A stretch of 64,000 nucleotides of DNA from a virus. Shown here piece by piece: positions 1 to 64,000 of the stretch. The translations under genes and the position numbers were made by a program. The notes beneath the pieces are model-generated. The model saw nothing but the letters and a program-made list of their open reading frames with translations. It made no database searches and had not been told where the DNA came from. Each line of letters begins with the position of its first letter. The stretch's first letter is position 1. The DNA is taken from the IMG/VR virus record IMGVR_UViG_3300010885_040738, positions 29,185-93,184 of that record; one strand, written 5' to 3'.

Positions 1-126
1 CAACGGACGCACCCTGCAATACGCCTCAATAGCCTCACGAATGAAGCCCGACCGCGTTTCGCAGTCCTTCAAACGCTCGTCAATCTTAGCTATGTGACCA
101 TCCGACACAATCAATGCGATTCTCAT
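1..126 (-). CDS. Ribbon-helix-helix protein, 3' part missing
   Basis: The reverse strand from an ATG at 126 encodes 42 residues (MRIALIVSDGHIAKIDERLK... SGFIREAIEAYCRV) that run off the window edge without a stop. The pattern is a short beta strand, then a helix with 'IDERLK', then 'SGFIREAIEAY'. It matches the CopG/Arc ribbon-helix-helix fold, in which the strand reads DNA and the helices dimerise. Such proteins act as repressors of phage or plasmid operons; the target here is unknown. The C-terminus cannot be described. Confidence 0.6.
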   Translation of the reverse strand, partial: MRIALIVSDGHIAKIDERLKDCETRSGFIREAIEAYCRVRPL

Positions 127-926
127 ATGCCTGATCGTACCATAGCTAAAAACCGAATGCCAACGAATTGTGCGCCCCTGTCACATGACGCCAGCGCAGC
201 GTATGCCGACACTTAAAATGAGACACCCACGAATAGCGCAAGCCATCAGCGTAGCGTATGCCTTCTCAAAGCCCCACGCACCACCATCTCACCCCTCGGC
301 CAGCGAAAGCCAGCGGCGCCGCACCCTGCTCAGCCCGTTTAGCTTTCACTCATTCTAAAGCACTTACCTTGCACTTACCTCGAACCCTGCTCACCCTGCT
401 CACACCCTTCTCAGCTGTAACCTGTTGATTCTAATACTCAAACTGGGTGAGTGTAGGTATAATTCATATAATGATCTTTATGAAATAAAACACTGTAAAT
501 CACCGACTACACTTGTAGGCACAAAACGCATATTTTCTCTGTTGTGAAGTACAGCCGACAGGTTTTTTCGTGCTCACCCTGCTCAGTGAAATAAAGCCAA
601 TGGAATGAACGGATTACAGGTGAGAATGGGTGGCTGAGTGAGGTTGAGTAGGGGTAGACACCCCTGCTCAGAGGCTCCGAAAAAGGAAATGGGGTCCGAA
701 GCGGCCTAAGCCAAGCCTCGAACCCCACCACCCCCACAGGAACGCCCAAACGGAAAGGAGGGATAAAGTATCCGACACACCAGCAGCATGGGCTAACGGA
801 CCCAGACCACCAACACACCAGACAGAGCCAAAATAGCAGAGCCAGCGCCCGGTCGTCAAGTGGCACCACCACACACCCCGTAGCACCCCCACCACATCCT
901 CCCCGAACCAGGCGATAATAGGACCA
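127..926. other. Non-coding stretch with iteron-like 9-mer
   Basis: I see no convincing gene in these 800 bases. ORFs on both strands here have composition unlike the neighbouring genes. The 9-mer CCCTGCTCA occurs five times (324-332, 385-393, 394-402, 577-585, 662-670), twice in direct tandem, with a variant CCCTTCTCA at 405-413. Between the copies, around 430-500, the DNA is AT-rich. The layout resembles an iteron region (replication origin or multi-site operator) beside a ribbon-helix-helix gene and an HTH gene. That function is an inference. Confidence 0.4.
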
Positions 927-1793
927 ATGCCAGTAGTCGCCGTCGAAATTACCGGCCTCAAGGGTCACCCGATGGAACAGCGAGCCCTTGAAGCAATCAT
1001 GAATGGTGAATCATCCAGATCTGTTGCACGCTGGTTAGACCCCCCTGTTTCAGCCGCAACCGTCTGGAGATACGTCGATAAACACGTCAAACCGACGCTA
1101 AAGAACGCAGCCGTCCTGTCTCACGTTTTGGAAAGCCAACAAAACAAACGATCTCCAATCAAGCGAAACACTGTTTCACCTGTTTCACCCTCTGTTTCAC
1201 CTGTTTCACTCGAAAGTGATGCAAACGGACCACAACAGGTCACAACCAGACCCGGATGGCGCAATATGAACCCCGTTCAGCATTGTGGCGCTGAATCAGA
1301 AGCCGGGAAAATTACCCGACAGGCCCTGGCAGCGGCTCCAATTCTCCGAATCCGAGAGAATCGTATCGCGTTTCAGCAGGAGCTGGCGGACCGTCTCGCA
1401 TCGGTAATTCAGGAGCGCGGGGAGGAAATGGCGGTCTGTGAGGCGTGCGGCAGGGAGAAATCCGAGCACCCGGCAGTAGGCGCGGCGGACGGCCTGAAAG
1501 ACTGCTCGAAGTTCCGGCGCATCCCCGGCGGGTCGTCCGGCCTCATGACTCGTCGGCTCAAAAAGGACGGGGTAGAGTACCACTACGACAACGCCATCGT
1601 TGCGTCGGCGCAGGAGCTCATGAAGCAAACTGCCATCGAGCAAGGCCAATGGCAGGAGAACATGGGTACAGGCGCCCCCACAATCCAAATCATTTGCCCC
1701 CAGGTCCCCGGCGAACTGCCAAGGGTCAGTTTTCACTCAGATGACGCGCTTGAGGCCGATTTCGCGGATATTGGCCTCGATCAGGGCCGCTAG
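927..1793 (+). CDS. HTH DNA-binding phage protein
   Basis: This 288-residue protein has an N-terminal helix-turn-helix segment at about residues 15-55 (EAIMNGESSRSVARWL, then SAATVWRYVDKHV), like a phage regulator or small terminase subunit. Next comes a Ser/Pro/Val linker encoded by repeated CTGTTTCACC. A central segment has a CxxC pair (CEACGRE) and a later Cys (DCSKFRR), which may bind metal. The acidic tail is LEADFADIGLD. An in-frame ATG at 972 has a better ribosome site (AAGGGT) and would keep the HTH. The last codons lie inside a 48-bp repeat that recurs at 6705. No family is assigned, and the gene is far from TerL (11785), so a terminase role is only possible. Confidence 0.55.
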   Translation: MPVVAVEITGLKGHPMEQRALEAIMNGESSRSVARWLDPPVSAATVWRYVDKHVKPTLKNAAVLSHVLESQQNKRSPIKRNTVSPVSPSVSPVSLESDANGPQQVTTRPGWRNMNPVQHCGAESEAGKITRQALAAAPILRIRENRIAFQQELADRLASVIQERGEEMAVCEACGREKSEHPAVGAADGLKDCSKFRRIPGGSSGLMTRRLKKDGVEYHYDNAIVASAQELMKQTAIEQGQWQENMGTGAPTIQIICPQVPGELPRVSFHSDDALEADFADIGLDQGR

Positions 1794-1833
1794 GACGCGC
1801 TGACGGAGCTCGTCTGATACCTGAGTGCCCGGC
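1786..1833. repeat. 48-bp direct repeat, left copy
   Basis: This 48-bp block recurs in the same orientation at 6705-6752 with four mismatches. The first 19 bases (GCCGCTAGGACGCGCTGAC) and a 17-base block (TCGTCTGATACCTGAGT) are identical; the differences fall in the middle and near the right end. The block begins in the last codons of the HTH gene and ends just before the terminator of the leftward operon. The two copies therefore bracket the whole serine-recombinase operon. Confidence 0.75.
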
Positions 1834-1859
1834 TTTTTAGCCTGTCGGCAGCAAAAAAG

Positions 1860-1893
1860 AACGGCCAGGCCCCTTTCGGGTTACCTGGCCGTT
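1860..1893 (-). terminator. Intrinsic terminator of leftward operon
   Basis: A perfect 10-bp stem (AACGGCCAGG / CCTGGCCGTT) encloses a 14-nt loop. On the minus strand it is followed by TCTTTTTTGC, a good U-tract. It lies 19 nt after the last leftward gene, so it ends that operon. Confidence 0.85.
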
Positions 1894-1911
1894 TGCCGTG
1901 CTCGGTGCCTG

Positions 1912-1989
1912 TTACCGCCACCACTTCCCCGCGCCGGATCGTCGGAGGTAGCGAATGTGTCCCCGGTACTTCGTTGTGATTGCCTTCAT
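1912..1989 (-). CDS. 25-residue basic peptide
   Basis: An ATG at 1989 opens 25 codons (MKAITTKYRGHIRYLRRSGA then GKWWR) ending in TAA. The leader before it (GAAGGTTAACGACC-ATG) is the same as the leader before the next upstream gene at 2432, which argues that it is translated. Short basic peptides beginning K-x-I-x-T-K-Y are frequent in phage and plasmid operons; no function is known to me. It is the last gene before the terminator. Confidence 0.6.
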   Translation of the reverse strand: MKAITTKYRGHIRYLRRSGAGKWWR

Positions 1990-1994
1990 GGTCG

Positions 1995-2432
1995 TTAACC
2001 TTCTTCCTCGTCTTCGGTCTTCATTTCAGTCTTGGCCATGTCGGCCAGAATCTCGGCGGCTTCGCTGCATTGCACCGTTACGGCCACGTAGCCATCAATT
2101 TCTTTGTCGTGCGCCAGCTCAATGGCACGAGCCATAGCGTCGTCATCGCACCTTTCGGCGCAGGTGTAGCGGCTCGGTCCGATACCGCCATCTGTCAGCG
2201 TCAGGCTGACCGGCTCGGCCTCGCGTGCCTCTTGGTCGCAGGTAAACAGGATCAGGCACCAGTTGTGCATCCCGCCCCGATCAAAAGCGTATGCCCTGTA
2301 CTCACTCCCTGTACGCACAGCCAGCGCGTTGACCGCCAGAATATAGGCTGTCCTGTAGTGCTCGGCACCTGACGGCACGGCTTCACCGTCGGCGAATCCC
2401 CACTTGGTTTGCATCTCGTCGAAATACTTCAT
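1995..2432 (-). CDS. Hypothetical protein, acidic C-terminus
   Basis: The protein has 145 residues and I do not recognise a family. It is mixed alpha/beta (MKYFDEMQTKWGF, AYILAVNALAV, HNWCLILFTCDQE) with Cys residues scattered in the second half and an acidic tail (KTEDEEEG). The start is supported by GAAGGTTAACGACC, shared with the small gene that follows 5 nt after its stop. It belongs to the leftward operon. Confidence 0.65.
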   Translation of the reverse strand: MKYFDEMQTKWGFADGEAVPSGAEHYRTAYILAVNALAVRTGSEYRAYAFDRGGMHNWCLILFTCDQEAREAEPVSLTLTDGGIGPSRYTCAERCDDDAMARAIELAHDKEIDGYVAVTVQCSEAAEILADMAKTEMKTEDEEEG

Positions 2433-2471
2433 GGTCGTTAACCTTCTTTCTCGGCCTCTCGGCCATCCTTC

Positions 2472-2750
2472 TTATGCGTAGTCGTAGAAAAAGCTCTGTT
2501 CGGGTTCAGGTGCAAAATCAAAACGCCCTGCCATGCTCGGAGGCTTAAGCGTTCGGTGGTACTCTGACGGCCCCTCGCGATGGCCACGGTAGCGGATGGC
2601 ATCGAAGAAGTACCGGGCAGGGTGAATCAGGATCTCATCCAGTACGGGAGTGTCGGCCCTGATGGTAAGGGTGCGTCCGCAGTTCCAGCACTCGGACGGG
2701 ATAGCGTCGTCGCCCTTGTAGTCGGTCTCGGCACACTGGCAGTCAGTCAC
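2472..2750 (-). CDS. Small zinc-ribbon-like protein
   Basis: This 92-residue protein has an N-terminal CQCAET...CWNCGRT pattern, two Cys pairs about 18 residues apart, typical of a small zinc ribbon. The rest has no recognised fold and ends in aromatic and acidic residues. It starts with GTG at 2750, whose GTGA overlaps the stop of the upstream gene, so translation is probably coupled. Function unknown. Confidence 0.6.
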   Translation of the reverse strand: MTDCQCAETDYKGDDAIPSECWNCGRTLTIRADTPVLDEILIHPARYFFDAIRYRGHREGPSEYHRTLKPPSMAGRFDFAPEPEQSFFYDYA

Positions 2751-3100
2751 CGGCGCGGCTCCTGATCGGATACCCGCATCTGGATGTATTCCACTTCCGC
2801 CTTGATCTGGCGAATGCGCCTGATGCGGTCCCAGTGTTCGTCCTGGGCGCGTCCGGTCGCGCTCGGGTCCGGCTGTACGTAGTAGTCTCGGCCATTCGGC
2901 GCATTGGCGGCCATCGCCTTAATCGTGGCGTTGAGCGCATCCAGTACGGCGTCGTTGTATTCGTACAGATCTTTCCATCCGGTGCCATTCATGTGAACCG
3001 TTGGCGCAGCTGGCGGCACCTTGCAGTGTTGCAGGTCGCAACGCTCGGAGTGCTTCGCGAATGGCTCAAAGCAAAACGGACATTCTGTTGTGTCGGTCAT
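2747..3100 (-). CDS. Small Cys/His-rich protein, possible zinc finger
   Basis: The 117-residue product begins MTDTTECPFCFEPFAKHSER and has a further C-x6-C (CDLQHC), a plausible zinc-binding module. A helical segment follows (IRRIRQIKAEVEYIQMRV). I chose the ATG at 3100 because GAGAGGG precedes it and it overlaps the recombinase stop as TAATG. A longer frame reading into the recombinase is less likely. Function unknown; it is coupled to the recombinase gene. Confidence 0.65.
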   Translation of the reverse strand: MTDTTECPFCFEPFAKHSERCDLQHCKVPPAAPTVHMNGTGWKDLYEYNDAVLDALNATIKAMAANAPNGRDYYVQPDPSATGRAQDEHWDRIRRIRQIKAEVEYIQMRVSDQEPRR

Positions 3101-3747
3101 TAGTTTCCCTCTCTCTTCAAAATCGGTGACAACGTGGCGGCAGTCCAAGGTTTCCCGGTCCGGCTCGGCATGGTGTCATTGGCGTTCAGGATCTCGGCGA
3201 TCTCGGCCAGGGTCTTGCCATTTTGGCGCAGGAACTGGATAGAGTTCAGCGTCCGGTCCTCGCCGGGGCGGAACCCGAAAGGCTTGCGGCCCTCACAACG
3301 TCCGGTCTGTTCTTTCTTCCTTTGGCGTGCGCCTCGGAGTTTCAGGACAATGGATTGGCGCTCGTACTGGGCGAATCCGGCGAGAATGACGCGAAACAGC
3401 TGGCGCTCTGGCGATTGGTCGTCGGTGTCGTCGCCGTTCGTGCTGACGATCCGCACGTCCTTCTTCGCGAGATCCGCAAGAATGAGTTCCTGCACGAGCA
3501 CCGCACGCGCTACCCTGTCGAATTTCTCGACAACGATGGTCCTCGTGCTGGACATCCCGGCGAGCATGGAAACCCACCCAGGGCGGTCTTGCCATTCGTC
3601 TTTCCCGGTCTGAGTGTCTTGGTACCAGTTCGTGATGGTCAGGTTGTGGGCGGCGGCGTGGGATTCGATGGCCTTGCGTTGTCGCGCAAAGCCATCTCCT
3701 TCTTCCTGCCCCTTGCCGCTGACGCGCATGTAGGCTACTGCGTTCAT
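3100..3747 (-). CDS. Small serine recombinase (resolvase family)
   Basis: A 215-residue site-specific recombinase. The N-terminal catalytic domain has AYMRVSGKGQ with the nucleophilic Ser at about residue 10, FARQRKAIE, the VVEKFDRVAR segment with conserved Arg residues, and RVILAGFAQYERQ before the long E helix. The C-terminus is a short helix-turn-helix (LAEIAEILNANDTMPSRTGK), so its size is that of a resolvase/invertase and not of a large serine integrase. Known family members cut both strands through a 5'-phosphoserine and rotate. It lies inside an operon flanked by 48-bp direct repeats, so excision of that cassette or resolution of phage DNA are candidate roles. Neither is shown by the sequence. 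Confidence 0.9.
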   Translation of the reverse strand: MNAVAYMRVSGKGQEEGDGFARQRKAIESHAAAHNLTITNWYQDTQTGKDEWQDRPGWVSMLAGMSSTRTIVVEKFDRVARAVLVQELILADLAKKDVRIVSTNGDDTDDQSPERQLFRVILAGFAQYERQSIVLKLRGARQRKKEQTGRCEGRKPFGFRPGEDRTLNSIQFLRQNGKTLAEIAEILNANDTMPSRTGKPWTAATLSPILKREGN

Positions 3748-3920
3748 TGGCCACGCTCCGTAACTTCCCAGAGCGAGACAAAAGCCACGAGCCAGGCACG
3801 CTGATATCCCGTCAGATCGTCGCGGTATAGCATCTCGTCTGCTGATTGGAGTGTGAGCGATTGAGACTCACACCACTTGACGTATGGACCTTGGAGCAGA
3901 TCCCAGGCGTTTGGTTTCAT
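3744..3920 (-). CDS. Small hypothetical protein
   Basis: This 58-residue, Trp-rich protein (MKPNAWDLLQGPYVKWCESQ) has no recognised family. The ATG at 3920 overlaps the preceding stop as ATGA, and its own stop overlaps the recombinase start by 4 nt. This tight coupling supports a real gene. Function unknown. Confidence 0.6.
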   Translation of the reverse strand: MKPNAWDLLQGPYVKWCESQSLTLQSADEMLYRDDLTGYQRAWLVAFVSLWEVTERGQ

Positions 3921-4006
3921 GCGGCACCCCATCCGGCGAGTGCGTTGGCCTTGTCCTGTGTCTCTTTGGTGACGTTCACTCGAAACTCAACATCTGGTCT
4001 TACCAT
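3917..4006 (-). CDS. 29-residue peptide
   Basis: A 29-codon ORF (MVRPDVEFRVNVTKETQDKA...) starts 7 nt inside the end of the upstream gene and stops in an ATGA overlap with the next one. No start closer to the next gene explains the spacing, so I take it as a short translated gene. The sequence suggests a beta strand and an amphipathic helix. Function unknown. Confidence 0.45.
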   Translation of the reverse strand: MVRPDVEFRVNVTKETQDKANALAGWGAA

Positions 4007-4410
4007 CTCGCACCGCAATCCACGCAAACCGGAGTTCCGGCAGACGTTGTGGTGGTATTCGCGTGACCACGGAGGCAAACCGGCGGCAGGTCCGGCGTCT
4101 GGCAGCATGTGCAGTCATGGTTCCATGTCCACCGCAGCAAAGCTTGCTCCATTGTGTGCTCGGTCGCACCGCAGAACGCGCAGGACGGACGCCAAGCGTT
4201 AGCCATCGACCGCCGGAAGCTTTCCCAGGTGTGCGGGTTTCCCGGCGTCCATATCGCCCAACCACGGATACCTGGAACGTCGTTGAGCATTTCGGCGAAG
4301 CCGCGCATGTTGGGCGAGCGTTCCAACCGCTTGAAAGCTTCCTCAATGGTGTAGCAGTCATGTTGGCTCTGCTCTCGCCTTGTGTCGAAGTATTGTGTGA
4401 CTCGAATCAT
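4000..4410 (-). CDS. Hypothetical protein with C-terminal zinc ribbons
   Basis: The 136-residue protein has a helical N-terminal half (TIEEAFKRLERSPNMRGFAE) and a Cys-rich C-terminal half: CAFCGATEHT, CTCCQTPDLPPVC and CVDCG. These give three CxxC pairs, probably one or two zinc sites. The start at 4410 is preceded by GAAGGAAAG and sits just downstream of the hairpin repeat at 4422-4497. Function unknown; binding of nucleic acid or protein is an inference. Confidence 0.65.
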   Translation of the reverse strand: MIRVTQYFDTRREQSQHDCYTIEEAFKRLERSPNMRGFAEMLNDVPGIRGWAIWTPGNPHTWESFRRSMANAWRPSCAFCGATEHTMEQALLRWTWNHDCTCCQTPDLPPVCLRGHANTTTTSAGTPVCVDCGARW

Positions 4411-4421
4411 CGTCTTTCCTT

Positions 4422-4497
4422 CTTCTTCCAACCAGATCGGTGGAACCCGTCTCTCCTTAGAGAGACAGGCACCAGCTACCTATTCGGGTATGTTCGC
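4422..4497 (-). promoter_or_regulatory. Repeated hairpin leader, copy 1
   Basis: This 76-nt intergenic element lies directly upstream of the ribosome site of the gene starting at 4410. Its sequence recurs at 4804-4894. On the minus strand it holds GCGAACATACCCGAATAGGT, then a perfect 7-bp stem GTCTCTC-TAAG-GAGAGAC, then GGGTTCCACCGATCTGG. The outer GGTG and CACC can extend the stem with a bulge. The same flanks around a loop of different length suggest a conserved RNA structure acting on translation or processing of the operon mRNA. A seven-codon ORF beginning MRTYPNR starts within it. Confidence 0.55.
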
Positions 4498-4519
4498 ATC
4501 TTTCCTCTCTCCTCGCGGG

Positions 4520-4795
4520 TCACAGAGTAACCGCCCATGCGCCGTTGCGGTCAGCGACGACGCAGAATAGGCCGTCAATTTCCGCTAGGTACATTCGGTC
4601 AGTGTTCCCGCCGCTGCTGCCCTCGTAGACCGTGCGGAGGATAGTGCCGTCCGCACTTTCGATGGCAGCTGCAATGCCGCGCTCGTCGCCCTCGCCGGGT
4701 GCCCATCCGTCGCCGGAATCATTGCCTTTGTTCCACGCGGCGTTGAGTTCCGTGTCGGTCAGGCTCATCGCTTCAGTTTCGGTAATCATCGTCAT
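4520..4795 (-). CDS. Small hypothetical protein
   Basis: The protein (MTMITETEAMSLTDTELNAA...) is 91 residues and ends in a beta-rich segment (TDRMYLAEIDGLFCVVADRN). I recognise no family. Of the possible starts, ATG 4795 has AAGG at 7 nt; ATG 4789 is the alternative. It is flanked on both sides by copies of the same hairpin element, which makes it look like a unit inserted between, or duplicated with, the leader. Confidence 0.6.
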   Translation of the reverse strand: MTMITETEAMSLTDTELNAAWNKGNDSGDGWAPGEGDERGIAAAIESADGTILRTVYEGSSGGNTDRMYLAEIDGLFCVVADRNGAWAVTL

Positions 4796-4803
4796 TTCTT
4801 TTC

Positions 4804-4894
4804 CTTCTTCCAACCAGATCGGTGGAACCCGTCTCTCTACCTCTGTCAGCAGGTCAGAGAGACAGGCACCAGCTACCTATTCGGGTATGTTCGC
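4804..4894 (-). promoter_or_regulatory. Repeated hairpin leader, copy 2
   Basis: Second copy of the element at 4422-4497, upstream of the gene starting at 4795. The flanks are the same, but the loop between GTCTCTC and GAGAGAC is 19 nt and contains an inner ACCT/AGGT stem, so the hairpin is longer while the base stem is kept. Its upstream end overlaps the last codons of the 25-residue membrane peptide. Confidence 0.55.
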
Positions 4895-4954
4895 CCACGC
4901 GATCAGCACCGCCAGCACCGTGAGCCACGCGAGAATGTTGGCGATCAGGCGCAT
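4877..4954 (-). CDS. 25-residue single-pass membrane peptide
   Basis: The ATG at 4954 overlaps the end of the upstream gene and opens MRLIANILAWLTVLAVLIAW followed by ANIPE and a stop. Nearly all residues form one hydrophobic helix after a single Arg, typical of very small phage membrane proteins. The stop lies inside hairpin copy 2. Function unknown; the overlap and the membrane-like composition are the evidence. Confidence 0.5.
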   Translation of the reverse strand: MRLIANILAWLTVLAVLIAWANIPE

Positions 4955-5676
4955 GGAGTAGCAACCTCTTCCAAGTACCCAACCTCATGGCGATCACCAG
5001 CAAGGCCACCGCAGACGCCACAATCGCGATGCGTGAACCCGGTTTCCTCCCCGACGATCAACCACTGGCCGATTTTTTTGATACCGGCCCTGACGCGCTG
5101 CTCGGTCTCGTCGTCCATACCGGAGTAGTCATCGTATGCGATGGCACTCACGCAGTCCTCGCACGCGCCACCGAGGATGGACACATAGTTGTCCGGCTTC
5201 TGGTCGTCCTCGTCCTCGTCCTCGTCGTCCTCGTCCATCTCGCAAGGCCCGGTGTGGTCAGCACGGAGCGTGCATCGGACGTCATAGCACTCCCGAGTGT
5301 CGGCCTCAATCTCGCAGCATTCCGCACCCTCTTCCACGCCACAACCGCATTCCCGGCACTTGAGGAAGAGAACCCAACCCTGATCGGCAACCCAGGTCTT
5401 CTTCATGTTCGGGCAACCAGTTTCGTGGCAGTTCACGCCGTTGATGGCGATGTAGTTGCATTGGTCGCACTTGGGAACGTCCTGCCATACCGCGACCGCC
5501 TCATATAGAGGTTCTGCGCCACCACCCCAAGCGAAGCGTTCGCCGGGTGCCAGCTTGGAGACCTCGGCAATCAGGTCGATACCGTCCTGCCCTGCGTCGT
5601 TGTCGGCCTCCATCTCGGCAAGGCTCAGTGTCATTGCCAGTTTGCTGTTCTCGTAGAAGTTGAATACAAGGCTCAT
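4945..5676 (-). CDS. Cys-rich phage protein with acidic linker
   Basis: The 243-residue protein starts MSLVFNFYENSKLAM. Two Cys clusters stand out: CDQCNYIAINGVNCHETGC and CRECGCGVEEGAECC, both compatible with zinc. An acidic run (DEDDEDEDEDD) separates these from a C-terminal domain with CEDCVSAIAYDDYSGMDD and DCGVCGGLAGDRHEV. The first cluster and the CG..LAGDRH ending recall uncharacterised phage proteins, but I cannot name the family. The ATG at 5676 is chosen because it overlaps the preceding stop as ATGA. Confidence 0.7.
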   Translation of the reverse strand: MSLVFNFYENSKLAMTLSLAEMEADNDAGQDGIDLIAEVSKLAPGERFAWGGGAEPLYEAVAVWQDVPKCDQCNYIAINGVNCHETGCPNMKKTWVADQGWVLFLKCRECGCGVEEGAECCEIEADTRECYDVRCTLRADHTGPCEMDEDDEDEDEDDQKPDNYVSILGGACEDCVSAIAYDDYSGMDDETEQRVRAGIKKIGQWLIVGEETGFTHRDCGVCGGLAGDRHEVGYLEEVATPCA

Positions 5677-5966
5677 TTGGACACCGCCAGGCTGCAATCG
5701 CGAACGTAATCGGCGTGCTCGGCGGCAGGGTTAGCCTTGGCGTAGCCCTCAATGCACGCGATGAAGTGCAGGACATCCTGTGCTGGTGCGGAGAATCGAC
5801 CGCCACCGCAGCGGACTAGTATCTGGGTCAGTCTGGTATTTGGGTCAGCGGCGATGGCCTCAATCTGGTGGAGGCGGAGAAACCAGCCCATCGTCTTGGC
5901 GTCTGCAATAGCGTCAGCGCCAGTGTATTCGGTCTCGTTGATCTCTGCTTGGGTAATCTGTGACAT
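5673..5966 (-). CDS. Small hypothetical protein
   Basis: The 97-residue protein begins MSQITQAEINETEYTGADAI and is predicted mainly helical. The segment DVLHFIACIEGYAKANPAAE and the surrounding sequence fit no family I know. The start at 5966 follows GAGGAGAAAGAAG; a longer in-frame ORF has no support. The stop overlaps the next start as ATGA. Confidence 0.65.
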   Translation of the reverse strand: MSQITQAEINETEYTGADAIADAKTMGWFLRLHQIEAIAADPNTRLTQILVRCGGGRFSAPAQDVLHFIACIEGYAKANPAAEHADYVRDCSLAVSK

Positions 5967-6036
5967 ACTCTTCTTTCTCCTCATCAGTGCCGGATTAACC
6001 GGACATACGGACCCGGTAAGGTCCGTTTCGGAGTGT

Positions 6037-6582
6037 TTACTTGTCGCGCAAAGGACCATCCGGTGCAGGCATCGCCCTGAGCGCCGCGTAGTCCTCAGCC
6101 GTCCAGGGATCACCCTCGTTGAAGTTGAAATCAACAATTCCCTCCCCGCGCTCATAGACCACCGTGGCGCGATGCCATAGCGGGATACCCGTCGCTGGAT
6201 GCCCGAGTTCGAGTTCAACGATGTCGCCGTGATTCAGTAGTGCGGGGTCCCCGCCGGGAACCATCTTCAGTCGCCGTCGCCCCGGTCCAAAGTCTTCGAC
6301 TGCTTCAATCACAAACTTGACCATCGTGGCACCGCAGCTTTCGCAGGGGAACGGGTAAGATTTCTCGCCATCGTTGCCGCAGTTTTGGCTCGGGCAGATG
6401 TAGCTGTCATCAGTCAGCGGGTAGAGTACAACGTCCATGCAGCCTGATTCTTTGTCAATGGTGACCTTGCCACCACGGTCATGGAGGATGCCCGTCGAGG
6501 GGTCTCTCAGTTCCAGCGATACCAAGTCGCCGTCGTTCCACTCTGTTGTACTTCCACCTTCAATACGCTTGATGAGTTTCAT
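6037..6582 (-). CDS. Hypothetical protein with zinc ribbon, first gene of leftward operon
   Basis: The 181-residue protein has two related beta-rich halves, each with an N/H-x-GD-x-V-x-LEL motif (WNDGDLVSLELRDPSTGI near residue 15 and LNHGDIVELELGHPATGI near residue 115). This suggests an internal duplication of a small barrel. Between them sits CPSQNC...CESCG, a zinc ribbon. It is the first gene after the leftward promoter, with AAGGAG 12 nt from the ATG. No family is assigned. Confidence 0.7.
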   Translation of the reverse strand: MKLIKRIEGGSTTEWNDGDLVSLELRDPSTGILHDRGGKVTIDKESGCMDVVLYPLTDDSYICPSQNCGNDGEKSYPFPCESCGATMVKFVIEAVEDFGPGRRRLKMVPGGDPALLNHGDIVELELGHPATGIPLWHRATVVYERGEGIVDFNFNEGDPWTAEDYAALRAMPAPDGPLRDK

Positions 6583-6606
6583 GTTTGGGTAATGCTCCTT
6601 TCTTAT

Positions 6607-6635
6607 AGAGTATTAGATTACCTAGCCACCTGCAA
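6607..6635 (-). promoter_or_regulatory. Promoter of leftward operon
   Basis: On the minus strand TTGCAG (6635-6630) and TACTCT (6612-6607) are separated by 17 bp, a sigma70-type arrangement. AAGGAG and the ATG at 6582 lie just downstream. No other good promoter is visible for the operon. Confidence 0.55.
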
Positions 6636-6704
6636 GCATATTCTGCGGAAAAGCCTACATTGGTCGATTTTTGGCAGTTTGGGGCAAAAAGTGACCTCGT
6701 AGAA

Positions 6705-6752
6705 GCCGCTAGGACGCGCTGACACAGGTCGTCTGATACCTGAGTACCCGGC
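6705..6752. repeat. 48-bp direct repeat, right copy
   Basis: Partner of the repeat at 1786-1833, same orientation, four mismatches in 48. It lies upstream of the leftward promoter, so the pair encloses promoter, operon and terminator, about 4.9 kb apart. Confidence 0.75.
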
Positions 6753-7145
6753 AAATCGGACCCGAAAACCAGATTTTTGACGATCCCGGCGACACTATAG
6801 AAGGACGGCGGCACCGCCGGACACCGCACTACTGGCCGGATTTTTTGACGGCGGCACCGCCGGACCCTGCCCTGGTCCTGCCCAAAACCTGCCCGGCGGA
6901 AGCTGGAAAACCCGAACCCTCGTCGGTGGAACCCTCACCTGGGCGAGTAACTTGGTGGAGGATGGACCACCTCAGCCATCCAAGAGGAGGACGGCGGCAC
7001 CGACGAGGGCGCGGTCGCGCCACTACCACCGCGGACCTCGGTGCCTTTTTTCAACGAGGCCACCCCTCCCCCTATGCCCTAAACGTTAGGTACTTTCGGG
7101 TAATCGGAGTAAAGTGATGCCCACGTACGAGAGCGCAATCACGTT

Positions 7146-7175
7146 TTGACGTTTTCGCCCTTTACCCTGTATACT
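7146..7175 (+). promoter_or_regulatory. Strong rightward promoter, nearly leaderless
   Basis: TTGACG (7146-7151) and TATACT (7170-7175) are separated by 18 bp. The ATG of the next gene is at 7183, only 7 nt after the -10 box. Transcription would therefore start at or very near the start codon, and no Shine-Dalgarno could fit. Confidence 0.7.
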
Positions 7176-7182
7176 GCTGTAT

Positions 7183-7863
7183 ATGGTGAACAGGTCTTTG
7201 GTGGTTAAGGGTATAGTTGGCGATTATTGCGAGATGGTGGCTGCGGCTGCGTTTATTGCTGGGGGGGCACAGCTTGCGAAGGCATGGGGCACGTCGCCGG
7301 ACTGGGACTTTCTGGTGAAGGAGGACGGTGAGCAATGGCGAAGTGTTCAGGTGAAGACGGTTGGCCGGCTAAATGGGCATGGTGACTCGCCGTATGTTGA
7401 TTTGACAAGGACCGCTGGCGCCGGCTGTTATCAGGTAGGTGATGTCGACATGGTTGTTGGGGTGTATCCCGAGACTGGGGCAATGTGGAAGGTGATGCCG
7501 GAGGCGTTTGCTGGAGCGCGGCTACTGAGGCTGGATGACGAGTGGCTATGGGTAGGGAACGTGGATAGGCGATCGCTTCCGATGAGCAACGTGCTGGCGC
7601 TAAAGATTGAGCGAAAGAGCCGTGCCGGGTGCATATCTGCAGTGCGTGAGAAGTTACAGGAGGAGAGGCGCGGCTTGTGGCTTGGGGATCTCAGCGAGCG
7701 GCCGGATAGTGTGTCTGCCGGTACGTGGGACGTGTTTGTGATGTGGATGGGTGGGCACGGGTACAAGTCGATAGCGGACAAGCACGGGCTGACTGCCCCG
7801 GGCGTGAGGGATCGGATGGTTCGTTTGTGCCGGCGGCTTGGGATCAAAGGTGGGCCTATTTGA
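7183..7863 (+). CDS. PD-(D/E)XK nuclease-like protein with C-terminal HTH
   Basis: This 226-residue protein has the outline of a PD-(D/E)XK endonuclease similar to the group I intron endonuclease/Holliday-junction resolvase families. A helix GIVGDYCEMVAAAAFI carries the early acidic residue. Then follow SPDWDFLVKED (catalytic Asp) and WRSVQVKTVG (Q-x-K). The last 50 residues contain GYKSIADKHGLTAPGVRDRM, a helix-turn-helix like sigma region 4 or LuxR modules. Family members cut branched or specific DNA with magnesium. A role in phage replication or recombination is an inference. It is the first gene after a strong promoter, so it is probably early. Confidence 0.6.
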   Translation: MVNRSLVVKGIVGDYCEMVAAAAFIAGGAQLAKAWGTSPDWDFLVKEDGEQWRSVQVKTVGRLNGHGDSPYVDLTRTAGAGCYQVGDVDMVVGVYPETGAMWKVMPEAFAGARLLRLDDEWLWVGNVDRRSLPMSNVLALKIERKSRAGCISAVREKLQEERRGLWLGDLSERPDSVSAGTWDVFVMWMGGHGYKSIADKHGLTAPGVRDRMVRLCRRLGIKGGPI

Positions 7864-8031
7864 AAAACATGCCAAGAGCCTCCTACCCCCTTCAGCGGCT
7901 GAGACTCAGATTCGAGTTCAAAAATTTTATATACATGGTTTTGGAGAGTTGCCAAGGCCCACTTGTGTCGTATGCTGGAGGTGTTCTTTGGGACATGGGT
8001 GCGGGTTGAGAGCCGGCCGTGGAGTTGAGTT

Positions 8032-8556
8032 ATGAGTAAAGCGACAGGTAGAGTGACAGAGAAGATGAGGCAGGAAGGTATGAAGGATGGGCACGAGGCG
8101 CTTGCGGCAATTTACAGTGATGAAGCGCTTAACGAGATGTCAGGAGATGACTTTCGGGCCACGCTTGCCGCGGAGGCGCAGGAGTATTTGGCGGGGCAGG
8201 AGACTGTAGATCAGCAGGAGGTTGCAGCTGGGCAGGTTGGAAAGTATGATCATGATCAGCTTGTATTTGGTGAACTGTTGAAGGTGGTGGAGTGCGGATT
8301 GAATCGGTTGCGGGCAAGGTTATTGAATCTGGCGGAGACGAGCACGCGGGACAAGCAGCAGGCTGAGGCGATGAAAGGTCTGATAAAAGATTTTTGTAAT
8401 CTGGCGCTGGATGAGATTGATCCGCAGGTCTGGGTTGCGCTGGTGCGGTTTGGGGTTCCGCCGCAAATGATGAAGGGTGATTATCCAAGGTCATGCCAGT
8501 TGACAGCGCAGTCGGTGGACGGCGTGACGGTGTTTGACAATAGGCCGGTGAAGTAG
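8032..8556 (+). CDS. Hypothetical mainly helical protein
   Basis: The 174-residue protein is predicted almost entirely helical in its first 140 residues (DFRATLAAEAQEYLAGQE, LRARLLNLAETSTRDKQQAE). A short beta-type tail includes the aromatic TVFDN. GGAG lies 8 nt upstream of ATG 8032. I do not recognise the family. It ends just before a strong terminator. The 169 bases between it and the nuclease gene hold no gene that I can see. Confidence 0.6.
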   Translation: MSKATGRVTEKMRQEGMKDGHEALAAIYSDEALNEMSGDDFRATLAAEAQEYLAGQETVDQQEVAAGQVGKYDHDQLVFGELLKVVECGLNRLRARLLNLAETSTRDKQQAEAMKGLIKDFCNLALDEIDPQVWVALVRFGVPPQMMKGDYPRSCQLTAQSVDGVTVFDNRPVK

Positions 8557-8574
8557 GCTGGCGCAGGCAGGTAA

Positions 8575-8609
8575 GGAGCCCCCGCGGGAGACCGTTGGGG
8601 GCCTTTTTT
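8575..8609 (+). terminator. Intrinsic terminator
   Basis: AGCCCCC at 8577-8583 can pair with GGGGGCC at 8597-8603, followed at once by TTTTTT. It closes the transcript of the 7183-8556 genes. A 19-bp sequence just upstream (8554-8572) recurs at 8810-8828. Confidence 0.75.
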
Positions 8610-8630
8610 GTGGCCGGAGAGGGCAGTGAG

Positions 8631-8849
8631 ATGGAGACATTAAGACAGGTGGTGGGCTACGAGGTGGTAGTGCGGGGGACGAAGAGCCAGAGGGCGTTTT
8701 TGGTGAAGAGGGCTGCGCTGGCGTATTCGGGTGGGGCGCTGTTGTGCGCGTGGAAGTTGCCTTGTAATAGGAGGACTATGGTGGTAGTGGCGCAGCTTAC
8801 CGGCGCTGATAGGCTGGCGCAGGCAGGTTTGCTGTTGGCCTGCAGATAA
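8631..8849 (+). CDS. Small hypothetical protein
   Basis: The 72-residue product (METLRQVVGYEVVVRGTKSQ...) is basic in the middle and hydrophobic towards the end (QLTGADRLAQAGLLLACR). The longer frame would start inside the terminator, so I take ATG 8631, preceded by a weak purine-rich site. Its final part is encoded by one of two exact 19-bp repeats. Function unknown. Confidence 0.4.
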   Translation: METLRQVVGYEVVVRGTKSQRAFLVKRAALAYSGGALLCAWKLPCNRRTMVVVAQLTGADRLAQAGLLLACR

Positions 8850-8894
8850 TACTGGACACAATCGGACACAAATGGATATAGTGAGGACATGCCG

Positions 8895-9047
8895 ATGAAA
8901 TACGTTTTGGTGGAAAGATCTACTCCCGAGCTTTTGTCCGCCGAAATTTTGGGGATGCTTGCTGAGGGTTTTGCTCTGTACGGGAGCCCATTTTACAGTG
9001 GGAATCACGAGGAGGCATTTTACTGTCAGGCGGTCACAAAGGCATGA
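8895..9047 (+). CDS. DUF1737-like small protein
   Basis: A 50-residue protein (MKYVLVERSTPELLSAEILG, then MLAEGFALYGSPFY...AFYCQAVTK). The order is strand, helix ending in LLAEG, an aromatic strand with G-S, then a final strand YCQAVTK. This is the pattern of the DUF1737 family, short phage and bacterial proteins of unknown role. ATG 8895 is preferred over 8889 because GTGAGG lies 8 nt before it. The stop overlaps the next start as ATGA. Confidence 0.7.
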   Translation: MKYVLVERSTPELLSAEILGMLAEGFALYGSPFYSGNHEEAFYCQAVTKA

Positions 9048-9325
9048 ATATTAAGCCCGCGTGTGGCCTGCAGGATTCTGAGGTCAGGTTGATGGTGAGG
9101 GCTGGAGTTGGGCCTGTGTCGCCGCCGAGCTTCATGGCTGCAGATGTGGAGATGTGCCGGTGGGCAGTTGGAGAGATTGGGGCGCTGCGCGAGGCTGTTT
9201 ATAGGCAGTATGCTTATTTGGCTTTGAGCTTGCGCCCGGGTGACCCACGGACTGACGGTGAGGTGTTGTGGCGAACAGTGACGCTGACGACGCAGGAAGT
9301 GATGGACGCGCTGGAGGGCAAATGA
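9044..9325 (+). CDS. Small hypothetical protein
   Basis: The 93-residue protein (MNIKPACGLQDSEVRLMVRA...) is helical in its centre (MCRWAVGEIGALREAVYRQY). It shows no domain I know. Both ends use ATGA overlaps with its neighbours, so it is translated as part of a coupled string of small genes from 8895 to 11190. Confidence 0.6.
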   Translation: MNIKPACGLQDSEVRLMVRAGVGPVSPPSFMAADVEMCRWAVGEIGALREAVYRQYAYLALSLRPGDPRTDGEVLWRTVTLTTQEVMDALEGK

Positions 9326-9510
9326 ACCGGTATTTTGAAACCCTTTTTTTGTCGGAGTACGGAGGGAACCCGTATGCGCTGGCTACAAACATGCTGTTGG
9401 GCGTGGTCTTGTCTGTGGTGGCATACCGTCGAACTGGCGGGAAAGTTTCGATCATGTTTGTTTGGGCTTTATACATGGCATTTTCCAACGTCACGAGGCT
9501 GCTGAAATGA
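9322..9510 (+). CDS. Small membrane protein
   Basis: This 62-residue protein (MNRYFETLFLSEYGGNPYAL...) has two hydrophobic segments: ATNMLLGVVLSVVAYR at about 20-36 and VSIMFVWALYMAFSNV at about 41-57. A short basic turn (RRTGGK) separates them. Two-helix membrane proteins of this size can be holins or superinfection proteins, but no lysis gene is nearby, so no function is assigned. The start is an ATGA overlap at 9322. Confidence 0.6.
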   Translation: MNRYFETLFLSEYGGNPYALATNMLLGVVLSVVAYRRTGGKVSIMFVWALYMAFSNVTRLLK

Positions 9511-10073
9511 CGCCCGAACTCCTCGCCCTGCTGACGCCCGAGCAGGTGGGGGAGATCCGCAACTTCTATGCGATATCTAGTGGGTTGCGGGGTGCGGCTG
9601 ACGTAAACGCCCTGCTCTCAGACCGTGCCGAGATCGCGGCAGAGAACGCAGAACTGAAAAAGCTTGCCGCCGGACTGGAACTCAACCTCGCGGCGGTGAT
9701 TCAGCGGGCCGAGGCGGCAGAGAAGGCGCTGGCGGAAGCAAAATTCAGGTTGCTGGATGCCCAAGCTGCCCGGACGATTTGGATGGAGCGCAGCAAGGCC
9801 AACGCCCGCGAGTTGGACGAGGCCTACGACGCCATGTGCGAAATGGCGAAAACGCTGGACTGCGCAGAGGACTGGGCCGCGATTAAGGGCAAGCTGGCGG
9901 AAGCGGCGGAGGGCACGGCGGATTTAAACTGGCTGCTGGAGAATGCCGCGACGGGATTCTTCGTCATGTCGAATTCCGGCAAGTTCGCAGGGTACGAACG
10001 CAACCGCAGGGTTACCGAATGGGTGGATACACAGCGGGCCGCAATTCGTGCGGCGAGGGAGAAGAAGCAGTGA
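9507..10073 (+). CDS. Ea22-like coiled-coil protein
   Basis: The 188-residue protein opens MTPELLALLTPEQVGEIRNF and is rich in Ala, Glu and Lys heptads from about residue 35 to 90 (AEIAAENAELKKLAAGLELN). A C-terminal domain follows with DLNWLLENAATGFFVMSNSG and RNRRVTEWVDTQRAAIRAAR. This organisation is seen in the phage Ead/Ea22-like proteins, which vary in length and have no settled role. The start is the ATGA overlap at 9507. Confidence 0.55.
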   Translation: MTPELLALLTPEQVGEIRNFYAISSGLRGAADVNALLSDRAEIAAENAELKKLAAGLELNLAAVIQRAEAAEKALAEAKFRLLDAQAARTIWMERSKANARELDEAYDAMCEMAKTLDCAEDWAAIKGKLAEAAEGTADLNWLLENAATGFFVMSNSGKFAGYERNRRVTEWVDTQRAAIRAAREKKQ

Positions 10074-10594
10074 AAAGCACTTGCATGAGATGCGGCGACG
10101 GGACATTGCTGGAGCAGTTCAGCATTCAGCTTGCCGAGGTCACCGAGGAGCGGGATCGGCTGCGGGAGGCGCTGAAGGCTGCCTCACACGCGAAGATGAC
10201 CGCAAACTCTACCCTTTCCGCCCACCCCGAGCAGGGGCCTCTCGCTCCAGCCGACCGCGTGCTGCTTGCCTTTCCTGGCCGAGACAAGGCCGATGCAATG
10301 AGCCACGAACCGCTGACCGATGCCGAACTGGCCGAACTGGAGCGCAAGTACGGTGACGCTAAAGGAATTTACGCCATCGACATCATGACCAAGAAATGCC
10401 AGATGCGGATATCAACGATGCACGAAGCTATCCCTCGGCTGCTGGCGACGATCAGGGATGCGCGGATTGCGGCACTGGAAGGTAAAAGTTCTGGGGAGAG
10501 CGAGACGAGCGAGTGCCAGGACCCTAACTGCCTCGGGGCGGAAGCAACGCCGTCCGCATCCCCGGAGGTAGCGGCGCGAGGGGGCCAGCGATGA
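10070..10594 (+). CDS. Ea22-like protein
   Basis: The 174-residue product starts at GTG 10070 in a GTGA overlap with the upstream stop (VKSTCMRCGDGTLLEQFSIQ). A CMRC pair near the start may bind metal. A heptad region (LAEVTEERDRLREALKAA) follows, then a module LTDAELAELERKYGDAKG... ARIAALEG typical of Ea22-like proteins, and a Cys-containing tail. It may share ancestry with its upstream neighbour. Function unknown. Confidence 0.55.
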   Translation: MKSTCMRCGDGTLLEQFSIQLAEVTEERDRLREALKAASHAKMTANSTLSAHPEQGPLAPADRVLLAFPGRDKADAMSHEPLTDAELAELERKYGDAKGIYAIDIMTKKCQMRISTMHEAIPRLLATIRDARIAALEGKSSGESETSECQDPNCLGAEATPSASPEVAARGGQR

Positions 10595-10848
10595 TGCGAA
10601 ACGAAACGCGGTTCTATCCGATGGGCGAGCGGAAGCCAGCGCTCAACTTTGGTGGGGCTTGGCCTAAGATGGCGCCGTGTGCTTGCGGGTGCGGCACGGA
10701 GTTCATGAAGAGAAGTTGGAGCGCCAAGCTGCCAGAGTGCGCTGCTCGCGGCAAGGCGGCGTCGGAATCAAAAGCGAAGAAGAAGAACAGGGCTGCGACG
10801 GCGGCACTGGCCGCAGGGAGGCAGTCAGGTATAAATGAAACCAGTTAA
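10591..10848 (+). CDS. Small basic Cys-containing protein
   Basis: The 85-residue protein has a compact CACGCGTEFM motif near residue 30 and a later Cys (KLPECAARG), like small zinc modules in phage proteins. The C-terminal half is Lys/Ala-rich (KAKKKNRAATAALAAGR), suggesting nucleic-acid binding. The start overlaps the previous stop as ATGA. Function unknown. Confidence 0.55.
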   Translation: MMRNETRFYPMGERKPALNFGGAWPKMAPCACGCGTEFMKRSWSAKLPECAARGKAASESKAKKKNRAATAALAAGRQSGINETS

Positions 10849-10999
10849 CTCAGCAGTGATTCACGTCAGGCTGGACAAAGACGTCAAGAAGAAGATCAGC
10901 AAGATGGCGGAGGCGGACGGCCGCACGGTCAGCGCGTTTGTGGCATTGGCGTTACGCCGGCTGGCTGGGATGGATATTGGAGCAGGGGCAGCACCGTGA
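10835..10999 (+). CDS. Ribbon-helix-helix protein
   Basis: The 54-codon ORF (MKPVNSAVIHVRLDKDVKKK, then ISKMAEADGRTVSAFVALAL) has the full ribbon-helix-helix pattern: a strand V-I-H-V-R-L, a helix with D-x-K-K-K-I, then G-R-T-V-S-A-F-V-x-x-A-L. Proteins of this type dimerise and bind operators. It overlaps the preceding gene by 14 nt and the next one by GTGA. A repressor role within this early operon is an inference. Confidence 0.75.
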   Translation: MKPVNSAVIHVRLDKDVKKKISKMAEADGRTVSAFVALALRRLAGMDIGAGAAP

Positions 11000-11190
11000 C
11001 ATGGGCGAGCATCAAGCGGCTGGCGCGCCGCATTTCCCTGTTCTTCTGCCTGCATGCTCACCTAACGTTTATCCGGAACATCTACGGCGATGAAATCTTT
11101 TTCTGGGGCGGCGATCGGTCGGTATGGAAATGCAGGAGGTGTGGGCAGACCGTGACGCAGCCGCATCTTTCCCAGTACACTAAGGACTGA
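10996..11190 (+). CDS. Small zinc-ribbon phage protein (DUF1660-like)
   Basis: This 64-residue protein starts with GTG at 10996 inside a GTGA overlap. Its pattern, FFCLHAHLTFIRNIYGDEIF then RSVWKCRRCGQ, matches the small phage proteins in which C-x3-H near the start pairs with C-x2-C near the end, with a conserved NIYGDEI centre. They are probably zinc-binding and have no known role. It is the last gene before the metallopeptidase and terminase genes. Confidence 0.65.
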   Translation: MTWASIKRLARRISLFFCLHAHLTFIRNIYGDEIFFWGGDRSVWKCRRCGQTVTQPHLSQYTKD

Positions 11191-11199
11191 GGTATTTAA

Positions 11200-11781
11200 G
11201 TGCCTGTAGATACAAAGCCGTCTGTTGTGGCGCAATCAAGGTGGACGAGGACGCCAATATCTTTCGGAACAGGTCAGGCATATAGCGGAGTCACACTGGA
11301 GAAGCCAAAGGGGAAAGCCGTAATGATTGAGGCTAACCTTGGGCCAGACCAAGTGAAAAACAGCCGCATGCTGCGGCACGAATCAATTCATGCGCTGCTG
11401 GGTGATGCCGGCAGCGCTGCGTCAAAAGATCGTAGCGTAAGGCAGGCAGCGGCACCGATCGTAAACCAACTTTCCCAAAATGGCATGTCTGGCTATCTGG
11501 ACGATGAGATGCCTGCGTATATGGGGTCTTTTTCTGATTCGCCTGATGAATGGACCGAAGGCGTCGGGCGGGATGCCCGGAGCAGATACATTACGGCGTA
11601 CTCAGAAGCGCTTAGAAAACAGAACCCGGCGATAGCTGACAAGTATCAAAGGATGTCTCAGGATTCGTCTCCCGGGACGCTGGCGGGCGCTGTTGATATT
11701 TACCCAGGGGCGAAATACAGGGCAGTGCCGGGCGGAAACTCTGTTAAAGTCGTCCCGCACGGGCCGGGCAGGGGCAGGTAG
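11200..11781 (+). CDS. Putative zinc metallopeptidase (HExxH)
   Basis: The 193-residue protein contains RHESIHALLGDAG near residue 65, a clear HExxH zinc-peptidase motif in a helix. About 35 residues later comes LDDEMPAYM, whose Glu may be the third ligand as in gluzincins. There is no signal peptide or membrane segment, so it would act in the cytoplasm or within the capsid. It starts with GTG 11200 (GAGG 8 nt upstream), directly before TerL. A role in maturation of head or internal proteins fits the position but is inferred. It is not a classical ClpP- or U35-type prohead protease. Confidence 0.6.
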   Translation: MPVDTKPSVVAQSRWTRTPISFGTGQAYSGVTLEKPKGKAVMIEANLGPDQVKNSRMLRHESIHALLGDAGSAASKDRSVRQAAAPIVNQLSQNGMSGYLDDEMPAYMGSFSDSPDEWTEGVGRDARSRYITAYSEALRKQNPAIADKYQRMSQDSSPGTLAGAVDIYPGAKYRAVPGGNSVKVVPHGPGRGR

Positions 11782-11784
11782 CTA

Positions 11785-13818
11785 ATGGGCCTCGTTTCCC
11801 CAGAAGAACTTCTAAAGTATCCGCCGCCGAAGCCGCCGGCGTGGATCACCAGCTCGCGGATGATGCGGTACCCGCTGCCGTGCCCGGAGTATCAGGTTCA
11901 GATTCTTGAGGCGCCGACGCGGTCAGGGAAGCCGGGGAATCCGTACTGGACATCCAACCCAGGGCCGCAAACATGGTCACTTTTAGCCCCTTTTGATGAG
12001 ATTGTCTGCGGCGGCAGCCGTGGCGGAGGGAAATCGGCTGTGCTTATATCCTGGTTCGCGATGGGGGACCAGAGACTGGACCCCGACGACCCGGCGCACT
12101 ACTCGTATTTGCTGGAGCCGAGCTACCGCGGGCTGATGCTTAGAAAAGAATACCAGTCCATGGCGGAGTTCGTTGATGAAGCCAGTGACTTCTTTGGACC
12201 GCTCGGGGGGAAAAAGAAAAACGAGCCGACGGAGTTTCACTTCAAAAGCGGCGCTATCATTTACACAAACCACCTCGGGGACGCGAAGGCATTCGAGAAG
12301 TATAGGGGGTGGGGCATCTCGCGGATCGGCATTGAAGAGCTTACGCAGATTGAGGAAGAGCGCTGGTACCTGAAACTGCTCGGATCTCTTCGTGCCAAAA
12401 AGCAGATTCGCATTCATGCCGGCAAAGAGTTTGCAGCGCTGCGGTCGCAGATCATGTCGACCACTAATCCTGACGGACCAGGCCGCTCTTGGGTGCGTAA
12501 GCGTTTCGTCAAAGTTCTTGATTCCAAAGGGAATATCATCCCGACAAACACGCCGATGAAGGACAAGATTACTGGCCTGTCGCGGATCTTCATTCCGATG
12601 TCGCGGATGGATAACCGGTACCTGCGGAACGACAAGCAGTACGAGGGCATGCTTTTATCGCAGGACGAGGTTACCAGAAAGCAGTGGATTGACGGCGACT
12701 GGGATGCCGGTAGCGGGGCCTTCTTCTCCGAGTTTCGACCGCAAGGGCCCCTCGGACCAATCGAGCAGGAGAAGTATCCGTGGGCAAGGCACGTGGTCCC
12801 GCCGGTGGACCTGCAGCCGTGGTGGTACCGGTTTGGAGGCGGCGACTGGGGGTATAGTCACCCGGCGGCATTTCACAAGTTCTGCCGAAGCGAGCGCGAC
12901 GGTCGCATCAACGTCTATGACGAATTGGTTCTCCGCGGGTGCGGTTCGTTTGAGATGGGCGTGCGTCTGGCTCACTGGTGGATGCCGGATCTTGAAGGGC
13001 TGCCGAACAAAAGTGTGACGATTGCATTTTCGCCTGATGCGTTTGCAACAACAGACTCAGGGAAAACAAAAGTTGAGCAGATGGCTGACGGCATTGCCAG
13101 TGTTCTCGGACCATACGGCGCTTTCCTGTTGAAGTACACGGACGATGAGCGCAAGGCGATGGAAAGCAACCCGGCAAATGCGCAGAGAATGATCGAAGGG
13201 CGGATTGCTTCCGCCGCTCAAGGCAAAATGCAGATTGTCCTGAAGCGTGCCAGCACCGACACAGTTGCCAGGTGGAGCTACGTTCGCGAGTTGCTGCGGT
13301 TCCGCCCAATTGTTCAGGAGACCGAGCAGGAATTACGGGAAAGGGTGACAGAGCGTTTCCAGCGCTCCGGGTTGGAGGCGTACGAGCGTGAGCTGCTCAA
13401 GATTCGCCGGCCGCAGGATGAGCATTTGCCGAAGCTTCATATCTGGAAAGATCGGTGCCCGGGGCTCGTGCGGTGTCTTGAAGAAGCAATGGAGGATGAG
13501 ACCAACTCTGAGAAGGTGGCAAAGAAGGATGCCGTGGACGGCGTCGGTGGCGACGATCCGCTTGACAGTGCTTGTCATGGCCTGCACCACTTCAAAGAGA
13601 TCGAGAAGGTTATGCCGAAGTCGTACTTCGTGTCGGAGCGGATGGAACAGATTCAGGCTGGATTTGAGCGCGACTTCGGGGAGCGCCTGACAGATCCAAA
13701 CCGGTTGATCATGATCCAGCAGACTCAGAGCGCTCGGTACGACAACGCGCACCCGTCACAGTCTGGCGGCTTTACTCCGGCGCGGATGTCCAGCAGTCGG
13801 CATCGAAAGCCTAATTAG
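11785..13818 (+). CDS. terL: Terminase large subunit
   Basis: This 677-residue protein is the packaging motor and nuclease that drives DNA into proheads through the portal. The ATPase half has the Walker A-like CGGSRGGGKSAVLISWF at about residue 73 and SRIGIEELTQIEE as the Walker B region at about 190. The nuclease half has FGGGDWGYSHPAAF near residue 350 (first catalytic Asp), INVYDELVLRGCG, and a late Asp-rich segment GVGGDDPLDSACHGLHHF. Length and order fit large terminases of the Terminase_6 type. It follows the metallopeptidase and precedes the portal region, the usual head-gene order. No intein interrupts it. Confidence 0.92.
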   Translation: MGLVSPEELLKYPPPKPPAWITSSRMMRYPLPCPEYQVQILEAPTRSGKPGNPYWTSNPGPQTWSLLAPFDEIVCGGSRGGGKSAVLISWFAMGDQRLDPDDPAHYSYLLEPSYRGLMLRKEYQSMAEFVDEASDFFGPLGGKKKNEPTEFHFKSGAIIYTNHLGDAKAFEKYRGWGISRIGIEELTQIEEERWYLKLLGSLRAKKQIRIHAGKEFAALRSQIMSTTNPDGPGRSWVRKRFVKVLDSKGNIIPTNTPMKDKITGLSRIFIPMSRMDNRYLRNDKQYEGMLLSQDEVTRKQWIDGDWDAGSGAFFSEFRPQGPLGPIEQEKYPWARHVVPPVDLQPWWYRFGGGDWGYSHPAAFHKFCRSERDGRINVYDELVLRGCGSFEMGVRLAHWWMPDLEGLPNKSVTIAFSPDAFATTDSGKTKVEQMADGIASVLGPYGAFLLKYTDDERKAMESNPANAQRMIEGRIASAAQGKMQIVLKRASTDTVARWSYVRELLRFRPIVQETEQELRERVTERFQRSGLEAYERELLKIRRPQDEHLPKLHIWKDRCPGLVRCLEEAMEDETNSEKVAKKDAVDGVGGDDPLDSACHGLHHFKEIEKVMPKSYFVSERMEQIQAGFERDFGERLTDPNRLIMIQQTQSARYDNAHPSQSGGFTPARMSSSRHRKPN

Positions 13819-13854
13819 GGTACACTTGTTGTTGAAATCGCAGGAGCACAAAAT

Positions 13855-14268
13855 ATGGCCGCACCGATGTCGTACAGACCGCAGCAGCGCAAAACTCCGG
13901 GCATGGACCCCAGAAAGATGCGCGCCCCCCACATGATGGCCGATGGCGGCCTGATCCCGGGCCCCGGGCCGATTGGCGGGGGCGGTCCAGCGAAAGGTGC
14001 GATGCCACCGAAGAAGCCGGCCGCGCCGCCGATGCAGGACCCCGACATGGACGGCGACGTTGACACACCAGTCATTCGCCCGGAAGCGGTGAACTACCAC
14101 GACGAACCGCACAGCTGCGGCGCGTGCAAGTACAACACGGACGGCCAGTGCGGAGTGCTGCAGATGCAGATTAGCTTGGAGGGCGGATGTAATGCCTTTG
14201 AGGCTGGCGAGCCGGAGAATCCGGATATGGCGGAAGACATGGGCATGGAGCCGGAAGAGGCATACTAA
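13855..14268 (+). CDS. Small virion-region protein with 4-Cys module
   Basis: The 137-residue protein has a flexible Met/Pro/Gly-rich N-terminal half (GLIPGPGPIGGGGPAKGAMP). The C-terminal module is HSCGACKYNTDGQCGVLQMQ followed by GGCNAFE. The four Cys spacing resembles the small HiPIP-like proteins often encoded near phage portal genes. An iron-sulphur or zinc site is possible but unproven. The gene follows TerL after 36 nt with TACACT 30 nt before its ATG. Confidence 0.6.
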   Translation: MAAPMSYRPQQRKTPGMDPRKMRAPHMMADGGLIPGPGPIGGGGPAKGAMPPKKPAAPPMQDPDMDGDVDTPVIRPEAVNYHDEPHSCGACKYNTDGQCGVLQMQISLEGGCNAFEAGEPENPDMAEDMGMEPEEAY

Positions 14269-14816
14269 TGCAGGCATACAGGCAAAAGGCGACGAGCTTT
14301 GCCGTTCAATACACCGGTGAGCCGATTGAGGGCGTCACGTGCGGCGGCAGTTCGACGGACGAAACGGTCCGTCAGGCAGCGCGGCAACTGAACGGCTGCG
14401 ATCCTTCGAGGGCTCATTTGCCGCACGTTCATACGGCGCAGGTCGGCGGCCTTGGCATTGTGACGCCCGGTTGCTGGATTATGCCGGTTCGCGGCGGTCC
14501 GTTTTGCGTTGTGGAAGATGCTCAGTTTCGGGCGCACTTTGAGGTGCCGCTGCTCGTTGAGCCTGATGCCGCGCCTGCCGCGCTATCTGGACATCCGCCT
14601 GTCGTAGTTGATCCGACTGAAGATCCGGCTCCGCCCGCGCCCGCTGACGAGCCGACCGACACTGTCACCGCTACTGATGAGCCTGTATTGCCGGAGCCCG
14701 CCTCTGAAGTGGAGCCCTCTACTGAAGTCGCTTCCGCTGCCAATGAACTAGCCGCGCCGGCTGAGGAAGCCGCACCGCCCAAGCGCGCACGAGCGACAAA
14801 GAAAGCTCGCCAGTAA
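14268..14816 (+). CDS. Small beta-domain protein with Pro/Ala/Glu tail
   Basis: The 182-residue protein has an N-terminal beta domain of about 100 residues. It ends in GLGIVTPGCWIMPVRGGPFC and DAQFRAHFEVP, which resembles the phage domain usually written as PGDWI...G...D.F...YE. The second half is a Pro/Ala/Glu linker and a basic tail (KRARATKKARQ). A structural or accessory role is inferred from its place between TerL and portal. The start overlaps the previous stop (TAATG). Confidence 0.5.
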   Translation: MQAYRQKATSFAVQYTGEPIEGVTCGGSSTDETVRQAARQLNGCDPSRAHLPHVHTAQVGGLGIVTPGCWIMPVRGGPFCVVEDAQFRAHFEVPLLVEPDAAPAALSGHPPVVVDPTEDPAPPAPADEPTDTVTATDEPVLPEPASEVEPSTEVASAANELAAPAEEAAPPKRARATKKARQ

Positions 14817-15337
14817 TGCTTTGGCTTCTGAGCCTTATTCCTGCGTTCCGGAACCTGCAGAATCTTTGCCAGATGCAGGCCCGGCAGATAGAAGAGCTTC
14901 GGCACGATGCCGCTACGGCTGGCTCCATGCAGGACTCACTGGCTGACTGCAGGATTCGCGAAAGCGTATTGCAGGACGAAGCGATTACACTTCGCGAGCA
15001 AATTGGGCAACTCAGCACCGAGAAGCTTATCCTGCAGGACCGCTTGGACAGTTCTCTTCAGGATCATGATCAAATGTGGTCAATGATAAGGGAGTCTCTC
15101 GACGGGGAGCGTATGGCTCTACGAACGCAGGTCAATCACGCAGTTGCCCGCGCCGGCGGTGGCGTTCCGTATCCGGATGCGCACCAGATGCCGGCGTCGG
15201 CCGTACCGCAAAAGCGCGAGGTCGGTCCTGTAGGTCGCCGAAGCCGATTGCTGTATTCAGAAGCATCAGCGGCGCATGACCGAAGGTTCATTCAGGACAT
15301 GATGACGCCGCCGCAAGTTGAGGAAATGCCGACCTAG
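14816..15337 (+). CDS. Coiled-coil protein with hydrophobic N-terminus
   Basis: The 173-residue protein begins MLWLLSLIPAFRNLQNLC, a short hydrophobic helix that could insert in a membrane. A long heptad region follows (MQARQIEELRHDAATAG to LQDRLDSSLQDHDQMW). The tail is Pro/Arg-rich. Its position before the portal suggests an assembly or virion role, possibly like phage spanin- or Rz-type membrane coiled coils, but no cell-wall motif is visible. The start overlaps the previous stop (TAATG). Confidence 0.5.
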   Translation: MLWLLSLIPAFRNLQNLCQMQARQIEELRHDAATAGSMQDSLADCRIRESVLQDEAITLREQIGQLSTEKLILQDRLDSSLQDHDQMWSMIRESLDGERMALRTQVNHAVARAGGGVPYPDAHQMPASAVPQKREVGPVGRRSRLLYSEASAAHDRRFIQDMMTPPQVEEMPT

Positions 15338-15408
15338 CCTGCACGCAGGCATCAGGTTGGAATAGAATCAATTCATGGGCTTCGTGAAGCAATCCCCGAG
15401 AGACAATA

Positions 15409-17736
15409 ATGGCTGAAATCCTCGGTGAGGCTCCGGAAGCCCTTTCCAATTCCGAAATCATCAAACGGTACGGCAGTCATTTGGACGTGGTTACCAAGGC
15501 GGCGACCGACCCAACGTATGACTTTGAACGAAGCATTCTGATCTCGCAGGCGCGCCAGCAGTGGCTGATGGTCAAGGGAAACCCGAACCCTGTCCTTGGC
15601 TGGGGGCCCAGCGACTACGGCGGGCAGCAGGCGTCCTGGATTCCGTTTGACTACACGTCTTCGCAGGAAGAGACCGGCGCGGACGTCAAACTCTGTCCTC
15701 CGATCAACTTCATTGGCGGCGACTGCTTTAAGTTTATGGCCGTGATGGGGTCATCCTCTCCCAGGGTCAAAGGTGTGGCTGACGATCTCCGCGATCAGGG
15801 CGATATTGCAACAGCTTACTGTGCCGACACCAACATCCGGGACCTGTGGATCAAGAACAAGATTGACCGGCTCTGGAAGATTGCCGCATTCCATATGTAC
15901 ACCACGGGGCCGTGCTTCATGCGCGGCTACTGGAATACCGACAAGGTGAAGTACGGCGAGACGCAGGAACCGAAGATCGAGATTGTCTTTGGCGAGGACG
16001 GCGTTCCGATACCAAAGGTCGTCGGGACGCAGTCTTATGCGAACGGCGATGCCGAAGTAAGCTTTCACAGCGTCCTGGAAGTCACGATTCCGTGGGAAGC
16101 GAAAGAGCTTCGTGGGAACTTCCTCTGCTGCGAGCGCATGCTGTCCAAATGGGCGCTTCTTGCAAAGTACCCGGGAAAAAATGATGAGCCAGGGCCTTTG
16201 GATCAGTATCGCGGTGGCGACGTTCCTGACGACAAGATGAGCGGGGCGACGGTTGCGGCGCAAGAAGCGAAGACGGCGACGTCAAACCCATCAATGACGG
16301 CGCAGAGCAAGCGGCCGGACACGTGGCGGTTTACGGAGTGGTGGGTTCCTCCGTATCTCTACGAGGCGGTAACGTCAGGGGAGGCGCGGGAGGTTCTGAA
16401 GCGCCAGTTTTCCCGCGGGCTGTATATTGCACGAGTAGGATCTGTTGTTGTCGAGATTGAAGAGCGCGAAGTCACCGACGAATGGACGGTTTGTGGCGTC
16501 AACCGCGGTGAGAAGATCATGGAGCGGCCGGTGTGCGCCGACAACGTCCCAATCCAGCGCGCCATCAACGACCTCATGGGGATGGCGATCGAAACCATTC
16601 TTCGGGCGATCACCCAGACCATTATTGATAACCAGCTCATTGACCGCCAGGCGATGAGCACCCGGGAGGCAATCCCGGCGGAAATGATTCTGACGGCGAT
16701 GCCGCCGGAAGGTGATCTTCGAGCCAAGATCTTCCAGATCCCGCCGGCCCACCTGAGCGATCAGGCATTGCCGCTGCTGAATCTGATGCGGTCCATGGGG
16801 CAGGATATTTCTGGCGTGCGTCCGGAACTGTCTGGCGGTGGCCAGCCGACCAGCACGTACCGCGAGGCGAAGCAGCGGAAGGATCAGGCGTTGGCCCAGC
16901 TGGCGCCACAAGCGCAGGCAATGCGGGATGCGGCTGAGGATCTGGGGAAGATTCTTGTGAATCTCCGGGCAAAGTACGGCTCCGGAATTGTCAAGTCTCA
17001 GCGACGTGGCGCGTATGGCGTCGAGACTGACGTCGCGAACATGGAAGACCTGAAGGAAACTGGTTGGCATCCGGAATCGGATGACCAGTTTCCGTTGACG
17101 CTTTCCGACAAGCGCGATTCGGTTTACAGTCTAATCAAAGAGATGCCGCCGGAAGTTCAGGCGTTCCTCGGCGTTCTCGATGTTCTCAACGTTGAGGAGC
17201 TTTGCGAACTGCTGCAGGTCCCCGGTTTCCAAAGCGCGATCGCGGACCAAAAGAAGAAGACGCTGGCCGAGATTGACGAGCTTATGGCACAGGAGCCGGT
17301 TATGCAGGAACCTGGCCCCGACGGTCAGGTTCCGCCGGCAAAGTCATCTATTCCGATTGACCCGTACGATAACCATCAGGTTGCGGCGGCCGTTAAGTCG
17401 CGCTGGCTGATTGCGAACCAGCAGGTGAAGGGTACGCCTGGCTTTGCCAACGTGGAAGCGTCGTGGACCGAGCAAAATGAAATGGCGCAACCGCCGCAGC
17501 CGCCTCCGCCTCCGCCGGTAAAGGGCAGCTTGTCAATGAGCGCCAAGCTTGAGGACTTCCCGAACCTAATGCCGCAGGTGATGGAGGCGGCCGGCATGCA
17601 GCCACCGCCTCCGCCAGCACCAACGCCGCAACAGCCGCTGGCTGGTGGGCCACAAAACCTGACTGGAGCAATGACACCGGATGCAAACCTACAGCCGCTC
17701 CCCGCGGGCCCCCAACCTCCCCAGGGGGCGATGTAA
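15409..17736 (+). CDS. Portal protein
   Basis: This 775-residue protein matches the large portal proteins of short-tailed phages, which form the dodecameric ring for DNA entry and exit. The order is right: a helical N-terminus (LSNSEIIKRYGSHLDVVTKA), a wing region with RDLWIKNKIDRLWKIAAFHM, the crown-side segment DNVPIQRAINDLMGMAIETI, and SGVRPELSGGGQPTSTYREA, the usual 'T-S..E' turn of portals. A long helical part follows. The last 70 residues are a Pro/Gln-rich tail (QPPQPPPPPPVKGS), an extension typical of this group. It is followed at once by the 2H phosphodiesterase gene. Confidence 0.85.
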   Translation: MAEILGEAPEALSNSEIIKRYGSHLDVVTKAATDPTYDFERSILISQARQQWLMVKGNPNPVLGWGPSDYGGQQASWIPFDYTSSQEETGADVKLCPPINFIGGDCFKFMAVMGSSSPRVKGVADDLRDQGDIATAYCADTNIRDLWIKNKIDRLWKIAAFHMYTTGPCFMRGYWNTDKVKYGETQEPKIEIVFGEDGVPIPKVVGTQSYANGDAEVSFHSVLEVTIPWEAKELRGNFLCCERMLSKWALLAKYPGKNDEPGPLDQYRGGDVPDDKMSGATVAAQEAKTATSNPSMTAQSKRPDTWRFTEWWVPPYLYEAVTSGEAREVLKRQFSRGLYIARVGSVVVEIEEREVTDEWTVCGVNRGEKIMERPVCADNVPIQRAINDLMGMAIETILRAITQTIIDNQLIDRQAMSTREAIPAEMILTAMPPEGDLRAKIFQIPPAHLSDQALPLLNLMRSMGQDISGVRPELSGGGQPTSTYREAKQRKDQALAQLAPQAQAMRDAAEDLGKILVNLRAKYGSGIVKSQRRGAYGVETDVANMEDLKETGWHPESDDQFPLTLSDKRDSVYSLIKEMPPEVQAFLGVLDVLNVEELCELLQVPGFQSAIADQKKKTLAEIDELMAQEPVMQEPGPDGQVPPAKSSIPIDPYDNHQVAAAVKSRWLIANQQVKGTPGFANVEASWTEQNEMAQPPQPPPPPPVKGSLSMSAKLEDFPNLMPQVMEAAGMQPPPPPAPTPQQPLAGGPQNLTGAMTPDANLQPLPAGPQPPQGAM

Positions 17737-17737
17737 G

Positions 17738-18289
17738 GTGGTCGGGAAGTACGGGCAGAAGAAGCCGAAGACCGAGCACAGCTTTTCTTCGACGCAGGTA
17801 AACCTGACAGGCCCGGCGAAGGATGCTGTGATTGCGATGGCCAAGGCTATCCCGAGCAGGGAGCTGGCGGAAGATGGCCGCGAGGACACTCCCCACACAA
17901 CAGTAAAGTACGGGTTGCATTTTCGCAGCCCCAGCGCAAGACTGCGGCGAGTGATTCAGGAGTTCGGCGTCATTACGGCGACTCTCGGGAAGACGAGCTT
18001 GTTCCAGAACGATGATGCGGACGTGCTGAAAGTAGACGTTGACTCTACAGATCTTCACCGGCTGAATGCGCTGGTGTCGAAGGTGATTCCGACACACACG
18101 ACTCACCCGACCTACATCCCGCACGTGACGATTGCGTACCTCAAGCCCGGGCTGGGCAAGAAATATGCTGGGCGTGACGATCTCGCCGGGCGCAAGTTGC
18201 AGTTCGACAGTGTCCTGTTCTCAGGTAAAGACGGGCACGTGGAAGAAATTAAGCTGGGCAGTAAACGTGCTTATCGAGCGGTCGCGTAA
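17738..18289 (+). CDS. 2H phosphodiesterase (2'-5' RNA ligase-like)
   Basis: The 183-residue protein has the two His-x-Thr motifs that define the 2H phosphoesterase superfamily: EDTPHTTVKYGLHF near residue 52 and PTYIPHVTIAYLKP near residue 128. The spacing is normal and both catalytic His and Thr are present. Family members cleave 2'-5' bonds or cyclic phosphates; some phage members (Acb1, T4 57B) degrade the cyclic nucleotides of CBASS defence. I choose GTG 17738, with GGGGG 8 nt upstream, because the fold begins shortly after it. The ATG at 17681 would read deep into the portal gene. Counter-defence is a candidate role. Confidence 0.75.
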   Translation: MVGKYGQKKPKTEHSFSSTQVNLTGPAKDAVIAMAKAIPSRELAEDGREDTPHTTVKYGLHFRSPSARLRRVIQEFGVITATLGKTSLFQNDDADVLKVDVDSTDLHRLNALVSKVIPTHTTHPTYIPHVTIAYLKPGLGKKYAGRDDLAGRKLQFDSVLFSGKDGHVEEIKLGSKRAYRAVA

Positions 18290-18537
18290 TGCCAGAGATC
18301 AAGAACACGAAAAAGCAAGCCTGCGGCAACTTTCACTGCGATGCCCGTGCATGGGATGCCTACATTCAGTGCTGGCCCTTCGACGCGAAGATGTGTTCTC
18401 ATTGCGGCGACGTCTGGGTTGGTTGGGGCTGGCTAAAGCAGGCGGTATTTAACGTGTTTTTCAGCTGGTGGTGGTCCGGTGCCGTGCTGGTTAATTGCGG
18501 TGAAAATGAGATTGATGTTGACGCCGGGCAGGATTAG
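18289..18537 (+). CDS. Small Cys/Trp-rich protein
   Basis: The 82-residue protein has CGNFHCDARAWDAYIQCWPF and MCSHCGDVWVGWGW, two Cys pairs that may bind zinc. Then a hydrophobic, Trp-rich segment (AVFNVFFSWWWSGAVLV) could be a membrane helix. It starts in a TAATG overlap with the 2H gene. I do not recognise the family. Confidence 0.55.
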   Translation: MPEIKNTKKQACGNFHCDARAWDAYIQCWPFDAKMCSHCGDVWVGWGWLKQAVFNVFFSWWWSGAVLVNCGENEIDVDAGQD

Positions 18538-18594
18538 GACACTACCCCCTTTCTTTTGTGCAAGATTGTAGTAGACTCTCAGTAACGACCATTT

Positions 18595-20115
18595 ATGGAA
18601 TTCAATAGCACATCAGACATGCTTTCGGCGATCCCGGCAGACATCATGGGGGACCTCGCGGCCCCGCCTGTTGCAGATGCCGGCGGTTCCGGCCAGGATG
18701 AAGGGTATCTTGGCAATGAGCCTGATGATGCCGCTGACCCCGTAGATGACGGCGTAATTGACGACTCGCCGGTTGACGATGAGACTGAAGACGAAGCCGA
18801 CGAGCCGACTGACGATGAGCCTGCCGAGGAGCCTGCTAATGAAGAGCCGGTTGCGGATGCGAAAGTTGCGAAAGATGACGCGAAGCCGGCGGAAGATCTC
18901 CCGGAAGGTGTAAGCCGCGGGAAGGACCGCTCGGGCAAACCCGGCCTGTTCGTTAAAGAAGCCCGATGGGAAGTGATCCACGGGAATCATAAGCTGGCGC
19001 AGGATGCTGCGGCCCTGATCGGTGAGCCATTGACGCTGGACGCGCTCAAGACGCGGGAAGCCGCGCTGGTGGCAAACGATCGGCTATGGAATGACTTGGC
19101 GTCCGGAGATGCCACGGTTCAGGGCAATGTCGTAGACGCTTTCCTTGAGCAGATGAAGTCGGCCGTTGAGTCTGGCGAAGTTGCGGGAGACCCATCGGTT
19201 TCATTTGCAACCGTGATGTACGAGAAGCTTCGCGATAGTGCGCCGGATGCGTATGCGTCCCTGCGTCTGCAGGCCGCTAAGGATTTGATGTCGGAGATGT
19301 ACGCTGAGGCTGCTTCTCTGGGCAATGTTGACCTGTCACGGTCGATGAACTATCTCGCCATGCAAATGGCCGGCGTAAAACCAAAAGACGCCAGCATGAC
19401 TCCTGAACAGTACGTTGACTACGCAAGGTCGACGGTGAAGGATGCTGGCCTGCCGTTTTACGGTGACGACGAATTACCCGCTCTGGCCGCAAAGCCAGGG
19501 CCCGCTGCTGACCCGCGGGACCGGCGCATTGCCGAGTTGGAAGCCAAGGTTAATCAGGGTACACAGGGCGATCCTGCTGCACAGCATAAAGCCTGGCGTG
19601 ATACCCACGTGAAAGAAGTAAATACTGCGCTTTTTGACGACGCCATAACACCGGCCTTGGCGACCGTCCAGAAGTCGTGGGAGAAATTCCCGCAAGATTA
19701 TGATCGCCTCGTGGTCAAGCCGCTGCACAGCGAAGTCCGCGACGTGATTCGTAAAGATGCGGCATTCAACCAAAGGGTTGGCGAGTTACAGGCCCGAGCT
19801 CAGCGTGCGGCATCTGCAGAGGTGCGCACCAGAATCGGCGACCAAATCCGTCAGGCTTTTGTAAATCGTGGCAAGCTGGCAGTGGAACAGGTCAAAGGAC
19901 CAATTCTGCAGTTTGCCGTGGACTCGCTGAAGGGCCGAAGCGAAACAACTCACCAGCGCCGTGAAGGCGCTCAACAACGCACCGCCCCGAAGGGCAGTAG
20001 CGCACCGGTTCGCACCTCGGCCGTCCCTGATATTCCGCAGTTCGCGAATAACACGTTCGACCCAAAGGTAGCAGCAAGTCAGGCAGCAAAGTACTTGGCT
20101 TCACTGCGAAACTAA
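18595..20115 (+). CDS. Scaffolding protein
   Basis: The 506-residue protein lies between portal and capsid genes and has the features of a scaffold. A strongly acidic N-terminal region (DDSPVDDETEDEADEPTDDE) is followed by long helical stretches and a coiled segment (RIAELEAKVNQGTQGD). The C-terminus is basic/polar, which usually contacts the capsid. Known scaffolds direct prohead assembly and leave before packaging. A TAGACT box lies 22 nt before ATG 18595, so transcription may start here. Sequence similarity to a named family is weak; the assignment is mainly from position and composition. Confidence 0.7.
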   Translation: MEFNSTSDMLSAIPADIMGDLAAPPVADAGGSGQDEGYLGNEPDDAADPVDDGVIDDSPVDDETEDEADEPTDDEPAEEPANEEPVADAKVAKDDAKPAEDLPEGVSRGKDRSGKPGLFVKEARWEVIHGNHKLAQDAAALIGEPLTLDALKTREAALVANDRLWNDLASGDATVQGNVVDAFLEQMKSAVESGEVAGDPSVSFATVMYEKLRDSAPDAYASLRLQAAKDLMSEMYAEAASLGNVDLSRSMNYLAMQMAGVKPKDASMTPEQYVDYARSTVKDAGLPFYGDDELPALAAKPGPAADPRDRRIAELEAKVNQGTQGDPAAQHKAWRDTHVKEVNTALFDDAITPALATVQKSWEKFPQDYDRLVVKPLHSEVRDVIRKDAAFNQRVGELQARAQRAASAEVRTRIGDQIRQAFVNRGKLAVEQVKGPILQFAVDSLKGRSETTHQRREGAQQRTAPKGSSAPVRTSAVPDIPQFANNTFDPKVAASQAAKYLASLRN

Positions 20116-20155
20116 CCGGCCTACGTCTCACGAGCAGGTGCGTGAGGATACTAAA

Positions 20156-21433
20156 TTGGCTTCAAATACGCTTTGGCAGCAGTCCGAGATCGTTCGGACA
20201 AAGCTTTTTCCTTTCTGGGCAACTGCGGACTTCAAGGTCCTCACCGATTTCATCGCAAAAGGCGAAGTGGAAATCGTCGGAGAACGCGATTACCGCATCC
20301 CGTTTAAGACCACGTTTGGTGGCCGAGTAGGTCACTACGACAATCAGCTTGGCGACATGGGGCGCGGTTCGTCTCCCCAGGGCAACGTCATGCTGCAGTC
20401 GTTCTACAGCCTGCGCATCAACTTCGAGTTTGACATGATGCAGATCAAGGCAACGACCAGCAAGAAGCAGGCTGTTCAGAATCCTTTCGTTCAGTGCATC
20501 TCGGAAGGCTTCCGCGAATTCGAGCTGATCTGGGACAAGATCATTCACGGCAACGGCACCGCCGTCCTCGGGACTTCCAATGCCTACTCAACCGGCACCG
20601 GCGTTTCGGTCTACACCCTGACCAACACGTTTGGCGTCCAGTTGCTCCGTCGCGGCCAGTTCTACACGATCTACGATTCGACCCTCACCACGGTCAAGTC
20701 CAACGGCGTGCTTTACGCGGCTCAGATCAACACTCAGGCGCGCACGCTGACCATGAGCGGCATCGTTCCCGGCGGCGCGTCCGGCGATCTGATCTGCTTT
20801 GAAGGTGTCACCGGTGCGACTCCGGCCGGCCCCCGCGGCTTGGCTTACTGGGTCTCTGCGGCCGCTTCCGGAACCACGGCCGGCATCAACCGGGCGACGG
20901 AAAACCAGATCATCTCGAAGTCGGTCTCCGGCACCAACGGGCTGACGGTCGACGTGGTCATGGCGCTTCACGATCGCATCCAGATGGATCGCGGCGAAGT
21001 TCCCAACTTGATGGGTGTCGTCGGCAACGCGCAGCGCGCCTACGCCTACACCCAGATGGAAGCCATCCAGATGTCGCTGATCGAAAACGGCGACAAGCAG
21101 GCCGGTCTGTTCGACCGCTTGCCCAAGCTGAAGGGCAAGAAGTTCTTCATGTGGGGTGACGTTCCGCACTACGTTGACATCCATGCGGATGCGACCACTG
21201 CGTACTACGTCTGCCCCGAAGACTTTGGCCGCGCCCAGCTCGCTCCCACCGGGTTCTTCGAGACTCCCGGCAAGAGCGGTCAGGATGCTCGCTTCATCCA
21301 GCTTTACGGCTCGTCCGGTGGCCCGGCAGCGGGTGTCTGGTTCGGCATGACCAAGGACCAGGACATTTACTGCACAAATTCCGGCCAGCAGGGTTTAGTC
21401 ACATCCCTTCCGCTCGGGTCGCTTTACGCCTAA
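20156..21433 (+). CDS. Major capsid protein (HK97-type)
   Basis: About 425 residues, with the arrangement of an HK97-fold capsid protein from a short-tailed phage. There is an N-arm (TLWQQSEIVRTKLFPFWATA), an E-loop region with FGGRVGHYDNQLGDMGRGSS, a long spine helix (NPFVQCISEGFREFELIWDK), and an A-domain including HDRIQMDRGEVPNLMGVVGN and FFMWGDVPHYVDIHADATTA. I take TTG 20156 because GAGG lies 8 nt before it. The GTG at 20138 lacks a ribosome site. Codon choice is the most C-rich in the window, as expected for a highly expressed gene. A strong terminator follows. Confidence 0.8.
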   Translation: MASNTLWQQSEIVRTKLFPFWATADFKVLTDFIAKGEVEIVGERDYRIPFKTTFGGRVGHYDNQLGDMGRGSSPQGNVMLQSFYSLRINFEFDMMQIKATTSKKQAVQNPFVQCISEGFREFELIWDKIIHGNGTAVLGTSNAYSTGTGVSVYTLTNTFGVQLLRRGQFYTIYDSTLTTVKSNGVLYAAQINTQARTLTMSGIVPGGASGDLICFEGVTGATPAGPRGLAYWVSAAASGTTAGINRATENQIISKSVSGTNGLTVDVVMALHDRIQMDRGEVPNLMGVVGNAQRAYAYTQMEAIQMSLIENGDKQAGLFDRLPKLKGKKFFMWGDVPHYVDIHADATTAYYVCPEDFGRAQLAPTGFFETPGKSGQDARFIQLYGSSGGPAAGVWFGMTKDQDIYCTNSGQQGLVTSLPLGSLYA

Positions 21434-21445
21434 GCGGTTTCTCTC

Positions 21446-21479
21446 GGGAGGGGGTCGCAAGGCCCCCTCTCTTTCTTTT
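21446..21479 (+). terminator. Terminator after the capsid gene
   Basis: GGGAGGGGG (21446-21454) pairs with CCCCCTC across a TCGCAAGG loop, followed by TCTTTCTTTT. It lies 12 nt after the capsid stop. Downstream head genes may depend on read-through or their own promoters. Confidence 0.75.
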
Positions 21480-21495
21480 GATTTGGAAAGGCACC

Positions 21496-21630
21496 ATGCA
21501 GTCAGAAACGCCACTCTCGGAACAAGTAACGGAAGCGATGCAGGTCGCTGATGCGGCCATGGCGGCCGACATGCAGAGCGTAATCACTCGCGCAAACGCT
21601 GAGGACGGGGAGCAACCGGATAATGCGTAA
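21496..21630 (+). CDS. 44-residue acidic peptide
   Basis: ATG 21496, with GGAAAGG upstream, opens MQSETPLSEQVTEAMQVADA then AMAADMQSVITRANAEDGEQ and a stop. The product is one long amphipathic helix with an acidic tail. It overlaps the next gene by 8 nt. Position directly after the capsid suggests a small virion or assembly protein. Function unknown. Confidence 0.55.
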   Translation: MQSETPLSEQVTEAMQVADAAMAADMQSVITRANAEDGEQPDNA

Positions 21631-22234
21631 CGCAATAGTAGACCACCTGAACCGTCGCCTTGGCGAATCGCTGGGGTACGTCAACTGCGGCACGCTTCCG
21701 CGCTTTGCCTGGAAGTGGGCCCCTGACGAATCTCATTTTGTTTACGACAGCGACAATCGTACTGTAGTCAGGAAGACGTGGGCGGACCGACTGGCGGCCG
21801 ACGGGAAGCCGATTGGACGGGCGTGGGTCTTGGCGCAGTGGAAGCCGACAAAGATTGCGGACCATTGCGGATTCGGTGAAGGCATTCGCCTGGCTGTCAC
21901 GGCGAGCGCAAAGTATCAGCCTCAGTTTGAAACGGTTCTGCCCATAGGCGTGACGCCGACGGAAGAACTGAACCAGAATTATATCTGGGCTCTGGACTTT
22001 CAACTACAGAACTCGGCTGAGCACAACCCTTACGCCATGGCGAATGCACTGGCGGAGGAGAAGTACGAGGACGATGTGAACGAAGCTCAGAACGCGAAAG
22101 AGTTCCGCGAATCGTCGCTTGCGCAGTACGACAACTACGTCGGCGCGTTTGGAAACTGTTCACCTGGTACCGCCGGCGGCTTCATGTCATTTGGCGGATT
22201 CGACAACAAAAACCCGGCTGCTGCGGCGGCCTAG
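21623..22234 (+). CDS. Hypothetical head-region protein
   Basis: The 203-residue protein opens MRNAIVDHLNRRLGESLGYV and contains CGTLPRFAWKWAPDESHFVY and WADRLAADGKPIGRAWVLAQ. It is mixed alpha/beta, with an Ala-rich C-terminus (NKNPAAAAA). I know no family by sequence. The next gene is similar in having Trp-rich, beta-type segments. Its place between capsid and adaptor genes suggests a structural or assembly role. Confidence 0.6.
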   Translation: MRNAIVDHLNRRLGESLGYVNCGTLPRFAWKWAPDESHFVYDSDNRTVVRKTWADRLAADGKPIGRAWVLAQWKPTKIADHCGFGEGIRLAVTASAKYQPQFETVLPIGVTPTEELNQNYIWALDFQLQNSAEHNPYAMANALAEEKYEDDVNEAQNAKEFRESSLAQYDNYVGAFGNCSPGTAGGFMSFGGFDNKNPAAAAA

Positions 22235-22254
22235 AGAAAGAGTAAACGTCTAAT

Positions 22255-23025
22255 ATGACCTGCAAAATCGCATCAGTACACTTCGTACCAGTTCTTGCTG
22301 TCCGGAACTACAGGGGAGACCCGTTCATGCTGGGTGCTATTGACAAGCCTGGCGCAAACCCGGTCATTCTGGAGCTTGATGACATGGCCCAGCGGGATTC
22401 TCAGCCGTACAATGGCCAGCCGTATCGCATGCCAATCACGTATCCGGTCATGGGTGAGGAGATTGCACGCGATCTGGTTCAGGAATGGACGGAGCGCGGC
22501 CTGATGATGAGCCAGGGTTGCCACCCGGGAATCTGGGTCGTGCGCCAGCATATCCCTATCATGAATGAGGACCCGCAAAGCGGCGCCGCGATTGCCGCAT
22601 TGGATGTTTTTGGCAAGCAGAAGTTTCGTCCGGCGACGCTCGAAGAGATTCAGCAGATGTGGGACGAGGATCTGGCTGCGGCACGCGCTGCAGATCTTGC
22701 CTACGCGAACGAGTGCTTCATTGCCGGGCAGAAAATTGCATCTGACGTCCGCACGGCTCACCTTGTTCCGAAGACGTACAAAACAGCGGCGATTTTCTAC
22801 GGCATGGAAGCTAACTGGTCTCGGCTTGGCGCGACGGCGCTGAACACCAGTTGCCCACATTGCGGCAAGCCGACGTCGAAACTGAACTTCATTTGCGCAA
22901 GCTGCAGCCAGCCGACGGATCTGGAACGGTGGGCTGAGTTTACGGCAAGGAAGCAGGCAGCGCTGGACGCTGTGGCTTCCCGCTTTATGAGCGCTCCGGC
23001 AGCGCAGCCAGCGATGGCCCAGTAA
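22255..23025 (+). CDS. Hypothetical head-region protein with zinc ribbon
   Basis: The 256-residue protein has a beta-rich N-terminal half (ASVHFVPVLAVRNYRGDPFM, VMGEEIARDLVQEWTERGLM). A helical middle follows, then a well-formed zinc ribbon near the end: CPHCGKPTSKLNFICASCSQ. An Ala/Pro-rich tail closes it. No family is recognised. It is followed after one base by the adaptor gene. Confidence 0.6.
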   Translation: MTCKIASVHFVPVLAVRNYRGDPFMLGAIDKPGANPVILELDDMAQRDSQPYNGQPYRMPITYPVMGEEIARDLVQEWTERGLMMSQGCHPGIWVVRQHIPIMNEDPQSGAAIAALDVFGKQKFRPATLEEIQQMWDEDLAAARAADLAYANECFIAGQKIASDVRTAHLVPKTYKTAAIFYGMEANWSRLGATALNTSCPHCGKPTSKLNFICASCSQPTDLERWAEFTARKQAALDAVASRFMSAPAAQPAMAQ

Positions 23026-23026
23026 A

Positions 23027-24037
23027 ATGGCATTTCCAACCAGGCTACAGGTTAAGCAGAGATTTTGGTCTTTGCTGGACGACCCTGCCGGCGTTGTCTA
23101 CACGGACGCGCCGGGGCCTGGTGGGAGCCCCAGCCTATTTCAGAATGCGTTCAGCGAGGCGTACGACGTTCTGTACAGCACTATGCTGGGGCAGCAGGTC
23201 ACTCGGGTTGAACAGGTAGTTGACGGCATCATTGTCCCCGTTGGGACGACTTCTATGTCGCCAGCGGAAATGGGGATTACGGATTTCGCGGATTTTGACT
23301 GGATCTCAGAACGCTCGGCTGGCAGCACTGAGAAGTTTATTGACCTCGTGGGTGAGGACCGCCTGACGCAGCGTGCGCAGACAGATCGTCTGATCGAGAC
23401 AGTGTTTCAGGATGGCGCGTTCAAGTTTGTTGGCGCCACGACCGTTCGCGAGCTCCAAATGAAGTACATTGCGTCAGGTTCGGCCCCGACCCTTGATGCG
23501 ACCGAGATCCGGATTGATTCGTCGCTCAACTTCTTGGCGAACTATGCAGCTGGCACTGTCGGCAGCAATAAAGGGTACGAGCAAATGGCGGCCAAGTGCA
23601 TGCTCAATGCTGTCGGGCCACGGTTTGCAAATGGCGGGGGCCCGGGCGGGATGTTGTTCTATTTGATCCAGCCCTTGGTCCGGAGCCGTCAGAACGTACC
23701 CGTGGCTCACAAGCCCTACACGACAGCGCGCCGGATCGGTGTCGGGCGCAGGACTGTCCCCTACGTGGCCGCGCAAGCCGGCACCACCGGTGGAGGCGCG
23801 CAGAACGTGCCGGTGCAGTATTCCAGCGTTGGTGGCGGCATCAGTGGTGACATTGACGGCGTGAACGCGACGTTCTGGTTGCCGGTCCCCGTGCTGAGTT
23901 TCAATCTCTACCTGAATGGTGATTTCCAGCCGCTGAACGTGGCGTACACAGCTCTCAACAACCAGTTCACTTTCGTCGGCTCCGTTCCGCAAGTCGGAGA
24001 TACAATTACCGCCGAAGTTTGGGTTGCTTACCAGTAA
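23027..24037 (+). CDS. Putative head-tail adaptor with tail beta-domain
   Basis: The first 230 residues are mostly helical (RLQVKQRFWSLLDDPAGVVY, FQNAFSEAYDVLYSTMLGQQ), compatible with the ring-forming adaptor below the portal. The last 75 residues (SGDIDGVNATFWLPVPVLSF, then YLNGDFQPL and QVGDTITAEVWV) form a beta-domain that is repeated in the next two tail proteins. The assignment as adaptor rests on position and fold pattern. The shared domain links it to the tail. Confidence 0.5.
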   Translation: MAFPTRLQVKQRFWSLLDDPAGVVYTDAPGPGGSPSLFQNAFSEAYDVLYSTMLGQQVTRVEQVVDGIIVPVGTTSMSPAEMGITDFADFDWISERSAGSTEKFIDLVGEDRLTQRAQTDRLIETVFQDGAFKFVGATTVRELQMKYIASGSAPTLDATEIRIDSSLNFLANYAAGTVGSNKGYEQMAAKCMLNAVGPRFANGGGPGGMLFYLIQPLVRSRQNVPVAHKPYTTARRIGVGRRTVPYVAAQAGTTGGGAQNVPVQYSSVGGGISGDIDGVNATFWLPVPVLSFNLYLNGDFQPLNVAYTALNNQFTFVGSVPQVGDTITAEVWVAYQ

Positions 24038-24069
24038 GGCGTAGTCCCGTGGCGTCTGCCTGTTTTCGC

Positions 24070-24078
24070 TGGTAGAAT
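24070..24078 (+). promoter_or_regulatory. Extended -10 promoter close to a start codon
   Basis: TGG-TAGAAT (24070-24078) is an extended -10 element. The ATG at 24085 follows after 6 nt, so the transcript would be leaderless or nearly so. There is no -35 match at the right distance and no Shine-Dalgarno. Confidence 0.45.
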
Positions 24079-24084
24079 AGGCCC

Positions 24085-25569
24085 ATGATCAAACGCACGA
24101 TTTTGGCGCTGACTGCCATGGCCGTCAGCCTGTTCGCACAGACATCAACCTTCCCGACGGCCGTCGCCACTGACGCTGACCTCAAGGTTCAGGTAAACGG
24201 CACTCAAACCACTCTGACCGCGGCACTTAGCGCCGTAGCCACTAGCACGACAGTCTCCAGTTGCACTCGCATCGGGCCGAATATGCTGGCGACCATCAAC
24301 ACCGAGATCATCGCAATTGCCAACTGTCTCGGGACCACGCTCACTTTCGCGACTACCTCGCCTGGCTGCACGAATGGCAGGGCCTGCGACAATTCGACGG
24401 CCGCCGCACATGCCTCTGGAGCCAACGTCAGCCTGTTTGCCGATGCGTGGCACCACAACGCCTTGCGCGTGCAGGTGGAGGCTATCCAAACCGCTTTGTA
24501 CAGAGGTGCCAGCCCGACGTGGGCCAATATCACGTCGAACGCGAATGTCAACGCAAAGGCTTTCAACTTTTACGACAACACAGGGGAGGTGATCGATTTT
24601 GGCCACTTCGGCATGGACGCGAAGGTTAACGCTATTGACAAAGAACTATATATCAGAGACACTGCCGGAGCGGTAATGTTGACGTTGAGGTCTAGCGGCA
24701 GCGCTTACATTGGTTCAGTGCTAAACTTCGTTGTCGGCAGCAACCTCAGTGAGAAAAACCTGCAGGTTTACGGCACGGTCACGGCGACAGGTACGGTTTC
24801 TTCATCACGCAGTACGGCCGGTAGCGCTATATCCGGGACAACGACCTATGCGGACCCGGCGGCGTACGGCGTGTATGGGTCATCGACAAACGGCGCCGGT
24901 ATTTACGGCGTTTCACTTTATGGAACTGGCGTCAAGGGTTCTGGCTCGACTTATGGCGTGTATGGGTCGTCCACATCAGGCAATGGCGTTTTTGGTATAG
25001 ACACTGCAGGCGGAGCAGGCGTAACTGGAAGCAGCGATGCTGGCTATGGCCTTCGCGGCCTGTCTGATTCCGGGGTAGCGATCATTGCCTCAAGCGTTTC
25101 AGGTGTGGCCCTTTCTGTCACCAGAAACAATAGCGGCCCAGCCGTAACGATTACGACAACTGCAAGCGGCAGCGGCATTTTAGTAAACGCTGCAAATAGC
25201 ACGGTAATTACCGGCACTACAGGTTCATCGACATCCGCAGTTCTGATTGATAGCGGCGGCACTTGCACGATCCGTGCGTCGGCAGGTATTGCCTGCGTTT
25301 CCGACGGGCGGAACAAAAAAGATGTGCGACCAGTCCCATCTTCCCTCGCCAAGGTTCTCCGCTTAAAACCGGTTGAGTACAACATGATAAGCGATGGCCA
25401 GCATGCCGTCGGGCTTATTGCGCAGGAAGTGCAGAAACAGTTTCCCCAAGCTGTGCAGGAGACAGAAGACGGGAAACTGACTCTTTCCTACCAGCAATTG
25501 TTTCCGTACCTGTTGAAGGCAGTGCAGGAGCAGCAGGTTGAGATCAACAGGCTGAAGGCTCGCAAATGA
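24085..25569 (+). CDS. Tail fibre with signal peptide and S74 chaperone domain
   Basis: The 494-residue protein starts with a Sec-type signal (MIKRTILALTAMAVSLFAQ; basic start, hydrophobic core, F-A-Q). The centre is low-complexity beta, with repeated YGVYGSSTNGAGIYGV-type units near residues 260-310. The end is an intramolecular chaperone of the peptidase S74 type: CVSDGRNKKDVRPVPSSLAK, then HAVGLIAQEVQKQFPQAVQE and a terminal helix. In tailspikes and fibres this domain trimerises the fibre and cuts itself off, with Ser-Asp at the cleavage site (here S-D-G-R-N-K-K-D). A secretion signal on a fibre is unusual. Confidence 0.8.
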   Translation: MIKRTILALTAMAVSLFAQTSTFPTAVATDADLKVQVNGTQTTLTAALSAVATSTTVSSCTRIGPNMLATINTEIIAIANCLGTTLTFATTSPGCTNGRACDNSTAAAHASGANVSLFADAWHHNALRVQVEAIQTALYRGASPTWANITSNANVNAKAFNFYDNTGEVIDFGHFGMDAKVNAIDKELYIRDTAGAVMLTLRSSGSAYIGSVLNFVVGSNLSEKNLQVYGTVTATGTVSSSRSTAGSAISGTTTYADPAAYGVYGSSTNGAGIYGVSLYGTGVKGSGSTYGVYGSSTSGNGVFGIDTAGGAGVTGSSDAGYGLRGLSDSGVAIIASSVSGVALSVTRNNSGPAVTITTTASGSGILVNAANSTVITGTTGSSTSAVLIDSGGTCTIRASAGIACVSDGRNKKDVRPVPSSLAKVLRLKPVEYNMISDGQHAVGLIAQEVQKQFPQAVQETEDGKLTLSYQQLFPYLLKAVQEQQVEINRLKARK

Positions 25570-25859
25570 AGGTAGTGGCCCTTGCTTTGCTGGCTATGGT
25601 CTTATATGCGCAGACACCAGCGCCTGCCCCCAAAAACGTCCCGACGGATCTTTCAAACGATTACTTTGCCGCCTACGCTGAGACGTTGAGCATCCGCGAA
25701 ATGCTGTCGAGGTCGGATGCGGAAATGCGCGCCGCCTACGCAGCCATGCAGGCGTACTGCAAAGGCGACGTAATCATGAATCCGGAGAACAAGCGGCGGT
25801 TCGTGTGTAAGCCCGAGCCAGCAGCCGCACCCCCCCCGCCGGAGCCAGCCAGGAAATAA
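25566..25859 (+). CDS. Small secreted-type protein
   Basis: The 97-residue protein begins with a signal peptide (MKVVALALLAMVLYAQ). A short Pro-rich stretch and a helical part follow (NDYFAAYAETLSIREMLSRS, AEMRAAYAAMQAYC) with two Cys (C-x16-C). The tail is Pro/Ala-rich. It overlaps the fibre gene by 4 nt (ATGA). No family is known to me; export or a virion role are both possible. Confidence 0.6.
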   Translation: MKVVALALLAMVLYAQTPAPAPKNVPTDLSNDYFAAYAETLSIREMLSRSDAEMRAAYAAMQAYCKGDVIMNPENKRRFVCKPEPAAAPPPPEPARK

Positions 25860-25860
25860 A

Positions 25861-26577
25861 ATGCCAGCTTACTTGCCAGGGACAGGGCTACCGGGGCAGA
25901 TCGTCCCCGGGTTTGACCCGTACGACACGCCGGTTATCCCGGGCGAGTACGTGCCTGCAGCGCAGGTTGCGACGATATCAACGCCGCTGGCCTCGCCGCC
26001 GCAGCAGTTCACGAACGTTGAAACGCTGATCAACGGTGGCTACCTCAGTCCACGGGTTCTGCTCTTCATCAACAACAGGCCCATCACGGCGACGGCCGTA
26101 TTGCCTGGACAGTCGCTGCCCGGGACATCGCTCCCAGGGTACGCACCAGTGCCGTACGGACGCCTTCTGACCGAAGGTCTTGACTACACAATTACCGGTG
26201 GAGTTGTGACGATGGCATTTCCGCCGACAGGGGCTGATATGCTGACAGCCGTTGTATTTTCGCCGGGCAAAGCGCTTGGCGGCCCACTGCCGACGCGGTT
26301 TATTGCTCCATGGCAGTTGCCACTACCGCTTTCCGGGCTCTATGACGGAGTCTCGACGCTTTACCGCGTAGTCTTTAGCCGCACTATCTTCGGCGTTCTG
26401 GATGGCGTGAACAAAGTGTTTACGTGGGGCGTGCAGGTCCGCAAGGCTTCAATCTTTGTGAATGGGAAAATGCAGACAATGACACGCAGCGTGTCCATGG
26501 GGCCGACGGCGATGGTCTTCGCAGCCACGAACATCCCGCAGCCAGGCGACATCATTTCCATGCTGGGGTACCTGTGA
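25861..26577 (+). CDS. Tail beta-repeat protein
   Basis: The 238-residue protein is Pro/Gly-rich at the start (YLPGTGLPGQIVPGFDPYDT). It then carries two beta-domains of the type N-N-R-P...L-L-T-E-G-L-D-Y-T-I...PPTGADMLTAVVF and the closing GVLDGVNKVFTWGVQVRKAS then QPGDIISMLGYL. The motif DGVNxxF...VNGxxQ...PxxGDxI is shared with the adaptor upstream and the protein downstream. A short structural part of the tail is likely. Confidence 0.55.
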   Translation: MPAYLPGTGLPGQIVPGFDPYDTPVIPGEYVPAAQVATISTPLASPPQQFTNVETLINGGYLSPRVLLFINNRPITATAVLPGQSLPGTSLPGYAPVPYGRLLTEGLDYTITGGVVTMAFPPTGADMLTAVVFSPGKALGGPLPTRFIAPWQLPLPLSGLYDGVSTLYRVVFSRTIFGVLDGVNKVFTWGVQVRKASIFVNGKMQTMTRSVSMGPTAMVFAATNIPQPGDIISMLGYL

Positions 26578-28472
26578 TGACGCCGCTTCCGATCCAGTAC
26601 ACAACTTCTGACGCCTCCCTGATCGGCGACGTTGACGGTGCAAACCGTAGCTATTACTTTGTCCCTGTACCGAATCTTTTGCTTTGCAGCGCGACCGGCA
26701 TTCGGTCATTTCTGATGTTCTGGAACGGACTACTGGTTGACCAGCCCGGCGACTACGTGGCGCACAACGGGTACTTCGTCTTTAACTCCTCGGTCCAGTT
26801 CGACACTGCGACGGCGCTGGCGTACACCGACACCGCGCCGTCAATTCTTCGCCTCTCTGACACGTCGATCACTGCCTTTGGAAGCAACTCCCTCCGGATC
26901 TCATTCGGCAACGCCGCATTCGTTGCGCAGCGGCAGTTCGTCCTGTTCCGCAACGGGCTTCGCCTCACCGACGGGCTGGACTACACGTCGTCGGGTCCGT
27001 GGATCAACCTTGTTGCCGGGCAGGAGATTTTGGACGGCGACCAGTATTCGGTTCTCATCGGTCCAGTCGGAACGGCCTGCAGTACCGCCAACGGAACGAT
27101 CACTGGCTTGATAGATGGGCTCAATCTCAACTTTGAAGTTCCTAACACCGGGCCGCTCTGGCTGTTCAAGAATGGCATTTTTTTGACTGAAGGGCTGGAC
27201 TTCAGCAGGTACGAGACGACAGTGAGCCTGCGCGGGCAAGCACCATTGCCGGGGGATACACTGACCGGGCAACTTTTGCCTGCCGGTTATTCATTCACCG
27301 AGCTTTCAACCTTCAGTGATGCTTTCATTTCGAGTCCGGTTGCCACGCAAAGTAACACAGTCGATGGGTCGATAACAGGATCAATAGACGGCTACAACGC
27401 TGCCTTTACAATCCCGGAAGGGTCTCAGAATTTTTGGCTGTTCCGTGATGGGCAGCTTTTGACTAACGACCTCGATTATTCAAGACTTGGTCAGATTGTT
27501 ACTCTGGCAGGAGATCAGGTCCCGATCCCGGGCGATCTCCTGACCGGCCAATCATTCGCCTCCGGGAACATGCTGCAGGCGTCAACGTATGCAGGTTCCA
27601 TCACCGGAACCATTGATGGCGTCAACCCTGACTTCGTCGTCCCTTCGGGGGCCTCAAGCTTATGGCTCTTCAGAAACGGGCAACTGCTTACCCGGGGGCT
27701 GGACTACACACTGGCTGTGGATACCGTTACTCTTTTAGGCACGGCGATCCCCTCTGGCGATGATGTTTTGACGGCCAAATACACCAGCGCCACCTTCTCT
27801 GCGCAAATTTCAACCTTCGACAACTCAATCACTGGGACCATCAATGGCGTCAATGATACATTCACCGTCCCGGATGGATCTGCCGGGATATGGATTTCCC
27901 GTAATGGGCAATTCCTTACCGAATTGGTGGACTACATAAGGGCGGGAGCGGTCATTATCATGTCCCCTTGGCAGATCCCGATAGTTGGCGATGTGCTCAC
28001 AGGGCAGGCATATCAATATGGCCCGTCTGCGGTGTTTTCGGTTTATGGCGGAGGGCTGACATTTTCCGTAGCTGCCGCGTCATGGGTATTCGCCGATGGG
28101 CTGATCCTGCCGCAGCTCGGATCAGCGCAGGCAGACGGGAATAGCATCACGCTAACGGATGCGGCAATCTCAGGCAGCACCATCACTGCAGAGTCATGGG
28201 TGCAAATTGCATCCGAGCCTGAACAGCCGGCGCTCAATTTTGGTACGCAGTACAGTTCAGACGATGGCGGGATCTCCGGCGACATGAATAGCTCAAATGC
28301 GGTGTTCACCATCAACGACAGCGGACTGATCACGCAGGTCATGCTTTTCGTGAATCGCAGGTTTCTGGTTCAGAATCGCGACTACGCTTGGACAGGAAAC
28401 ACAATTACCATGCTGGCAGGCAGTATCCCTGACGCCGGCGACGTCTTTACCTCGATCGTATTCAGCGATTGA
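26577..28472 (+). CDS. Tail protein built of about seven beta-repeats
   Basis: The 631-residue protein starts at ATG 26577 in a TGATGA overlap. It consists of repeats of 65-75 residues, each with I-x-G-x-I-D-G-x-N-x-x-F near its start, WLFRNGQLLTxGLDY in the middle and PxxGDxLTG near the end. They begin near residues 13, 180, 255, 335, 415 and 555, with one degenerate copy. The spacing suggests a linear rod of Ig-like or related beta-sandwiches. Such repeats occur in phage tail and fibre proteins. The last repeat equals the C-terminal domain of the adaptor protein at 23027. Confidence 0.65.
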   Translation: MTPLPIQYTTSDASLIGDVDGANRSYYFVPVPNLLLCSATGIRSFLMFWNGLLVDQPGDYVAHNGYFVFNSSVQFDTATALAYTDTAPSILRLSDTSITAFGSNSLRISFGNAAFVAQRQFVLFRNGLRLTDGLDYTSSGPWINLVAGQEILDGDQYSVLIGPVGTACSTANGTITGLIDGLNLNFEVPNTGPLWLFKNGIFLTEGLDFSRYETTVSLRGQAPLPGDTLTGQLLPAGYSFTELSTFSDAFISSPVATQSNTVDGSITGSIDGYNAAFTIPEGSQNFWLFRDGQLLTNDLDYSRLGQIVTLAGDQVPIPGDLLTGQSFASGNMLQASTYAGSITGTIDGVNPDFVVPSGASSLWLFRNGQLLTRGLDYTLAVDTVTLLGTAIPSGDDVLTAKYTSATFSAQISTFDNSITGTINGVNDTFTVPDGSAGIWISRNGQFLTELVDYIRAGAVIIMSPWQIPIVGDVLTGQAYQYGPSAVFSVYGGGLTFSVAAASWVFADGLILPQLGSAQADGNSITLTDAAISGSTITAESWVQIASEPEQPALNFGTQYSSDDGGISGDMNSSNAVFTINDSGLITQVMLFVNRRFLVQNRDYAWTGNTITMLAGSIPDAGDVFTSIVFSD

Positions 28473-28605
28473 CTTGACTAGGTATGACCCAGTTTCCCTT
28501 CGGCCCGCCGGGCTGATACGCTCCGGGAATTCCGCCGCGTTTGAGCCATCGGTAAACCGTCTTTAATGCCACCCCGGCTCGCGCCGCATATTCTTTCGCA
28601 GTCAT
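28462..28605 (-). CDS. Small excisionase/MerR-like HTH protein
   Basis: On the reverse strand ATG 28605 opens MTAKEYAARAGVALKTVYRW, LKRGGIPGAYQPGGPKGNWV, IPSQVNR, 47 residues. This is the complete winged-helix pattern of excisionase and DNA-binding domains of the MerR type: E-Y-A-A-R-A-G-V...T-V-Y-R-W...R-G-x-I-P-G-A, then W-x-I-P. The first GGGAT upstream is 15 nt away, so translation is uncertain. The gene lies antisense between two late genes and overlaps the end of the tail protein. It may control or antagonise late expression; this is inference. Confidence 0.55.
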   Translation of the reverse strand: MTAKEYAARAGVALKTVYRWLKRGGIPGAYQPGGPKGNWVIPSQVNR

Positions 28606-28731
28606 CAAACGTCATTGTATCCCAAATTGAGACATAAGCGGACAGCGGCATGCGCGGCTCGCCGAAATGGTTCTATGCTGAATTCGAGGGTACAACTTTC
28701 TGTGCCCAAGTTCAGATAAGGAGTTTTCCTC

Positions 28732-29214
28732 ATGGCCGCAGCTACACTCACCACCAACGCGCCTGGTCGGCAATCCTCGCCAATCAATGTTGCCACCTTC
28801 ATCCCTGTCACGGTCACCCTGACTGCAACCGTTTACGCGGCGGCCAGCGGCGGCGCTCCGATCGACCTCACAACCGTCCTCCAGCAGGCAGCGCCTTCTG
28901 GCTGGGATGCGCCCAACTATGTTCAGGCGATCAACCCGGCTGACGTCGTTGGCATTTTCGCCCCAAACCTTTCGACAAACGGATTCCTGCCGATGTCGCT
29001 CGTGATCGGGACCCCGACGTACACGGCGGTTCCCGGGCAGTCCGCCAACGGCGTGTCTGCCACTCCCGGCATTCTTGCCACCTGCCCTGCAACGTTCCGC
29101 CTCTTCGGGACTGGCGCAGGTAACGCCCTCGCTCTCGCTCAGGTGGCTGACGGTGCCGTCACCGACGCCGTCACCTTCTGGCTTGTCGTCATGCGCAACG
29201 GCGCGAACAACTAA
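28732..29214 (+). CDS. Small beta-rich virion protein
   Basis: The 160-residue protein (MAAATLTTNAPGRQSSPINV...) is rich in Thr, Val and Ala and strongly beta (FIPVTVTLTATVYAAASGGA, TPTYTAVPGQSANGVSATPG). AAGGAG lies well placed before ATG 28732. The composition fits a head decoration or tail protein of high copy. No family is known to me. Confidence 0.55.
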   Translation: MAAATLTTNAPGRQSSPINVATFIPVTVTLTATVYAAASGGAPIDLTTVLQQAAPSGWDAPNYVQAINPADVVGIFAPNLSTNGFLPMSLVIGTPTYTAVPGQSANGVSATPGILATCPATFRLFGTGAGNALALAQVADGAVTDAVTFWLVVMRNGANN

Positions 29215-29243
29215 GCGGCAACTGAGGCTCAAGGACAACTACC

Positions 29244-29984
29244 ATGGCCATAATTGCAAGCACCGGCAAGCGCCGGAATTTCAGAGAATCGCTCTGGGCG
29301 ATCGTCAATCAGTGCTGGTTCGGCGTTGATTCAACTGGCATTGACCTGCCTCCCCTCGCACTTAACGCTGCATTCATCACGGGCGTCAATGCGGCAGGTA
29401 CGGGGGTCGTCAATCTGATCGGCCCGAACGCAGCCGACGGGGCAACTATCCCTGTCGCGCTCACCGTCACTGGTGCATTTACCCCTACCGGTGGGGCTGT
29501 TCAAACCTCCGCCACCACATGGAAGCATCAGTATGCCGGTGGCATCACGCCAATTGCGACGACCAGCGGGACAGACACGGCCGGCATTAACGGCACGGTT
29601 TTTATCTCCGAAATATTCGTCCCGGCGAATATGACACTGACCGGCCTCAGCTTCCTCATTGGCACAGTTGGCGGCACCGACAAGGCCATCGCCATGTTGT
29701 TCAGTTCAGCTGGCGCTCTTCTGGCGAACTCCGCGCTGGCCGGCGTAACTGTCAGCACTGCGGCGACCTTCCAGCGGCTTCCGTTCACCGCGACTTATGC
29801 TGCGATTGGGCCCGGCAAGTATTACGTCGGCGTTCAATACAACGGCGCAACGGCGAAGATCCGGACCCAGCCAGCCGGGGACCACGACGCGGTCTCCATC
29901 TCGCAGACATTCGGGACGCCGGTGGCAATTACCGCGCCATCGACGTTCACTGCGTCTACCGGGCCGATTTCAATGCTGTACTAA
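29244..29984 (+). CDS. Beta-rich virion protein
   Basis: The 246-residue protein begins with a basic segment (MAIIASTGKRRNFRESLWAI). The rest is almost all beta with Thr/Gly/Ala-rich strands (TVTGAFTPTGGAVQTSATTW, EIFVPANMTLTGLSFLIGTV, GKYYVGVQYNGATAKIRTQP). The second half looks like a jelly-roll or carbohydrate-binding type domain. Its role is probably structural. Confidence 0.55.
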   Translation: MAIIASTGKRRNFRESLWAIVNQCWFGVDSTGIDLPPLALNAAFITGVNAAGTGVVNLIGPNAADGATIPVALTVTGAFTPTGGAVQTSATTWKHQYAGGITPIATTSGTDTAGINGTVFISEIFVPANMTLTGLSFLIGTVGGTDKAIAMLFSSAGALLANSALAGVTVSTAATFQRLPFTATYAAIGPGKYYVGVQYNGATAKIRTQPAGDHDAVSISQTFGTPVAITAPSTFTASTGPISMLY

Positions 29985-29992
29985 GGGAGCCA

Positions 29993-30322
29993 ATGGAACT
30001 GACAGTCGCAGAGCGCCTGCTTCTGTTTCGCGTGATACCGCCCGCCGAAGGAGACTTTCTCTTTCTGCGGGCGGTGCGTGCGTTACGTGAAAGCCTTGCT
30101 CTTTCCCCGGAAGAGATCGCCGAACTTTCCTTTGAGCAGCGTCAAGTTGGCGATGGCGTTCGTTACAGCTGGAACCCGGAAAAAGCCGTCGGCCATGTTC
30201 GCGAGATTGAGATCCCGGCCGTAGTGGCTCCGTACATCTCTCGCAGCATCCTTGCGGCAAAGGGGCTGCAGGAAGAGCACTTGGACTTTTATGGCCGATT
30301 CGTTTTAGAGGAGCAAAAGTGA
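29993..30322 (+). CDS. Small helical protein
   Basis: The 109-residue protein (MELTVAERLLLFRVIPPAEG) is mixed. A helical part, LRAVRALRESLALSPEEIAE, is followed by strands with EQRQVGDGVRYSWNPEKA and a C-terminal helix IVAPYISRSILAAKGL-like. Short proteins with this 'V-R-x-L-R-E-x-L-x-L' start are common in phages and may be assembly chaperones. It overlaps the next start by 4 nt. Confidence 0.5.
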   Translation: MELTVAERLLLFRVIPPAEGDFLFLRAVRALRESLALSPEEIAELSFEQRQVGDGVRYSWNPEKAVGHVREIEIPAVVAPYISRSILAAKGLQEEHLDFYGRFVLEEQK

Positions 30323-32583
30323 GAGTCCTGGTATTGTTAACATTGGCTATTTCGGCGTTCGGCCAAACCGTTACGCAGGTTGACTACAACACGCAGGTCA
30401 AGAACAGGCCGATTGTTTCCGATGCGGGCGCCGCAACTTTTGCAGTTGCTTGTGCTCGGGGCTCTGGTGGCGCAACTGTTTCAGTCACAGTAGCGTGGCT
30501 CAACGTACCAACACAGTCATGCTCGGCCAATCTGGCGTTTAACGGCGGGAGTATCCAGCCTGCCGCTGGCGCGACTGTGACGCTTACTGGGTCTATTACC
30601 GCGCCACCAAACAAGATTCTGGACTACTCAGCAGGCGGAACTGTTAATTTGAGCGGCTCGAAGCTGTCACTTGGGGTACTGCCGCAGTGGCTGGGAGTGA
30701 CCGGAAGCGGAGCCAACGAGACCGTCAACCTGCAAAACGCGCTTGATATCTCTGTTGCATCTGGAAAACCTTTGTATGTTCCCACAGGGACCTATGCGAT
30801 GTGCAACATTTCCACCACTACAACGGGGGCTGTGACTATTACTGGTGCGGGAATGAATCAGTCGAAGTTTATTCGCCACAGTTCCTGTCTGCACAGCACC
30901 GATACCATGCTAACCGCAACCTTTACTGGTTCCAGCGGAACGGCTGAATTGCGAAACTTTAGCATAAGTAATGTATCGAGCAATGGTTCGCTAAATTCTG
31001 ATGACATTGACATCTTTGGAGCTTCGCGGGTTCTGGTAGATGGCTTGTACATTGCCAAAGCGGAAACTGCCGGACTGGGTATTCAGTCTTCCTCAAACGT
31101 AACCATCACAAATTCCACCATATTTGAGAACTACTGGTTCGGCATATCCGTCGCAAACGGTAATGACTGCTGTGGCGGAACAGCCACGCCAGCGTACCTC
31201 TACAACTACAACTTCAGCGGCAATACCTACGTCAATCAGCCTATCGGTTTGGGGCTGAACTTCTTCATGCAGATTATCAATATCTCTGGAGAGACGTTCG
31301 ACCGTAGCAATCTTTCTCTGGTACAGATGCCGCACGCGAAGGCGACGATCTCCAACATCACCATCAAAGGAGTTCCGACACAGGGATGTACCGCCGCATG
31401 TGGTTTACCTGCTACGCAAAACGGCCTATTCCTCGAAGGTGTTGCGGATCTCGATTTATCCGCATTTCACATTAGCGATCTGAGCGGCATCGAGGGTGGT
31501 ATTTTTTGCGTTGCTTCCACACTTACTATCCCAAATCCGGGAACAATGATTCAACTCCCCTGCTCAAATATCCACATAACGGGCGGAACCATAACCGATG
31601 TCACCGCAGGTTACTCAATTTCTATCGCTGGGCAAAGCCCTGGCCCAGGACCCGTAATTGGCCAGAACAACACCATTAAAGGCACCGTGTTGAAGGGCGT
31701 AAACCAGTGCCCTATAATTTCAAGCACGGATGGTTTTGAAATCTCGGATGTTTCCTGCGAGAATGCTGCAAATGGCGGTTTTAGCTTAGGATCTGTGCTT
31801 AACGGCGTTTTCCAAAACAATCGCTGCCGTAATTGCAATACAGCAGGTGGAGGTGGGAACTACCCAGGATTAACTCTCAGCGGGGCCACCTTGCGGCGGG
31901 TGAAAGTCTTCAATAACACATTCGAGAACAACGGAAGTTCCCTCAACTACGGGATTAGGGACACAACCGGAGTAGCAAATAACGGGGCCGAGATTCAATA
32001 CTCTGGTAACATCTGCGCCACTGGATGCCCCACATTGTACAATCCAGCACCAGCCGCTCCATTAGCGGGTACTTGGGCTGTCGGTAGTGTGGTTGAAAAC
32101 AATTATTCCTCCGGTGGTATAACGGGTTGGCGCAATACAGTCGCGGGAACTCCCGGAACATGGCAGACAATGGGCTACCTTGACCCAGATTCCCGCTACA
32201 CCACCATAGCCAGTAATCCTGTTCTGCTAAAAGGGACAATAAGCAATGTTTCCCAAACCGCCGCTTTCGGCCCAGCCCCTATCAATAGCGGCACTCTGTC
32301 TACGGGACTGTACAGAGTTTCGTATCGGGCACGTAGCACAGCGGCATGTGCGACACCGGGGCCAGGTTCACTTCAGGTTAATCTGGCATGGATAGATGAA
32401 TTATTCGGCGTTTCGACTACTGTAATTACAATGGCTTTGGGGTCAGTAGTTACTAACCCAGTGCAAGGAGTGTACATTCTATACGTAGGCAACACCTACG
32501 TTAATTATCAGGCATACTACACTGCCTGTACAACAGGAACCGGGACGTATAGCCTGCAACTTACTTTAGAGAAGTTGCAATGA
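30319..32583 (+). CDS. Tailspike 1, beta-helix with signal peptide
   Basis: The 754-residue protein starts at GTG 30319 (GTGAG overlap) with a Sec-type signal MRVLVLLTLAISAFGQ. Residues 20-125 form a module (SDAGAATFAVACARGSGGAT, LNVPTQSCSANLAFNGGSIQ) shared with tailspike 2. The middle is a right-handed beta-helix: VPTGTYAMCNISTTTTGAVT, NVTITNSTIFENYWFGISVA, many N-x-S/T ladders and C-x-C pairs. The C-terminal 150 residues are a beta-sandwich-type end. Beta-helix tailspikes bind or cut host glycans. No catalytic residues can be assigned by eye. Confidence 0.75.
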   Translation: MRVLVLLTLAISAFGQTVTQVDYNTQVKNRPIVSDAGAATFAVACARGSGGATVSVTVAWLNVPTQSCSANLAFNGGSIQPAAGATVTLTGSITAPPNKILDYSAGGTVNLSGSKLSLGVLPQWLGVTGSGANETVNLQNALDISVASGKPLYVPTGTYAMCNISTTTTGAVTITGAGMNQSKFIRHSSCLHSTDTMLTATFTGSSGTAELRNFSISNVSSNGSLNSDDIDIFGASRVLVDGLYIAKAETAGLGIQSSSNVTITNSTIFENYWFGISVANGNDCCGGTATPAYLYNYNFSGNTYVNQPIGLGLNFFMQIINISGETFDRSNLSLVQMPHAKATISNITIKGVPTQGCTAACGLPATQNGLFLEGVADLDLSAFHISDLSGIEGGIFCVASTLTIPNPGTMIQLPCSNIHITGGTITDVTAGYSISIAGQSPGPGPVIGQNNTIKGTVLKGVNQCPIISSTDGFEISDVSCENAANGGFSLGSVLNGVFQNNRCRNCNTAGGGGNYPGLTLSGATLRRVKVFNNTFENNGSSLNYGIRDTTGVANNGAEIQYSGNICATGCPTLYNPAPAAPLAGTWAVGSVVENNYSSGGITGWRNTVAGTPGTWQTMGYLDPDSRYTTIASNPVLLKGTISNVSQTAAFGPAPINSGTLSTGLYRVSYRARSTAACATPGPGSLQVNLAWIDELFGVSTTVITMALGSVVTNPVQGVYILYVGNTYVNYQAYYTACTTGTGTYSLQLTLEKLQ

Positions 32584-34802
32584 GCATAAGCGGATTCGCC
32601 CCCGGGAAAGAGATTACCGTACCGCGTGGGGCGTGGCCCGTCATCGCGCAGCGCCGCAAAGGTACGCCTTCTCGCGCCAGCGCCATGCAGAACGCCCGAA
32701 TACAGTTCGGCACCGCCAGGAGCCGTGCGGGGACATCGGCGGTCTTCGCCGCGACCGGGAAGGTGAAGGCGATCAGCAATTGGATCACCCCGGGCGACGT
32801 GAACCTTGTGCTCTATCAGGATGGCGACATCCTAAAGTCGTACCGGCAGGATACGGTGACGTCAGCCACCATCCTCACTGGCCTGACGACAACCCGGTCG
32901 CCGGTCTTTGCGCCGCTCAACGTCTGGAATTACATTTGTGGGTACGACACGTCTGGCAACGGCACTATTCAAACCCGCGTGTTCGACGGAACAAACGCGG
33001 ACAAAGCATTTCGCGGGGCCCCGGTCGTGACTACTTGGGACGCGGTGGACTCCGGTGCCGGGCAATGCACCGCAGGGCAGCACTTCATTGGCTTCGTGTA
33101 CCAGAACAGAACAGGGTACTCTGGCATTCCGGTCACCGGCTCATCGTTTACGATCTCGGCCGCCACCAACGCGGCACCGTGCGTCCTGACTGCTGTTGGC
33201 AATAATCTTATTGACGGCCAAACCGTGACGATCGCCAGCGGCACAGGCAACACCGCAATCAACGGCACCCGGATTGTCACCAACCGCGTTGGCTCGAACT
33301 TCGAGCTTACCGACACCGACGGCAACGTCATCAATGGCAATGGAATCTATACCGGTGGCGGGACTGTCACAAACCCGATGCAGGTGACACTGACAGCCGG
33401 CCTTCGCAGCATTTCAGTGACGATCGACTTTCCGGCGCAAACTGACGGCGGTGCTGGTGCTGGCGGCGTTCAATCCACTTTGTTCCTGATCATGACCCGG
33501 GCCGACAACCCAAACATTCAGTACTTCATCCCAACCGACACGCAGAGTGGCAGCGTCGGCACGCAGCCGGTGCCATACAATACGCCAGCCACACTGACCT
33601 TCGTCGCCAGTATTTCGGACGAGGACATGGCGAACTCGCTGGCTGGTGACACTGCGCAGGCAAACTTTAACCTTCTCGCGCAGGACGCCGCCGGTAACGG
33701 CCCCTTCAATCCAAACTTTGTCGTCGCCTACGGGAACCGCATGTGTTACGGCGTCGGGACCACGATGTACGCCAGCGACATCAACAATCCTCAGCAGATC
33801 GCCGCCGACCTCAACGCGGTCCGGATGCAGAACCAGCGCAAGATGGGCGCTGCGTTCCAGTTGCCAGGGAACACGAACTTCTACATCACCGGTGACCAGT
33901 GGACCGGCTACGTCACGGACACCGGCGATTACCCGTCGACGTGGGCTCCTCCCGTCGGCGTGTCAGACAGCCTTGGCGCGCCATTCCAGAACTGCGTTTG
34001 CGCTCAAACCGGCGGCAACTGGGTGTGGATCGTGACGTCTGCCGGACCTTACCTCTACGACGGCGCCTATGGTGAGCAGCCGATCACTTACCTTTACTCC
34101 GGCTACGCTCCCGACGAGTCTCCGATCGGATGGAAGCGTGTCAACTGGAACGCTGCCTACGCCATCCAGATCAAGGACAATGTCAAGGAAAGCAAGCTCT
34201 ACATTGCAGTGCCCCTCGACGGCGCAACCGAGCCAAACTTCATGTTCTGCATTGACTACCTGCAGGGCAAGACTTTTGACACCTGCGACATCAGCTTGGA
34301 CGTCTACAACCCAGCGCAGTTCTCCAGCATCGGCATCGTGAAAGAGATTGCAACCGGAACCGCGAATCTTTGGATCGGCCCGGCTGCAGCTGGCAACGTT
34401 CGCCGCGTGGACGTGGCGACTCACAACGATGAAGGCTTGGCGATTGATTCGTACTGGGAGTCCGGGCTGTGCCGCGGCGCTGAGTTCCGGACATCAATGA
34501 TTCGCGTCGGCGCGGTTGACATCTGGGCCCGCGGGAATGCGCCTTTAGATGTCAACGGGAACCCGACGTTTACCGTGACACTGTATAGTCCAGATCATCA
34601 GGTGAGCGTCCCGTTCACCTTGCTCAGCACCCAGGGCGTGCCGGCTGCTTTAGTGCCTCAACCGGGGATTGGATACCAGAGCAAATCTGACATCTCAAAA
34701 ATCGAGAACTACTCTATAAGAGTTGGAACGAACGTTATCAACGGATGGTGGGAGCTCAGCATGCTTCGGCCGTACGCTAAGGCTGACCTTTACAACAGGT
34801 AA
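32580..34802 (+). CDS. Tail nozzle/hub-like protein with FCCH-type domain
   Basis: The 740-residue protein starts at ATG 32580, overlapping the tailspike stop. Conserved parts are MSISGFAPGKEITVPRGAWP, RIQFGTARSRAGTSAVFAAT and a C-terminal WWELSMLRPYAKADLYNR. The middle has NTAINGTRIVTNRVGSNFEL then GNGIYTGGGTV, the FCCH-like fold common in phage tail proteins. The last 250 residues (WVWIVTSAGPYLYDGAYGEQ, FRTSMIRVGAVDIWARGNAP) look like a beta-propeller. Large propeller-type proteins form the distal nozzle of short tails, which the location next to tailspikes supports. A degenerate copy of this gene lies at 36838. Confidence 0.5.
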   Translation: MSISGFAPGKEITVPRGAWPVIAQRRKGTPSRASAMQNARIQFGTARSRAGTSAVFAATGKVKAISNWITPGDVNLVLYQDGDILKSYRQDTVTSATILTGLTTTRSPVFAPLNVWNYICGYDTSGNGTIQTRVFDGTNADKAFRGAPVVTTWDAVDSGAGQCTAGQHFIGFVYQNRTGYSGIPVTGSSFTISAATNAAPCVLTAVGNNLIDGQTVTIASGTGNTAINGTRIVTNRVGSNFELTDTDGNVINGNGIYTGGGTVTNPMQVTLTAGLRSISVTIDFPAQTDGGAGAGGVQSTLFLIMTRADNPNIQYFIPTDTQSGSVGTQPVPYNTPATLTFVASISDEDMANSLAGDTAQANFNLLAQDAAGNGPFNPNFVVAYGNRMCYGVGTTMYASDINNPQQIAADLNAVRMQNQRKMGAAFQLPGNTNFYITGDQWTGYVTDTGDYPSTWAPPVGVSDSLGAPFQNCVCAQTGGNWVWIVTSAGPYLYDGAYGEQPITYLYSGYAPDESPIGWKRVNWNAAYAIQIKDNVKESKLYIAVPLDGATEPNFMFCIDYLQGKTFDTCDISLDVYNPAQFSSIGIVKEIATGTANLWIGPAAAGNVRRVDVATHNDEGLAIDSYWESGLCRGAEFRTSMIRVGAVDIWARGNAPLDVNGNPTFTVTLYSPDHQVSVPFTLLSTQGVPAALVPQPGIGYQSKSDISKIENYSIRVGTNVINGWWELSMLRPYAKADLYNR

Positions 34803-34806
34803 CATT

Positions 34807-36771
34807 ATGACAAAATATCTCGCTCTCGCATTTTTGGCAGTAGCAGCTTTTGGGCAACAGTCGAAGTTTGACTACCCGACGCAGATCAAGAATGGACCTC
34901 TCGTTTCCGATGCGGGCGCCGCGACTTTTGCGGCCGCTTGTGCTCGGGGTGCTTCCGGTGCGACTGTCTCAATTACTCAGGCATGGCTCAACGTTCCGAC
35001 ACAGTCCTGCGCGACCAATCTGGCGTTCAATGGCGGTAGTATCCAGCCTGCTAGTGGCGCAACGGTTACTTTAACTGGTACCATTACCGCTGCCGCGAGT
35101 AAGATATTCGACTATTCCGCTAGTGGAACGGTAAGTTTGGCGGGGGCTAAAATCGTTTCGGTTTTGCCTCAGTGGTGGGGAGCAAAGGGTGATTACAACT
35201 TTACCTCCGGTTCTGGTACAGATAATTGCACCGCTCTGAATGCCGCCTCTACGGCTGGTGGCCTTGTGCGAGTCACGAGCGGTTACTATTACAGTTCGTG
35301 CAAATGGACCATTTTAGCTAACACTCCGGTCACGATACAGGGGACTGGCGGCATAAATGATCCGAACAGCCCCCCAGTGTCGACAGCAGGCAAGTCGGTA
35401 ATCATATTTGCGGCTGGGGTTGCCGGGGTAGATTTTGTACAGGGCAATCGGTACTCCGCAATCGACGGAATGTACCTTTACTCAAAATCTACGGTTTTGG
35501 GTGCTACACAAAGCGGAATCACGGCACAGGATTCGTCAATCCGCATCACGAATAATGTAGTCTACGGGTTTGGCGAGGACGGCATTCACCTTGCCGACAC
35601 GTTTGAGACAGACCAGATGTTTGTGGTCAATAACTACGTGTGGAAAAACTTCAAACACGGGATAAGCTGTGCAAACAACATCTGCAATATCACCGCCGTC
35701 CAGAATAACCATGCGGTAATCAACGGCCAGTATGGATTCTACCTGACCGGAGGCTCGGGCAACGTGTACTCAGGGAATTACGCTTCCAATAATACAGTCG
35801 GTGATTACTACATCGGCAGTATCGGTAACACGCTCATCAATAACGTTTGTGAGGGTGGGCCGCCCGGTGGGTCCATGATTTTGGCTGGAGTTTATTTGAC
35901 GGTTTTTATGCAAGCTGTCGGAGATTGTCTAATTGAAAATGTGCCCTCAACAAACGGGTTGGTGAATAAAATCTACTATTCTGGGTACCAAGAGACTAAG
36001 GTATCCATCATACCCGCACCTACCGATGTAAACGTACAGTGCAACTCAACTGGTGGCCCGATCACATACGCCTGTACCGCGTACCCTGCGGTCGCAAGCT
36101 ACACAACCGGAATGGAGCTAAGATGGATCGCTAATGTATCAGCCACACCCGGCGCGGTTACCCTTAACGTCAGTGGTCTGGGCGCAAAGTCTGTTAAATT
36201 GGCGAACGGCACAACAGATCCGATTGCAGGAAGTATTGTCATCGGGCAAAGACGACGTTTAGTGTATGACGGCACAGTATTTCGGATATTGCAGCCTGAA
36301 TACTCTCTTGGCGTAGGGTCCAATGATACAGTAGTGACCTTCAGGGATGAAACAAATAACGTTGCAATCTGGGATTACAGCGCCCTGACCGGAAAATTTA
36401 CGTTGAAAACTGGCTTGATCTTTGATGTGCCTCTTAAGATTTCGCAAATTGGGTCTAATCCAGCCTTAGAGCTTTTTAAAAACGACAACACTGGGGCAAG
36501 TGCCATAAGTTCAATTTTGAATTTTAGCGCCCTCACAGGGGCTGGCCCCACTGAGGGTATTTATGCGTCCATCCGATCTGCAATTTTTGACAACACTCCC
36601 GGAGCACAACGCGGCCTCCTGCATTTATACACGGCACAGGGAAGTGGTACGCCGACGATAGGAGTAACGATCACCGGGTATGGGGCTGTGATTATCCCTG
36701 CACTTGCCGGGGGCGGTGCAACCGGAGCATGTATTGCGAATAACGGAGAAATTTACAGGGCGCCATGTTAA
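34807..36771 (+). CDS. Tailspike 2, paralogous N-terminus, with signal peptide
   Basis: The 654-residue protein starts at ATG 34807 with signal MTKYLALAFLAVAAFGQQ. Residues 18-125 (LVSDAGAATFAAACARGASG, SCATNLAFNGGSIQPASGAT) are close in protein and DNA to tailspike 1, then the sequences part. A beta-helix follows (SSIRITNNVVYGFGEDGIHL, VVNNYVWKNFKHGISCANNI). The C-terminal 250 residues (GMELRWIANVSATPGAVTLN and a final Cys-containing end) are unrelated to tailspike 1. The shared N-terminus probably docks to the same tail site; the variable part gives a second receptor specificity. Confidence 0.75.
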   Translation: MTKYLALAFLAVAAFGQQSKFDYPTQIKNGPLVSDAGAATFAAACARGASGATVSITQAWLNVPTQSCATNLAFNGGSIQPASGATVTLTGTITAAASKIFDYSASGTVSLAGAKIVSVLPQWWGAKGDYNFTSGSGTDNCTALNAASTAGGLVRVTSGYYYSSCKWTILANTPVTIQGTGGINDPNSPPVSTAGKSVIIFAAGVAGVDFVQGNRYSAIDGMYLYSKSTVLGATQSGITAQDSSIRITNNVVYGFGEDGIHLADTFETDQMFVVNNYVWKNFKHGISCANNICNITAVQNNHAVINGQYGFYLTGGSGNVYSGNYASNNTVGDYYIGSIGNTLINNVCEGGPPGGSMILAGVYLTVFMQAVGDCLIENVPSTNGLVNKIYYSGYQETKVSIIPAPTDVNVQCNSTGGPITYACTAYPAVASYTTGMELRWIANVSATPGAVTLNVSGLGAKSVKLANGTTDPIAGSIVIGQRRRLVYDGTVFRILQPEYSLGVGSNDTVVTFRDETNNVAIWDYSALTGKFTLKTGLIFDVPLKISQIGSNPALELFKNDNTGASAISSILNFSALTGAGPTEGIYASIRSAIFDNTPGAQRGLLHLYTAQGSGTPTIGVTITGYGAVIIPALAGGGATGACIANNGEIYRAPC

Positions 36772-36837
36772 CCACAGGAGATAATCCATGAGCCGTTTTA
36801 CAGACACCCAACTAACTACGCTTCAGGAGCGGCTGCA

Positions 36838-37039
36838 ATGAGCATAAGCGGATTTGCCCCCGGGAAAGAGATAAGGCCGCGCAGGCAGAAAATAGCGGGG
36901 GATCAATGAGCATCCCGTGACACTGTATAGTCCAGATCATCAGGTGAGCGTCCCGTTTACTCTTTTGAACGTTGTCGACGGATGGTGGGAGCTGAGCATG
37001 CTGAGGCCGTACGCTCGGGCAGACCTTTACAACCGGTAG
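36838..37039 (+). pseudogene. Remnant of a second nozzle-like gene
   Basis: Bases 36838-36873 repeat the first codons of the gene at 32580 (ATGAGCATAAGCGGATTTGC...), with one change. Bases 36915-36957 match its positions 34573-34615 exactly, and 36970-37039 still encode the C-terminus VVDGWWELSMLRPYARADLY followed by NR and stop. The roughly 2 kb between is missing, and a 23-codon ORF reads into a stop at 36909. Synonymous changes in the last part suggest that the copy was under selection before it was deleted. A 17-codon ORF (MSRFTDTQLTTLQERLQ, 36788-36841) precedes it. Confidence 0.9.
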
Positions 37040-37755
37040 GCGGCCGCTGGGCACCCGGGCCAATGCCAAGAATCCGATGCGACGGCCATATCTGTGATCC
37101 AGTGCTTGCCGGTGACATCCTGACAGATATCAACCGACCACGCCCCACCACCAGATGCAGCCGCTGCCTTCATGGCGAGAATAGACAGTTCCGCCTGTGC
37201 CGGCTCATCATGTATTGATCGCAGAAGATCCCGCCAGCCGGTCCTCGATGGGCATCCATCGCCCACAGCGCCCTCCGGCCAGTACGGATGCTGGCAGATC
37301 ACGCGCTCAGGCGTTGCGAAGAACCGGCGTTCATTGGATATTGCCAGCCCGTCGAACGCAGTAAACTTGGCCTTCAGGGTAAGCCATTCGCGTACCAGGA
37401 TAGCGGTCGGGCCCTCGCGCTCCAGCCAGAACTTCAGTTCCTGATCTTCCAGTAGACGGCTGAGAACCCAGCCGACAGACCGATCTGACTCGGCGATTGA
37501 GCCGTCTGCGATCTGAACGCCTTTGAGCCCAGAGTGCTTGGCGCTGCCGAGGTCGGTCCGGATAAACGCAGGAATGCCAATCTCACCAGCCGCAAAGGCA
37601 ACTTCATTCACGAGCCGGTCAAACTCCGCCGATGGTTCGCCGTCGAAGATTGGCATGCAGGCTTGATGTTTGTACGGGATGACGATGGTCCGTGGCGTGG
37701 GTAGTCCGGCGGCTTCGATGCCCGAAAGCCAAATGTGGGAACTATTGCGGTTCAC
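37027..37755 (-). CDS. ATP-grasp-like protein (R2K type)
   Basis: The 242-residue protein has features of the phage ATP-grasp group: an N-terminal CMPIFDGEPSAEFDRLVNEV, then GIPAFIRTDLGSAKHSGLKG (nucleotide-site Lys and Arg), TAILVREWLTLKAKFTAFDG and ISNERRFFATPERVICQHPY. Near the end comes AWSVDICQDVTGKHWITDMA (metal-binding Asp, Glu-like positions). ATP-grasp enzymes join a carboxylate to an amine through an acyl phosphate; RimK-like phage members modify proteins or peptides. The substrate is unknown. It starts with GTG 37755 in a GTGA overlap and its stop lies within the nozzle remnant, so the cassette edge is near 37040. Confidence 0.5.
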   Translation of the reverse strand: MNRNSSHIWLSGIEAAGLPTPRTIVIPYKHQACMPIFDGEPSAEFDRLVNEVAFAAGEIGIPAFIRTDLGSAKHSGLKGVQIADGSIAESDRSVGWVLSRLLEDQELKFWLEREGPTAILVREWLTLKAKFTAFDGLAISNERRFFATPERVICQHPYWPEGAVGDGCPSRTGWRDLLRSIHDEPAQAELSILAMKAAAASGGGAWSVDICQDVTGKHWITDMAVASDSWHWPGCPAAAYRL

Positions 37756-37940
37756 TTAGCGATACCAGATCCTTTACAGACCGTCCAATGTCCGCCGACC
37801 TCTACCAGATGATCTACCGATATCGCAGGGGCACCTTTGTACTTCCCGCTGGTCCGCCTCATGAATGACGGCCGGTAGTGCCGCACCTGCTGCCCGCACT
37901 TCCAACAGGGGCGATTGTTCCTTGTCGCGTGATTCCCCAT
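37752..37940 (-). CDS. Small zinc-binding-like protein
   Basis: The 62-residue protein (MGNHATRNNRPCWKCGQQVR...) has CWKCG near the start and a late HWTVCKGSG, giving C-x2-C...H/C ligands. It lies one base after the DUF3307 stop and overlaps the ATP-grasp start. Function unknown. Confidence 0.5.
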   Translation of the reverse strand: MGNHATRNNRPCWKCGQQVRHYRPSFMRRTSGKYKGAPAISVDHLVEVGGHWTVCKGSGIAK

Positions 37941-37941
37941 C

Positions 37942-38430
37942 CTACAGCCACCGGATCGCAGCAGCATTTATGCACAAGTGCATGAGGTTGTCGCATGCCA
38001 CCATTAACCACATTGCCAACCAAGCCGGTCGGTCCGAAGGATACCCGAACGAGTTCGCGCACTCAGGCCACGGAGGGTTGATCAGCATCTGCGTCACGTG
38101 ATCGCCATTAGCTGGATTCCGACATTTCCCCCGTATCCATTCGCCACTAGGTGCCGCAGTGTACTTATGCCAGACCTCCGGCGCTCCCAGCCAGTTCTTC
38201 GCCCAACAAACGTAACGAGCCAGCCGGTATCGGTCGATCAGGAAGTGAGTCCCGAAGATCGTCAGCCAGGCGACCGGCGACTGCGTGAGCAGCAGGAATG
38301 GCAAGGAGTAGGTCAGCGCGTGGCAGAACGCGGGAAAGTGCGCTTTGGTCTTATTGTTGGCTTGCCAATCGGACTGTAGGCAATAATCCCCAATCCCATG
38401 CAGCATAAGTTGGTCCGCGGTTACTATCAT
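37942..38430 (-). CDS. DUF3307-like membrane protein
   Basis: The 162-residue protein begins MIVTADQLMLHGIGDYCLQS, then DWQANNKTKAHFPAFCHALT and AWLTIFGTHFLIDRYRLARY. This is the pattern of DUF3307: H-x-x-G-D-(Y/F)-x-L-Q-x-D-x-x-A-x-x-K followed by H-x-x-x-(Y/T) and H-(F/Y)-x-I-D. Several hydrophobic helices are present. The family is found in phages and bacteria and has no settled function. ATG 38430 has AAGGA at 7 nt. The longer frame would overlap the HNH gene. Its N-terminus is repeated, diverged, beyond the HNH gene. Confidence 0.75.
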   Translation of the reverse strand: MIVTADQLMLHGIGDYCLQSDWQANNKTKAHFPAFCHALTYSLPFLLLTQSPVAWLTIFGTHFLIDRYRLARYVCWAKNWLGAPEVWHKYTAAPSGEWIRGKCRNPANGDHVTQMLINPPWPECANSFGYPSDRPAWLAMWLMVACDNLMHLCINAAAIRWL

Positions 38431-38476
38431 GACTACATCCTTGTGACTACATATTGAATTATGATAACAATTAGAA

Positions 38477-39031
38477 ATGACATACACACCTGCTGACCTA
38501 AAAGCGTTTTGGTCTAAAGTTGACGTCCAAGGTGCCAGCCAGTGCTGGCTATGGAAAGGCACCAAAATGGCTGGCGGATATGGGCTTTTTGACCGAAGAA
38601 GGGGCGGGGTTAGGGTTGCTAGGAGATGCCACCGAATTGCCTATACCTTGGTAAAAGGAGAGATCCCGGATGGCCTTATGCTTCGCCACATGTGCGACAA
38701 CCCTCCGTGCTGCAATCCTGACCACCTGATACCAGGAACTGCAGCAGATAATTCCAAAGATATGGTTGAGAGGAACAGGCACTGGACACATCAAAGGCCA
38801 GATCTCATTCCGCGTGGGCCGCGTCATTGGATTGCGAGGCTTGGATCGTCGTCTTTGCCTCGCGGCGAGGATCATCACGAGGCAAAGCTGACTCGCGACA
38901 AAGTTAGGCAGATTCGAGCGCAATACGCTAATGGAAAAATTACGCAGCGCGGCTTGGCGAAAGCCTTCAACGTATCGCAAGGTCTTATTTGGCAGATCCT
39001 CAATAACCCTCACAGGTACTGGAGCGAATGA
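38477..39031 (+). CDS. HNH homing endonuclease with HTH
   Basis: The 184-residue protein has SQCWLWKGTKMAGGYGLFDR, RCHRIAYTLVKGEIPDGLML and RHMCDNPPCCNPDHLIPG: the His-Asn-His pocket with Cys residues that hold zinc. A C-terminal helix-turn-helix (ITQRGLAKAFNVSQGLIWQI) gives DNA specificity, as in free-standing phage homing nucleases. It is the only plus-strand gene in the leftward cassette. It sits exactly between a truncated and a complete DUF3307 start, so it probably entered by homing. TATGAT lies 11 nt before the ATG. Confidence 0.85.
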   Translation: MTYTPADLKAFWSKVDVQGASQCWLWKGTKMAGGYGLFDRRRGGVRVARRCHRIAYTLVKGEIPDGLMLRHMCDNPPCCNPDHLIPGTAADNSKDMVERNRHWTHQRPDLIPRGPRHWIARLGSSSLPRGEDHHEAKLTRDKVRQIRAQYANGKITQRGLAKAFNVSQGLIWQILNNPHRYWSE

Positions 39032-39088
39032 CTGTAGGACGTAATCCCCGATGGCGTGCAGGATAAACTGGTCGCCGGTGACTAGCAT
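39032..39088 (-). pseudogene. Truncated second DUF3307 start
   Basis: The reverse strand from ATG 39088 reads MLVTGDQFILHAIGDYVLQS, which matches MIVTADQLMLHGIGDYCLQS of the complete gene at 38430 and continues only to the HNH stop codon. The DNA around it (39032-39088) is an imperfect repeat of 38373-38430. The ATG overlaps the stop of the gene at 39082. Here the DUF3307 homologue was once the next gene of that operon and is now cut off after 20 codons. Confidence 0.75.
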
Positions 39089-39351
39089 GGCCGCACCAAA
39101 GCAGGATTCATAACCGGCTGAACCAGTTTCTCTTCTTGCGGCGCGGAGACAGCGTCACTGATCTCCTGCTGGACAAAGGCCCACTGCGCAATTGCATCCT
39201 CTTGTGACAACTCAGAGGCTGCAGCCAAAATCGTGAACGTCGCCTTTGCGCCGGCGAGGTAGCAGGCCTGAGCGAAAAGCGCCTGCTCTCGTGGCATGTT
39301 GCGGGGCAGCTTCTCCCGGAACTTATTGAAGTGATCAGCCAGCTTTAGCAT
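39082..39351 (-). CDS. Small helical hypothetical protein
   Basis: The 89-residue protein (MLKLADHFNKFREKLPRNMP) is all helical, with EQALFAQACYLAGAKATFTI and EDAIAQWAFVQQEISDAVSA. No family is recognised by name. The start overlaps the stop of the ribbon-helix-helix gene; the stop overlaps the truncated DUF3307 ATG. Confidence 0.6.
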   Translation of the reverse strand: MLKLADHFNKFREKLPRNMPREQALFAQACYLAGAKATFTILAAASELSQEDAIAQWAFVQQEISDAVSAPQEEKLVQPVMNPALVRPC

Positions 39352-39485
39352 TTCTTCCTTTCGACATACTCTTTCAGGATCTTGGCGACAAGCGAGCTCA
39401 TGCTGCGCGTCTCCAGTGTGGCGATTCGAGCCAGGCGCTCAACGACATCGCCATCAACCCGCGCTTTCAGTGTTATTTTTTGCAC
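39345..39485 (-). CDS. Ribbon-helix-helix protein
   Basis: GTG 39485 opens 46 codons: VQKITLKARVDGDVVERLAR, then IATLETRSMSSLVAKILKEY. The strand K-I-T-L-K-A-R-V, helix V-V-E-R-L-A-R-I-A and S-S-L-V-A-K-I-L-K-E-Y are a classic ribbon-helix-helix. It is the first gene of the leftward cassette and faces a rightward gene, so it may repress its own divergent promoter region. Confidence 0.65.
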   Translation of the reverse strand: MQKITLKARVDGDVVERLARIATLETRSMSSLVAKILKEYVERKKC

Positions 39486-39538
39486 TGCCTACAAAATGAC
39501 ACAACACGGCCCATGAAATCAAGGTGCTGGGTAGTCAC

Positions 39539-39544
39539 TATAAT
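39539..39544 (+). promoter_or_regulatory. -10 box just before a start codon
   Basis: TATAAT ends 6 nt before ATG 39551, and there is no Shine-Dalgarno. The arrangement equals those at 7183 and 24085 and suggests a leaderless transcript. A -35 box is not evident. Confidence 0.4.
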
Positions 39545-39550
39545 CAGACC

Positions 39551-42001
39551 ATGGGCATCAGAGCGACTGTCTCGCCAATTTTGCCGGCCAAGGCCGTTGC
39601 TCCGTCGAGAATGAACGCGCCGCCGTCCATCCGGTCACCGCAGGGGATGAAACTATTCGGCAACCAGCTGGCGAACTCTCTGGCAGGTGACCTCGAAAGC
39701 ATCAATAACGTCCTGAACTCACTGGCTACGGCGCTAAAGACGCCCCCGTCAATCAGCCAGTTATTGCTGACGAATCAAGCCGGGGAAGTGACCGCGGCCT
39801 TTGGACCCGTAACATTCAACGGTGTCCAGTACAACAACTTCCTGAGCGAGATCCACGTTGGCGACCCGTTGCATACCGGCGACCCGTCCAAAGCGCTATT
39901 CAATGCCAATCTGGACGGCTCTGTCTCGATTGGTCAGAGTGGCTGGCTGGATGTTCACGACCCTTGGGATGGCAACGCAGCGTGGCTCGGGACCCAGTTT
40001 GAGACGACGACAATTACCGGCGCGGCGAATAATGGCGCAGGGCTGATCCGACTGACCATCCCCGCGCACACGCTGGCTACCGGGAACGTGGCGCAGGTTC
40101 GGAACATGAACCTCGTGAACGTGCCGAATGCGGACGGCACCTGGACGGTTACGGTCATCAGCGCCACGGAGGTCGACCTGCAGGGAAGCATCTGGAGCGG
40201 CCCGTACATTGCGATAGTGGACCCTCCGTCTGGCTTGACGACTTACCAGCCGACTATTGACCGCGTGCTGCAGATTTCCGATGCGACATCGGCGGCCGGG
40301 CTCATTCGGATCAAAACGTCAACGGCTCACCAGTACGTGTCCGGTTCTTCTGTCAGTATTCCGTCACCAGGGCCCGGCGGCGTCCCTAATGCGGTCGGGC
40401 GATGGGTGATCAGCGTCCCGCAAACTCTTGCGGTGACCGGAGCCGTAAATAACGGTGCAGGGCTGATCCGGCTGACAATCCCCGGGCACAACTACCAGAC
40501 TGGTGACAGGCCGAAAATACTCAGCGTCGGCGGTGTCCCGAACGCCAACGGGTATTTCTACGTGACGGTCATCAACGCCACGCAGGTCGACCTGCAGTCG
40601 TCACTGTTCGCCGGCGCGTATACAACGGGCGGGACGGCGACGTTCTTGCGCGCCAACGTCTTCGACCTGACAGGCTCCACGTTCGCGGGCGCGTACACTT
40701 CCGGCGGGACCGTCCTTCAGTACTTCGCCGGCATGCTGGCCCAGACCGTCGCAATCGGGTCATCTTTCCAGAACTACAAGCTTCGAGCCTTCCCGTCTGG
40801 CGACCTGCGTATCAGTAACGCGACGATTGAGCTATCCGCAGCTGGCGGGACAATCCTGCTGGACCCAACTACGGGCCAAATCAAGCTGAGCAATACGTTA
40901 AATCTTTCAGGTATCCTGCTGGATGCGACGACGCCATCGCTGACGCTTTTGGATCAGTCTGGAAACTCAACGGTTGCAATGCAGATCCTGACCGAGGCTG
41001 GACTTTTGGTGACTGCAGCCACCAACGCAGCGCCGACAGTGCTGACTGTTCCGGGTAATACATACGTTAACGGCGACACTGTTTTTATTCAATTTGAGAC
41101 GGGCAACACGATCATCAACGGCTACCGCATCGTGCAGGACGTTGGCATCGCGGGCGTCGGAACGTTCCGGGTCACGCCGCTTTCCGGGCCTCCTTTGCTG
41201 AACGGAAACGGCGCATTTGTCGGTCCGGCACTTTGCCAGCGATACTACGCCGGATTGCTGGCGGAAACTTTAGCGCTCGGGGAGTCGTTCGCAAACTACA
41301 AGCTTCGGTTCTTCGCCGACGGCACTCTGAAGATCAACAACGCGGCGATTGACCAGAGCGTCATTACGAATTCTTCGGTGACGGTTAGCAGCCTAACCAG
41401 CACTGCCGGCACGCCAGGGAACCTTCTGACGCTGACGATTGCCAATGGCGTGATGACGGTCTCCGGAACCGGCACGCAGGCGGGGAACGGCAACGTCACG
41501 ATTGACGGGATCATGGAGTCGGGTGAACTATCGCTGGTTGGCAAAGCTGCGGCACCTACGGCACCAGCTGCAGGAAAGGCATTCCTTTACTACGACACGG
41601 CTTTGGCCGGACTCAGGTACAACCTTGGCGGTGCCGGGTGGGTGACGATTGGAAATACATTGCCGGCTGGCGCAAATACCGAACTGCAGTTCAATAACGC
41701 TGGCGTGTTCGGGGCGAGCGCCTCACTGACATGGAACGGAGCCATTCTGACAGCCAACGCGCTGGTAGCGTCAAACGGAATCACAGTTGCCGCGAGCGGA
41801 ATCTCTGTAACCTCTGGCGCTCTCGTGCTTTCGTCCGGGTCTATCAGTGCCAGCGGAAACCTCCAGCTGGGTGGCGTAACCAGACTGAACAGTAGCGGTG
41901 GTGCTTTTTTCACGGCTCTGACTATGAATGGCGTGATAGGGTACACGGGGACCGTGGCCAGCGCGGCTGGTAGAAACATTGACAACGGAGTCATTGTATA
42001 A
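39551..42001 (+). CDS. Tail fibre-like protein with FCCH-type repeats
   Basis: The 816-residue protein has an N-terminal helical part (MKLFGNQLANSLAGDLESIN). From residue 150 on there are beta-repeats: TITGAANNGAGLIRLTIPAH and AVTGAVNNGAGLIRLTIPGH, each ending NATQVDLQSSLFAGAY-like. A further FCCH-type domain (AATNAAPTVLTVPGNTYVNG) resembles the one in the gene at 32580. The C-terminal 200 residues are low-complexity beta typical of fibre shafts (NALVASNGITVAASGISVTS). I choose ATG 39551 because TATAAT precedes it by 6 nt; a GTG at 39524 is possible. No S74 domain is seen. Confidence 0.6.
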   Translation: MGIRATVSPILPAKAVAPSRMNAPPSIRSPQGMKLFGNQLANSLAGDLESINNVLNSLATALKTPPSISQLLLTNQAGEVTAAFGPVTFNGVQYNNFLSEIHVGDPLHTGDPSKALFNANLDGSVSIGQSGWLDVHDPWDGNAAWLGTQFETTTITGAANNGAGLIRLTIPAHTLATGNVAQVRNMNLVNVPNADGTWTVTVISATEVDLQGSIWSGPYIAIVDPPSGLTTYQPTIDRVLQISDATSAAGLIRIKTSTAHQYVSGSSVSIPSPGPGGVPNAVGRWVISVPQTLAVTGAVNNGAGLIRLTIPGHNYQTGDRPKILSVGGVPNANGYFYVTVINATQVDLQSSLFAGAYTTGGTATFLRANVFDLTGSTFAGAYTSGGTVLQYFAGMLAQTVAIGSSFQNYKLRAFPSGDLRISNATIELSAAGGTILLDPTTGQIKLSNTLNLSGILLDATTPSLTLLDQSGNSTVAMQILTEAGLLVTAATNAAPTVLTVPGNTYVNGDTVFIQFETGNTIINGYRIVQDVGIAGVGTFRVTPLSGPPLLNGNGAFVGPALCQRYYAGLLAETLALGESFANYKLRFFADGTLKINNAAIDQSVITNSSVTVSSLTSTAGTPGNLLTLTIANGVMTVSGTGTQAGNGNVTIDGIMESGELSLVGKAAAPTAPAAGKAFLYYDTALAGLRYNLGGAGWVTIGNTLPAGANTELQFNNAGVFGASASLTWNGAILTANALVASNGITVAASGISVTSGALVLSSGSISASGNLQLGGVTRLNSSGGAFFTALTMNGVIGYTGTVASAAGRNIDNGVIV

Positions 42002-42049
42002 GGGGCGCTAGATGTCCTGACGGAAAGCTGTACAATATGAGGGAAAGCT

Positions 42050-44470
42050 ATGGCCACTTCAATGTACGCCCCGAGAGCAAGCGCATACCGTCCGCTCGTA
42101 AACCCGACGGGCACGAATCCGATTGGGTTCAATAACTCTACTGATGCGCGGAAAGTCACGGCCAACCAGCGCCAACTAATTCAGGGGCAAGGAGATATTC
42201 TCCAGCAGCAGGCCGGGGACTTGGCGAATCAGTACCGTGACCAGGCTGGTGGCGTTGAAGATTACCTTCACGAGGCGTACGACCCCATGGCGGCCGGGCA
42301 GGGCGGGTACAATCCCGAAGAAGCGGCGGCCATCAACCTTTCACCGCAGGAAAAGCAGAACATGGTCACCGGTGCTGGGATCTCATCCGGCGTTGGCACT
42401 GCGGCATCGGTGGCCGCGGCTGAGCGCGCTGCTGCGGCGGCTGGTGGCAATCCGATGGCGCTGGCAACCTACCGCGCTCGTGCGGCTCAGTCTCAGGCGG
42501 CGAATGCTGGTGACTCGATGACAAAGGCACGGGTAACCGCAAAGCAATTGGAGTCGCAGGGAGCCCAGACAACCGGCGCAGCCAGGCTCGGGCAGCAGGA
42601 TAAGGCGCTCGGGTACTACGGCCAGCTTCAGGGGCAGAAAAACCAGAACGCAGGGAACCAGCAGGCGCTGCAGCAGGGAGCGTTTAGCACAACTGTTGGT
42701 GGCACCAATGAAGCGACGGGCGGAGTGCTCAAGGCTTCGCAGACGCCCAGCAAAACAGACAAGATCATCGGCGGAGTCGCCGGTGCGGCAAAGGGGCTTC
42801 TGAGCTTCCTCGAAGACGGCAGCGACGGGTATCTGGATGGAACCGACGCGGTTGTCGGCGAGGATGGGCCCGAAGCGATTATTGAGGCGAGTCCCATGAT
42901 GGCCGATGGCGGTGAGATGTCGGAGGATGGCGTGCCGATGTACTCGTTCGACACCGGGACGCCGTCGCCGGAATACTCCAACCAGGGTAGCGGCGAGAGT
43001 GGGCAGCGCATGCCGTTCCGCGAGAGAGCTCAGGGCATTCTCCAGAACTATCTCGCAAAAAACCAGCAGCAGCCGATGGGCGCACCGCAAAAACCTGCAG
43101 AGCAATGGAACCCGACGACTCCGTACCAGCAGTTGGGTGACGCGATCGGGTCGATTGCGGGGAAGGGCATTAGCTCGGCGATGACAGACAAGGGCGGCGA
43201 CACCATGGCGGCCGATGGCTTGTCACTACAGGGTGACGGGCCGGAAGACAACGGCTACAACGACAACAAGTCGGTGAGCGGCTATTTGTGGGATTCCGAG
43301 GGCGATGGGTACCTGCAGGATTCGCCGGATGGCGTCATGGCCATGGCGGACGGGAAGGCTCCGGGTGTGGGCATAGCGGAGACGGAGGCCAAAATGCTGC
43401 AGTCCGCCAAGCTTCAAAGAAATGCTGCGATGCGGATGAAACAAGGGCCCGGGAAGTCAGGCGAAATGCCAGACCATGACACGGAGCAAAGCGTAATGTC
43501 CGCAGAGGGCAACAACATGCAGCGATTCGCGGAGGAAGCTATGGCGATGCGGCGGCAAGGCCCATTGAGTCGCTACAAGGCCGACGGCCAAGCGCCTATG
43601 GTGGCATCGCTGAGGCGCTATGACGATACGCCAGTGTCGAAACAGTACGGTAAGCCCGGCGCGGGCGAGACACTGAGGGATTACATAAAGCGCAAGGAAT
43701 CAGACATGGCGACGAATTCGATTTCGGCTCAAATTCGCCAACCAAACAGGCAAATTTTCTGGGATTCGGACAAGGAGGCCGGGCCGATAACAAGCGGGCC
43801 TACTCATGGATTCACCGACCCGAGCGCTCCTGCTGGCATTCCTCAACATCAGGTTCAAAAACAAGCTGAAGAGGCTATGGCAGCTCGTCGCAATTTACCG
43901 GCCGGGGAGCCCGGCGCGATGGGCCCTATGTATCGAATCGGAACATCGTACGGTAAAGGGGGTCGCTACAAGGCCGACGGCCAAGCGCCTATGCCGTCCA
44001 AACAGTACGGGCGTCCTGATGTCTCCGGGCCACCGCGCCCCGGCATGCAGGAAGAGAAGTTCCGCAGCACTCCGCAACAGCAGTACGAGCGCAGCCTGCG
44101 CGGGCCGCAGGAACCGATGCGGCTGATGCGGCGATTTGAAGATAGCCCAAAGCAGCCGCAGGAACCGATGCGGCTGATGCGGCGATTTGAAGATAGCCCA
44201 AAGCAGCCGCAGGAACCGATGATGACTCGCACCACTATGGTCCAGCGATATAAGCCCGATGGCTCTACTGATGGCGCGCCCTACGAAAAGCCGCAGCCGC
44301 CAATGGGCAACCGCTACAAGGCCGACGGCCAGGCACCCATGCCGCCGAAGATCGTCACGAACCCCACGCGGGTCCGCCTCGCGCCCGGTGACGCGGTTGT
44401 CCCGCTGACGTACCGGCCGCACGCCAAGGTTCGCCCCAGTGCATTTGTAAACGCCTACCGAGGAGCCTAA
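42050..44470 (+). CDS. Internal virion protein with repeats
   Basis: The 806-residue protein is rich in Gln, Ala, Gly and Met. A helical N-terminal 230 residues (ANQRQLIQGQGDILQQQAGD) is followed by a disordered part with DAVVGEDGPEAIIEASP near residue 272. RYKADGQAPM occurs three times, at about residues 508, 642 and 760, and the 17-residue unit QEPMRLMRRFEDSPKQP occurs twice in tandem. In podoviruses the genes in this place encode ejection proteins. The function here is inferred from position and composition. GAGGGAAAG precedes ATG 42050. Confidence 0.5.
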   Translation: MATSMYAPRASAYRPLVNPTGTNPIGFNNSTDARKVTANQRQLIQGQGDILQQQAGDLANQYRDQAGGVEDYLHEAYDPMAAGQGGYNPEEAAAINLSPQEKQNMVTGAGISSGVGTAASVAAAERAAAAAGGNPMALATYRARAAQSQAANAGDSMTKARVTAKQLESQGAQTTGAARLGQQDKALGYYGQLQGQKNQNAGNQQALQQGAFSTTVGGTNEATGGVLKASQTPSKTDKIIGGVAGAAKGLLSFLEDGSDGYLDGTDAVVGEDGPEAIIEASPMMADGGEMSEDGVPMYSFDTGTPSPEYSNQGSGESGQRMPFRERAQGILQNYLAKNQQQPMGAPQKPAEQWNPTTPYQQLGDAIGSIAGKGISSAMTDKGGDTMAADGLSLQGDGPEDNGYNDNKSVSGYLWDSEGDGYLQDSPDGVMAMADGKAPGVGIAETEAKMLQSAKLQRNAAMRMKQGPGKSGEMPDHDTEQSVMSAEGNNMQRFAEEAMAMRRQGPLSRYKADGQAPMVASLRRYDDTPVSKQYGKPGAGETLRDYIKRKESDMATNSISAQIRQPNRQIFWDSDKEAGPITSGPTHGFTDPSAPAGIPQHQVQKQAEEAMAARRNLPAGEPGAMGPMYRIGTSYGKGGRYKADGQAPMPSKQYGRPDVSGPPRPGMQEEKFRSTPQQQYERSLRGPQEPMRLMRRFEDSPKQPQEPMRLMRRFEDSPKQPQEPMMTRTTMVQRYKPDGSTDGAPYEKPQPPMGNRYKADGQAPMPPKIVTNPTRVRLAPGDAVVPLTYRPHAKVRPSAFVNAYRGA
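44108..44209. repeat. Two perfect 51-bp tandem repeats
   Basis: The 51-nt unit at 44108-44158 is repeated without change at 44159-44209, and a third unit begins (CAGGAACCGATG) and breaks off. It encodes 17 residues. Identity at every base means a recent duplication or strand slippage. Confidence 0.85.
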
Positions 44471-44472
44471 TC

Positions 44473-45927
44473 ATGGCCGTTCCATACCTTCAGGACGAAG
44501 AACTGTTTCCGCCGCTGGATACCGATCCGCGACTGGGGCCGAGGCCGCTGCCACTGTTTAAGACGCAGCAGCCATTTCGCCTTCGAGCGAATGGACCGCA
44601 ACTGGTTCCGCAACAGGAGCCTGCGCAGTTCGTGGACTACGGCGATCAGACTCCCGATCAGTTTGAGGGTTACCTTGGGCCGGAAAGTGATCCAGACTAC
44701 AGCACGGGGATGATCCCTGGCATGGTTGGAGTTAAGTCGCTAGAGCCGCCGGATGATTACGGGTCTGACCAGTTCCAGGGCTACGTTGCCCCGGAAAGTG
44801 GGACGCCACCGGGAGCAGGCAGCGTTATCACTGCCCCATCAGCCCCCGGCTCAACTGTCTATCAGAACAAGCTCCTCAACGCAATCGGCGACCGCCCGGA
44901 GCGCACAAAGCCGAAGTGGTGGCAGAGTTTGGGCGCGGCCGCTCTCGGTGGTGCGGCTGGCTGGTCGAATGCTGCTGGTCGAACACGGAAGCCGATTGAA
45001 GTTGATGAGTCGGTCGATGAGATCCTGAATCCCGGCTACGCCCGAAAGTTGACGGATTGGACTTCTCGGGTGAAGCAACTGCAGGGTCAGGCTGACATCG
45101 AAGGCAAGCAGAATCTTGCGGCACGTCAGGGGCGTCAGGATACGGCTGCGGCTGACCTGCGCGGCGCTCAGGCTACTGCTGCCCGGGCTCATGCTGATTA
45201 CTGGCTGAAGCGTGCGAATGCAGAGGCCAATCGGTTCAAGATCGTGGGCGGAAAGGTCTATGACACTACGACCGGCGAACTGAAGTCTGGCCCTCCCACT
45301 TCAAAGGAAAAGTACGACGAGGCGGTTGCACTTGGCGTGGCTCCAGATCAGGCACGTCACTACGCCCTGACTGGTAAGATGCCGGAGCCTGCAGCAAAAA
45401 ACAAGTCCCAGATGCAGGTCTATTTGGAGGCCAACAACAACGATCCGGTTGCGGCGTTGGCTGCCATGAAGCGGGACAAGATTGAAACCGCCAAGGGATC
45501 TCGCAAGCCGGAGTCTGCCGAAGCCGCAGAAGCCCGCGAGGCTGCGCGTGAGTTGCGAACGAACAGGGATATTGACGGGGTTTCGCAGCGTAAACTGGCG
45601 CAAGAGAATTCGATCAATCAGCAGTACATGCAGGCTATCAAGGCAATTGAGTCCAGCCAGAGCCTGAACGATACGCAGAAGGCTAACCTGAAGCGCCAAG
45701 AGGCTGGTAAAACCGTGTCGGCGCTGCAGGGCGTTGAGGATGAGTTTGTTCGTTCGGCAGCACGTCGCGGTATCACGAGCCCTGATAAGTGGCAGGTCTA
45801 CACCGACGACCAGGGCAACGTGCAGTATAAAAAGGCTGGTAGCGGCGTAGATGCCAGCAAATTCGACCGCCGAGGCGGAACAGCAAAGAAACCAGATCCG
45901 GCACAATTCGACAAGCGTGGCAGGTAA
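44473..45927 (+). CDS. Internal virion protein, helical
   Basis: The 484-residue protein has a Pro/Gln-rich N-terminal 130 residues, with two units DQFEGYLGPESDPDYS and DQFQGYVAPESGTPPG. Then a helical, Ala/Arg/Gln-rich part follows, with ALGGAAGWSNAAGRTRKPIE and long heptads (AANTAARAHADYWLKRANAE-like). It precedes the giant gene by 8 nt. By position it is an ejection or internal core protein. No enzymatic motif is seen. Confidence 0.5.
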   Translation: MAVPYLQDEELFPPLDTDPRLGPRPLPLFKTQQPFRLRANGPQLVPQQEPAQFVDYGDQTPDQFEGYLGPESDPDYSTGMIPGMVGVKSLEPPDDYGSDQFQGYVAPESGTPPGAGSVITAPSAPGSTVYQNKLLNAIGDRPERTKPKWWQSLGAAALGGAAGWSNAAGRTRKPIEVDESVDEILNPGYARKLTDWTSRVKQLQGQADIEGKQNLAARQGRQDTAAADLRGAQATAARAHADYWLKRANAEANRFKIVGGKVYDTTTGELKSGPPTSKEKYDEAVALGVAPDQARHYALTGKMPEPAAKNKSQMQVYLEANNNDPVAALAAMKRDKIETAKGSRKPESAEAAEAREAARELRTNRDIDGVSQRKLAQENSINQQYMQAIKAIESSQSLNDTQKANLKRQEAGKTVSALQGVEDEFVRSAARRGITSPDKWQVYTDDQGNVQYKKAGSGVDASKFDRRGGTAKKPDPAQFDKRGR

Positions 45928-45935
45928 TATAAATC

Positions 45936-48900
45936 ATGGCCGATCAGCAGGGATACGACGTAGCAGGGGCGCGCAAAGCTGGTCTGTCTGACGATGACAT
46001 TCTTGGGTACCTGAATCAAGATAAGTCGTACGACGTTGACGGAGCCAGAAAGTCTGGCCTTTCCAATGACGACATGATCGGGTACTTGGCCAGTCGGCCA
46101 GCACCTGCAGCGAAGGTTGCCATGGCTGGTGCCTCGCCCGCTACGCCTGCTACCAAGCCAGTGCCCATCACAGGGCCAGTCCCGCCGGGGCTGATCGGTC
46201 CGGTAGCTACACCCGAGCAGGCTTTTGAGGCTCAAAAGAATTACGTGCCGGGCATCCCGAAGATGTCGGCATTGCCCAACGATCTGGATGAGTTGCCGCG
46301 AAGCTTAGCGACAATTCGCGCTCGCGCAGAAGGCCCCGTAGATCGACGTGTGCCGCCGGGGCCAACGGGCCCGCCGACTACACCAGAGCAGGTCGTTGCG
46401 ACCCAAAAGCAACTGTCGCCGTCAATTCCTAAAATGTCGGCATTGCCGACGTCCACGATGGATGACGTTGATGAATTTCAGCGGAGGATGAACGAGCCGA
46501 CCGGCAACCGCGTACTTGACGCAATTAGGACCGGCGACTACCGCAAGCTTGTCCCGCCAGCACCGCCGGCAAAACCAGCGACGATTACTCCTGAGTCAAC
46601 CGATCAGGATATCGAAAACGCGGCATCGGAATCGTTTTTTCATCACTCCGATCAAATAGGGCGCGGTGCCGCACGTGCCCTTGGTGCATTTGTAAGCCCT
46701 GAGAGTCTGGATTCGATGGCGATGATCGCCATGACTGGTCGCGGGCTTGCTGCGTTGGCGAATACACCAAAACTGGCGAGGGCGCTTCGGAATGCGCCGG
46801 AAGTCCTGAAAGCCCTTGACGTAGCGGCAGGAGCCGCAGTCCCTGCCGCTGTTGCCGGGTACGGCGGCGCGCAGTTGCTCACGCAGCCTGCACCATCGAA
46901 CCTTGAAGAAGCAACGGAAACAGCGATAAATGCTTTGATCCTCGGCGCAGGCACCATAGGCGCGATCGAAGCTGGCAAGAGTGTCCTGTCCAGGTACGCA
47001 GCGGAAACCAGCGGCAATGTAAGGATGCCCGGCGGTGCGGAGGTCCCGGCTAAGTCTGTCGGCGGTATCCCGGAAGTTGACCCACGCCAAGCGGCCGCGA
47101 ATGCTGCGGCACTCGAATCGCAGGGGCAGAACCTTGCGGCGATGTACTGGAATGGGCGCAACCTCAACGCACCAACTGAATTCTCGACTACCGCTGGAAG
47201 GATGTTCCTTCAGCCCGCACAGATTATAAAAAAGGCCGGCGGCAAGGTTTATCGCTATGAATCGGTACTTGATGCGGACGGGAATCTGGTCGTCGGTGGA
47301 ACGCCTGAGACGGTAAGGCAGTGGCTGGAGCACCGGAAAGCCAAAGTCAATACCTATGCTGCTGTCCCGGGGGCTGGCGGAGCGCCGCTCATCGCTGATG
47401 TCGGGACTGTCCAAACTGGAGCGTCGAACCTCAAGGCTGCGCCTGGAACCTTTCAAACGGCTGACACTGCGCTTGAATCTGACGCACCTACGCCCCCCGT
47501 AACGCAGCAGCCCCTTACCCCCGTTCAGCAAGCCGCCGGCAACCTGATGCAGGATACTTTGGGGTTCAATCCCATGGCCCCGGGCACCGAGTCTGCCGCG
47601 CCGCAGCTCATTCCTGACATCAAGGCATTTCAGAAAGCCCGTGCCGCGTGGTTGAAGCAGACGAGCGCTGCACGAGATGAATGGGAACTGGAGTCGGACA
47701 AAAGGGCAGTTGCTTTCATGGAGGCCAACCCGGGCGTTACGTGGGAAGACGCCAAGGCCGCGACCGCAGACCATGCTCCAGCGCCACAGCCCGGGCAGGA
47801 GCCGCGCCCCGAGGATTTCAAGACTCTCGCGCCTCCGCCGAAAGTAGAGCCGGTCAAAGAAGTAAAGCCGGACAAGACGAAGATCGTCACGGGCCGGACG
47901 AATAATCCGCCGACAGCAGCCACCGCAACGACGCCAGAAAGCCCGGAGACAATCGCTGCCCAGGTTACGCAGCTTGGCGAAGGCACCCGCCGCGTGGTCA
48001 TGTTCCCAAGGGGGCAAGGCCAGCCAGCGCAGTTTCCCGATAACGTCGGCATCACGAGCGATGGCCTCGGCAATACCTACGCTTACAACAAAGACCTCAT
48101 CACCCCGGCAGCCGTCCAGACGGCCGCACGCAACAACACGCTCCCGGAAATCCTTGGCCACGCGCAGATGGGCATGGGTGCGCCGGACAAGTCCATGCTG
48201 CAAGGCGATGTCGTTGTCGTTGTGGTTCGTGACGCGAACGGCGTGGAGGTCCAGTCCACCGCCACGGATGAAGCGCATTTGGAGCAGACCACGGCTGCGT
48301 CTCAGGCACTTATGCCGGAGGGTGGATCGGTTGGTATTGAGACTCCGGAGCAGGCGGTTGGGGGGCGGACTGAGGCGCCCGCTGCGCTTCAGGCTCCCGG
48401 TCGGGTTGGCGGCGGGGCTGAGGCAGGAGGCGCGCCAGTCCAGCCGCCGGAGCAAGAAGTAGCCAGCGAATATGACGGCGTGCCACTTAGTGTGCTGAGC
48501 GCATTTCCTGGTATGATCAGCCCCGGTCTGGACCTCATCCCGCTAAGTAACTTTAGCCAGACCGAACAGGCTGCACTTCGTAGTGCTGGATTAGTAGAAA
48601 CCGGAACATCCAAGAGCGGAGAATATGAGGGCGTAGACTCGGGAAAACTATGGCCGTTGCGTAGCGCCGCATCCGATGCCGGTGCAGGCAAGACCAGCAC
48701 CCACATGCCAGCCCCACCAACGCAGTTCCTGCCGCCGCGTCAGGTAGGAGGGGAAACGCCCACCGGTGACGATGCCCTGATTGGGGGGCGGACTGATATC
48801 CAGGCTCCTGCGCCATTTAAGTTCCCGCTACTGGCCCCATTTAGCCAAACATTCAAAAATCCGATCGTGTCCGTCGGCAGTATCCGTGATATTTACCCAG

Positions 48901-51900
48901 AGAGCACATTTAGTCAGTCTGACTATGTAGCATCGGCAACGCCAACTCTGGATGATGACGACTTGGAAACCGGGTGGCTTTCAATCCCAGCCATTAACGG
49001 AGGCGTTCTCATTGATCCGCAAAGTGGCAAAGCACTTTCGTTCATCGGAGATGGGACCCCGGAAGCGACAGGGCGAGCCAAGTCGGAGGCGCAGACATGG
49101 GCGATAGAAAATCGCATCAAGCAGCCGATTAAATCGGCAACTGCCAGCATTCAGGCCCCCGGCAAGGTTGGGGGTGTGCCGGATGCGGTAGTTGCCAGAG
49201 ATGCGAAGCGGCTGGCAGATGCAACGCAGGCGATTGAGCAGGCAGCGGCCAGCGGTCAAAAGATTACCGGCCAGCAGATCCAGCGCCAATTCCAGTTGGG
49301 CTATGGCGCTGCGGAATCATTGCTCAAAAGCTTTGGGCTGGACTACCTTGGGAACCCGATAGCTGAGCAGCAGCCCCCCGCGCAAGAACTGACTCCCGCA
49401 GGTGCAAAGATTCTCGACACAATCCAGTCGCCCGAACCTGACGGGCTGACGGCGCGTATTGCGGAGTGGACATCGCGAGACGGCAGCAAGAAAGGTTTCT
49501 CGGTTGCGTTTCAGGACCCCGAGAGCGGCGAGTTTCTGCCCGATATTCGCACAGCAGAGACGCTGGAACAGGCTCGGCAGATTGCGCGTAAGGCGCTTGG
49601 CATACCGGAGCCCGATATCCCTGAGCACATGGAGAACTCGTGGCAGGCACTGCAAGACGCCATGCGCTCCGTTGTAGTCGGCGGCGAACGGCAGAATCAT
49701 CCAGACCCAGTTGCGATTGATGTCTTGCGCGCACTTTCAAAAACGCCCGGAGGACTCCGCGCATTCGATAGCCTTGTCGCCAGCCGAACAGAACAGCAGC
49801 CGACCTTTCTTGGCGCTGGCGTTGGCCATGCAGTTCTGGATCTCGGGAACGGCGAAGTCCTTAAACTAGGGAAACTACAGAAACAGGAGCGTTCGCGGTA
49901 TGCCTTGCAGCCGGAAGTCTCCGGTGAGATTGGCTCCGTCGCGTATGCCATCTATCCGAAACTTGATACATCTGGAATCAGTGACGCCGATGTGGACCTT
50001 GTTGATGCGCAATTGCGCTCCGAGGGCTTGGAATGGAGTGATGCAGGGAAAGACAATCTCGGGAGGGACGCCAATGGGGATCTGAAGATTCTCGATGGCG
50101 ATGTCACTCGCAAGCCAAGCGTTCCCGCGCCGCGCCCGGTTGGCGGAGAAGCCTCAATTACTGCCGCTGGTGAATTTGCAAAGAAAGAGATGGCCGAGCA
50201 GGAGCGCTTGGAATCGCTAAACACTGGCAAGTGGGCGGGAATGAGCGGTGCGCAGATAGCAGATGCCGCGAAAGAACTCGGGATTAGCACGGATGCCTTT
50301 GCTGAGGCGACCACCAGAAGGCAGCAAATAGCTGAACGCGGTCGGCTGATCGAAGCCATTCAGGCAAAAGAAGCGGCCAAGTCCCAAACCATTCTTCCCG
50401 CACCGCGCCCGGTGGGAGGGGAAGCACCAGCACCAGAAGAAAAAGCACCGACCATCTCCAAAGATCGCGCTCAAGCAATCATAGCGCGAGTCAGCGCAGT
50501 AATGGATGAGGCCGTTAAGGCGGGAGTAATCGGCCAAGAAAACGTTTCCGATGCGATCGCAATGGTTTTGCGCGATATCCCGGATGACGCCACGGATGCG
50601 GAGATGGATCAGGTCATCGCGCTTCTTCGTAGCGAAGCGCTGGCGCCCATTGACCGCGTCGAGATGAAGCACCCGCTGACGTACTTCACGGGCTCCAGCG
50701 GCCCGGGAGTAGAGAAGCGCGCCAACGAGCGCGGCGACATCGGGCTGCTGATTACTCCGCTGATTGACTACCTTGGCAAGGTCCAGCACTACCCGGTCAT
50801 CGCGGTTGATAACGGCGCATTCTCCAAGGCAACGCCGTTTAGCGCTGATAAGTTCCTTGCCCTATTGGACAAAGTCGCGGCAGATCCTGAAGTGGCGCGG
50901 AAAGTTCAGTTCGTCGTAGCCCCAGACACGCCGATGGACGCGAAAGCGACATTGGAGAAGTTCCCGATGTGGGCTGCAGAGATTCAGAAGCGCGGCCTGC
51001 CGGTCGCTCTTGCTGGCCAGAATGGGCTGGAAGACATGATCGACCAGATTCCATGGGACGATTTCGATACCCTGTTCATGGGTGGCGATGACGAATGGAA
51101 GCTTGGGGATTTCAAGGACGAGGCTCAAAAGAAAAAGTGGCTTGACCTTTTGTGGGAAGCCGGGCAGCGCGGCAAGAAGATCCATGTCGGCCGCGTCAAC
51201 AGTTTCAAGCGCTCAGATTTCTCCAATTACCAGATGGAGGCAATCTCTGTTGACGGAACCTATTTAGCGCACGGCCCGGACAAGAACCTGCCAAAGCTGG
51301 AATCCTGGCTGAATCGCATAAATGAGCGGCCATACTCGATGGGCCCAAGGTTTCCAAACCCGCGCCCCGACGAAGCAGAGGATTCGGACTGGAGCGGCGA
51401 TCCGTTGGAGTTCGCGCCGTATCGCGGTAGCGATGCAATGTGGGAAAGCCGGAACGGAAAGTTCCTGATTTTTGATCAGGGCGATAACAGTCCGCTTGGC
51501 AAGTTCAGTCTGGTTGATACCGAAACCGACGGCACTACTTACCACAAGAGCTACGCTGCAGCTGTCAAAGCCGCACGAGAGGAGGCGCCGCCGATCGCGC
51601 CCGGGCAGGCACCGGCACCGGAGCCAGCTAACGGCGAAGTAGTCTCCTGGGACGAGGCTGAAACCCTACTGGCTACGGCTGATGCTTTTGGTGGCACGAT
51701 TACGCGCATCAGCGACACGCTTATTCACGCCGAAGCAAATGGGCGCAGGTTGGCATTTGAAAAACTTCCGGATGGGAAAGTCAGGGTAGGTCCTATCAGA
51801 GCAGAAGCACCCGCGGCCGCTCCCGCGCCAACGGCCCCAACCCCCGCACAGCCCAACTACGCACCTGAAGGCATCACGAAAGCAGAGAAATATGTAGGCC

Positions 51901-54900
51901 GGCTCGCATATCAGGCAAAGAAAGATTACGCCCGCGCCTATCTGGACCACCTGACGCTGGACGAAGCAGCGCCCGCTCGCGGCAAACTTTCAGAGGCATT
52001 AGAGAAGGAAGTAAAAAACGAGATCAACAAGCATCTGGGCAAGCGACTGGCAAAGGCTCCGGCCGCCAAGGCTCCTGCAGCCCCAGCCGTTCGCGAACTT
52101 GCCGACTTCCTCAAGCCCGGGGCCCCGCCGATTGACTGGTGGAAGACCGACGGCATCAAAGCCGACTGGGAGACGGTTCGTAAGGCTTACGCTGCACGTG
52201 CGCAGCGACCGGAAGGTGCCGGGCAGACATTCCTGGACTACACCCGGGATTGGGAAGACAATCGCGCCGAGGCTGGGTTTGACCGCCGCACTGCGGAAGC
52301 CGCAACTCAGGTTGAAGCGCCCACAACTCAGGTTGCAGCACTCACCGATCTCGACAGGTCTCTGCTGGAGTATCTGGGCAAAACCAAAACGTCGGAAGAT
52401 CTGCTGTATTTTGAGGGAGCAGGCGAAGGCGAGCAGGGGCTGAAGGACATGAACAAGGCCCTCGCTTCACTTGCAAATCGTGGACTTGTTGCCCGCGAGT
52501 ACAGCCAGACCGGCGGTGATACCAAGTTCTGGCGCACGCCTGAAGGCACCAAGGCGCTGCGCGAGAAGAAGCCAGTCACCCCGCAGATCCAGACCGGCGT
52601 GGCCGGGGCGACTCCGCTGGGGGTGAAGCCAGAGCAGATGGAAGCCACGCAGGCAGATATCCTGCTCCGAACGGCGACAAGGAAAATTGACGAGCTGATC
52701 GAGCAGGCTGAAACAGCCCTGCGTAACCAAGGCGAGAACAATGCGCGAGCGGTTCTCGACCAACTATCTGCATTCCTGCCTGCAGCACGCGAGCGCGTAG
52801 CGAAGCTTGCCTCATCTGCAGATGGCGGCTATGTGGACCGGCTGGAGTCGGCTATTGCTCGGGCTGAGGCTGTCATCGGGCGGTACGCCAAGAAACCCGC
52901 CGCTCGCGCCGCGCAGCCTTCAGCGGAACGGTTTGACGAACTCTCGAAGGAACTTGCCGAAATTGAGAGGTCGCCTCAGTACCGGCAGGACACAGAGGCT
53001 GGCAGAAACGCCCGGGAGTCAGCAAATTCTCTCAGTGTAGACGTGGCATTCCATCGCCCGGCGGCCATCGCCAGGGCGCAGGCTGAGATCGACGCGGAGA
53101 AGGCGGCTAAGAGCAGCAAGGCATGGAAGTACGAACTGAAAGCGGAGGGCAAGTGGAGCCAGCCGCTCGGGAGCCCGTTGGCGACGGAAGCGGAGGCGAA
53201 AGCCGCTGGCCAGAGCCACCTTGACCGGTGGATGATGGCTGAGGATGTCCGGACCGCGGAAGTTAACGAAAAGCCGACGCACACCTGGAACGAGGCGGAG
53301 CGCAGGCAGGAACCGATCCAGAAAGAGGCAGCAAATGCAGAAGGAAACACCACAAGCGGGGCCGCGACTAAGTCCGATGCAGGTAGCAAGACAGGCCCCA
53401 GAAGGCCTGGGGAAGCGGATACTGCGTCATTGGCAGAAGTATCGGCCGAAGACAGTTCAGAGGCTCAAGGCGAAGGGGCTCCTGAACGAGACGGTGAACG
53501 AGGCGGCAGAGGAGCACGCCCAGACGGTCAGCCAAATGCTGGGGGCGGGGTTCGGAGCGGATCAGGCGGACGAAGTGGCTCGGGAACCGTGGATCAGTCC
53601 GGAGACACGGACGGCGGACGACGAGGACCTGGAGACTTAGAGCGCCAAACCGAGGGCGGAGACTTCCGTATTTCCGACGCGGATCATATCGGAGAGGGTT
53701 CTCCGCGGCAGAAACTGAACGGCAACCTTGACGCGATCCGGATCGTAAAAGCCATTGAGAAAGACCCTCGTCCTGCAACTCCAGAGGAACAGGAGAAGTT
53801 GGCGAAGTATGTCGGGTGGGGTTCGCTGGCAAACGTTTTCGACTGGCGGAAGTCTGAGTTTGAGGGTGCTCGCGAAGAACTGAAGAAATTGCTGACGCCA
53901 GACGAGTACCGGGCTGCCGAGAAGTCGACATATAACGCTCATTACACGTCCCCGCTTGTGATTAGCTCTATGTGGGACGCCATGAAGCGACTGGGCGTAA
54001 AACCGGGGTTCAGCGTGATTGAGCCATCCATGGGCGTTGGCAACTTCTTCGGCTTGCAGCCCGACGGCCTCATGCCATCGCGACGGACCGGCGTGGAGCT
54101 CGACAAGATCACCGGCGCGATCGCGAAATTGCTGTACCCTGACTCAAATGTCCAGGTGACCGGATTCGAGCGCATTCAGTTGCCGCACAACTTCTTTGAC
54201 GTAGCCATCGGGAATGTCCCATTCGGCAACGTCGGAGTGGTGGACCCTTCTTACAGAAAGACTCCGGCCGCTACCAGCGCTATTCACAACTACTTCTTTG
54301 TTAAGTCCCTTGACTTGACGCGGCCCGGCGGCATCGTTGCCTTCATCACGTCTCGTTACACCATGGACAGTCTTGGCAAGGAAGTCAGGGACATGATCGC
54401 AGACAGGGCCAACCTGATCGGCATGTTCCGGCTGCCGAACACTGCGTTCAAGGGGAACGCCGGCACGTCGGTAGTCACGGATGTCATCTTCCTTCAGAAG
54501 CGAGCGCCCGGCGAAGCGCGGACTGGTCCGTCCTTTATTGAGACGAAAAAGGTTGCCACTGCTGACGGCACTGAGACTGATCTCAACGAGTACTACGCCG
54601 CACGCCCGGAAATGATGCTTGGGGAACTGTCAACGCAGGGCACTCAGTACGCGGCAGATAGCCAAACGCTTATCGGGAAACTGACTCCTGAGCTTCTCCA
54701 AAACGCAGTCAACCAGCTGCCGGAAAACATTTTCTCCGAATGGCATGCCGATACACCTTCGTTTGACGGCGAGTTTTACCAGCTTGGGGATGAGGTCAAG
54801 GACGGCGGGTATGCCATCAAGGATGGCGTCATCGTCCAGCGCGAGGGGAATATCTATCGCCCGACGGTAGTGGGCAAGACGCAGGGCGAGCGCATTCGCG

Positions 54901-57900
54901 GGATGATCCCCGTTCGTGCTGCTCTGCGTAAAGTTTTTGCTACACAACTAGAGGCTGAGAGCTCAGAGAAAGCTATTCTCGACGCACGCAAGGAGCTCAA
55001 TAAGGCTTACGACAAGTTTGTAAAGGAGCACGGCTATCTCAGCAGCGTTGCGAATTCACGCGCCCTCGGTGACGATCCAGACTACTCTCCGCTGGCCGGT
55101 GCGTTAGAGGACTGGGACCGCGACACCAAAACGGCAGCTAAAACCGACATTTTCACAAAGCGGACCATCGAACGTCCTTCTTTTCCTGATAAGGCCGACA
55201 CAGCTGCCGAGGCCATGGCAATGGTCCTGAATGAAAAAGGGCGACTCGACTGGAACCGCATGCAGGAACTCACCGGCAAGTCACTGGATGAGTTACGTGC
55301 AGAGTTAACAGGCCAGGTGTTCAAGAATCCTGACGGGCAAATCTGGGAGACCGAGGATGAGTACCTTTCAGGCAACGTCCGAAAGAAACTGCGTATAGCT
55401 GAGGCCGCGGCAGGTATTGACCCCTTCTACCAACGCAACGTTGACGCCCTGCTGGCTATCCAGCCCGCCGACCTTCTCCCAGAACAAATCAAAATCGTCC
55501 CTGGCGCTCACTGGATTCCGGCTACGACCATCCAGGAATTCCTTCGCGAAGTTCTGGGCCTTGATAGCGCGAAGGTCCACCACGCGGCGGCCGTGGCAAC
55601 GTGGTCTATCAATGTCCCCAACAGCTACGAACTTGATCGTACGCAAAACAAGAGTTTTGGGACTGAGAATTTCACAGGCGTCAAGCTGTTCGATATGTCG
55701 CTGAACGGCAAGGCCCCGCGTGTTTATCGGCCAGGCCCGGGCGATACCAGAATCTTTGACCCCAAAGCGACGGCGGTCGCCTTGGCGGCTCAGGATGCGC
55801 TCAACGATCGCTTTAGAGAGTGGATATGGCATAATCCATCACGCGCCCGAGAACTCGCGGAGATTTATAACCGGGAAATCAACAACATCCGGAACGTGGA
55901 GCATAACGGCGCGCATTTGACCCTCCCGGGCAGTAACCCGGCGATTGTGCTGCGGCCGCACCAGAAGAACGCTATCTGGCGAGCGCTGAAGACTGGCAAC
56001 ACGCTGCTCGCGCATGAAGTCGGAGCCGGAAAGGCCCAACCTCTCGATGCTAAAATCCTAACTCCGTCCGGATGGAAGTTGATGGGCGATATGACCGTCG
56101 GAGATCACGTGATTGCCGGCGACGGGTCGGTTACATCGGTTGAGGCCGTTTTTCCCCAAGGCGAGAAAGACATCTTTCGGGTTGAATTCAGCGATGGGAG
56201 TGCTACCGAGTGCTGTGACGAACACCTTTGGCTTACACAGACATATCAGGAGCGGAATCAGGCGCAACGGGCCGAGAAGGCAGAAAAAGACTGGAATTGC
56301 GGGAAGGCGGAGGTCCGGTCTCTAGCGGAAATCCGTAATACGCTGATCGCGCCACATCTGAATGCGAAGAATCACAGTATCCCTATTGTCGGTGCCGTTC
56401 ATTTCAATGCTCAGCCGGTCCCTCTGCATCCTTACCTACTCGGTACTTTGATTGGTGATGGGTGTTTCCGTGGGCACGGATCTGTAAGCATTTCGTCCGC
56501 CGATAAAGAACTTTTGGACGCGATTAGCCTTCTACTGCCAGCAGAATGCGAACTTCGACATCAGTCAGCCTACGACTACGTAATTGCTTGGAATGGACAG
56601 GCGCGGTACGCAGTCGGTGACGGAATGGTTCCGTCGCACCCGGTCGTAAACGCAGTTAAAAGCCTTGGCCTTTGGGGGAAGTACTCGTACGAAAAGCATA
56701 TCCCGGAATGCTACCTATTTAATTCGCAAGAAGTCAGGGCCAGCCTGCTGCAGGGGTTGATGGATACCGACGGGACTGTCACGCGGCGCGGCACTTCGGT
56801 TGAGTATTGCACGACTTCCCCCAAACTCGCGGCGCAGGTCACTGATCTTGTCAGATCTCTCGGCGGCATTGTCGCTCTTCGCTCTAAGCAGCCAGGTTAT
56901 ACGCACCAAGGTGTCAGGAAGATAGGACGTGTCGCATTTACGCTGACATTGAGCCTGCCTCCGTCAGTGCTTCCCTTCCGTCTTTCCAGAAAAGCAATAC
57001 TGGTCACGCCGAAGACAAAATACCACCCGGCCCGCTATATCACGAACGTGGCCCCTGTTGGCAGGAAGCAGGCGCAGTGCATTCGCGTGGCGCATCGTTC
57101 TCACCTGTATGTAACGGACGATTACATCGTCACCCACAACACATGGGAAATGGTTGGTATCGCCATGGAATCCCGTCGGCTTGGCCTGTCTAAAAAACCG
57201 ATGCTGGTTGTGCCAAACCACATGGCAGAGCAGTTCACGAATGAGTTCCTGCAGCTATACCCGGCAGCGCGCATCCTCACGATCGGGAAAGAGGACTTCG
57301 CCGCAGATAAGCGCAAGCGTGCCACTGCGCGCATCTCCGGCGGGAACTGGGATGCAGTCATCATCAGGCATAGCAGTTTTGAAAAGATCCCGGTCTCGGA
57401 TGCAACATTCAAGGCGTTCATTGACCGTCAGGTTGAAGAATTAAAGGCTGCGCTGGAAGCGCAGGAAGCTGAGACGGCCTCGGCACAAACAACCGGGAGA
57501 CGCGGACGCGGAGGGAAGAAGAAGGTCGATAAGTCCGTCAAAGAAATCCAGAAGGCGATTGAGCGGCTGGCTGTAAAACTGGAAAAGCGACTCAATCGCG
57601 ACAAGAAAGATGACGCAGTCACGTTTGAAGAGTTGGGGGTTGACCTTCTGCTAGTGGATGAAGCCCACGCCTTCAAGGCGCTCCCAATCGTCACCAGGCG
57701 CACGCGAGTTGCTGGTATCCCGAACCGCGAAAGCAACCGGGCGACCGATATGTTCATGAAGACCCAGTACGTGGGCGACCTGAATGGCGGGCGTCGTGGC
57801 GTTGTATTCGCCACCGGCACTCCGGTGACCAACACCATGGCAGAACTTTACAACATGCAGAGGTACCTGCAGTTGAAAACTCTGCGCGAGGCAGGGATCG

Positions 57901-60900
57901 AGCACTTTGATGCTTGGGCGAACGCATTCGGGATGATCCGCACTGGCGTCGAGCTTGACGTATCCGGCAAGGGATTTAGGGAGAATACGCGGTTCGCGAG
58001 ATTTGTCAACATCCCCGAATTGATGGCGATATACAAGCGCGTTGCCGACATTAAGACGGCGGCTATGCTGAACCTGCCCACGCCGGAACTTTTCACCGGC
58101 AACGTTGAGCCCATTAGCGTAAAGGAGACCCCTGAGCTAACCGCCTACGTGGACTACTTGATTGACCGGACTGACGTTATCCGTGGCGGCGGAGTGGACC
58201 CGAAAGACGACAACATGCTGAAGGTCGTCAGCGAGGGCAAAAAAGCGGCTCTTGATATGCGCCTTGTAGACCCGGAGGCGCAGGACCGGCCCGAGAGCAA
58301 GGTCAACACCGCTGTCGGGAATATTTACAAGATATGGGAGGAGACGAGCGACGATAAACTAACCCAGTTGGTTTTTTGCGACCTGTCGGTACCGTTGTCA
58401 GCCAAGTCACGCAAGGCCAAGAAGCAAAAGCCGACAGACGAAGAACAGCAGGCAGAAGATGAGCTCGACGCAGTTCCGGAAGCGGCCGGTGAGGCTGCTG
58501 GGTTCAGCGTCTATGACGACATGAAGGCGAAGCTTGTCGCAAGGGGCATTCCGGCAAAAGAAATCGCCTTTATCCACGACTACGATAGCGACGACGCCAA
58601 GCAGGACCTGTTTGATAGCGTCAAAGCGGGCCGCGTACGTGTGCTTTTCGGATCAACCGAAAAAATGGGTGTTGGTACCAACGTTCAGCGCCGCATGATT
58701 GCGCTCCACCACATGGATTCGCCGTGGCGTCCGGCTGACATTACTCAAAGGGAAGGGCGGATCAAGCGGCAGGGGAACAAGAATCCAAAAATACACATCT
58801 TCCAATACCTCACGGAGGGCTCCTTCGACGCCTTCATGTGGCAGACGCTGGAGACCAAGGCGATGTTTATCGCCCCGATTCTATCGGGCGATTCCAGCAT
58901 CCGTGAGATGGAAGACATCGGGATGGTGCTTCCCAGCGCCGCCGAGTTCAAGGCCATGGCGTCAGGTAACCCGATTATTAAAGAAAAGATCGGCACCGAT
59001 TCGGAGTTGGCACGGCTCGACGCGCAGCGGAATGCTTTCCGCCGGCAACAGGCTGGCGTGCGGGAGCAGATCGAAAAGCTTCCTCGCGATATTGCTTGGA
59101 AGCAAAGAGATATTGCGCGAAGGCAAAGCCAGTACGATTTTGTGGAGGCACATCAAGCCGAGGGATATACGATCGAAGGGGTTGCGTTCACTGGCGCTGA
59201 TGCGCGGAAGAACGCGGCAGCCGCGCTACACGCCGAATTGAGCGGCACCCTCCGTTTAGGTGGTTCGCCATCTAAAGTGGGGACATACAAGGGACTTGAT
59301 ATCGTTGCGTGGCCTGGGAGCGGCAGTTACCCGCGCCTCACCGTCAACATGCCCGGCAGTGCTTATGATTCGCAGTTCGGCGAAATAGGGATTTCTTTCC
59401 CTGTGTCTACCAACGAAGATAATCCGCTCGGCACACTTCAGAGCATTGAGGCTGGGGTTAGGATTTACATTACCTCACCGGAAAAGCAAAGTCTGGAGCT
59501 TGAGGAACTACTTCGTAAGCAGAAAGACCTTGAAGACCAAGGCGAAAAGCCGTGGCCGTACGAGAATCGCTACAACACGCTGGTAAAGAGAAAAATCGAG
59601 ATCGATGCCGAGCTTGACCAAAGTGAAGCAGAGAGAGTCGGCGGGGCCGAAGACGGCGAGGATACGGTCAAGCGCGTGGAGCGGCGCGGTGTCTCATATC
59701 AGGAGCGCAAAAAGCTTCTACTTGCACGTGAACGTGGCGAGAATGTTGAGTACCCGCCGCTACAGGCCCGGCACGAAGTTGGGAGTGCGCCGATGCCATC
59801 TGCGCCCGCGATCAGAACGACGAAGAACTCTGGGCCCATGTCGGCATATACACCCGGAGATGGCGAACTGGCTCCTCGCCTAAATGCTGACAGAACCCCC
59901 GTGCTTCCTACTTGGTACAGGCAGGAAATTGACGGGAAGAATTTTTACTCTGATGGCGTTTTCGTAATCCAAGGAGATACGCCAGAAGGCAAGATCGTCA
60001 ATAATGATGGGCTGAAATCATACGTGAAGCCGCAAGATGGGCAGGTAGAGATGGGCCCGCTCGCGTACTCGATTGACAAGCCAAGAGATGACGGGTCAGT
60101 CCTGCGACGTGTCTGGTTGAGCCCGCGGTTGGCGGTTGACTCCATCCCGTTCGACTACGTCAAAAAACGTTTCCCCGACGCAACTTTCTGGGCCACCGAT
60201 AATCCGACCAAGCCGGTGACGGTAAGGTCTGGCGATGATGTGGTTGCCGTCATCATGCCGCTGCGCGAAACTGCTCCGCCAGCAAATATCGAGCCCGCAC
60301 TGTCAGCCAAGCCCCGCACATCCTCCGTAACCCTCGGCATGGGGCCCGGGCAGGAGATGTACGAGGCGACGGCGAAGTACATCAAAGAAGAGACGCTGCC
60401 ATGGGTAAAGCGCATTCTGAGCGAAAAGGCGACCATGGGCCGCGCTCTGGTGGAGATCCTTGACCCGAGGTACAACACGCCGCGCCCGATCATGGACACG
60501 GTTTCCAAGATGGCTGGCGGCCGGTCCATGGCCGAATACCTGGTTGCGAAGAAACTGGACAACTGGAGCCAGAAGTTCAGCAAGATGAGCCGTCAAGACT
60601 CAATTAACTTTGTGGACCGCGTGAAGGCTGGCTTACCGCAGCCCGACGACGACCTGCAGGACGCCGCGGACTTCATGCGCCGGATGGACGATCAGGTCTG
60701 GAGCTCCATCCCCGAGGACCGGCGGCCGGCGTATCTCGAAAACCACTTCCGCGTCATGTGGAAGGTGATTCCGGATTCCAATAAGGCGATTGCTGCACGT
60801 GAGGCCCGGGCGCAAGAGCTTGTGGACGGCATGACCGATCCGACGCGCCAAGCATACGCGCAGGACTACCTCGCCTACATTACAGAGCAGACTCCTGATG

Positions 60901-63314
60901 AGCCGGAGATCCCGGAAGGCGTTCAGCCGGCCGTGGCCAGAAAGATCCGCCTCCGGATTGACAAGATCCTTCAGAGCAAAGCTGGGGGCACCGGCTACGT
61001 CGGGGCTTCGCGCAAAAACCTTCGAGGCACCCGAAGCTTTCTCAACCAGCACACTCTGGAGTCAATGTCCGAGGGCATGGAGCACGGAGGTGAACCGGTC
61101 TCCTACAACCCGCTGCTGATGTTTGCGGCCCACTACAACGACGCCATGAAGTACGTGACGGCGTTGCGGATGATCGAAAAGTTTAAGGCAGACGGCACAG
61201 CACGTTTCCTGAAATCCGGGAAGCCGATGTTTGATGGTTACGCCAAACTGGATGACAATGCGGCTCGGGTGGCGCTGAAGACGCCGCAAGGGTTTGTTGC
61301 GACCGGCGAATGGGTATTCCAGCGCAACGCGGCAAACCTTCTGAACAACATGCTTGGGCGCGATTACCTGCGTGAGGTCTACGAGGACGCCCCGATGTCG
61401 CGGTTTACCGGCCGGGCCGGACGTTCACTGCTCAACATCAAAAACGCCTACACTGCGATCGAGCTCGGGTGGTCACCGTATCACGCGGTATTTGAGGGAA
61501 TCGAAGCGGTCGGCTCAATGATGGGCATCGGACTGCGGGAAAGCTACAACACCGGCATCGTCCCGCTGGTGTCGTTCGCGCTGGGGATTCCGACTGATGT
61601 TGGGGTGACGAGCGCAAAGACAGCTTTCAAGAACATCGCGAAGGGCGTCGGAACATTAGCAACGTCCCCTTGGGCGTTCGTGTCCGCTGCGCAGGAAGGG
61701 GCGCAGGCTCGCCGCGGCTGGACCGAAGAGGTGATTGGCGCCGTCGACAATGTAAAGCCGAAGCTGTTTGACAAGCTTCTTCCGGAAGTCGCCGTTGATT
61801 ATCTGATGGCCCGGCGCGCTGAGCGTGCGATGAAGAAGACCGTCGCCGGGCGTCAGTTCGTCAAAAACAACCCAGCTGCAGCGCAGGCAATTCCGTACTA
61901 CTTCATCGGCGGCGGGAAACTTGGCCTGCCGGAGGAATTCGAGACACACGGGGCAGAAGAGCTTCAGCGGCACTGGAACGACATGCTGGACAAGCAGCGG
62001 ACCGGCAATCAGCGGGTGAGTTCGGGTCTCCGTGCCGGGCTCAAGGCGCTGCCGGCGTCCAGCCAGTACATGCTGAAGCCTTTGTTCCAGAACTACATTC
62101 CAAATCTGAAACTGGCGTTTTTCCTCCGCGAGTTTGGGCTTGCTCAGGTAGAGCGCGCCGGCGAGCTGGAGCGCGGCGAGATTACTTTGGATCAGATTGC
62201 CCGGCTGGTCGTCGGGTCAGTGGAAAACAGATTTGGCGAAATGAACTTTGATCGCCTGTTCTGGGATCGCACCATGAAGACCTTCCTGCAGATCCTGTTC
62301 CGCTCTGTTACCTGGAAGATCGGCGAGCTGTCGGAACTGGGGCGGGCGGTTTACGGTCAAGGGAAAGGTTTGCAACGTGATATTGGCAAGGGCCGCATCC
62401 CGCGGCTTGACCCAAGCATGGGCTGGCTTGTTGGCGTTGCCCTTGCGGCCGCGCTGGTCGGCACCGTGTTGACCATGGCGACGACAGGGCACCCGCCGAA
62501 AGATATGCAGGGGTTGCTTTACCCTGTCATTGATGACAGCACGGGCCTGACCGTCGCACTTGCGTCTTATATCAGGAACTACTTCCACATGAAGCATGAC
62601 CCGGTTGGCTATGTGAAGTCTTCGTTTCAGGGCGAGGTCGGCAAGGTCATGGACGTCATCAATAATCAGGATTTCCGGCATCAGAAGATCTGGCAGGACG
62701 ATGACCCGATGTACCAGCAGGCTATGGACGCAATGCTGCACCTGCTTCCGGAGCCAATCACTTCTGGCGGGATCAAGAAGATCCGGCAGGGCGACACCAA
62801 AGAGGGCATAGCCAGCATGCTCGCGTTCTCAAAGGCACCCGCCTACATCGACAAGACCCCGGCTGAACTGCTGGCGCAGGACATTGCCGGACAGCATCGC
62901 AGTGTTGGCGGGCGGTCCAAGGCCGCAGCAGACAAGGCGGAAGCCGCCAGCCGCATTCGCCGCGCATACAAAGCGGGCAACACAAAGGGCGCAGAGGACC
63001 TGATCGCCAAACAGGTCGCCGCCGGTGTTATTTCCAAGTCCGACGGCAACACCTACCGCAATCAGGCAGGGAGAAGCCCTCTCGACGCCATGGTGAAGCA
63101 GTTCTCCGTATCCGAAGCTCTTCGCGTCTACGACAAGGCCGAGGCTGACGAAAAGAAAACGCTGGGGCCAATTGTCAAAGCAAAGGTCTGGCGCGCCAAG
63201 AACTATCACCCAGCAGAATTCGGCGATCCCGGGAGCAACACATGGAACCTTGCGACGAAACACTTTGGGGTCAAACCGCCACCGGCCGCACGTCAGGGGC
63301 AGGTGACTCAGTAA
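45936..63314 (+). CDS. Giant polyvalent virion protein: TGT-like, DarB-type MTase-helicase, intein
   Basis: The 5,792-codon protein has these parts in order. Residues 4-53: two YDVxGARKxGLSxDDxxGYL units. 60-200: Pro-rich, with TPEQ...IPKMSALP twice. 225-320: hydrophobic helices. 330-1250: linkers with P-x-x-V-G-G repeats. 1254-1392: possible kinase-like segment. 1576-1795: TGT/DpdA-like barrel (VDNGAF, FVVAPD, GGDDEWKLG, GKKIHVGRVNSFKR). 2137-2220: winged-helix-like. 2594-2860: adenine methyltransferase (motif I EPSMGVGNFF; NVPF at 2760). 3345-4300: SNF2-type helicase (VGAGK-T split by an intein, VDEAH at 3907, TQREGRIKRQG). About 5429: ENRFGEMNFDRLFWDR, PLxRFG-like. 5496: membrane helix. 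P1 DarB and Bcep22-type giant proteins are injected with the DNA to block restriction. Confidence 0.85.
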   Translation: MADQQGYDVAGARKAGLSDDDILGYLNQDKSYDVDGARKSGLSNDDMIGYLASRPAPAAKVAMAGASPATPATKPVPITGPVPPGLIGPVATPEQAFEAQKNYVPGIPKMSALPNDLDELPRSLATIRARAEGPVDRRVPPGPTGPPTTPEQVVATQKQLSPSIPKMSALPTSTMDDVDEFQRRMNEPTGNRVLDAIRTGDYRKLVPPAPPAKPATITPESTDQDIENAASESFFHHSDQIGRGAARALGAFVSPESLDSMAMIAMTGRGLAALANTPKLARALRNAPEVLKALDVAAGAAVPAAVAGYGGAQLLTQPAPSNLEEATETAINALILGAGTIGAIEAGKSVLSRYAAETSGNVRMPGGAEVPAKSVGGIPEVDPRQAAANAAALESQGQNLAAMYWNGRNLNAPTEFSTTAGRMFLQPAQIIKKAGGKVYRYESVLDADGNLVVGGTPETVRQWLEHRKAKVNTYAAVPGAGGAPLIADVGTVQTGASNLKAAPGTFQTADTALESDAPTPPVTQQPLTPVQQAAGNLMQDTLGFNPMAPGTESAAPQLIPDIKAFQKARAAWLKQTSAARDEWELESDKRAVAFMEANPGVTWEDAKAATADHAPAPQPGQEPRPEDFKTLAPPPKVEPVKEVKPDKTKIVTGRTNNPPTAATATTPESPETIAAQVTQLGEGTRRVVMFPRGQGQPAQFPDNVGITSDGLGNTYAYNKDLITPAAVQTAARNNTLPEILGHAQMGMGAPDKSMLQGDVVVVVVRDANGVEVQSTATDEAHLEQTTAASQALMPEGGSVGIETPEQAVGGRTEAPAALQAPGRVGGGAEAGGAPVQPPEQEVASEYDGVPLSVLSAFPGMISPGLDLIPLSNFSQTEQAALRSAGLVETGTSKSGEYEGVDSGKLWPLRSAASDAGAGKTSTHMPAPPTQFLPPRQVGGETPTGDDALIGGRTDIQAPAPFKFPLLAPFSQTFKNPIVSVGSIRDIYPESTFSQSDYVASATPTLDDDDLETGWLSIPAINGGVLIDPQSGKALSFIGDGTPEATGRAKSEAQTWAIENRIKQPIKSATASIQAPGKVGGVPDAVVARDAKRLADATQAIEQAAASGQKITGQQIQRQFQLGYGAAESLLKSFGLDYLGNPIAEQQPPAQELTPAGAKILDTIQSPEPDGLTARIAEWTSRDGSKKGFSVAFQDPESGEFLPDIRTAETLEQARQIARKALGIPEPDIPEHMENSWQALQDAMRSVVVGGERQNHPDPVAIDVLRALSKTPGGLRAFDSLVASRTEQQPTFLGAGVGHAVLDLGNGEVLKLGKLQKQERSRYALQPEVSGEIGSVAYAIYPKLDTSGISDADVDLVDAQLRSEGLEWSDAGKDNLGRDANGDLKILDGDVTRKPSVPAPRPVGGEASITAAGEFAKKEMAEQERLESLNTGKWAGMSGAQIADAAKELGISTDAFAEATTRRQQIAERGRLIEAIQAKEAAKSQTILPAPRPVGGEAPAPEEKAPTISKDRAQAIIARVSAVMDEAVKAGVIGQENVSDAIAMVLRDIPDDATDAEMDQVIALLRSEALAPIDRVEMKHPLTYFTGSSGPGVEKRANERGDIGLLITPLIDYLGKVQHYPVIAVDNGAFSKATPFSADKFLALLDKVAADPEVARKVQFVVAPDTPMDAKATLEKFPMWAAEIQKRGLPVALAGQNGLEDMIDQIPWDDFDTLFMGGDDEWKLGDFKDEAQKKKWLDLLWEAGQRGKKIHVGRVNSFKRSDFSNYQMEAISVDGTYLAHGPDKNLPKLESWLNRINERPYSMGPRFPNPRPDEAEDSDWSGDPLEFAPYRGSDAMWESRNGKFLIFDQGDNSPLGKFSLVDTETDGTTYHKSYAAAVKAAREEAPPIAPGQAPAPEPANGEVVSWDEAETLLATADAFGGTITRISDTLIHAEANGRRLAFEKLPDGKVRVGPIRAEAPAAAPAPTAPTPAQPNYAPEGITKAEKYVGRLAYQAKKDYARAYLDHLTLDEAAPARGKLSEALEKEVKNEINKHLGKRLAKAPAAKAPAAPAVRELADFLKPGAPPIDWWKTDGIKADWETVRKAYAARAQRPEGAGQTFLDYTRDWEDNRAEAGFDRRTAEAATQVEAPTTQVAALTDLDRSLLEYLGKTKTSEDLLYFEGAGEGEQGLKDMNKALASLANRGLVAREYSQTGGDTKFWRTPEGTKALREKKPVTPQIQTGVAGATPLGVKPEQMEATQADILLRTATRKIDELIEQAETALRNQGENNARAVLDQLSAFLPAARERVAKLASSADGGYVDRLESAIARAEAVIGRYAKKPAARAAQPSAERFDELSKELAEIERSPQYRQDTEAGRNARESANSLSVDVAFHRPAAIARAQAEIDAEKAAKSSKAWKYELKAEGKWSQPLGSPLATEAEAKAAGQSHLDRWMMAEDVRTAEVNEKPTHTWNEAERRQEPIQKEAANAEGNTTSGAATKSDAGSKTGPRRPGEADTASLAEVSAEDSSEAQGEGAPERDGERGGRGARPDGQPNAGGGVRSGSGGRSGSGTVDQSGDTDGGRRGPGDLERQTEGGDFRISDADHIGEGSPRQKLNGNLDAIRIVKAIEKDPRPATPEEQEKLAKYVGWGSLANVFDWRKSEFEGAREELKKLLTPDEYRAAEKSTYNAHYTSPLVISSMWDAMKRLGVKPGFSVIEPSMGVGNFFGLQPDGLMPSRRTGVELDKITGAIAKLLYPDSNVQVTGFERIQLPHNFFDVAIGNVPFGNVGVVDPSYRKTPAATSAIHNYFFVKSLDLTRPGGIVAFITSRYTMDSLGKEVRDMIADRANLIGMFRLPNTAFKGNAGTSVVTDVIFLQKRAPGEARTGPSFIETKKVATADGTETDLNEYYAARPEMMLGELSTQGTQYAADSQTLIGKLTPELLQNAVNQLPENIFSEWHADTPSFDGEFYQLGDEVKDGGYAIKDGVIVQREGNIYRPTVVGKTQGERIRGMIPVRAALRKVFATQLEAESSEKAILDARKELNKAYDKFVKEHGYLSSVANSRALGDDPDYSPLAGALEDWDRDTKTAAKTDIFTKRTIERPSFPDKADTAAEAMAMVLNEKGRLDWNRMQELTGKSLDELRAELTGQVFKNPDGQIWETEDEYLSGNVRKKLRIAEAAAGIDPFYQRNVDALLAIQPADLLPEQIKIVPGAHWIPATTIQEFLREVLGLDSAKVHHAAAVATWSINVPNSYELDRTQNKSFGTENFTGVKLFDMSLNGKAPRVYRPGPGDTRIFDPKATAVALAAQDALNDRFREWIWHNPSRARELAEIYNREINNIRNVEHNGAHLTLPGSNPAIVLRPHQKNAIWRALKTGNTLLAHEVGAGKAQPLDAKILTPSGWKLMGDMTVGDHVIAGDGSVTSVEAVFPQGEKDIFRVEFSDGSATECCDEHLWLTQTYQERNQAQRAEKAEKDWNCGKAEVRSLAEIRNTLIAPHLNAKNHSIPIVGAVHFNAQPVPLHPYLLGTLIGDGCFRGHGSVSISSADKELLDAISLLLPAECELRHQSAYDYVIAWNGQARYAVGDGMVPSHPVVNAVKSLGLWGKYSYEKHIPECYLFNSQEVRASLLQGLMDTDGTVTRRGTSVEYCTTSPKLAAQVTDLVRSLGGIVALRSKQPGYTHQGVRKIGRVAFTLTLSLPPSVLPFRLSRKAILVTPKTKYHPARYITNVAPVGRKQAQCIRVAHRSHLYVTDDYIVTHNTWEMVGIAMESRRLGLSKKPMLVVPNHMAEQFTNEFLQLYPAARILTIGKEDFAADKRKRATARISGGNWDAVIIRHSSFEKIPVSDATFKAFIDRQVEELKAALEAQEAETASAQTTGRRGRGGKKKVDKSVKEIQKAIERLAVKLEKRLNRDKKDDAVTFEELGVDLLLVDEAHAFKALPIVTRRTRVAGIPNRESNRATDMFMKTQYVGDLNGGRRGVVFATGTPVTNTMAELYNMQRYLQLKTLREAGIEHFDAWANAFGMIRTGVELDVSGKGFRENTRFARFVNIPELMAIYKRVADIKTAAMLNLPTPELFTGNVEPISVKETPELTAYVDYLIDRTDVIRGGGVDPKDDNMLKVVSEGKKAALDMRLVDPEAQDRPESKVNTAVGNIYKIWEETSDDKLTQLVFCDLSVPLSAKSRKAKKQKPTDEEQQAEDELDAVPEAAGEAAGFSVYDDMKAKLVARGIPAKEIAFIHDYDSDDAKQDLFDSVKAGRVRVLFGSTEKMGVGTNVQRRMIALHHMDSPWRPADITQREGRIKRQGNKNPKIHIFQYLTEGSFDAFMWQTLETKAMFIAPILSGDSSIREMEDIGMVLPSAAEFKAMASGNPIIKEKIGTDSELARLDAQRNAFRRQQAGVREQIEKLPRDIAWKQRDIARRQSQYDFVEAHQAEGYTIEGVAFTGADARKNAAAALHAELSGTLRLGGSPSKVGTYKGLDIVAWPGSGSYPRLTVNMPGSAYDSQFGEIGISFPVSTNEDNPLGTLQSIEAGVRIYITSPEKQSLELEELLRKQKDLEDQGEKPWPYENRYNTLVKRKIEIDAELDQSEAERVGGAEDGEDTVKRVERRGVSYQERKKLLLARERGENVEYPPLQARHEVGSAPMPSAPAIRTTKNSGPMSAYTPGDGELAPRLNADRTPVLPTWYRQEIDGKNFYSDGVFVIQGDTPEGKIVNNDGLKSYVKPQDGQVEMGPLAYSIDKPRDDGSVLRRVWLSPRLAVDSIPFDYVKKRFPDATFWATDNPTKPVTVRSGDDVVAVIMPLRETAPPANIEPALSAKPRTSSVTLGMGPGQEMYEATAKYIKEETLPWVKRILSEKATMGRALVEILDPRYNTPRPIMDTVSKMAGGRSMAEYLVAKKLDNWSQKFSKMSRQDSINFVDRVKAGLPQPDDDLQDAADFMRRMDDQVWSSIPEDRRPAYLENHFRVMWKVIPDSNKAIAAREARAQELVDGMTDPTRQAYAQDYLAYITEQTPDEPEIPEGVQPAVARKIRLRIDKILQSKAGGTGYVGASRKNLRGTRSFLNQHTLESMSEGMEHGGEPVSYNPLLMFAAHYNDAMKYVTALRMIEKFKADGTARFLKSGKPMFDGYAKLDDNAARVALKTPQGFVATGEWVFQRNAANLLNNMLGRDYLREVYEDAPMSRFTGRAGRSLLNIKNAYTAIELGWSPYHAVFEGIEAVGSMMGIGLRESYNTGIVPLVSFALGIPTDVGVTSAKTAFKNIAKGVGTLATSPWAFVSAAQEGAQARRGWTEEVIGAVDNVKPKLFDKLLPEVAVDYLMARRAERAMKKTVAGRQFVKNNPAAAQAIPYYFIGGGKLGLPEEFETHGAEELQRHWNDMLDKQRTGNQRVSSGLRAGLKALPASSQYMLKPLFQNYIPNLKLAFFLREFGLAQVERAGELERGEITLDQIARLVVGSVENRFGEMNFDRLFWDRTMKTFLQILFRSVTWKIGELSELGRAVYGQGKGLQRDIGKGRIPRLDPSMGWLVGVALAAALVGTVLTMATTGHPPKDMQGLLYPVIDDSTGLTVALASYIRNYFHMKHDPVGYVKSSFQGEVGKVMDVINNQDFRHQKIWQDDDPMYQQAMDAMLHLLPEPITSGGIKKIRQGDTKEGIASMLAFSKAPAYIDKTPAELLAQDIAGQHRSVGGRSKAAADKAEAASRIRRAYKAGNTKGAEDLIAKQVAAGVISKSDGNTYRNQAGRSPLDAMVKQFSVSEALRVYDKAEADEKKTLGPIVKAKVWRAKNYHPAEFGDPGSNTWNLATKHFGVKPPPAARQGQVTQ
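53335..53640 (+). CDS. Small phage protein nested in another frame of the giant gene
   Basis: ATG 53335, with GAGG 6 nt upstream, opens 101 codons in the +1 frame of the giant gene, ending at TAG 53640. The sequence has the pattern of a known small phage family: PMQVARQAPEGLGKRILRHW, QKYRPKTVQRLKAKGLLNET, a helix VNEAAEEHAQTVSQMLGAG and A-R-E-P-W-I. The H-W-x3-R-P...L-x-x-x-G-x-L motif is typical; TnpV-like proteins are distant relatives. In the giant frame the same bases give Gly/Ser/Arg/Asp low complexity. So this frame is the older, selected one. The stop lies about 20 codons before the methyltransferase domain. Confidence 0.7.
   Translation: MQKETPQAGPRLSPMQVARQAPEGLGKRILRHWQKYRPKTVQRLKAKGLLNETVNEAAEEHAQTVSQMLGAGFGADQADEVAREPWISPETRTADDEDLET
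56034..57140 (+). other. Class 3 intein with LAGLIDADG endonuclease
   Basis: A 369-residue intein splits the helicase Walker A motif between Lys and Thr (AHEVGAGK | intein | TWEMVG). It begins with Ala (AQPLDAKILTPSGWKLMGDM), not Cys or Ser. It carries the class 3 trio: Trp at intein residue 66 (CDEHLW), Cys at 349 (QCIRVAHRSHLYVTDD) and Thr at 367 (IVTHN). The endonuclease has both motifs, YLLGTLIGDG near 136 and LLQGLMDTDG near 238, with the acidic residues intact. The frame is open throughout, so splicing should restore GAGKT. Class 3 inteins are known mainly from phages and prophages. Confidence 0.88.
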
Positions 63315-63319
63315 ACGGT

Positions 63320-63325
63320 TATAAT
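63320..63325 (+). promoter_or_regulatory. -10 box before the gene at 63335
   Basis: TATAAT ends 9 nt before ATG 63335; GGAG lies between, so a short leader is possible. No clear -35 is seen. It follows the giant gene stop by 5 nt. Confidence 0.4.
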
Positions 63326-63334
63326 GGAGCGAAC

Positions 63335-63736
63335 ATGAAACGAGCATTCATCGTCTTACTCGCAATGGCTACCGCCCTCGCGGCCCAGTCGCCGACGATT
63401 GTAAACATGGGAGGGCGTCCGGTCCTGCCGACGGGCACATCGCCGTTTGGTGGCCCATTCGAGTTCAGGTGGCAGGCACTGCCGACCAGCCTGACCGATG
63501 TTGCGACATCAACGGCACACATCACGGGGTATTGCTTTTACAACAGCAATGCCGCCGCTCGTACGCTGACCATTCAGACCAAGGACGGATCGCCGTTACC
63601 GTTGCCGTTGTCGGGAAGTTTGGCGACCGCTACGACTGTGTGTTTCACGTTTGACCAAGGGCTGCTGGTTAATGGCGGTTTCTCGGTTCAGGCATCTGGC
63701 GCGGGGGTCTACTACTATGCGAAATTCACTAATTAA
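63335..63736 (+). CDS. Small secreted-type virion protein
   Basis: The 133-residue protein starts with a Sec-type signal ([18 protein letters not shown]). A beta-rich domain follows ([40 protein letters not shown]) with two Cys that could form a disulphide (GYCFYN and TVCFTF). ATG 63335 is chosen over a longer frame because TATAAT and GGAG precede it. It belongs to the same set of signal-bearing proteins as the tailspikes. Confidence 0.65.
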
Positions 63737-64000
63737 GCTGGCCCTCGGGCTGACTCTGTGTGGCGTTGTATTCGGGCAGGGCGGAGTGTCTCAATATCCA
63801 TTGGGCGCTTCCGGCCCCGCTGGCGGAGACCTCAGCGGAACATACCCGAACCCGACTGTAGGGAAAGTGAATGGGATTGCAGTCACCGGAACCCCGGCAA
63901 CCGGGTACGTCCCGACAGCGACAAGCGCGTCGGCTGCGACATGGCAGGCCACGGCCAGTTCACTCCCTCCGTCCGGGCCTGCCGGGGGTGATCTCAGCGG
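63717..64000 (+). CDS. Signal-bearing tail protein with repeats, 3' end missing
   Basis: ATG 63717 overlaps the previous gene by 20 nt and opens [20 protein letters not shown], a signal peptide. The sequence [20 protein letters not shown] follows, and GPAGGDLSG starts again at the window end. The unit [13 protein letters not shown] is a well-known repeat of phage tail-fibre and related proteins. The gene continues beyond the window; length and end are unknown. Confidence 0.7.

Follow-up and report, generated by a model that had tools for sequence, protein, structure and literature searches.

Does a giant polyvalent protein of a virus carry an embedded base-exchange enzyme of the tRNA-guanine transglycosylase (TGT)/DpdA type, and, if so, what would such an enzyme act on? 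The question is raised by a 64,000-nucleotide stretch of viral DNA, referred to here as the window, that spans bases 29185-93184 of IMG/VR virus record IMGVR_UViG_3300010885_040738, a record 93,184 bases long. Phage DNA modification is usually thought to be made by enzymes expressed during infection, and as a consequence an incoming genome depends on the marks of its previous host. If the embedded domain is what it appears to be, an injected base-exchange enzyme could mark the phage genome on arrival. A preliminary description had placed such a domain at 50661-51320, inside a DarB-type protein that also carries an adenine methylase and a helicase, and we found the following arrangement.

45936..63314 (+): a single uninterrupted ORF for a 5,792-aa polyvalent protein.
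50670..51335 (+): TGT/DpdA-like TIM-barrel domain, residues about 1579-1800 of the 5,792-aa ORF.
52887..56057 (+): DarB-like adenine-methylase-type part, matched by phrog_10089 over query-part residues 818-1874.
57138..59672 (+): DarB-like SNF2/helicase part, matched by phrog_10089 over query-part residues 335-1179.

The DarB-type setting was confirmed, in that the ORF downstream of the domain matched phrog_10089, annotated "DarB-like antirestriction," in two parts (E = 9e-263 and 5e-240), with an Eco57I match (PF07669, E = 4.7e-7) and an NVPF motif at 54213 in the methylase part and a Helicase_C match (E = 9e-4) and a DEAH motif at 57648 in the helicase part. Ahead of the giant ORF, on the same strand, lie genes that match terminase, portal, and tail proteins, and a position after the virion genes is also reported for phage polyvalent protein genes. 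P1 DarB, which shares with the window protein the methylase-helicase dyad and the location of its gene after the virion genes, is described by Iyer 2017 (PMC5512222) as a component of the virion head that gives DNA protection in cis. Gene order, what is known of the family, and this literature are consistent with the packaging and injection of the giant protein, which by analogy may travel as DarB does.

All of the motifs previously listed for the domain lie at their given places and in their given order within the single open frame 45936-63314 (+): VDNGAF at residue 1624 (50805), FVVAPD at 1659 (50910), LAGQNG at 1692 (51009), GGDDEWKLG from 1715, and GKKIHVGRVNSFKR at residue 1746 (51171) of the giant ORF. 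A conserved motif beyond that list, ISVDGTYLAHGPD, starts at residue 1770 (51243). A family HMM run on the window matched 50679-51335 (E = 4.4e-67), so that the location of the domain given in the preliminary description stands, whereas its end does not, the domain reaching slightly further, to 51335.

The domain belongs to the short-protein family phrog_15826 (212 aa, annotated as of unknown function), which matched it over family positions 3-204 (E = 4.8e-43). Searching with the domain by tblastn, we found matches of 27-42% identity in 24 of 50,697 phage records and further matches in 149 of 72,556 plasmid records, and alignment-based scans gave 141 viral relatives, the best 80 of which were taken further, and 26 loci in bacterial genomes. 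The relatives came with the alignment query; a single-sequence viral scan found none. Several members from mycobacteriophages and Arthrobacter phages are annotated "DpdA-like tRNA-guanine transglycosylase," a name that is annotation, not proof, of the putative deazaguanine insertion by this short family. No Pfam model matched the domain, its relatives taken together, or CAjan DpdA, a verified enzyme, and no DpdA model of NCBIfam or PADLOC matched the domain, the PADLOC model scoring even CAjan DpdA at only E = 0.0013. Because the curated DpdA models gave no match, we call the domain DpdA-like and do not file it as DpdA. Another TIM barrel, EAL, gave weak scores in 10 of 78 members (best E = 0.02), which we took as fold noise.

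An alignment of 94 members revealed 12 invariant residues, namely, D50, P88, D89, Q120, F139, G142, H175, G177, R178, R184, D198, and G199 (domain residue n is protein residue 1575+n), each present in 94/94 members, and the window copy keeps them all. The residues that may make up the active site are as follows.

50808..50810 (+): Asp1625 (VDNGAF), at the end of strand 3, invariant in 94/94; aligned by hhalign to DSGAF of DpdA, the TGT counterpart being DSGGF by motif order.
50925..50927 (+): Asp1664 (APD), just past strand 4, invariant in 94/94; the counterpart of LD.IGD in DpdA in the hhalign register.
51018..51020 (+): Gln1695 (GQNG, usually AQDG), just past strand 5, invariant in 94/94; the counterpart of QGG of TGT in the register of alignment A1 versus 14 TGTs (E = 0.0033).
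51183..51185 (+): His1750 (IHVGRVN), on strand 7, invariant in 94/94; the His of the corresponding phage DpdA motif is invariant too (H187, 11 phage DpdA proteins).
51252..51254 (+): Asp1773 (SVDGT), on strand 8 of the model, invariant in 94/94; candidate nucleophile.

The catalytic aspartates that the preliminary description had asked after therefore have candidates that are present and invariant across the family. Judged by its position in the predicted structure, Asp1773 is probably the nucleophile. These residues bear on the idea that the barrel has degenerated and lost its activity, surviving for a structural or DNA-binding purpose. Two observations speak for it: the window copy departs from the usual motifs at some positions (TPMD versus VVGD and GQNG versus AQDG), and the fused copies have no linked supply genes (see below). 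Against this, the window copy retains every family-invariant residue, and we regard an inactive barrel as quite improbable.

We predicted the structure of the translation of 50661-51371 with AlphaFold2 from 78 sequences and obtained a confident model (pLDDT 94.1, pTM 0.90) with eight strands and helices between most of them, a TIM barrel that has D50, D89, Q120, G142, H175, and D198 within strands 3 to 8 or immediately after them. In VIA-align 2, the first match was Cap10 of type IV CBASS (9ntn_B, Z 15.5, 215 residues), followed by Zymomonas mobilis TGT (Z 14.1-14.7 over 210-216 residues); the number of TGT rows is no independent evidence, because all are entries of one enzyme, and the fold alone is unspecific, because one pyruvate kinase (Z 14.3) ties with TGT. 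Foldseek against the PDB likewise gave numerous TIM barrels, TGT appearing from rank 10, below transaldolase and triosephosphate isomerase, and in a viral model library ranks 3 to 5 were taken by queuine tRNA-ribosyltransferases that phages Mufasa8, Bella96, and Sonali encode. A sequence search of solved structures, with a single sequence and with profile A3, gave only chance-level matches. By fold alone, the model is a TIM barrel for which the TGT type is favored, in agreement with the TGT-like barrel proposed earlier, its best neighbors (Cap10 and TGT) being TGT-superfamily enzymes.

That the best single structural match is Cap10 suggests a different function, in which the barrel would not exchange bases in nucleic acid but would bind or remove a 7-deazaguanine group elsewhere and so counter deazaguanine-based immunity; Cap10 itself is described as a transglycosylase-family enzyme remodeled to bind a deazaguanylated protein terminus. 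The similarity to Cap10 is, however, one of fold only, and the Z gap to TGT is <1, a tie. The conserved residues match an exchange site, and the neighborhoods of stand-alone relatives, with their transporter and preQ0 genes, point to a supply of free base. We therefore think a Cap10-like role improbable and return to base exchange.

The specific tie to the TGT/DpdA type is the profile comparison with phage DpdA. Alignment A3, which omits members more than 0.9 alike, the partial-match loci L044, L114, L123, and L124, the split copy in L001, one of the three L096 copies, and every record of named phages and plasmids, matched a set of 11 phage DpdA proteins, one of them the CAjan enzyme, which has been studied by experiment, by hhalign at E = 3e-6 (probability 88%), and alignment A1 matched the same 11 at E = 2.9e-7; the best of 99 column-permuted controls reached E = 0.025. 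The alignment pairs DSGAF, D.IGD, and IGG of DpdA with DNGAF, PD..D, and GG, respectively, of the short family. The phage DpdA proteins of 9g and CAjan share with the short family the order of the DNG/DSG, D..GD, IGG, strand-7 His, and strand-8 Asp motifs and the association with preQ0 genes but differ in length (~300 aa versus ~205 aa), and here, in addition, the domain is part of a giant protein. Thus, relatedness to TGT/DpdA is borne out by the family match, the TIM barrel, and the controlled DpdA comparison. A chance occurrence of the motifs is ruled out by the full-length family, fold, and profile evidence, and we regard the call of a TGT/DpdA-like domain in the giant ORF as secure, with very little doubt attached to it.

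In Arthrobacter phage Sonali, a true DpdA is encoded alongside a short DpdA-like protein (L003 5956-6573 and 8943-9833), together with queC, queD, queE, and folE; this phage offers a natural setting in which to ask whether target sites differ between the two proteins. The Cellulomonas genome of L100 carries a short DpdA-like locus and also a bacterial DpdA (L130 1066-3377, complement; PADLOC E = 7e-182) with a 366-aa ORF upstream.

Direct comparison with TGT gave a different outcome. The Pfam TGT model PF01702, which matched in 14/14 control genomes, had no match to the domain, and hhalign of A3 gave E = 0.12 against 5 TGTs and E = 0.25 against 14 TGTs; the best direct value, E = 0.0033 for A1 against the 14 TGTs, is to be set beside permuted controls that reached E = 0.0024 with the 5-TGT set. 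Direct TGT homology by profile is thus not significant beside the permuted controls, and DpdA itself matches TGT weakly (E = 0.0013 with 5 TGTs and 0.014 with 14).

This comparison is relevant to whether the target might be host tRNA (or other RNA), with the wobble base stripped or swapped early in infection by the same fold and chemistry. The fold does match tRNA-guanine transglycosylase, the weak profile alignment shows the same motif order, and polyvalent proteins often attack host functions according to Iyer 2017 (PMC5512222). Even so, we consider a tRNA target unlikely. The tRNA TGT enzymes have a zinc site with Cys ligands, whereas the 237-aa window domain contains 0 cysteines, and therefore the zinc site cannot be present. 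The domain is also much shorter (~220 aa) than the bacterial enzymes (386-427 aa in five TGTs), its strand-7 invariant His is common to the DNA-modifying DpdA, and its partner domains are a DNA methylase and a helicase. Furthermore, phage 9g DpdA did not complement an Escherichia coli tgt deletion, as reported by Hutinet 2019. DNA is thus the substrate that we favor.

The stand-alone relatives place the short family in a genomic setting. We counted 117 stand-alone loci, the viral relatives among them being drawn from the best 80 of 141, and found a gene for a queuosine-precursor transporter of the Vut_1/QPTR (YhhQ) type at 61 of them, within 600 nt and on the same strand in 60 cases and within 100 nt in 49 of these. 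The identity of the transporter was supported by four seeds matched to PF02592 (E = 1.4e-9, 1e-9, 2.3e-11, and 3.6e-12), and after clustering at 0.9 likeness the count was 47 of 90 loci; the base rate for a transporter-type gene, obtained by one-query tblastn, a different and less sensitive method, was 37 of 50,697 phage records. A further 17 of the 117 loci have queC, queD, queE, or folE, so that 78 have import or synthesis genes, both kinds occurring together in only one, and at 13 loci que genes are present without a detectable DpdA. The remaining 39 loci, some of them short, have neither transporter nor preQ0 genes, and a neighbor of this kind is therefore no defining feature of the family. 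A TGT search in 16 of the 26 genomes with bacterial loci gave a match above the cutoff in 5 and none above it in 11, and in one of the 16 the weak TGT match was the bacterial DpdA. This context supports a 7-deazaguanine role for the short family and agrees with salvage and insertion of the base in hosts that lack a queuosine pathway.

TGT chemistry is reversible in principle, and the exchange could also run in the direction of removing modified bases, for example, by erasing host dpd self-marks. Attacks on host functions by polyvalent proteins, described in the literature, would be in keeping with such a role, but the adjacency of stand-alone relatives to importers and synthesis genes fits insertion, and we hold removal to be very improbable. 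Hutinet 2019 reports YhhQ homologues in some phages, with no correlation with any phage group. A point against insertion is that the same study detected no deazaguanine in DNA from Orion, a phage that encodes DpdA without synthesis genes.

The pairing of a transporter gene with a short DpdA-like gene (L008 3467-4618, L006 3357-4507, L005 5490-6651, and 58 further loci) occurs in phages, in plasmids, and in mostly actinobacterial genomes. It looks like a salvage-and-insert DNA modification cassette, of which we found no description in the literature searched. A fusion of a QPTR transporter to a bacterial TGT, described in PMC11130926, shows the same pairing of a precursor importer with a TGT-type enzyme; that enzyme is a tRNA TGT of bacteria, whereas here the protein is short and DpdA-like, is found in phages and plasmids, and has the transporter as a separate neighbor. 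The short DpdA-like family thereby gains a genomic setting: about half of the loci examined have a gene of the queuosine-precursor-transporter type next to it. Because of this adjacency, salvage-and-insert DNA modification can be put to a direct test in mycobacteriophages and Arthrobacter phages that are in culture.

Several individual loci have further features. In ReqiPine5, a PAPS-reductase-like gene (gp02, L006 4601-5518) directly adjoins the short DpdA-like gene and the transporter gene and could encode a further tailoring enzyme. In L096 (1-3352), three tandem short DpdA-like copies are interleaved with two queC-type ORFs and followed by queE and queD. In the Seuratvirus phage phiG7 (L001 7938-8530), a short-family copy is split over two overlapping ORFs and adjoins dpdA and DNA polymerase genes; it is possibly a frameshifted remnant, and CAjan has no short-family gene at the corresponding place.

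The supply genes seen beside stand-alone relatives were not found with the fused domain. As previously stated for deazaguanine synthesis, the Pfam models for QueC, PTPS/QueD, and FolE had 0 matches in the whole, possibly incomplete, 93,184-base record, and neither did the Vut_1 and TGT models match there; phmmer with two phage QueE queries found no QueE in the window. None of the six fused records (the present one and the five described below) has a Vut gene, and supply of the base by the host is therefore an assumption.

No fusion of this kind had been known to the preliminary description, but the fusion is not unique, because, among the loci kept (on the viral side, the 80 best of 141), five further non-redundant viral contigs have the domain embedded in ORFs of at least 2,499 aa. 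These are L019, L020, L021 (L022 is the same), L025 (L149 is the same), and L148. L025 and L148 are of the DarB type, as is the window protein, and L019, L020, and L021 have another architecture, L020 containing InPase, RadC, Kinase-PolyVal, and ART-PolyVal domains of the kind described in polyvalent proteins. L025 and L148 are 44-45% identical to the window protein in the domain and 36-49% identical in the methylase region; since most of the protein between these two regions does not align, the domain is a conserved island. In a tree of 94 members, the fused domains, six in all, group together as a single clade with support 0.98, and this monophyly suggests that the giant-protein lineage of the domain arose once and was then shuffled between architectures. 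Two of these giant ORFs contain an additional, partial match to the domain HMM (L019 residues 899-962 and L025 residues 2442-2479), which may be either the remnant of a duplication or noise.

Named phages did not yield the fusion: we examined 8 of the 24 phage records with a tblastn match, and in 0/8 was the domain in a giant annotated protein, ZS04_101, labeled DarB-like, being a 213-aa stand-alone protein. A term search of the main text of Iyer 2017 (PMC5512222) found no TGT, queu-, guanine, or archaeosine, and, by title and abstract, papers outside subscription journals yielded no deazaguanine, transglycosylase, or DpdA in polyvalent or DarB proteins. What is new about the fusion is the combination; each of its two components is of a known kind.

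We propose, with moderate confidence, that the domain is a minimal base-exchange enzyme within a DarB-type polyvalent protein that would draw on the host deazaguanine pool and act most likely on incoming phage DNA. The giant protein would be packaged and would enter with the DNA as P1 DarB does. A guanine of the incoming DNA would be flipped into the barrel, an aspartate (probably Asp1773) would attack its glycosidic bond, and the guanine would give way to a 7-deazaguanine, for example, preQ0 of the host; the base would have to come from the host because the phage record has no known supply genes. The SNF2-type motor would move along the same DNA, and the methylase on the same chain would mark adenines. 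With motor, methylase, and barrel acting on the same DNA, the genome would as a result gain two kinds of protective mark ahead of any phage gene expression. The full scheme, in which an injected enzyme on one chain with a motor and an adenine methylase swaps guanines of the incoming genome for a host 7-deazaguanine, is put forward more tentatively, as a serious possibility that falls somewhat short of being probable. We know of no precedent for the protection of a viral genome by base exchange that precedes expression and is independent of replication. If the proposal is right, the repertoire of polyvalent proteins gains a base-exchange domain.

Two other regions of the giant protein deserve mention. 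Upstream of the domain, window residues 1251-1388 (about 49686-50099) resemble residues 1531-1696 of L148 (32% identity, E = 4e-8) and contain a kinase-like glycine-rich motif near residue 1291, with no Pfam match to this patch. Downstream, a likely intein of 369 aa (56034-57140, +; residues 3367-3735), with a LAGLIDADG homing endonuclease match (E = 7e-11), sits precisely within the Walker A motif of the helicase (GAGK|T), just upstream of the helicase part, at a place where the relative L025 has no insert. It has Ala as its first residue and HN as its last, followed by Thr, and may be a class 3 intein.

What the first reader, a model, noticed from the sequence alone, without database searches (positions are those of the whole stretch)
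53335..53640. A complete small gene read inside the giant gene in another frame
Seen: 101 codons with its own GAGG and ATG, in the +1 frame of the 5,792-codon ORF, with a recognisable family pattern (HW..YRP..L..KGLLNETVNEA). The giant frame over exactly these bases is Gly/Ser/Arg/Asp low complexity and links the N-terminal half to the DarB-type half. Inference: two neighbouring genes with this small gene between them became one ORF by loss of stops, so the linker is a fossil frame of a gene that is still intact. That would be an origin of giant phage proteins by reading through an intervening gene.
Basis: partly seen in the sequence, partly recalled or inferred. Interest (0 to 1): 0.85.

Follow-up and report, generated by a model that had tools for sequence, protein, structure and literature searches.

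The report
Hidden gene nested in DarB-type genes
Inside a giant phage gene for a DNA-protecting enzyme, a second small gene is read in a shifted frame; the same hidden gene sits at the same place and in the same frame in nearly all related phages checked and in several plasmids, yet it is almost never annotated.

Summary
ORF 53335-53640 (101 codons, ATG, GAGG six bases upstream) is a real protein-coding gene nested in the +1 frame of the 5,792-codon giant ORF. Homologues lie in the same +1 frame, just upstream of the LPD36-methylase-SNF2 (DarB-like) module, in phages of Klebsiella, Erwinia, Vibrio, Pseudomonas and rhizobia, in verrucomicrobial conjugative elements and in Bacillota plasmids. 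Of 80 viral loci found by the methylase domain alone, at least 58 and up to 78 carry it, never as a best match in another frame. Codon-position substitution patterns invert exactly at the borders of the nested gene; 51 of 53 distinct starts have a Shine-Dalgarno match; the giant frame is kept free of stops. The family is a remote branch of TnpV (PF14198), and a bona fide TnpV is nested the same way in a Cohnella plasmid. Standalone copies are rare; two lie beside type I restriction systems. Function is inferred: a small helical partner of the giant DNA-protection protein.

The parts
53335..53640 (+). nested gene, 101 codons, +1 frame of the giant ORF; TnpV-superfamily small helical protein (HW..YRP..L..KGLL..........A..L...G.....A.E.AR)
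   Evidence: homologues; fold; hhalign to TnpV
53325..53328 (+). GAGG Shine-Dalgarno-like motif, 6 bases before the ATG
   Evidence: read directly; SD statistics over 53 distinct homologues
53428..53607 (+). conserved core of the nested protein (residues 32-91, HW to the acidic tail)
   Evidence: alignments A2/A4; pLDDT about 90 or more for residues 31-80
45936..63314 (+). giant ORF, 5,792 codons, polyvalent protein with DarB-like LPD36-methylase-helicase half
   Evidence: PHROG_10089 DarB-like E 3.5e-147 over codons of 52887-54935
53664..54539 (+). LPD36 (GEGS motif) plus adenine methylase domain in the giant frame, immediately downstream of the nested gene
53245..53334 (+). possible N-terminal extension of the nested ORF from an upstream ATG; not conserved, start at 53335 preferred

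Best explanation
The feature is a functional overlapping gene. A 101-residue, mostly helical protein of the TnpV superfamily is translated from its own Shine-Dalgarno and ATG on the giant gene's mRNA, in the +1 frame of the disordered linker just before the LPD36-adenine-methylase-SNF2 (DarB-like) module. Both frames are used: the nested frame carries the amino-acid-level selection, while the giant frame is kept open and serves as a flexible spacer. Shown: homology, frame, start signal, selection in the nested frame (in related clades), openness of the giant frame, and linkage to the LPD36-methylase module. Inferred: co-production from one message supplies a small partner that works with the giant DNA-protection protein, most likely as a chaperone, loading or packaging factor comparable to P1 Ulx for DarB, or as a regulator of the methylase/helicase. 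The overall confidence is for the overlapping gene with its own start; for the partner role alone it is about 0.45.
For: Homologues are in the same +1 frame inside giant ORFs in the five annotated phages checked and in 51 of 52 IMG/VR loci (the exception is PBC5, split by a frameshift). The further new loci are the same. Search by methylase domain only: 58 of 80 loci, 15 more with divergent +1 ORFs, 5 more with TnpV-type nested genes further upstream. SD of 4 or more bases at 51 of 53 distinct starts against 22% of background ATGs. Giant-frame wobble sites become the least variable positions only within the nested ORF, switching at its borders. Synonymous recoding predicts about 4 giant-frame stops per gene, but none occur. 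TnpV: 26 of 36 members hit PF14198; hhalign probability 96.7, P 3.7e-10. Genuine TnpV nested in a Cohnella plasmid. Fold: confident helical core. Ulx 'aids DarB localization' (PMC9024508).
Against: No translation or phenotype data. The window's own protein gives no Pfam hit. No solved fold matches well. The codon signature was measured in related clades, not in the window's own clade, whose relatives are too distant. P1 DarB works without a nested gene, and Ulx is not homologous. Several wider plasmid relatives (Massilia, Rhodococcus, Bradyrhizobium) and a Streptococcus element showed no recognisable nested family member. The partner function rests on linkage alone.
Confidence: 0.8

Rival explanations
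1. Read-through origin: the small gene once stood between two separate genes, and loss of stops fused them, so the linker frame is the younger one.
For: The linker is low complexity; the nested frame carries the selection. Bacteroidota have a separate small gene (DUF1896) directly before the LPD36-methylase gene, with a short overlap in four of five loci. The solved DUF1896 structure 2apl is the PDB fold match with the highest Foldseek probability (0.92, TM 0.50, but E 1.3).
Against: No relative with separate TnpV-type gene and LPD36 gene was found in this family. The same +1 phase everywhere, including elements without an N-terminal half. Profile comparison does not establish DUF1896 homology.
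Confidence: 0.25
2. Overprinting: the giant or LPD36 gene is older, and the small gene arose de novo in the +1 frame of its linker; rare standalone copies escaped later.
For: Nested form is near-universal in the sampled set; one standalone copy (L147) sits inside a nested clade and the seven are scattered. LPD36 proteins without a nested gene exist (P1 DarB, Bacteroidota).
Against: The nested protein has an ordered helical core, while the giant frame is the low-complexity one, which is opposite to the usual pattern for a newborn overlapping frame (general knowledge).
Confidence: 0.4
3. Programmed frameshift: the +1 segment is a C-terminal tail of a truncated N-half product rather than an independent protein.
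For: In PBC5 the N-half runs in frame into the small protein, which is why PHROG_938 ends with it.
Against: Own ATG and SD at nearly all loci; conservation begins at the ATG; the +1 frame upstream is closed by a stop shortly before in many loci. PBC5 is one old record split by a frameshift.
Confidence: 0.05
4. Function as excision factor (Xis-like), the existing annotation of TnpV.
For: TnpV of Tn4451 was postulated to act in excision by homology with lambda Xis (PMC3158075).
Against: The family is linked to LPD36-methylase genes in phages and conjugative elements of several phyla rather than to one kind of integrase or recombinase.
Confidence: 0.07
5. Function as an anti-restriction or restriction-modulating protein that acts on type I enzymes directly.
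For: Standalone copies lie beside complete hsdMSR loci in Variovorax (L147) and Pseudidiomarina (L145). DarB inhibits EcoK and EcoB endonucleases (PMC9024508).
Against: Only two independent cases; other standalone copies lie beside integrase or mobilisation genes.
Confidence: 0.2

Closest known systems
TnpV (PF14198, transposon-encoded protein TnpV)
   Same: Remote sequence homology (26/36 members hit it, hhalign P 3.7e-10); the TnpV-type members found here are also nested +1 in LPD36-methylase genes
   Different: Below Pfam's curated cut-off for the phage members; the window protein has no hit of its own; TnpV is described as an excision protein or transposase, and the passages read do not mention nesting
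Polyvalent proteins with LPD36-methylase-SNF2 dyad, DarB (Iyer et al. 2017, PMC5512222)
   Same: The giant protein is such a protein
   Different: No overlapping or nested small gene was found described there
P1 Ulx
   Same: Small protein gene adjacent to darB; 'aids DarB localization' (PMC9024508)
   Different: Separate downstream gene; no homology by HMM
DUF1896 (PF08989; PDB 2apl)
   Same: Small protein gene directly before the LPD36-methylase gene in Bacteroidota; weak fold similarity
   Different: Separate gene; homology not established
Nested phage genes such as lambda Rz1 in Rz or phiX174 E in D (general knowledge)
   Same: Complete gene inside another in a shifted frame with its own start
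   Different: Here the host is one of the largest phage genes, and the arrangement recurs in phages and conjugative elements of several phyla

Membership tests
TnpV superfamily | match to Pfam PF14198 above its curated cut-off | tested here: not met
   window: no hit; phage members E 1e-5 to 1e-2, below 27 bits
TnpV superfamily | profile-profile homology with genuine TnpV proteins | tested here: met
   hhalign probability 96.7, P 3.7e-10 over 81 columns
TnpV superfamily | role in transposon excision | not testable with these tools
   literature postulate only (PMC3158075)
Overlapping gene under selection | selection in the nested frame, with codon signature confined to the overlap | tested here: met
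   six clades of two or more close relatives, border-exact switch; not measurable in the window's own clade
Overlapping gene under selection | own translation start | tested here: met
   51 of 53 starts with SD of 4 or more bases against 22% background; sequence evidence only
Overlapping gene under selection | detected protein product | not testable with these tools
   no proteome or ribosome data
LPD36-methylase-SNF2 polyvalent protein (giant ORF) | LPD36 GxGU motif followed by an NPP(F/Y) adenine methylase | tested here: met
   GEGS and NPPF in alignment A5; PHROG_10089
DUF1896 | sequence homology with PF08989 | tested here: not met
   no Pfam hit; hhalign 6-9% against the nested family, 0.7% against TnpV
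PHROG_938 endolysin | match to more than the C-terminal tail of the profile | tested here: not met
   only the C-terminal 57-100 of 2185 positions match, i.e. the PBC5 fusion

The most novel reading that the evidence does not exclude
A small, once separate partner gene was read through in another frame at the base of the LPD36-methylase lineage and has stayed locked inside ever since. Giant polyvalent proteins would thus have grown by overprinting intervening genes, with the second nested gene found further downstream as another instance.
Probability: 0.25. Interest if true: 0.9.

Novelty: new variant of a known kind. Interest (0 to 1): 0.8.

Why it matters
A conserved gene has been overlooked because annotation pipelines rarely call a gene inside another. 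It is a strong candidate for the missing helper of DarB-type DNA-protection proteins: the JC1 paper reports no homologues of the P1 helpers in that phage group (PMC9144972). It gives TnpV, known as a transposon protein, a new context and so a new hypothesis. It also offers a broad case of gene overlap in DNA phages and plasmids, where origin and maintenance of overlap can be tested.

Tried and rejected
Chance ORF: rejected by homology and codon signature, although length alone would not exclude it. Shadow of giant-frame conservation: rejected, since giant wobble sites are the least variable in the overlap. PHROG_938 'endolysin' hit: explained by the PBC5 frameshift fusion. MT836741 as a separate-gene case: rejected, since TnpV is nested in a 940-codon ORF and the giant is split by a frameshift. 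DUF1896 as homologue: suggestive fold and synteny, not established. P1 DarB and Ulx: no nested member, no homology. Plasmid tblastn with the small protein: no match. Genome searches in the family of the Variovorax locus and the order of the Pseudidiomarina locus: copies very rare. Second nested gene in the window: none found with the rhizobial profile. First scan of IMG/VR with the single window protein found nothing; an alignment was needed.

Full report
Observation. ORF 53335-53640 has 101 codons, ATG, and GAGG at 53325-53328. It lies in the +1 frame of giant ORF 45936-63314. The +1 frame is open from 53236. Length alone is unremarkable: five alternative-frame stretches of at least 134 codons occur in the same giant ORF. 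What sets this one apart is homology: 129 matches among the fetched loci against 8 or fewer for any other alternative-frame stretch.

Relatives. tblastn against phages finds the protein only inside DarB-like/PLxRFG giant genes (one search adds a Microcystis phage). In SopranoGao, POI1126, VvAW1, Itty13 and Pavtok the match is nested in the +1 frame of the giant frame. Of 52 IMG/VR loci, 51 show the same arrangement. The exception, Sinorhizobium phage PBC5, has its giant gene split by a frameshift upstream of the small gene, so that the N-half runs into the small protein; this explains the odd PHROG_938 'endolysin' match. Further loci agree.

Prevalence. IMG/VR was searched with the LPD36-methylase domain only, keeping the 80 best matches. 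In 58 the small-protein profile scores above 12 bits, always with its best match in the +1 frame and inside the giant ORF. Fifteen more have a divergent +1 ORF at the same place, several with weak profile scores, and five more carry a TnpV-type nested gene further upstream. Two have none recognised (L265, L274). These 80 are the closest to the window's domain; wider plasmid relatives include members with no recognisable nested gene.

Both frames are used. In six clades of close relatives, substitutions within the overlap concentrate at the nested wobble position, and the giant wobble position is at or near the least variable; the pattern switches at the borders of the nested ORF. A scan of whole giant ORFs in three clades shows this signature at the nested gene and its edges and at one other place, in the rhizobial clade. 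Across 153 pairs, nested identity averages 0.48 and giant-frame identity over the same bases 0.40; nested exceeds giant in 130. Random synonymous recoding would put about four stops into the giant frame per gene; none occur, and codons ending in T before AA/AG/GA are 0 of 1303 against 292 of 2522 elsewhere (this set has open giant frames throughout, so it describes the constraint rather than tests it blindly). Of 53 distinct starts, 51 have an SD match of 4 or more bases, against 22% of background ATGs. The window's nearest relatives carry the gene too: L196 is 42% identical over 80 residues, too distant for the codon test.

Identity. Pfam TnpV is hit by 26 of 36 family members, the next family by 3. 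Profile comparison with nine TnpV-type proteins gives probability 96.7 and P 3.7e-10. In a Cohnella plasmid a protein annotated TnpV (PF14198 E 1e-30) is nested +1 in a 2,086-codon LPD36-methylase ORF that the plasmid table does not list. The window protein folds as a helical bundle, confident over residues 31-80, with no strong PDB match. The best predicted viral match is a 1,093-residue model, Q8W6J4, presumably the PBC5 fusion (its name was not shown).

Context and origin. In verrucomicrobial conjugative elements the nested gene lies near the 5' end of a separate LPD36-methylase gene of roughly 1,700-2,000 codons, after a short N-terminus with a clamp-motif-like QLDLF or QLSLF (motif reading is mine). 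So nesting does not depend on the N-terminal half. Standalone copies are rare and scattered among nested ones in a weakly resolved tree; L147 sits inside a nested clade. Two independent ones lie beside type I restriction-modification loci. In Bacteroidota a DUF1896 gene sits directly before the LPD36-methylase gene as a separate gene; its solved relative 2apl is a weak fold match, but profile comparison does not establish homology. Hence read-through of an older small gene and overprinting of a new small gene both remain open; the breadth of hosts and the constant +1 phase suggest that the nesting itself is ancient.

Function (inferred). The giant protein belongs to the LPD36-methylase-SNF2 polyvalent proteins thought to protect incoming DNA from restriction (PMC5512222). 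P1 encodes Ulx, a small protein next to darB that aids DarB localization (PMC9024508). The JC1 paper found DarB in virions but no homologues of the P1 helpers (PMC9144972); JC1 itself carries a divergent nested ORF. The most economical reading is that the nested protein is a co-produced helper of the giant protein. This is untested.

Noticed in passing
L032:16013-16234 and equivalents in L036, L045, L025, L022, L124, L127 and others: A second nested gene of about 65-75 codons (IDPPSPFDTLQ.WK.W...VSKWP..DP.RQ.YLKQARQ.I..KS) in the +1 frame of the same giant ORF, about 6 kb further downstream, with the same inverted codon signature in the rhizobial clade.
   Followed up: partly
L150:9931-10250, L164:9829-10220: LPD36-methylase proteins of verrucomicrobial conjugative elements begin with a QLDLF/QLSLF motif resembling a sliding-clamp-binding peptide, just before the overlapped linker.
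   Followed up: no
L145, L147: Standalone copies of the small gene beside type I restriction-modification loci (hsdM, hsdS, hsdR in both; McrBC also in L145).
   Followed up: partly
L189, L190, L191, L192, L195: In all five Bacteroidota loci fetched, DUF1896 (no known function) lies directly before an LPD36-methylase gene, with a short overlap in four.
   Followed up: partly
L005 (Pseudomonas phage Itty13, MW460249): The deposited annotation places hypothetical proteins on the opposite strand over the giant ORF, which is itself not annotated.
   Followed up: no
L294 (PBC5) and L293 (MT836741): The giant gene is split by a frameshift near the small gene; sequencing error or real mutation cannot be told.
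   Followed up: partly
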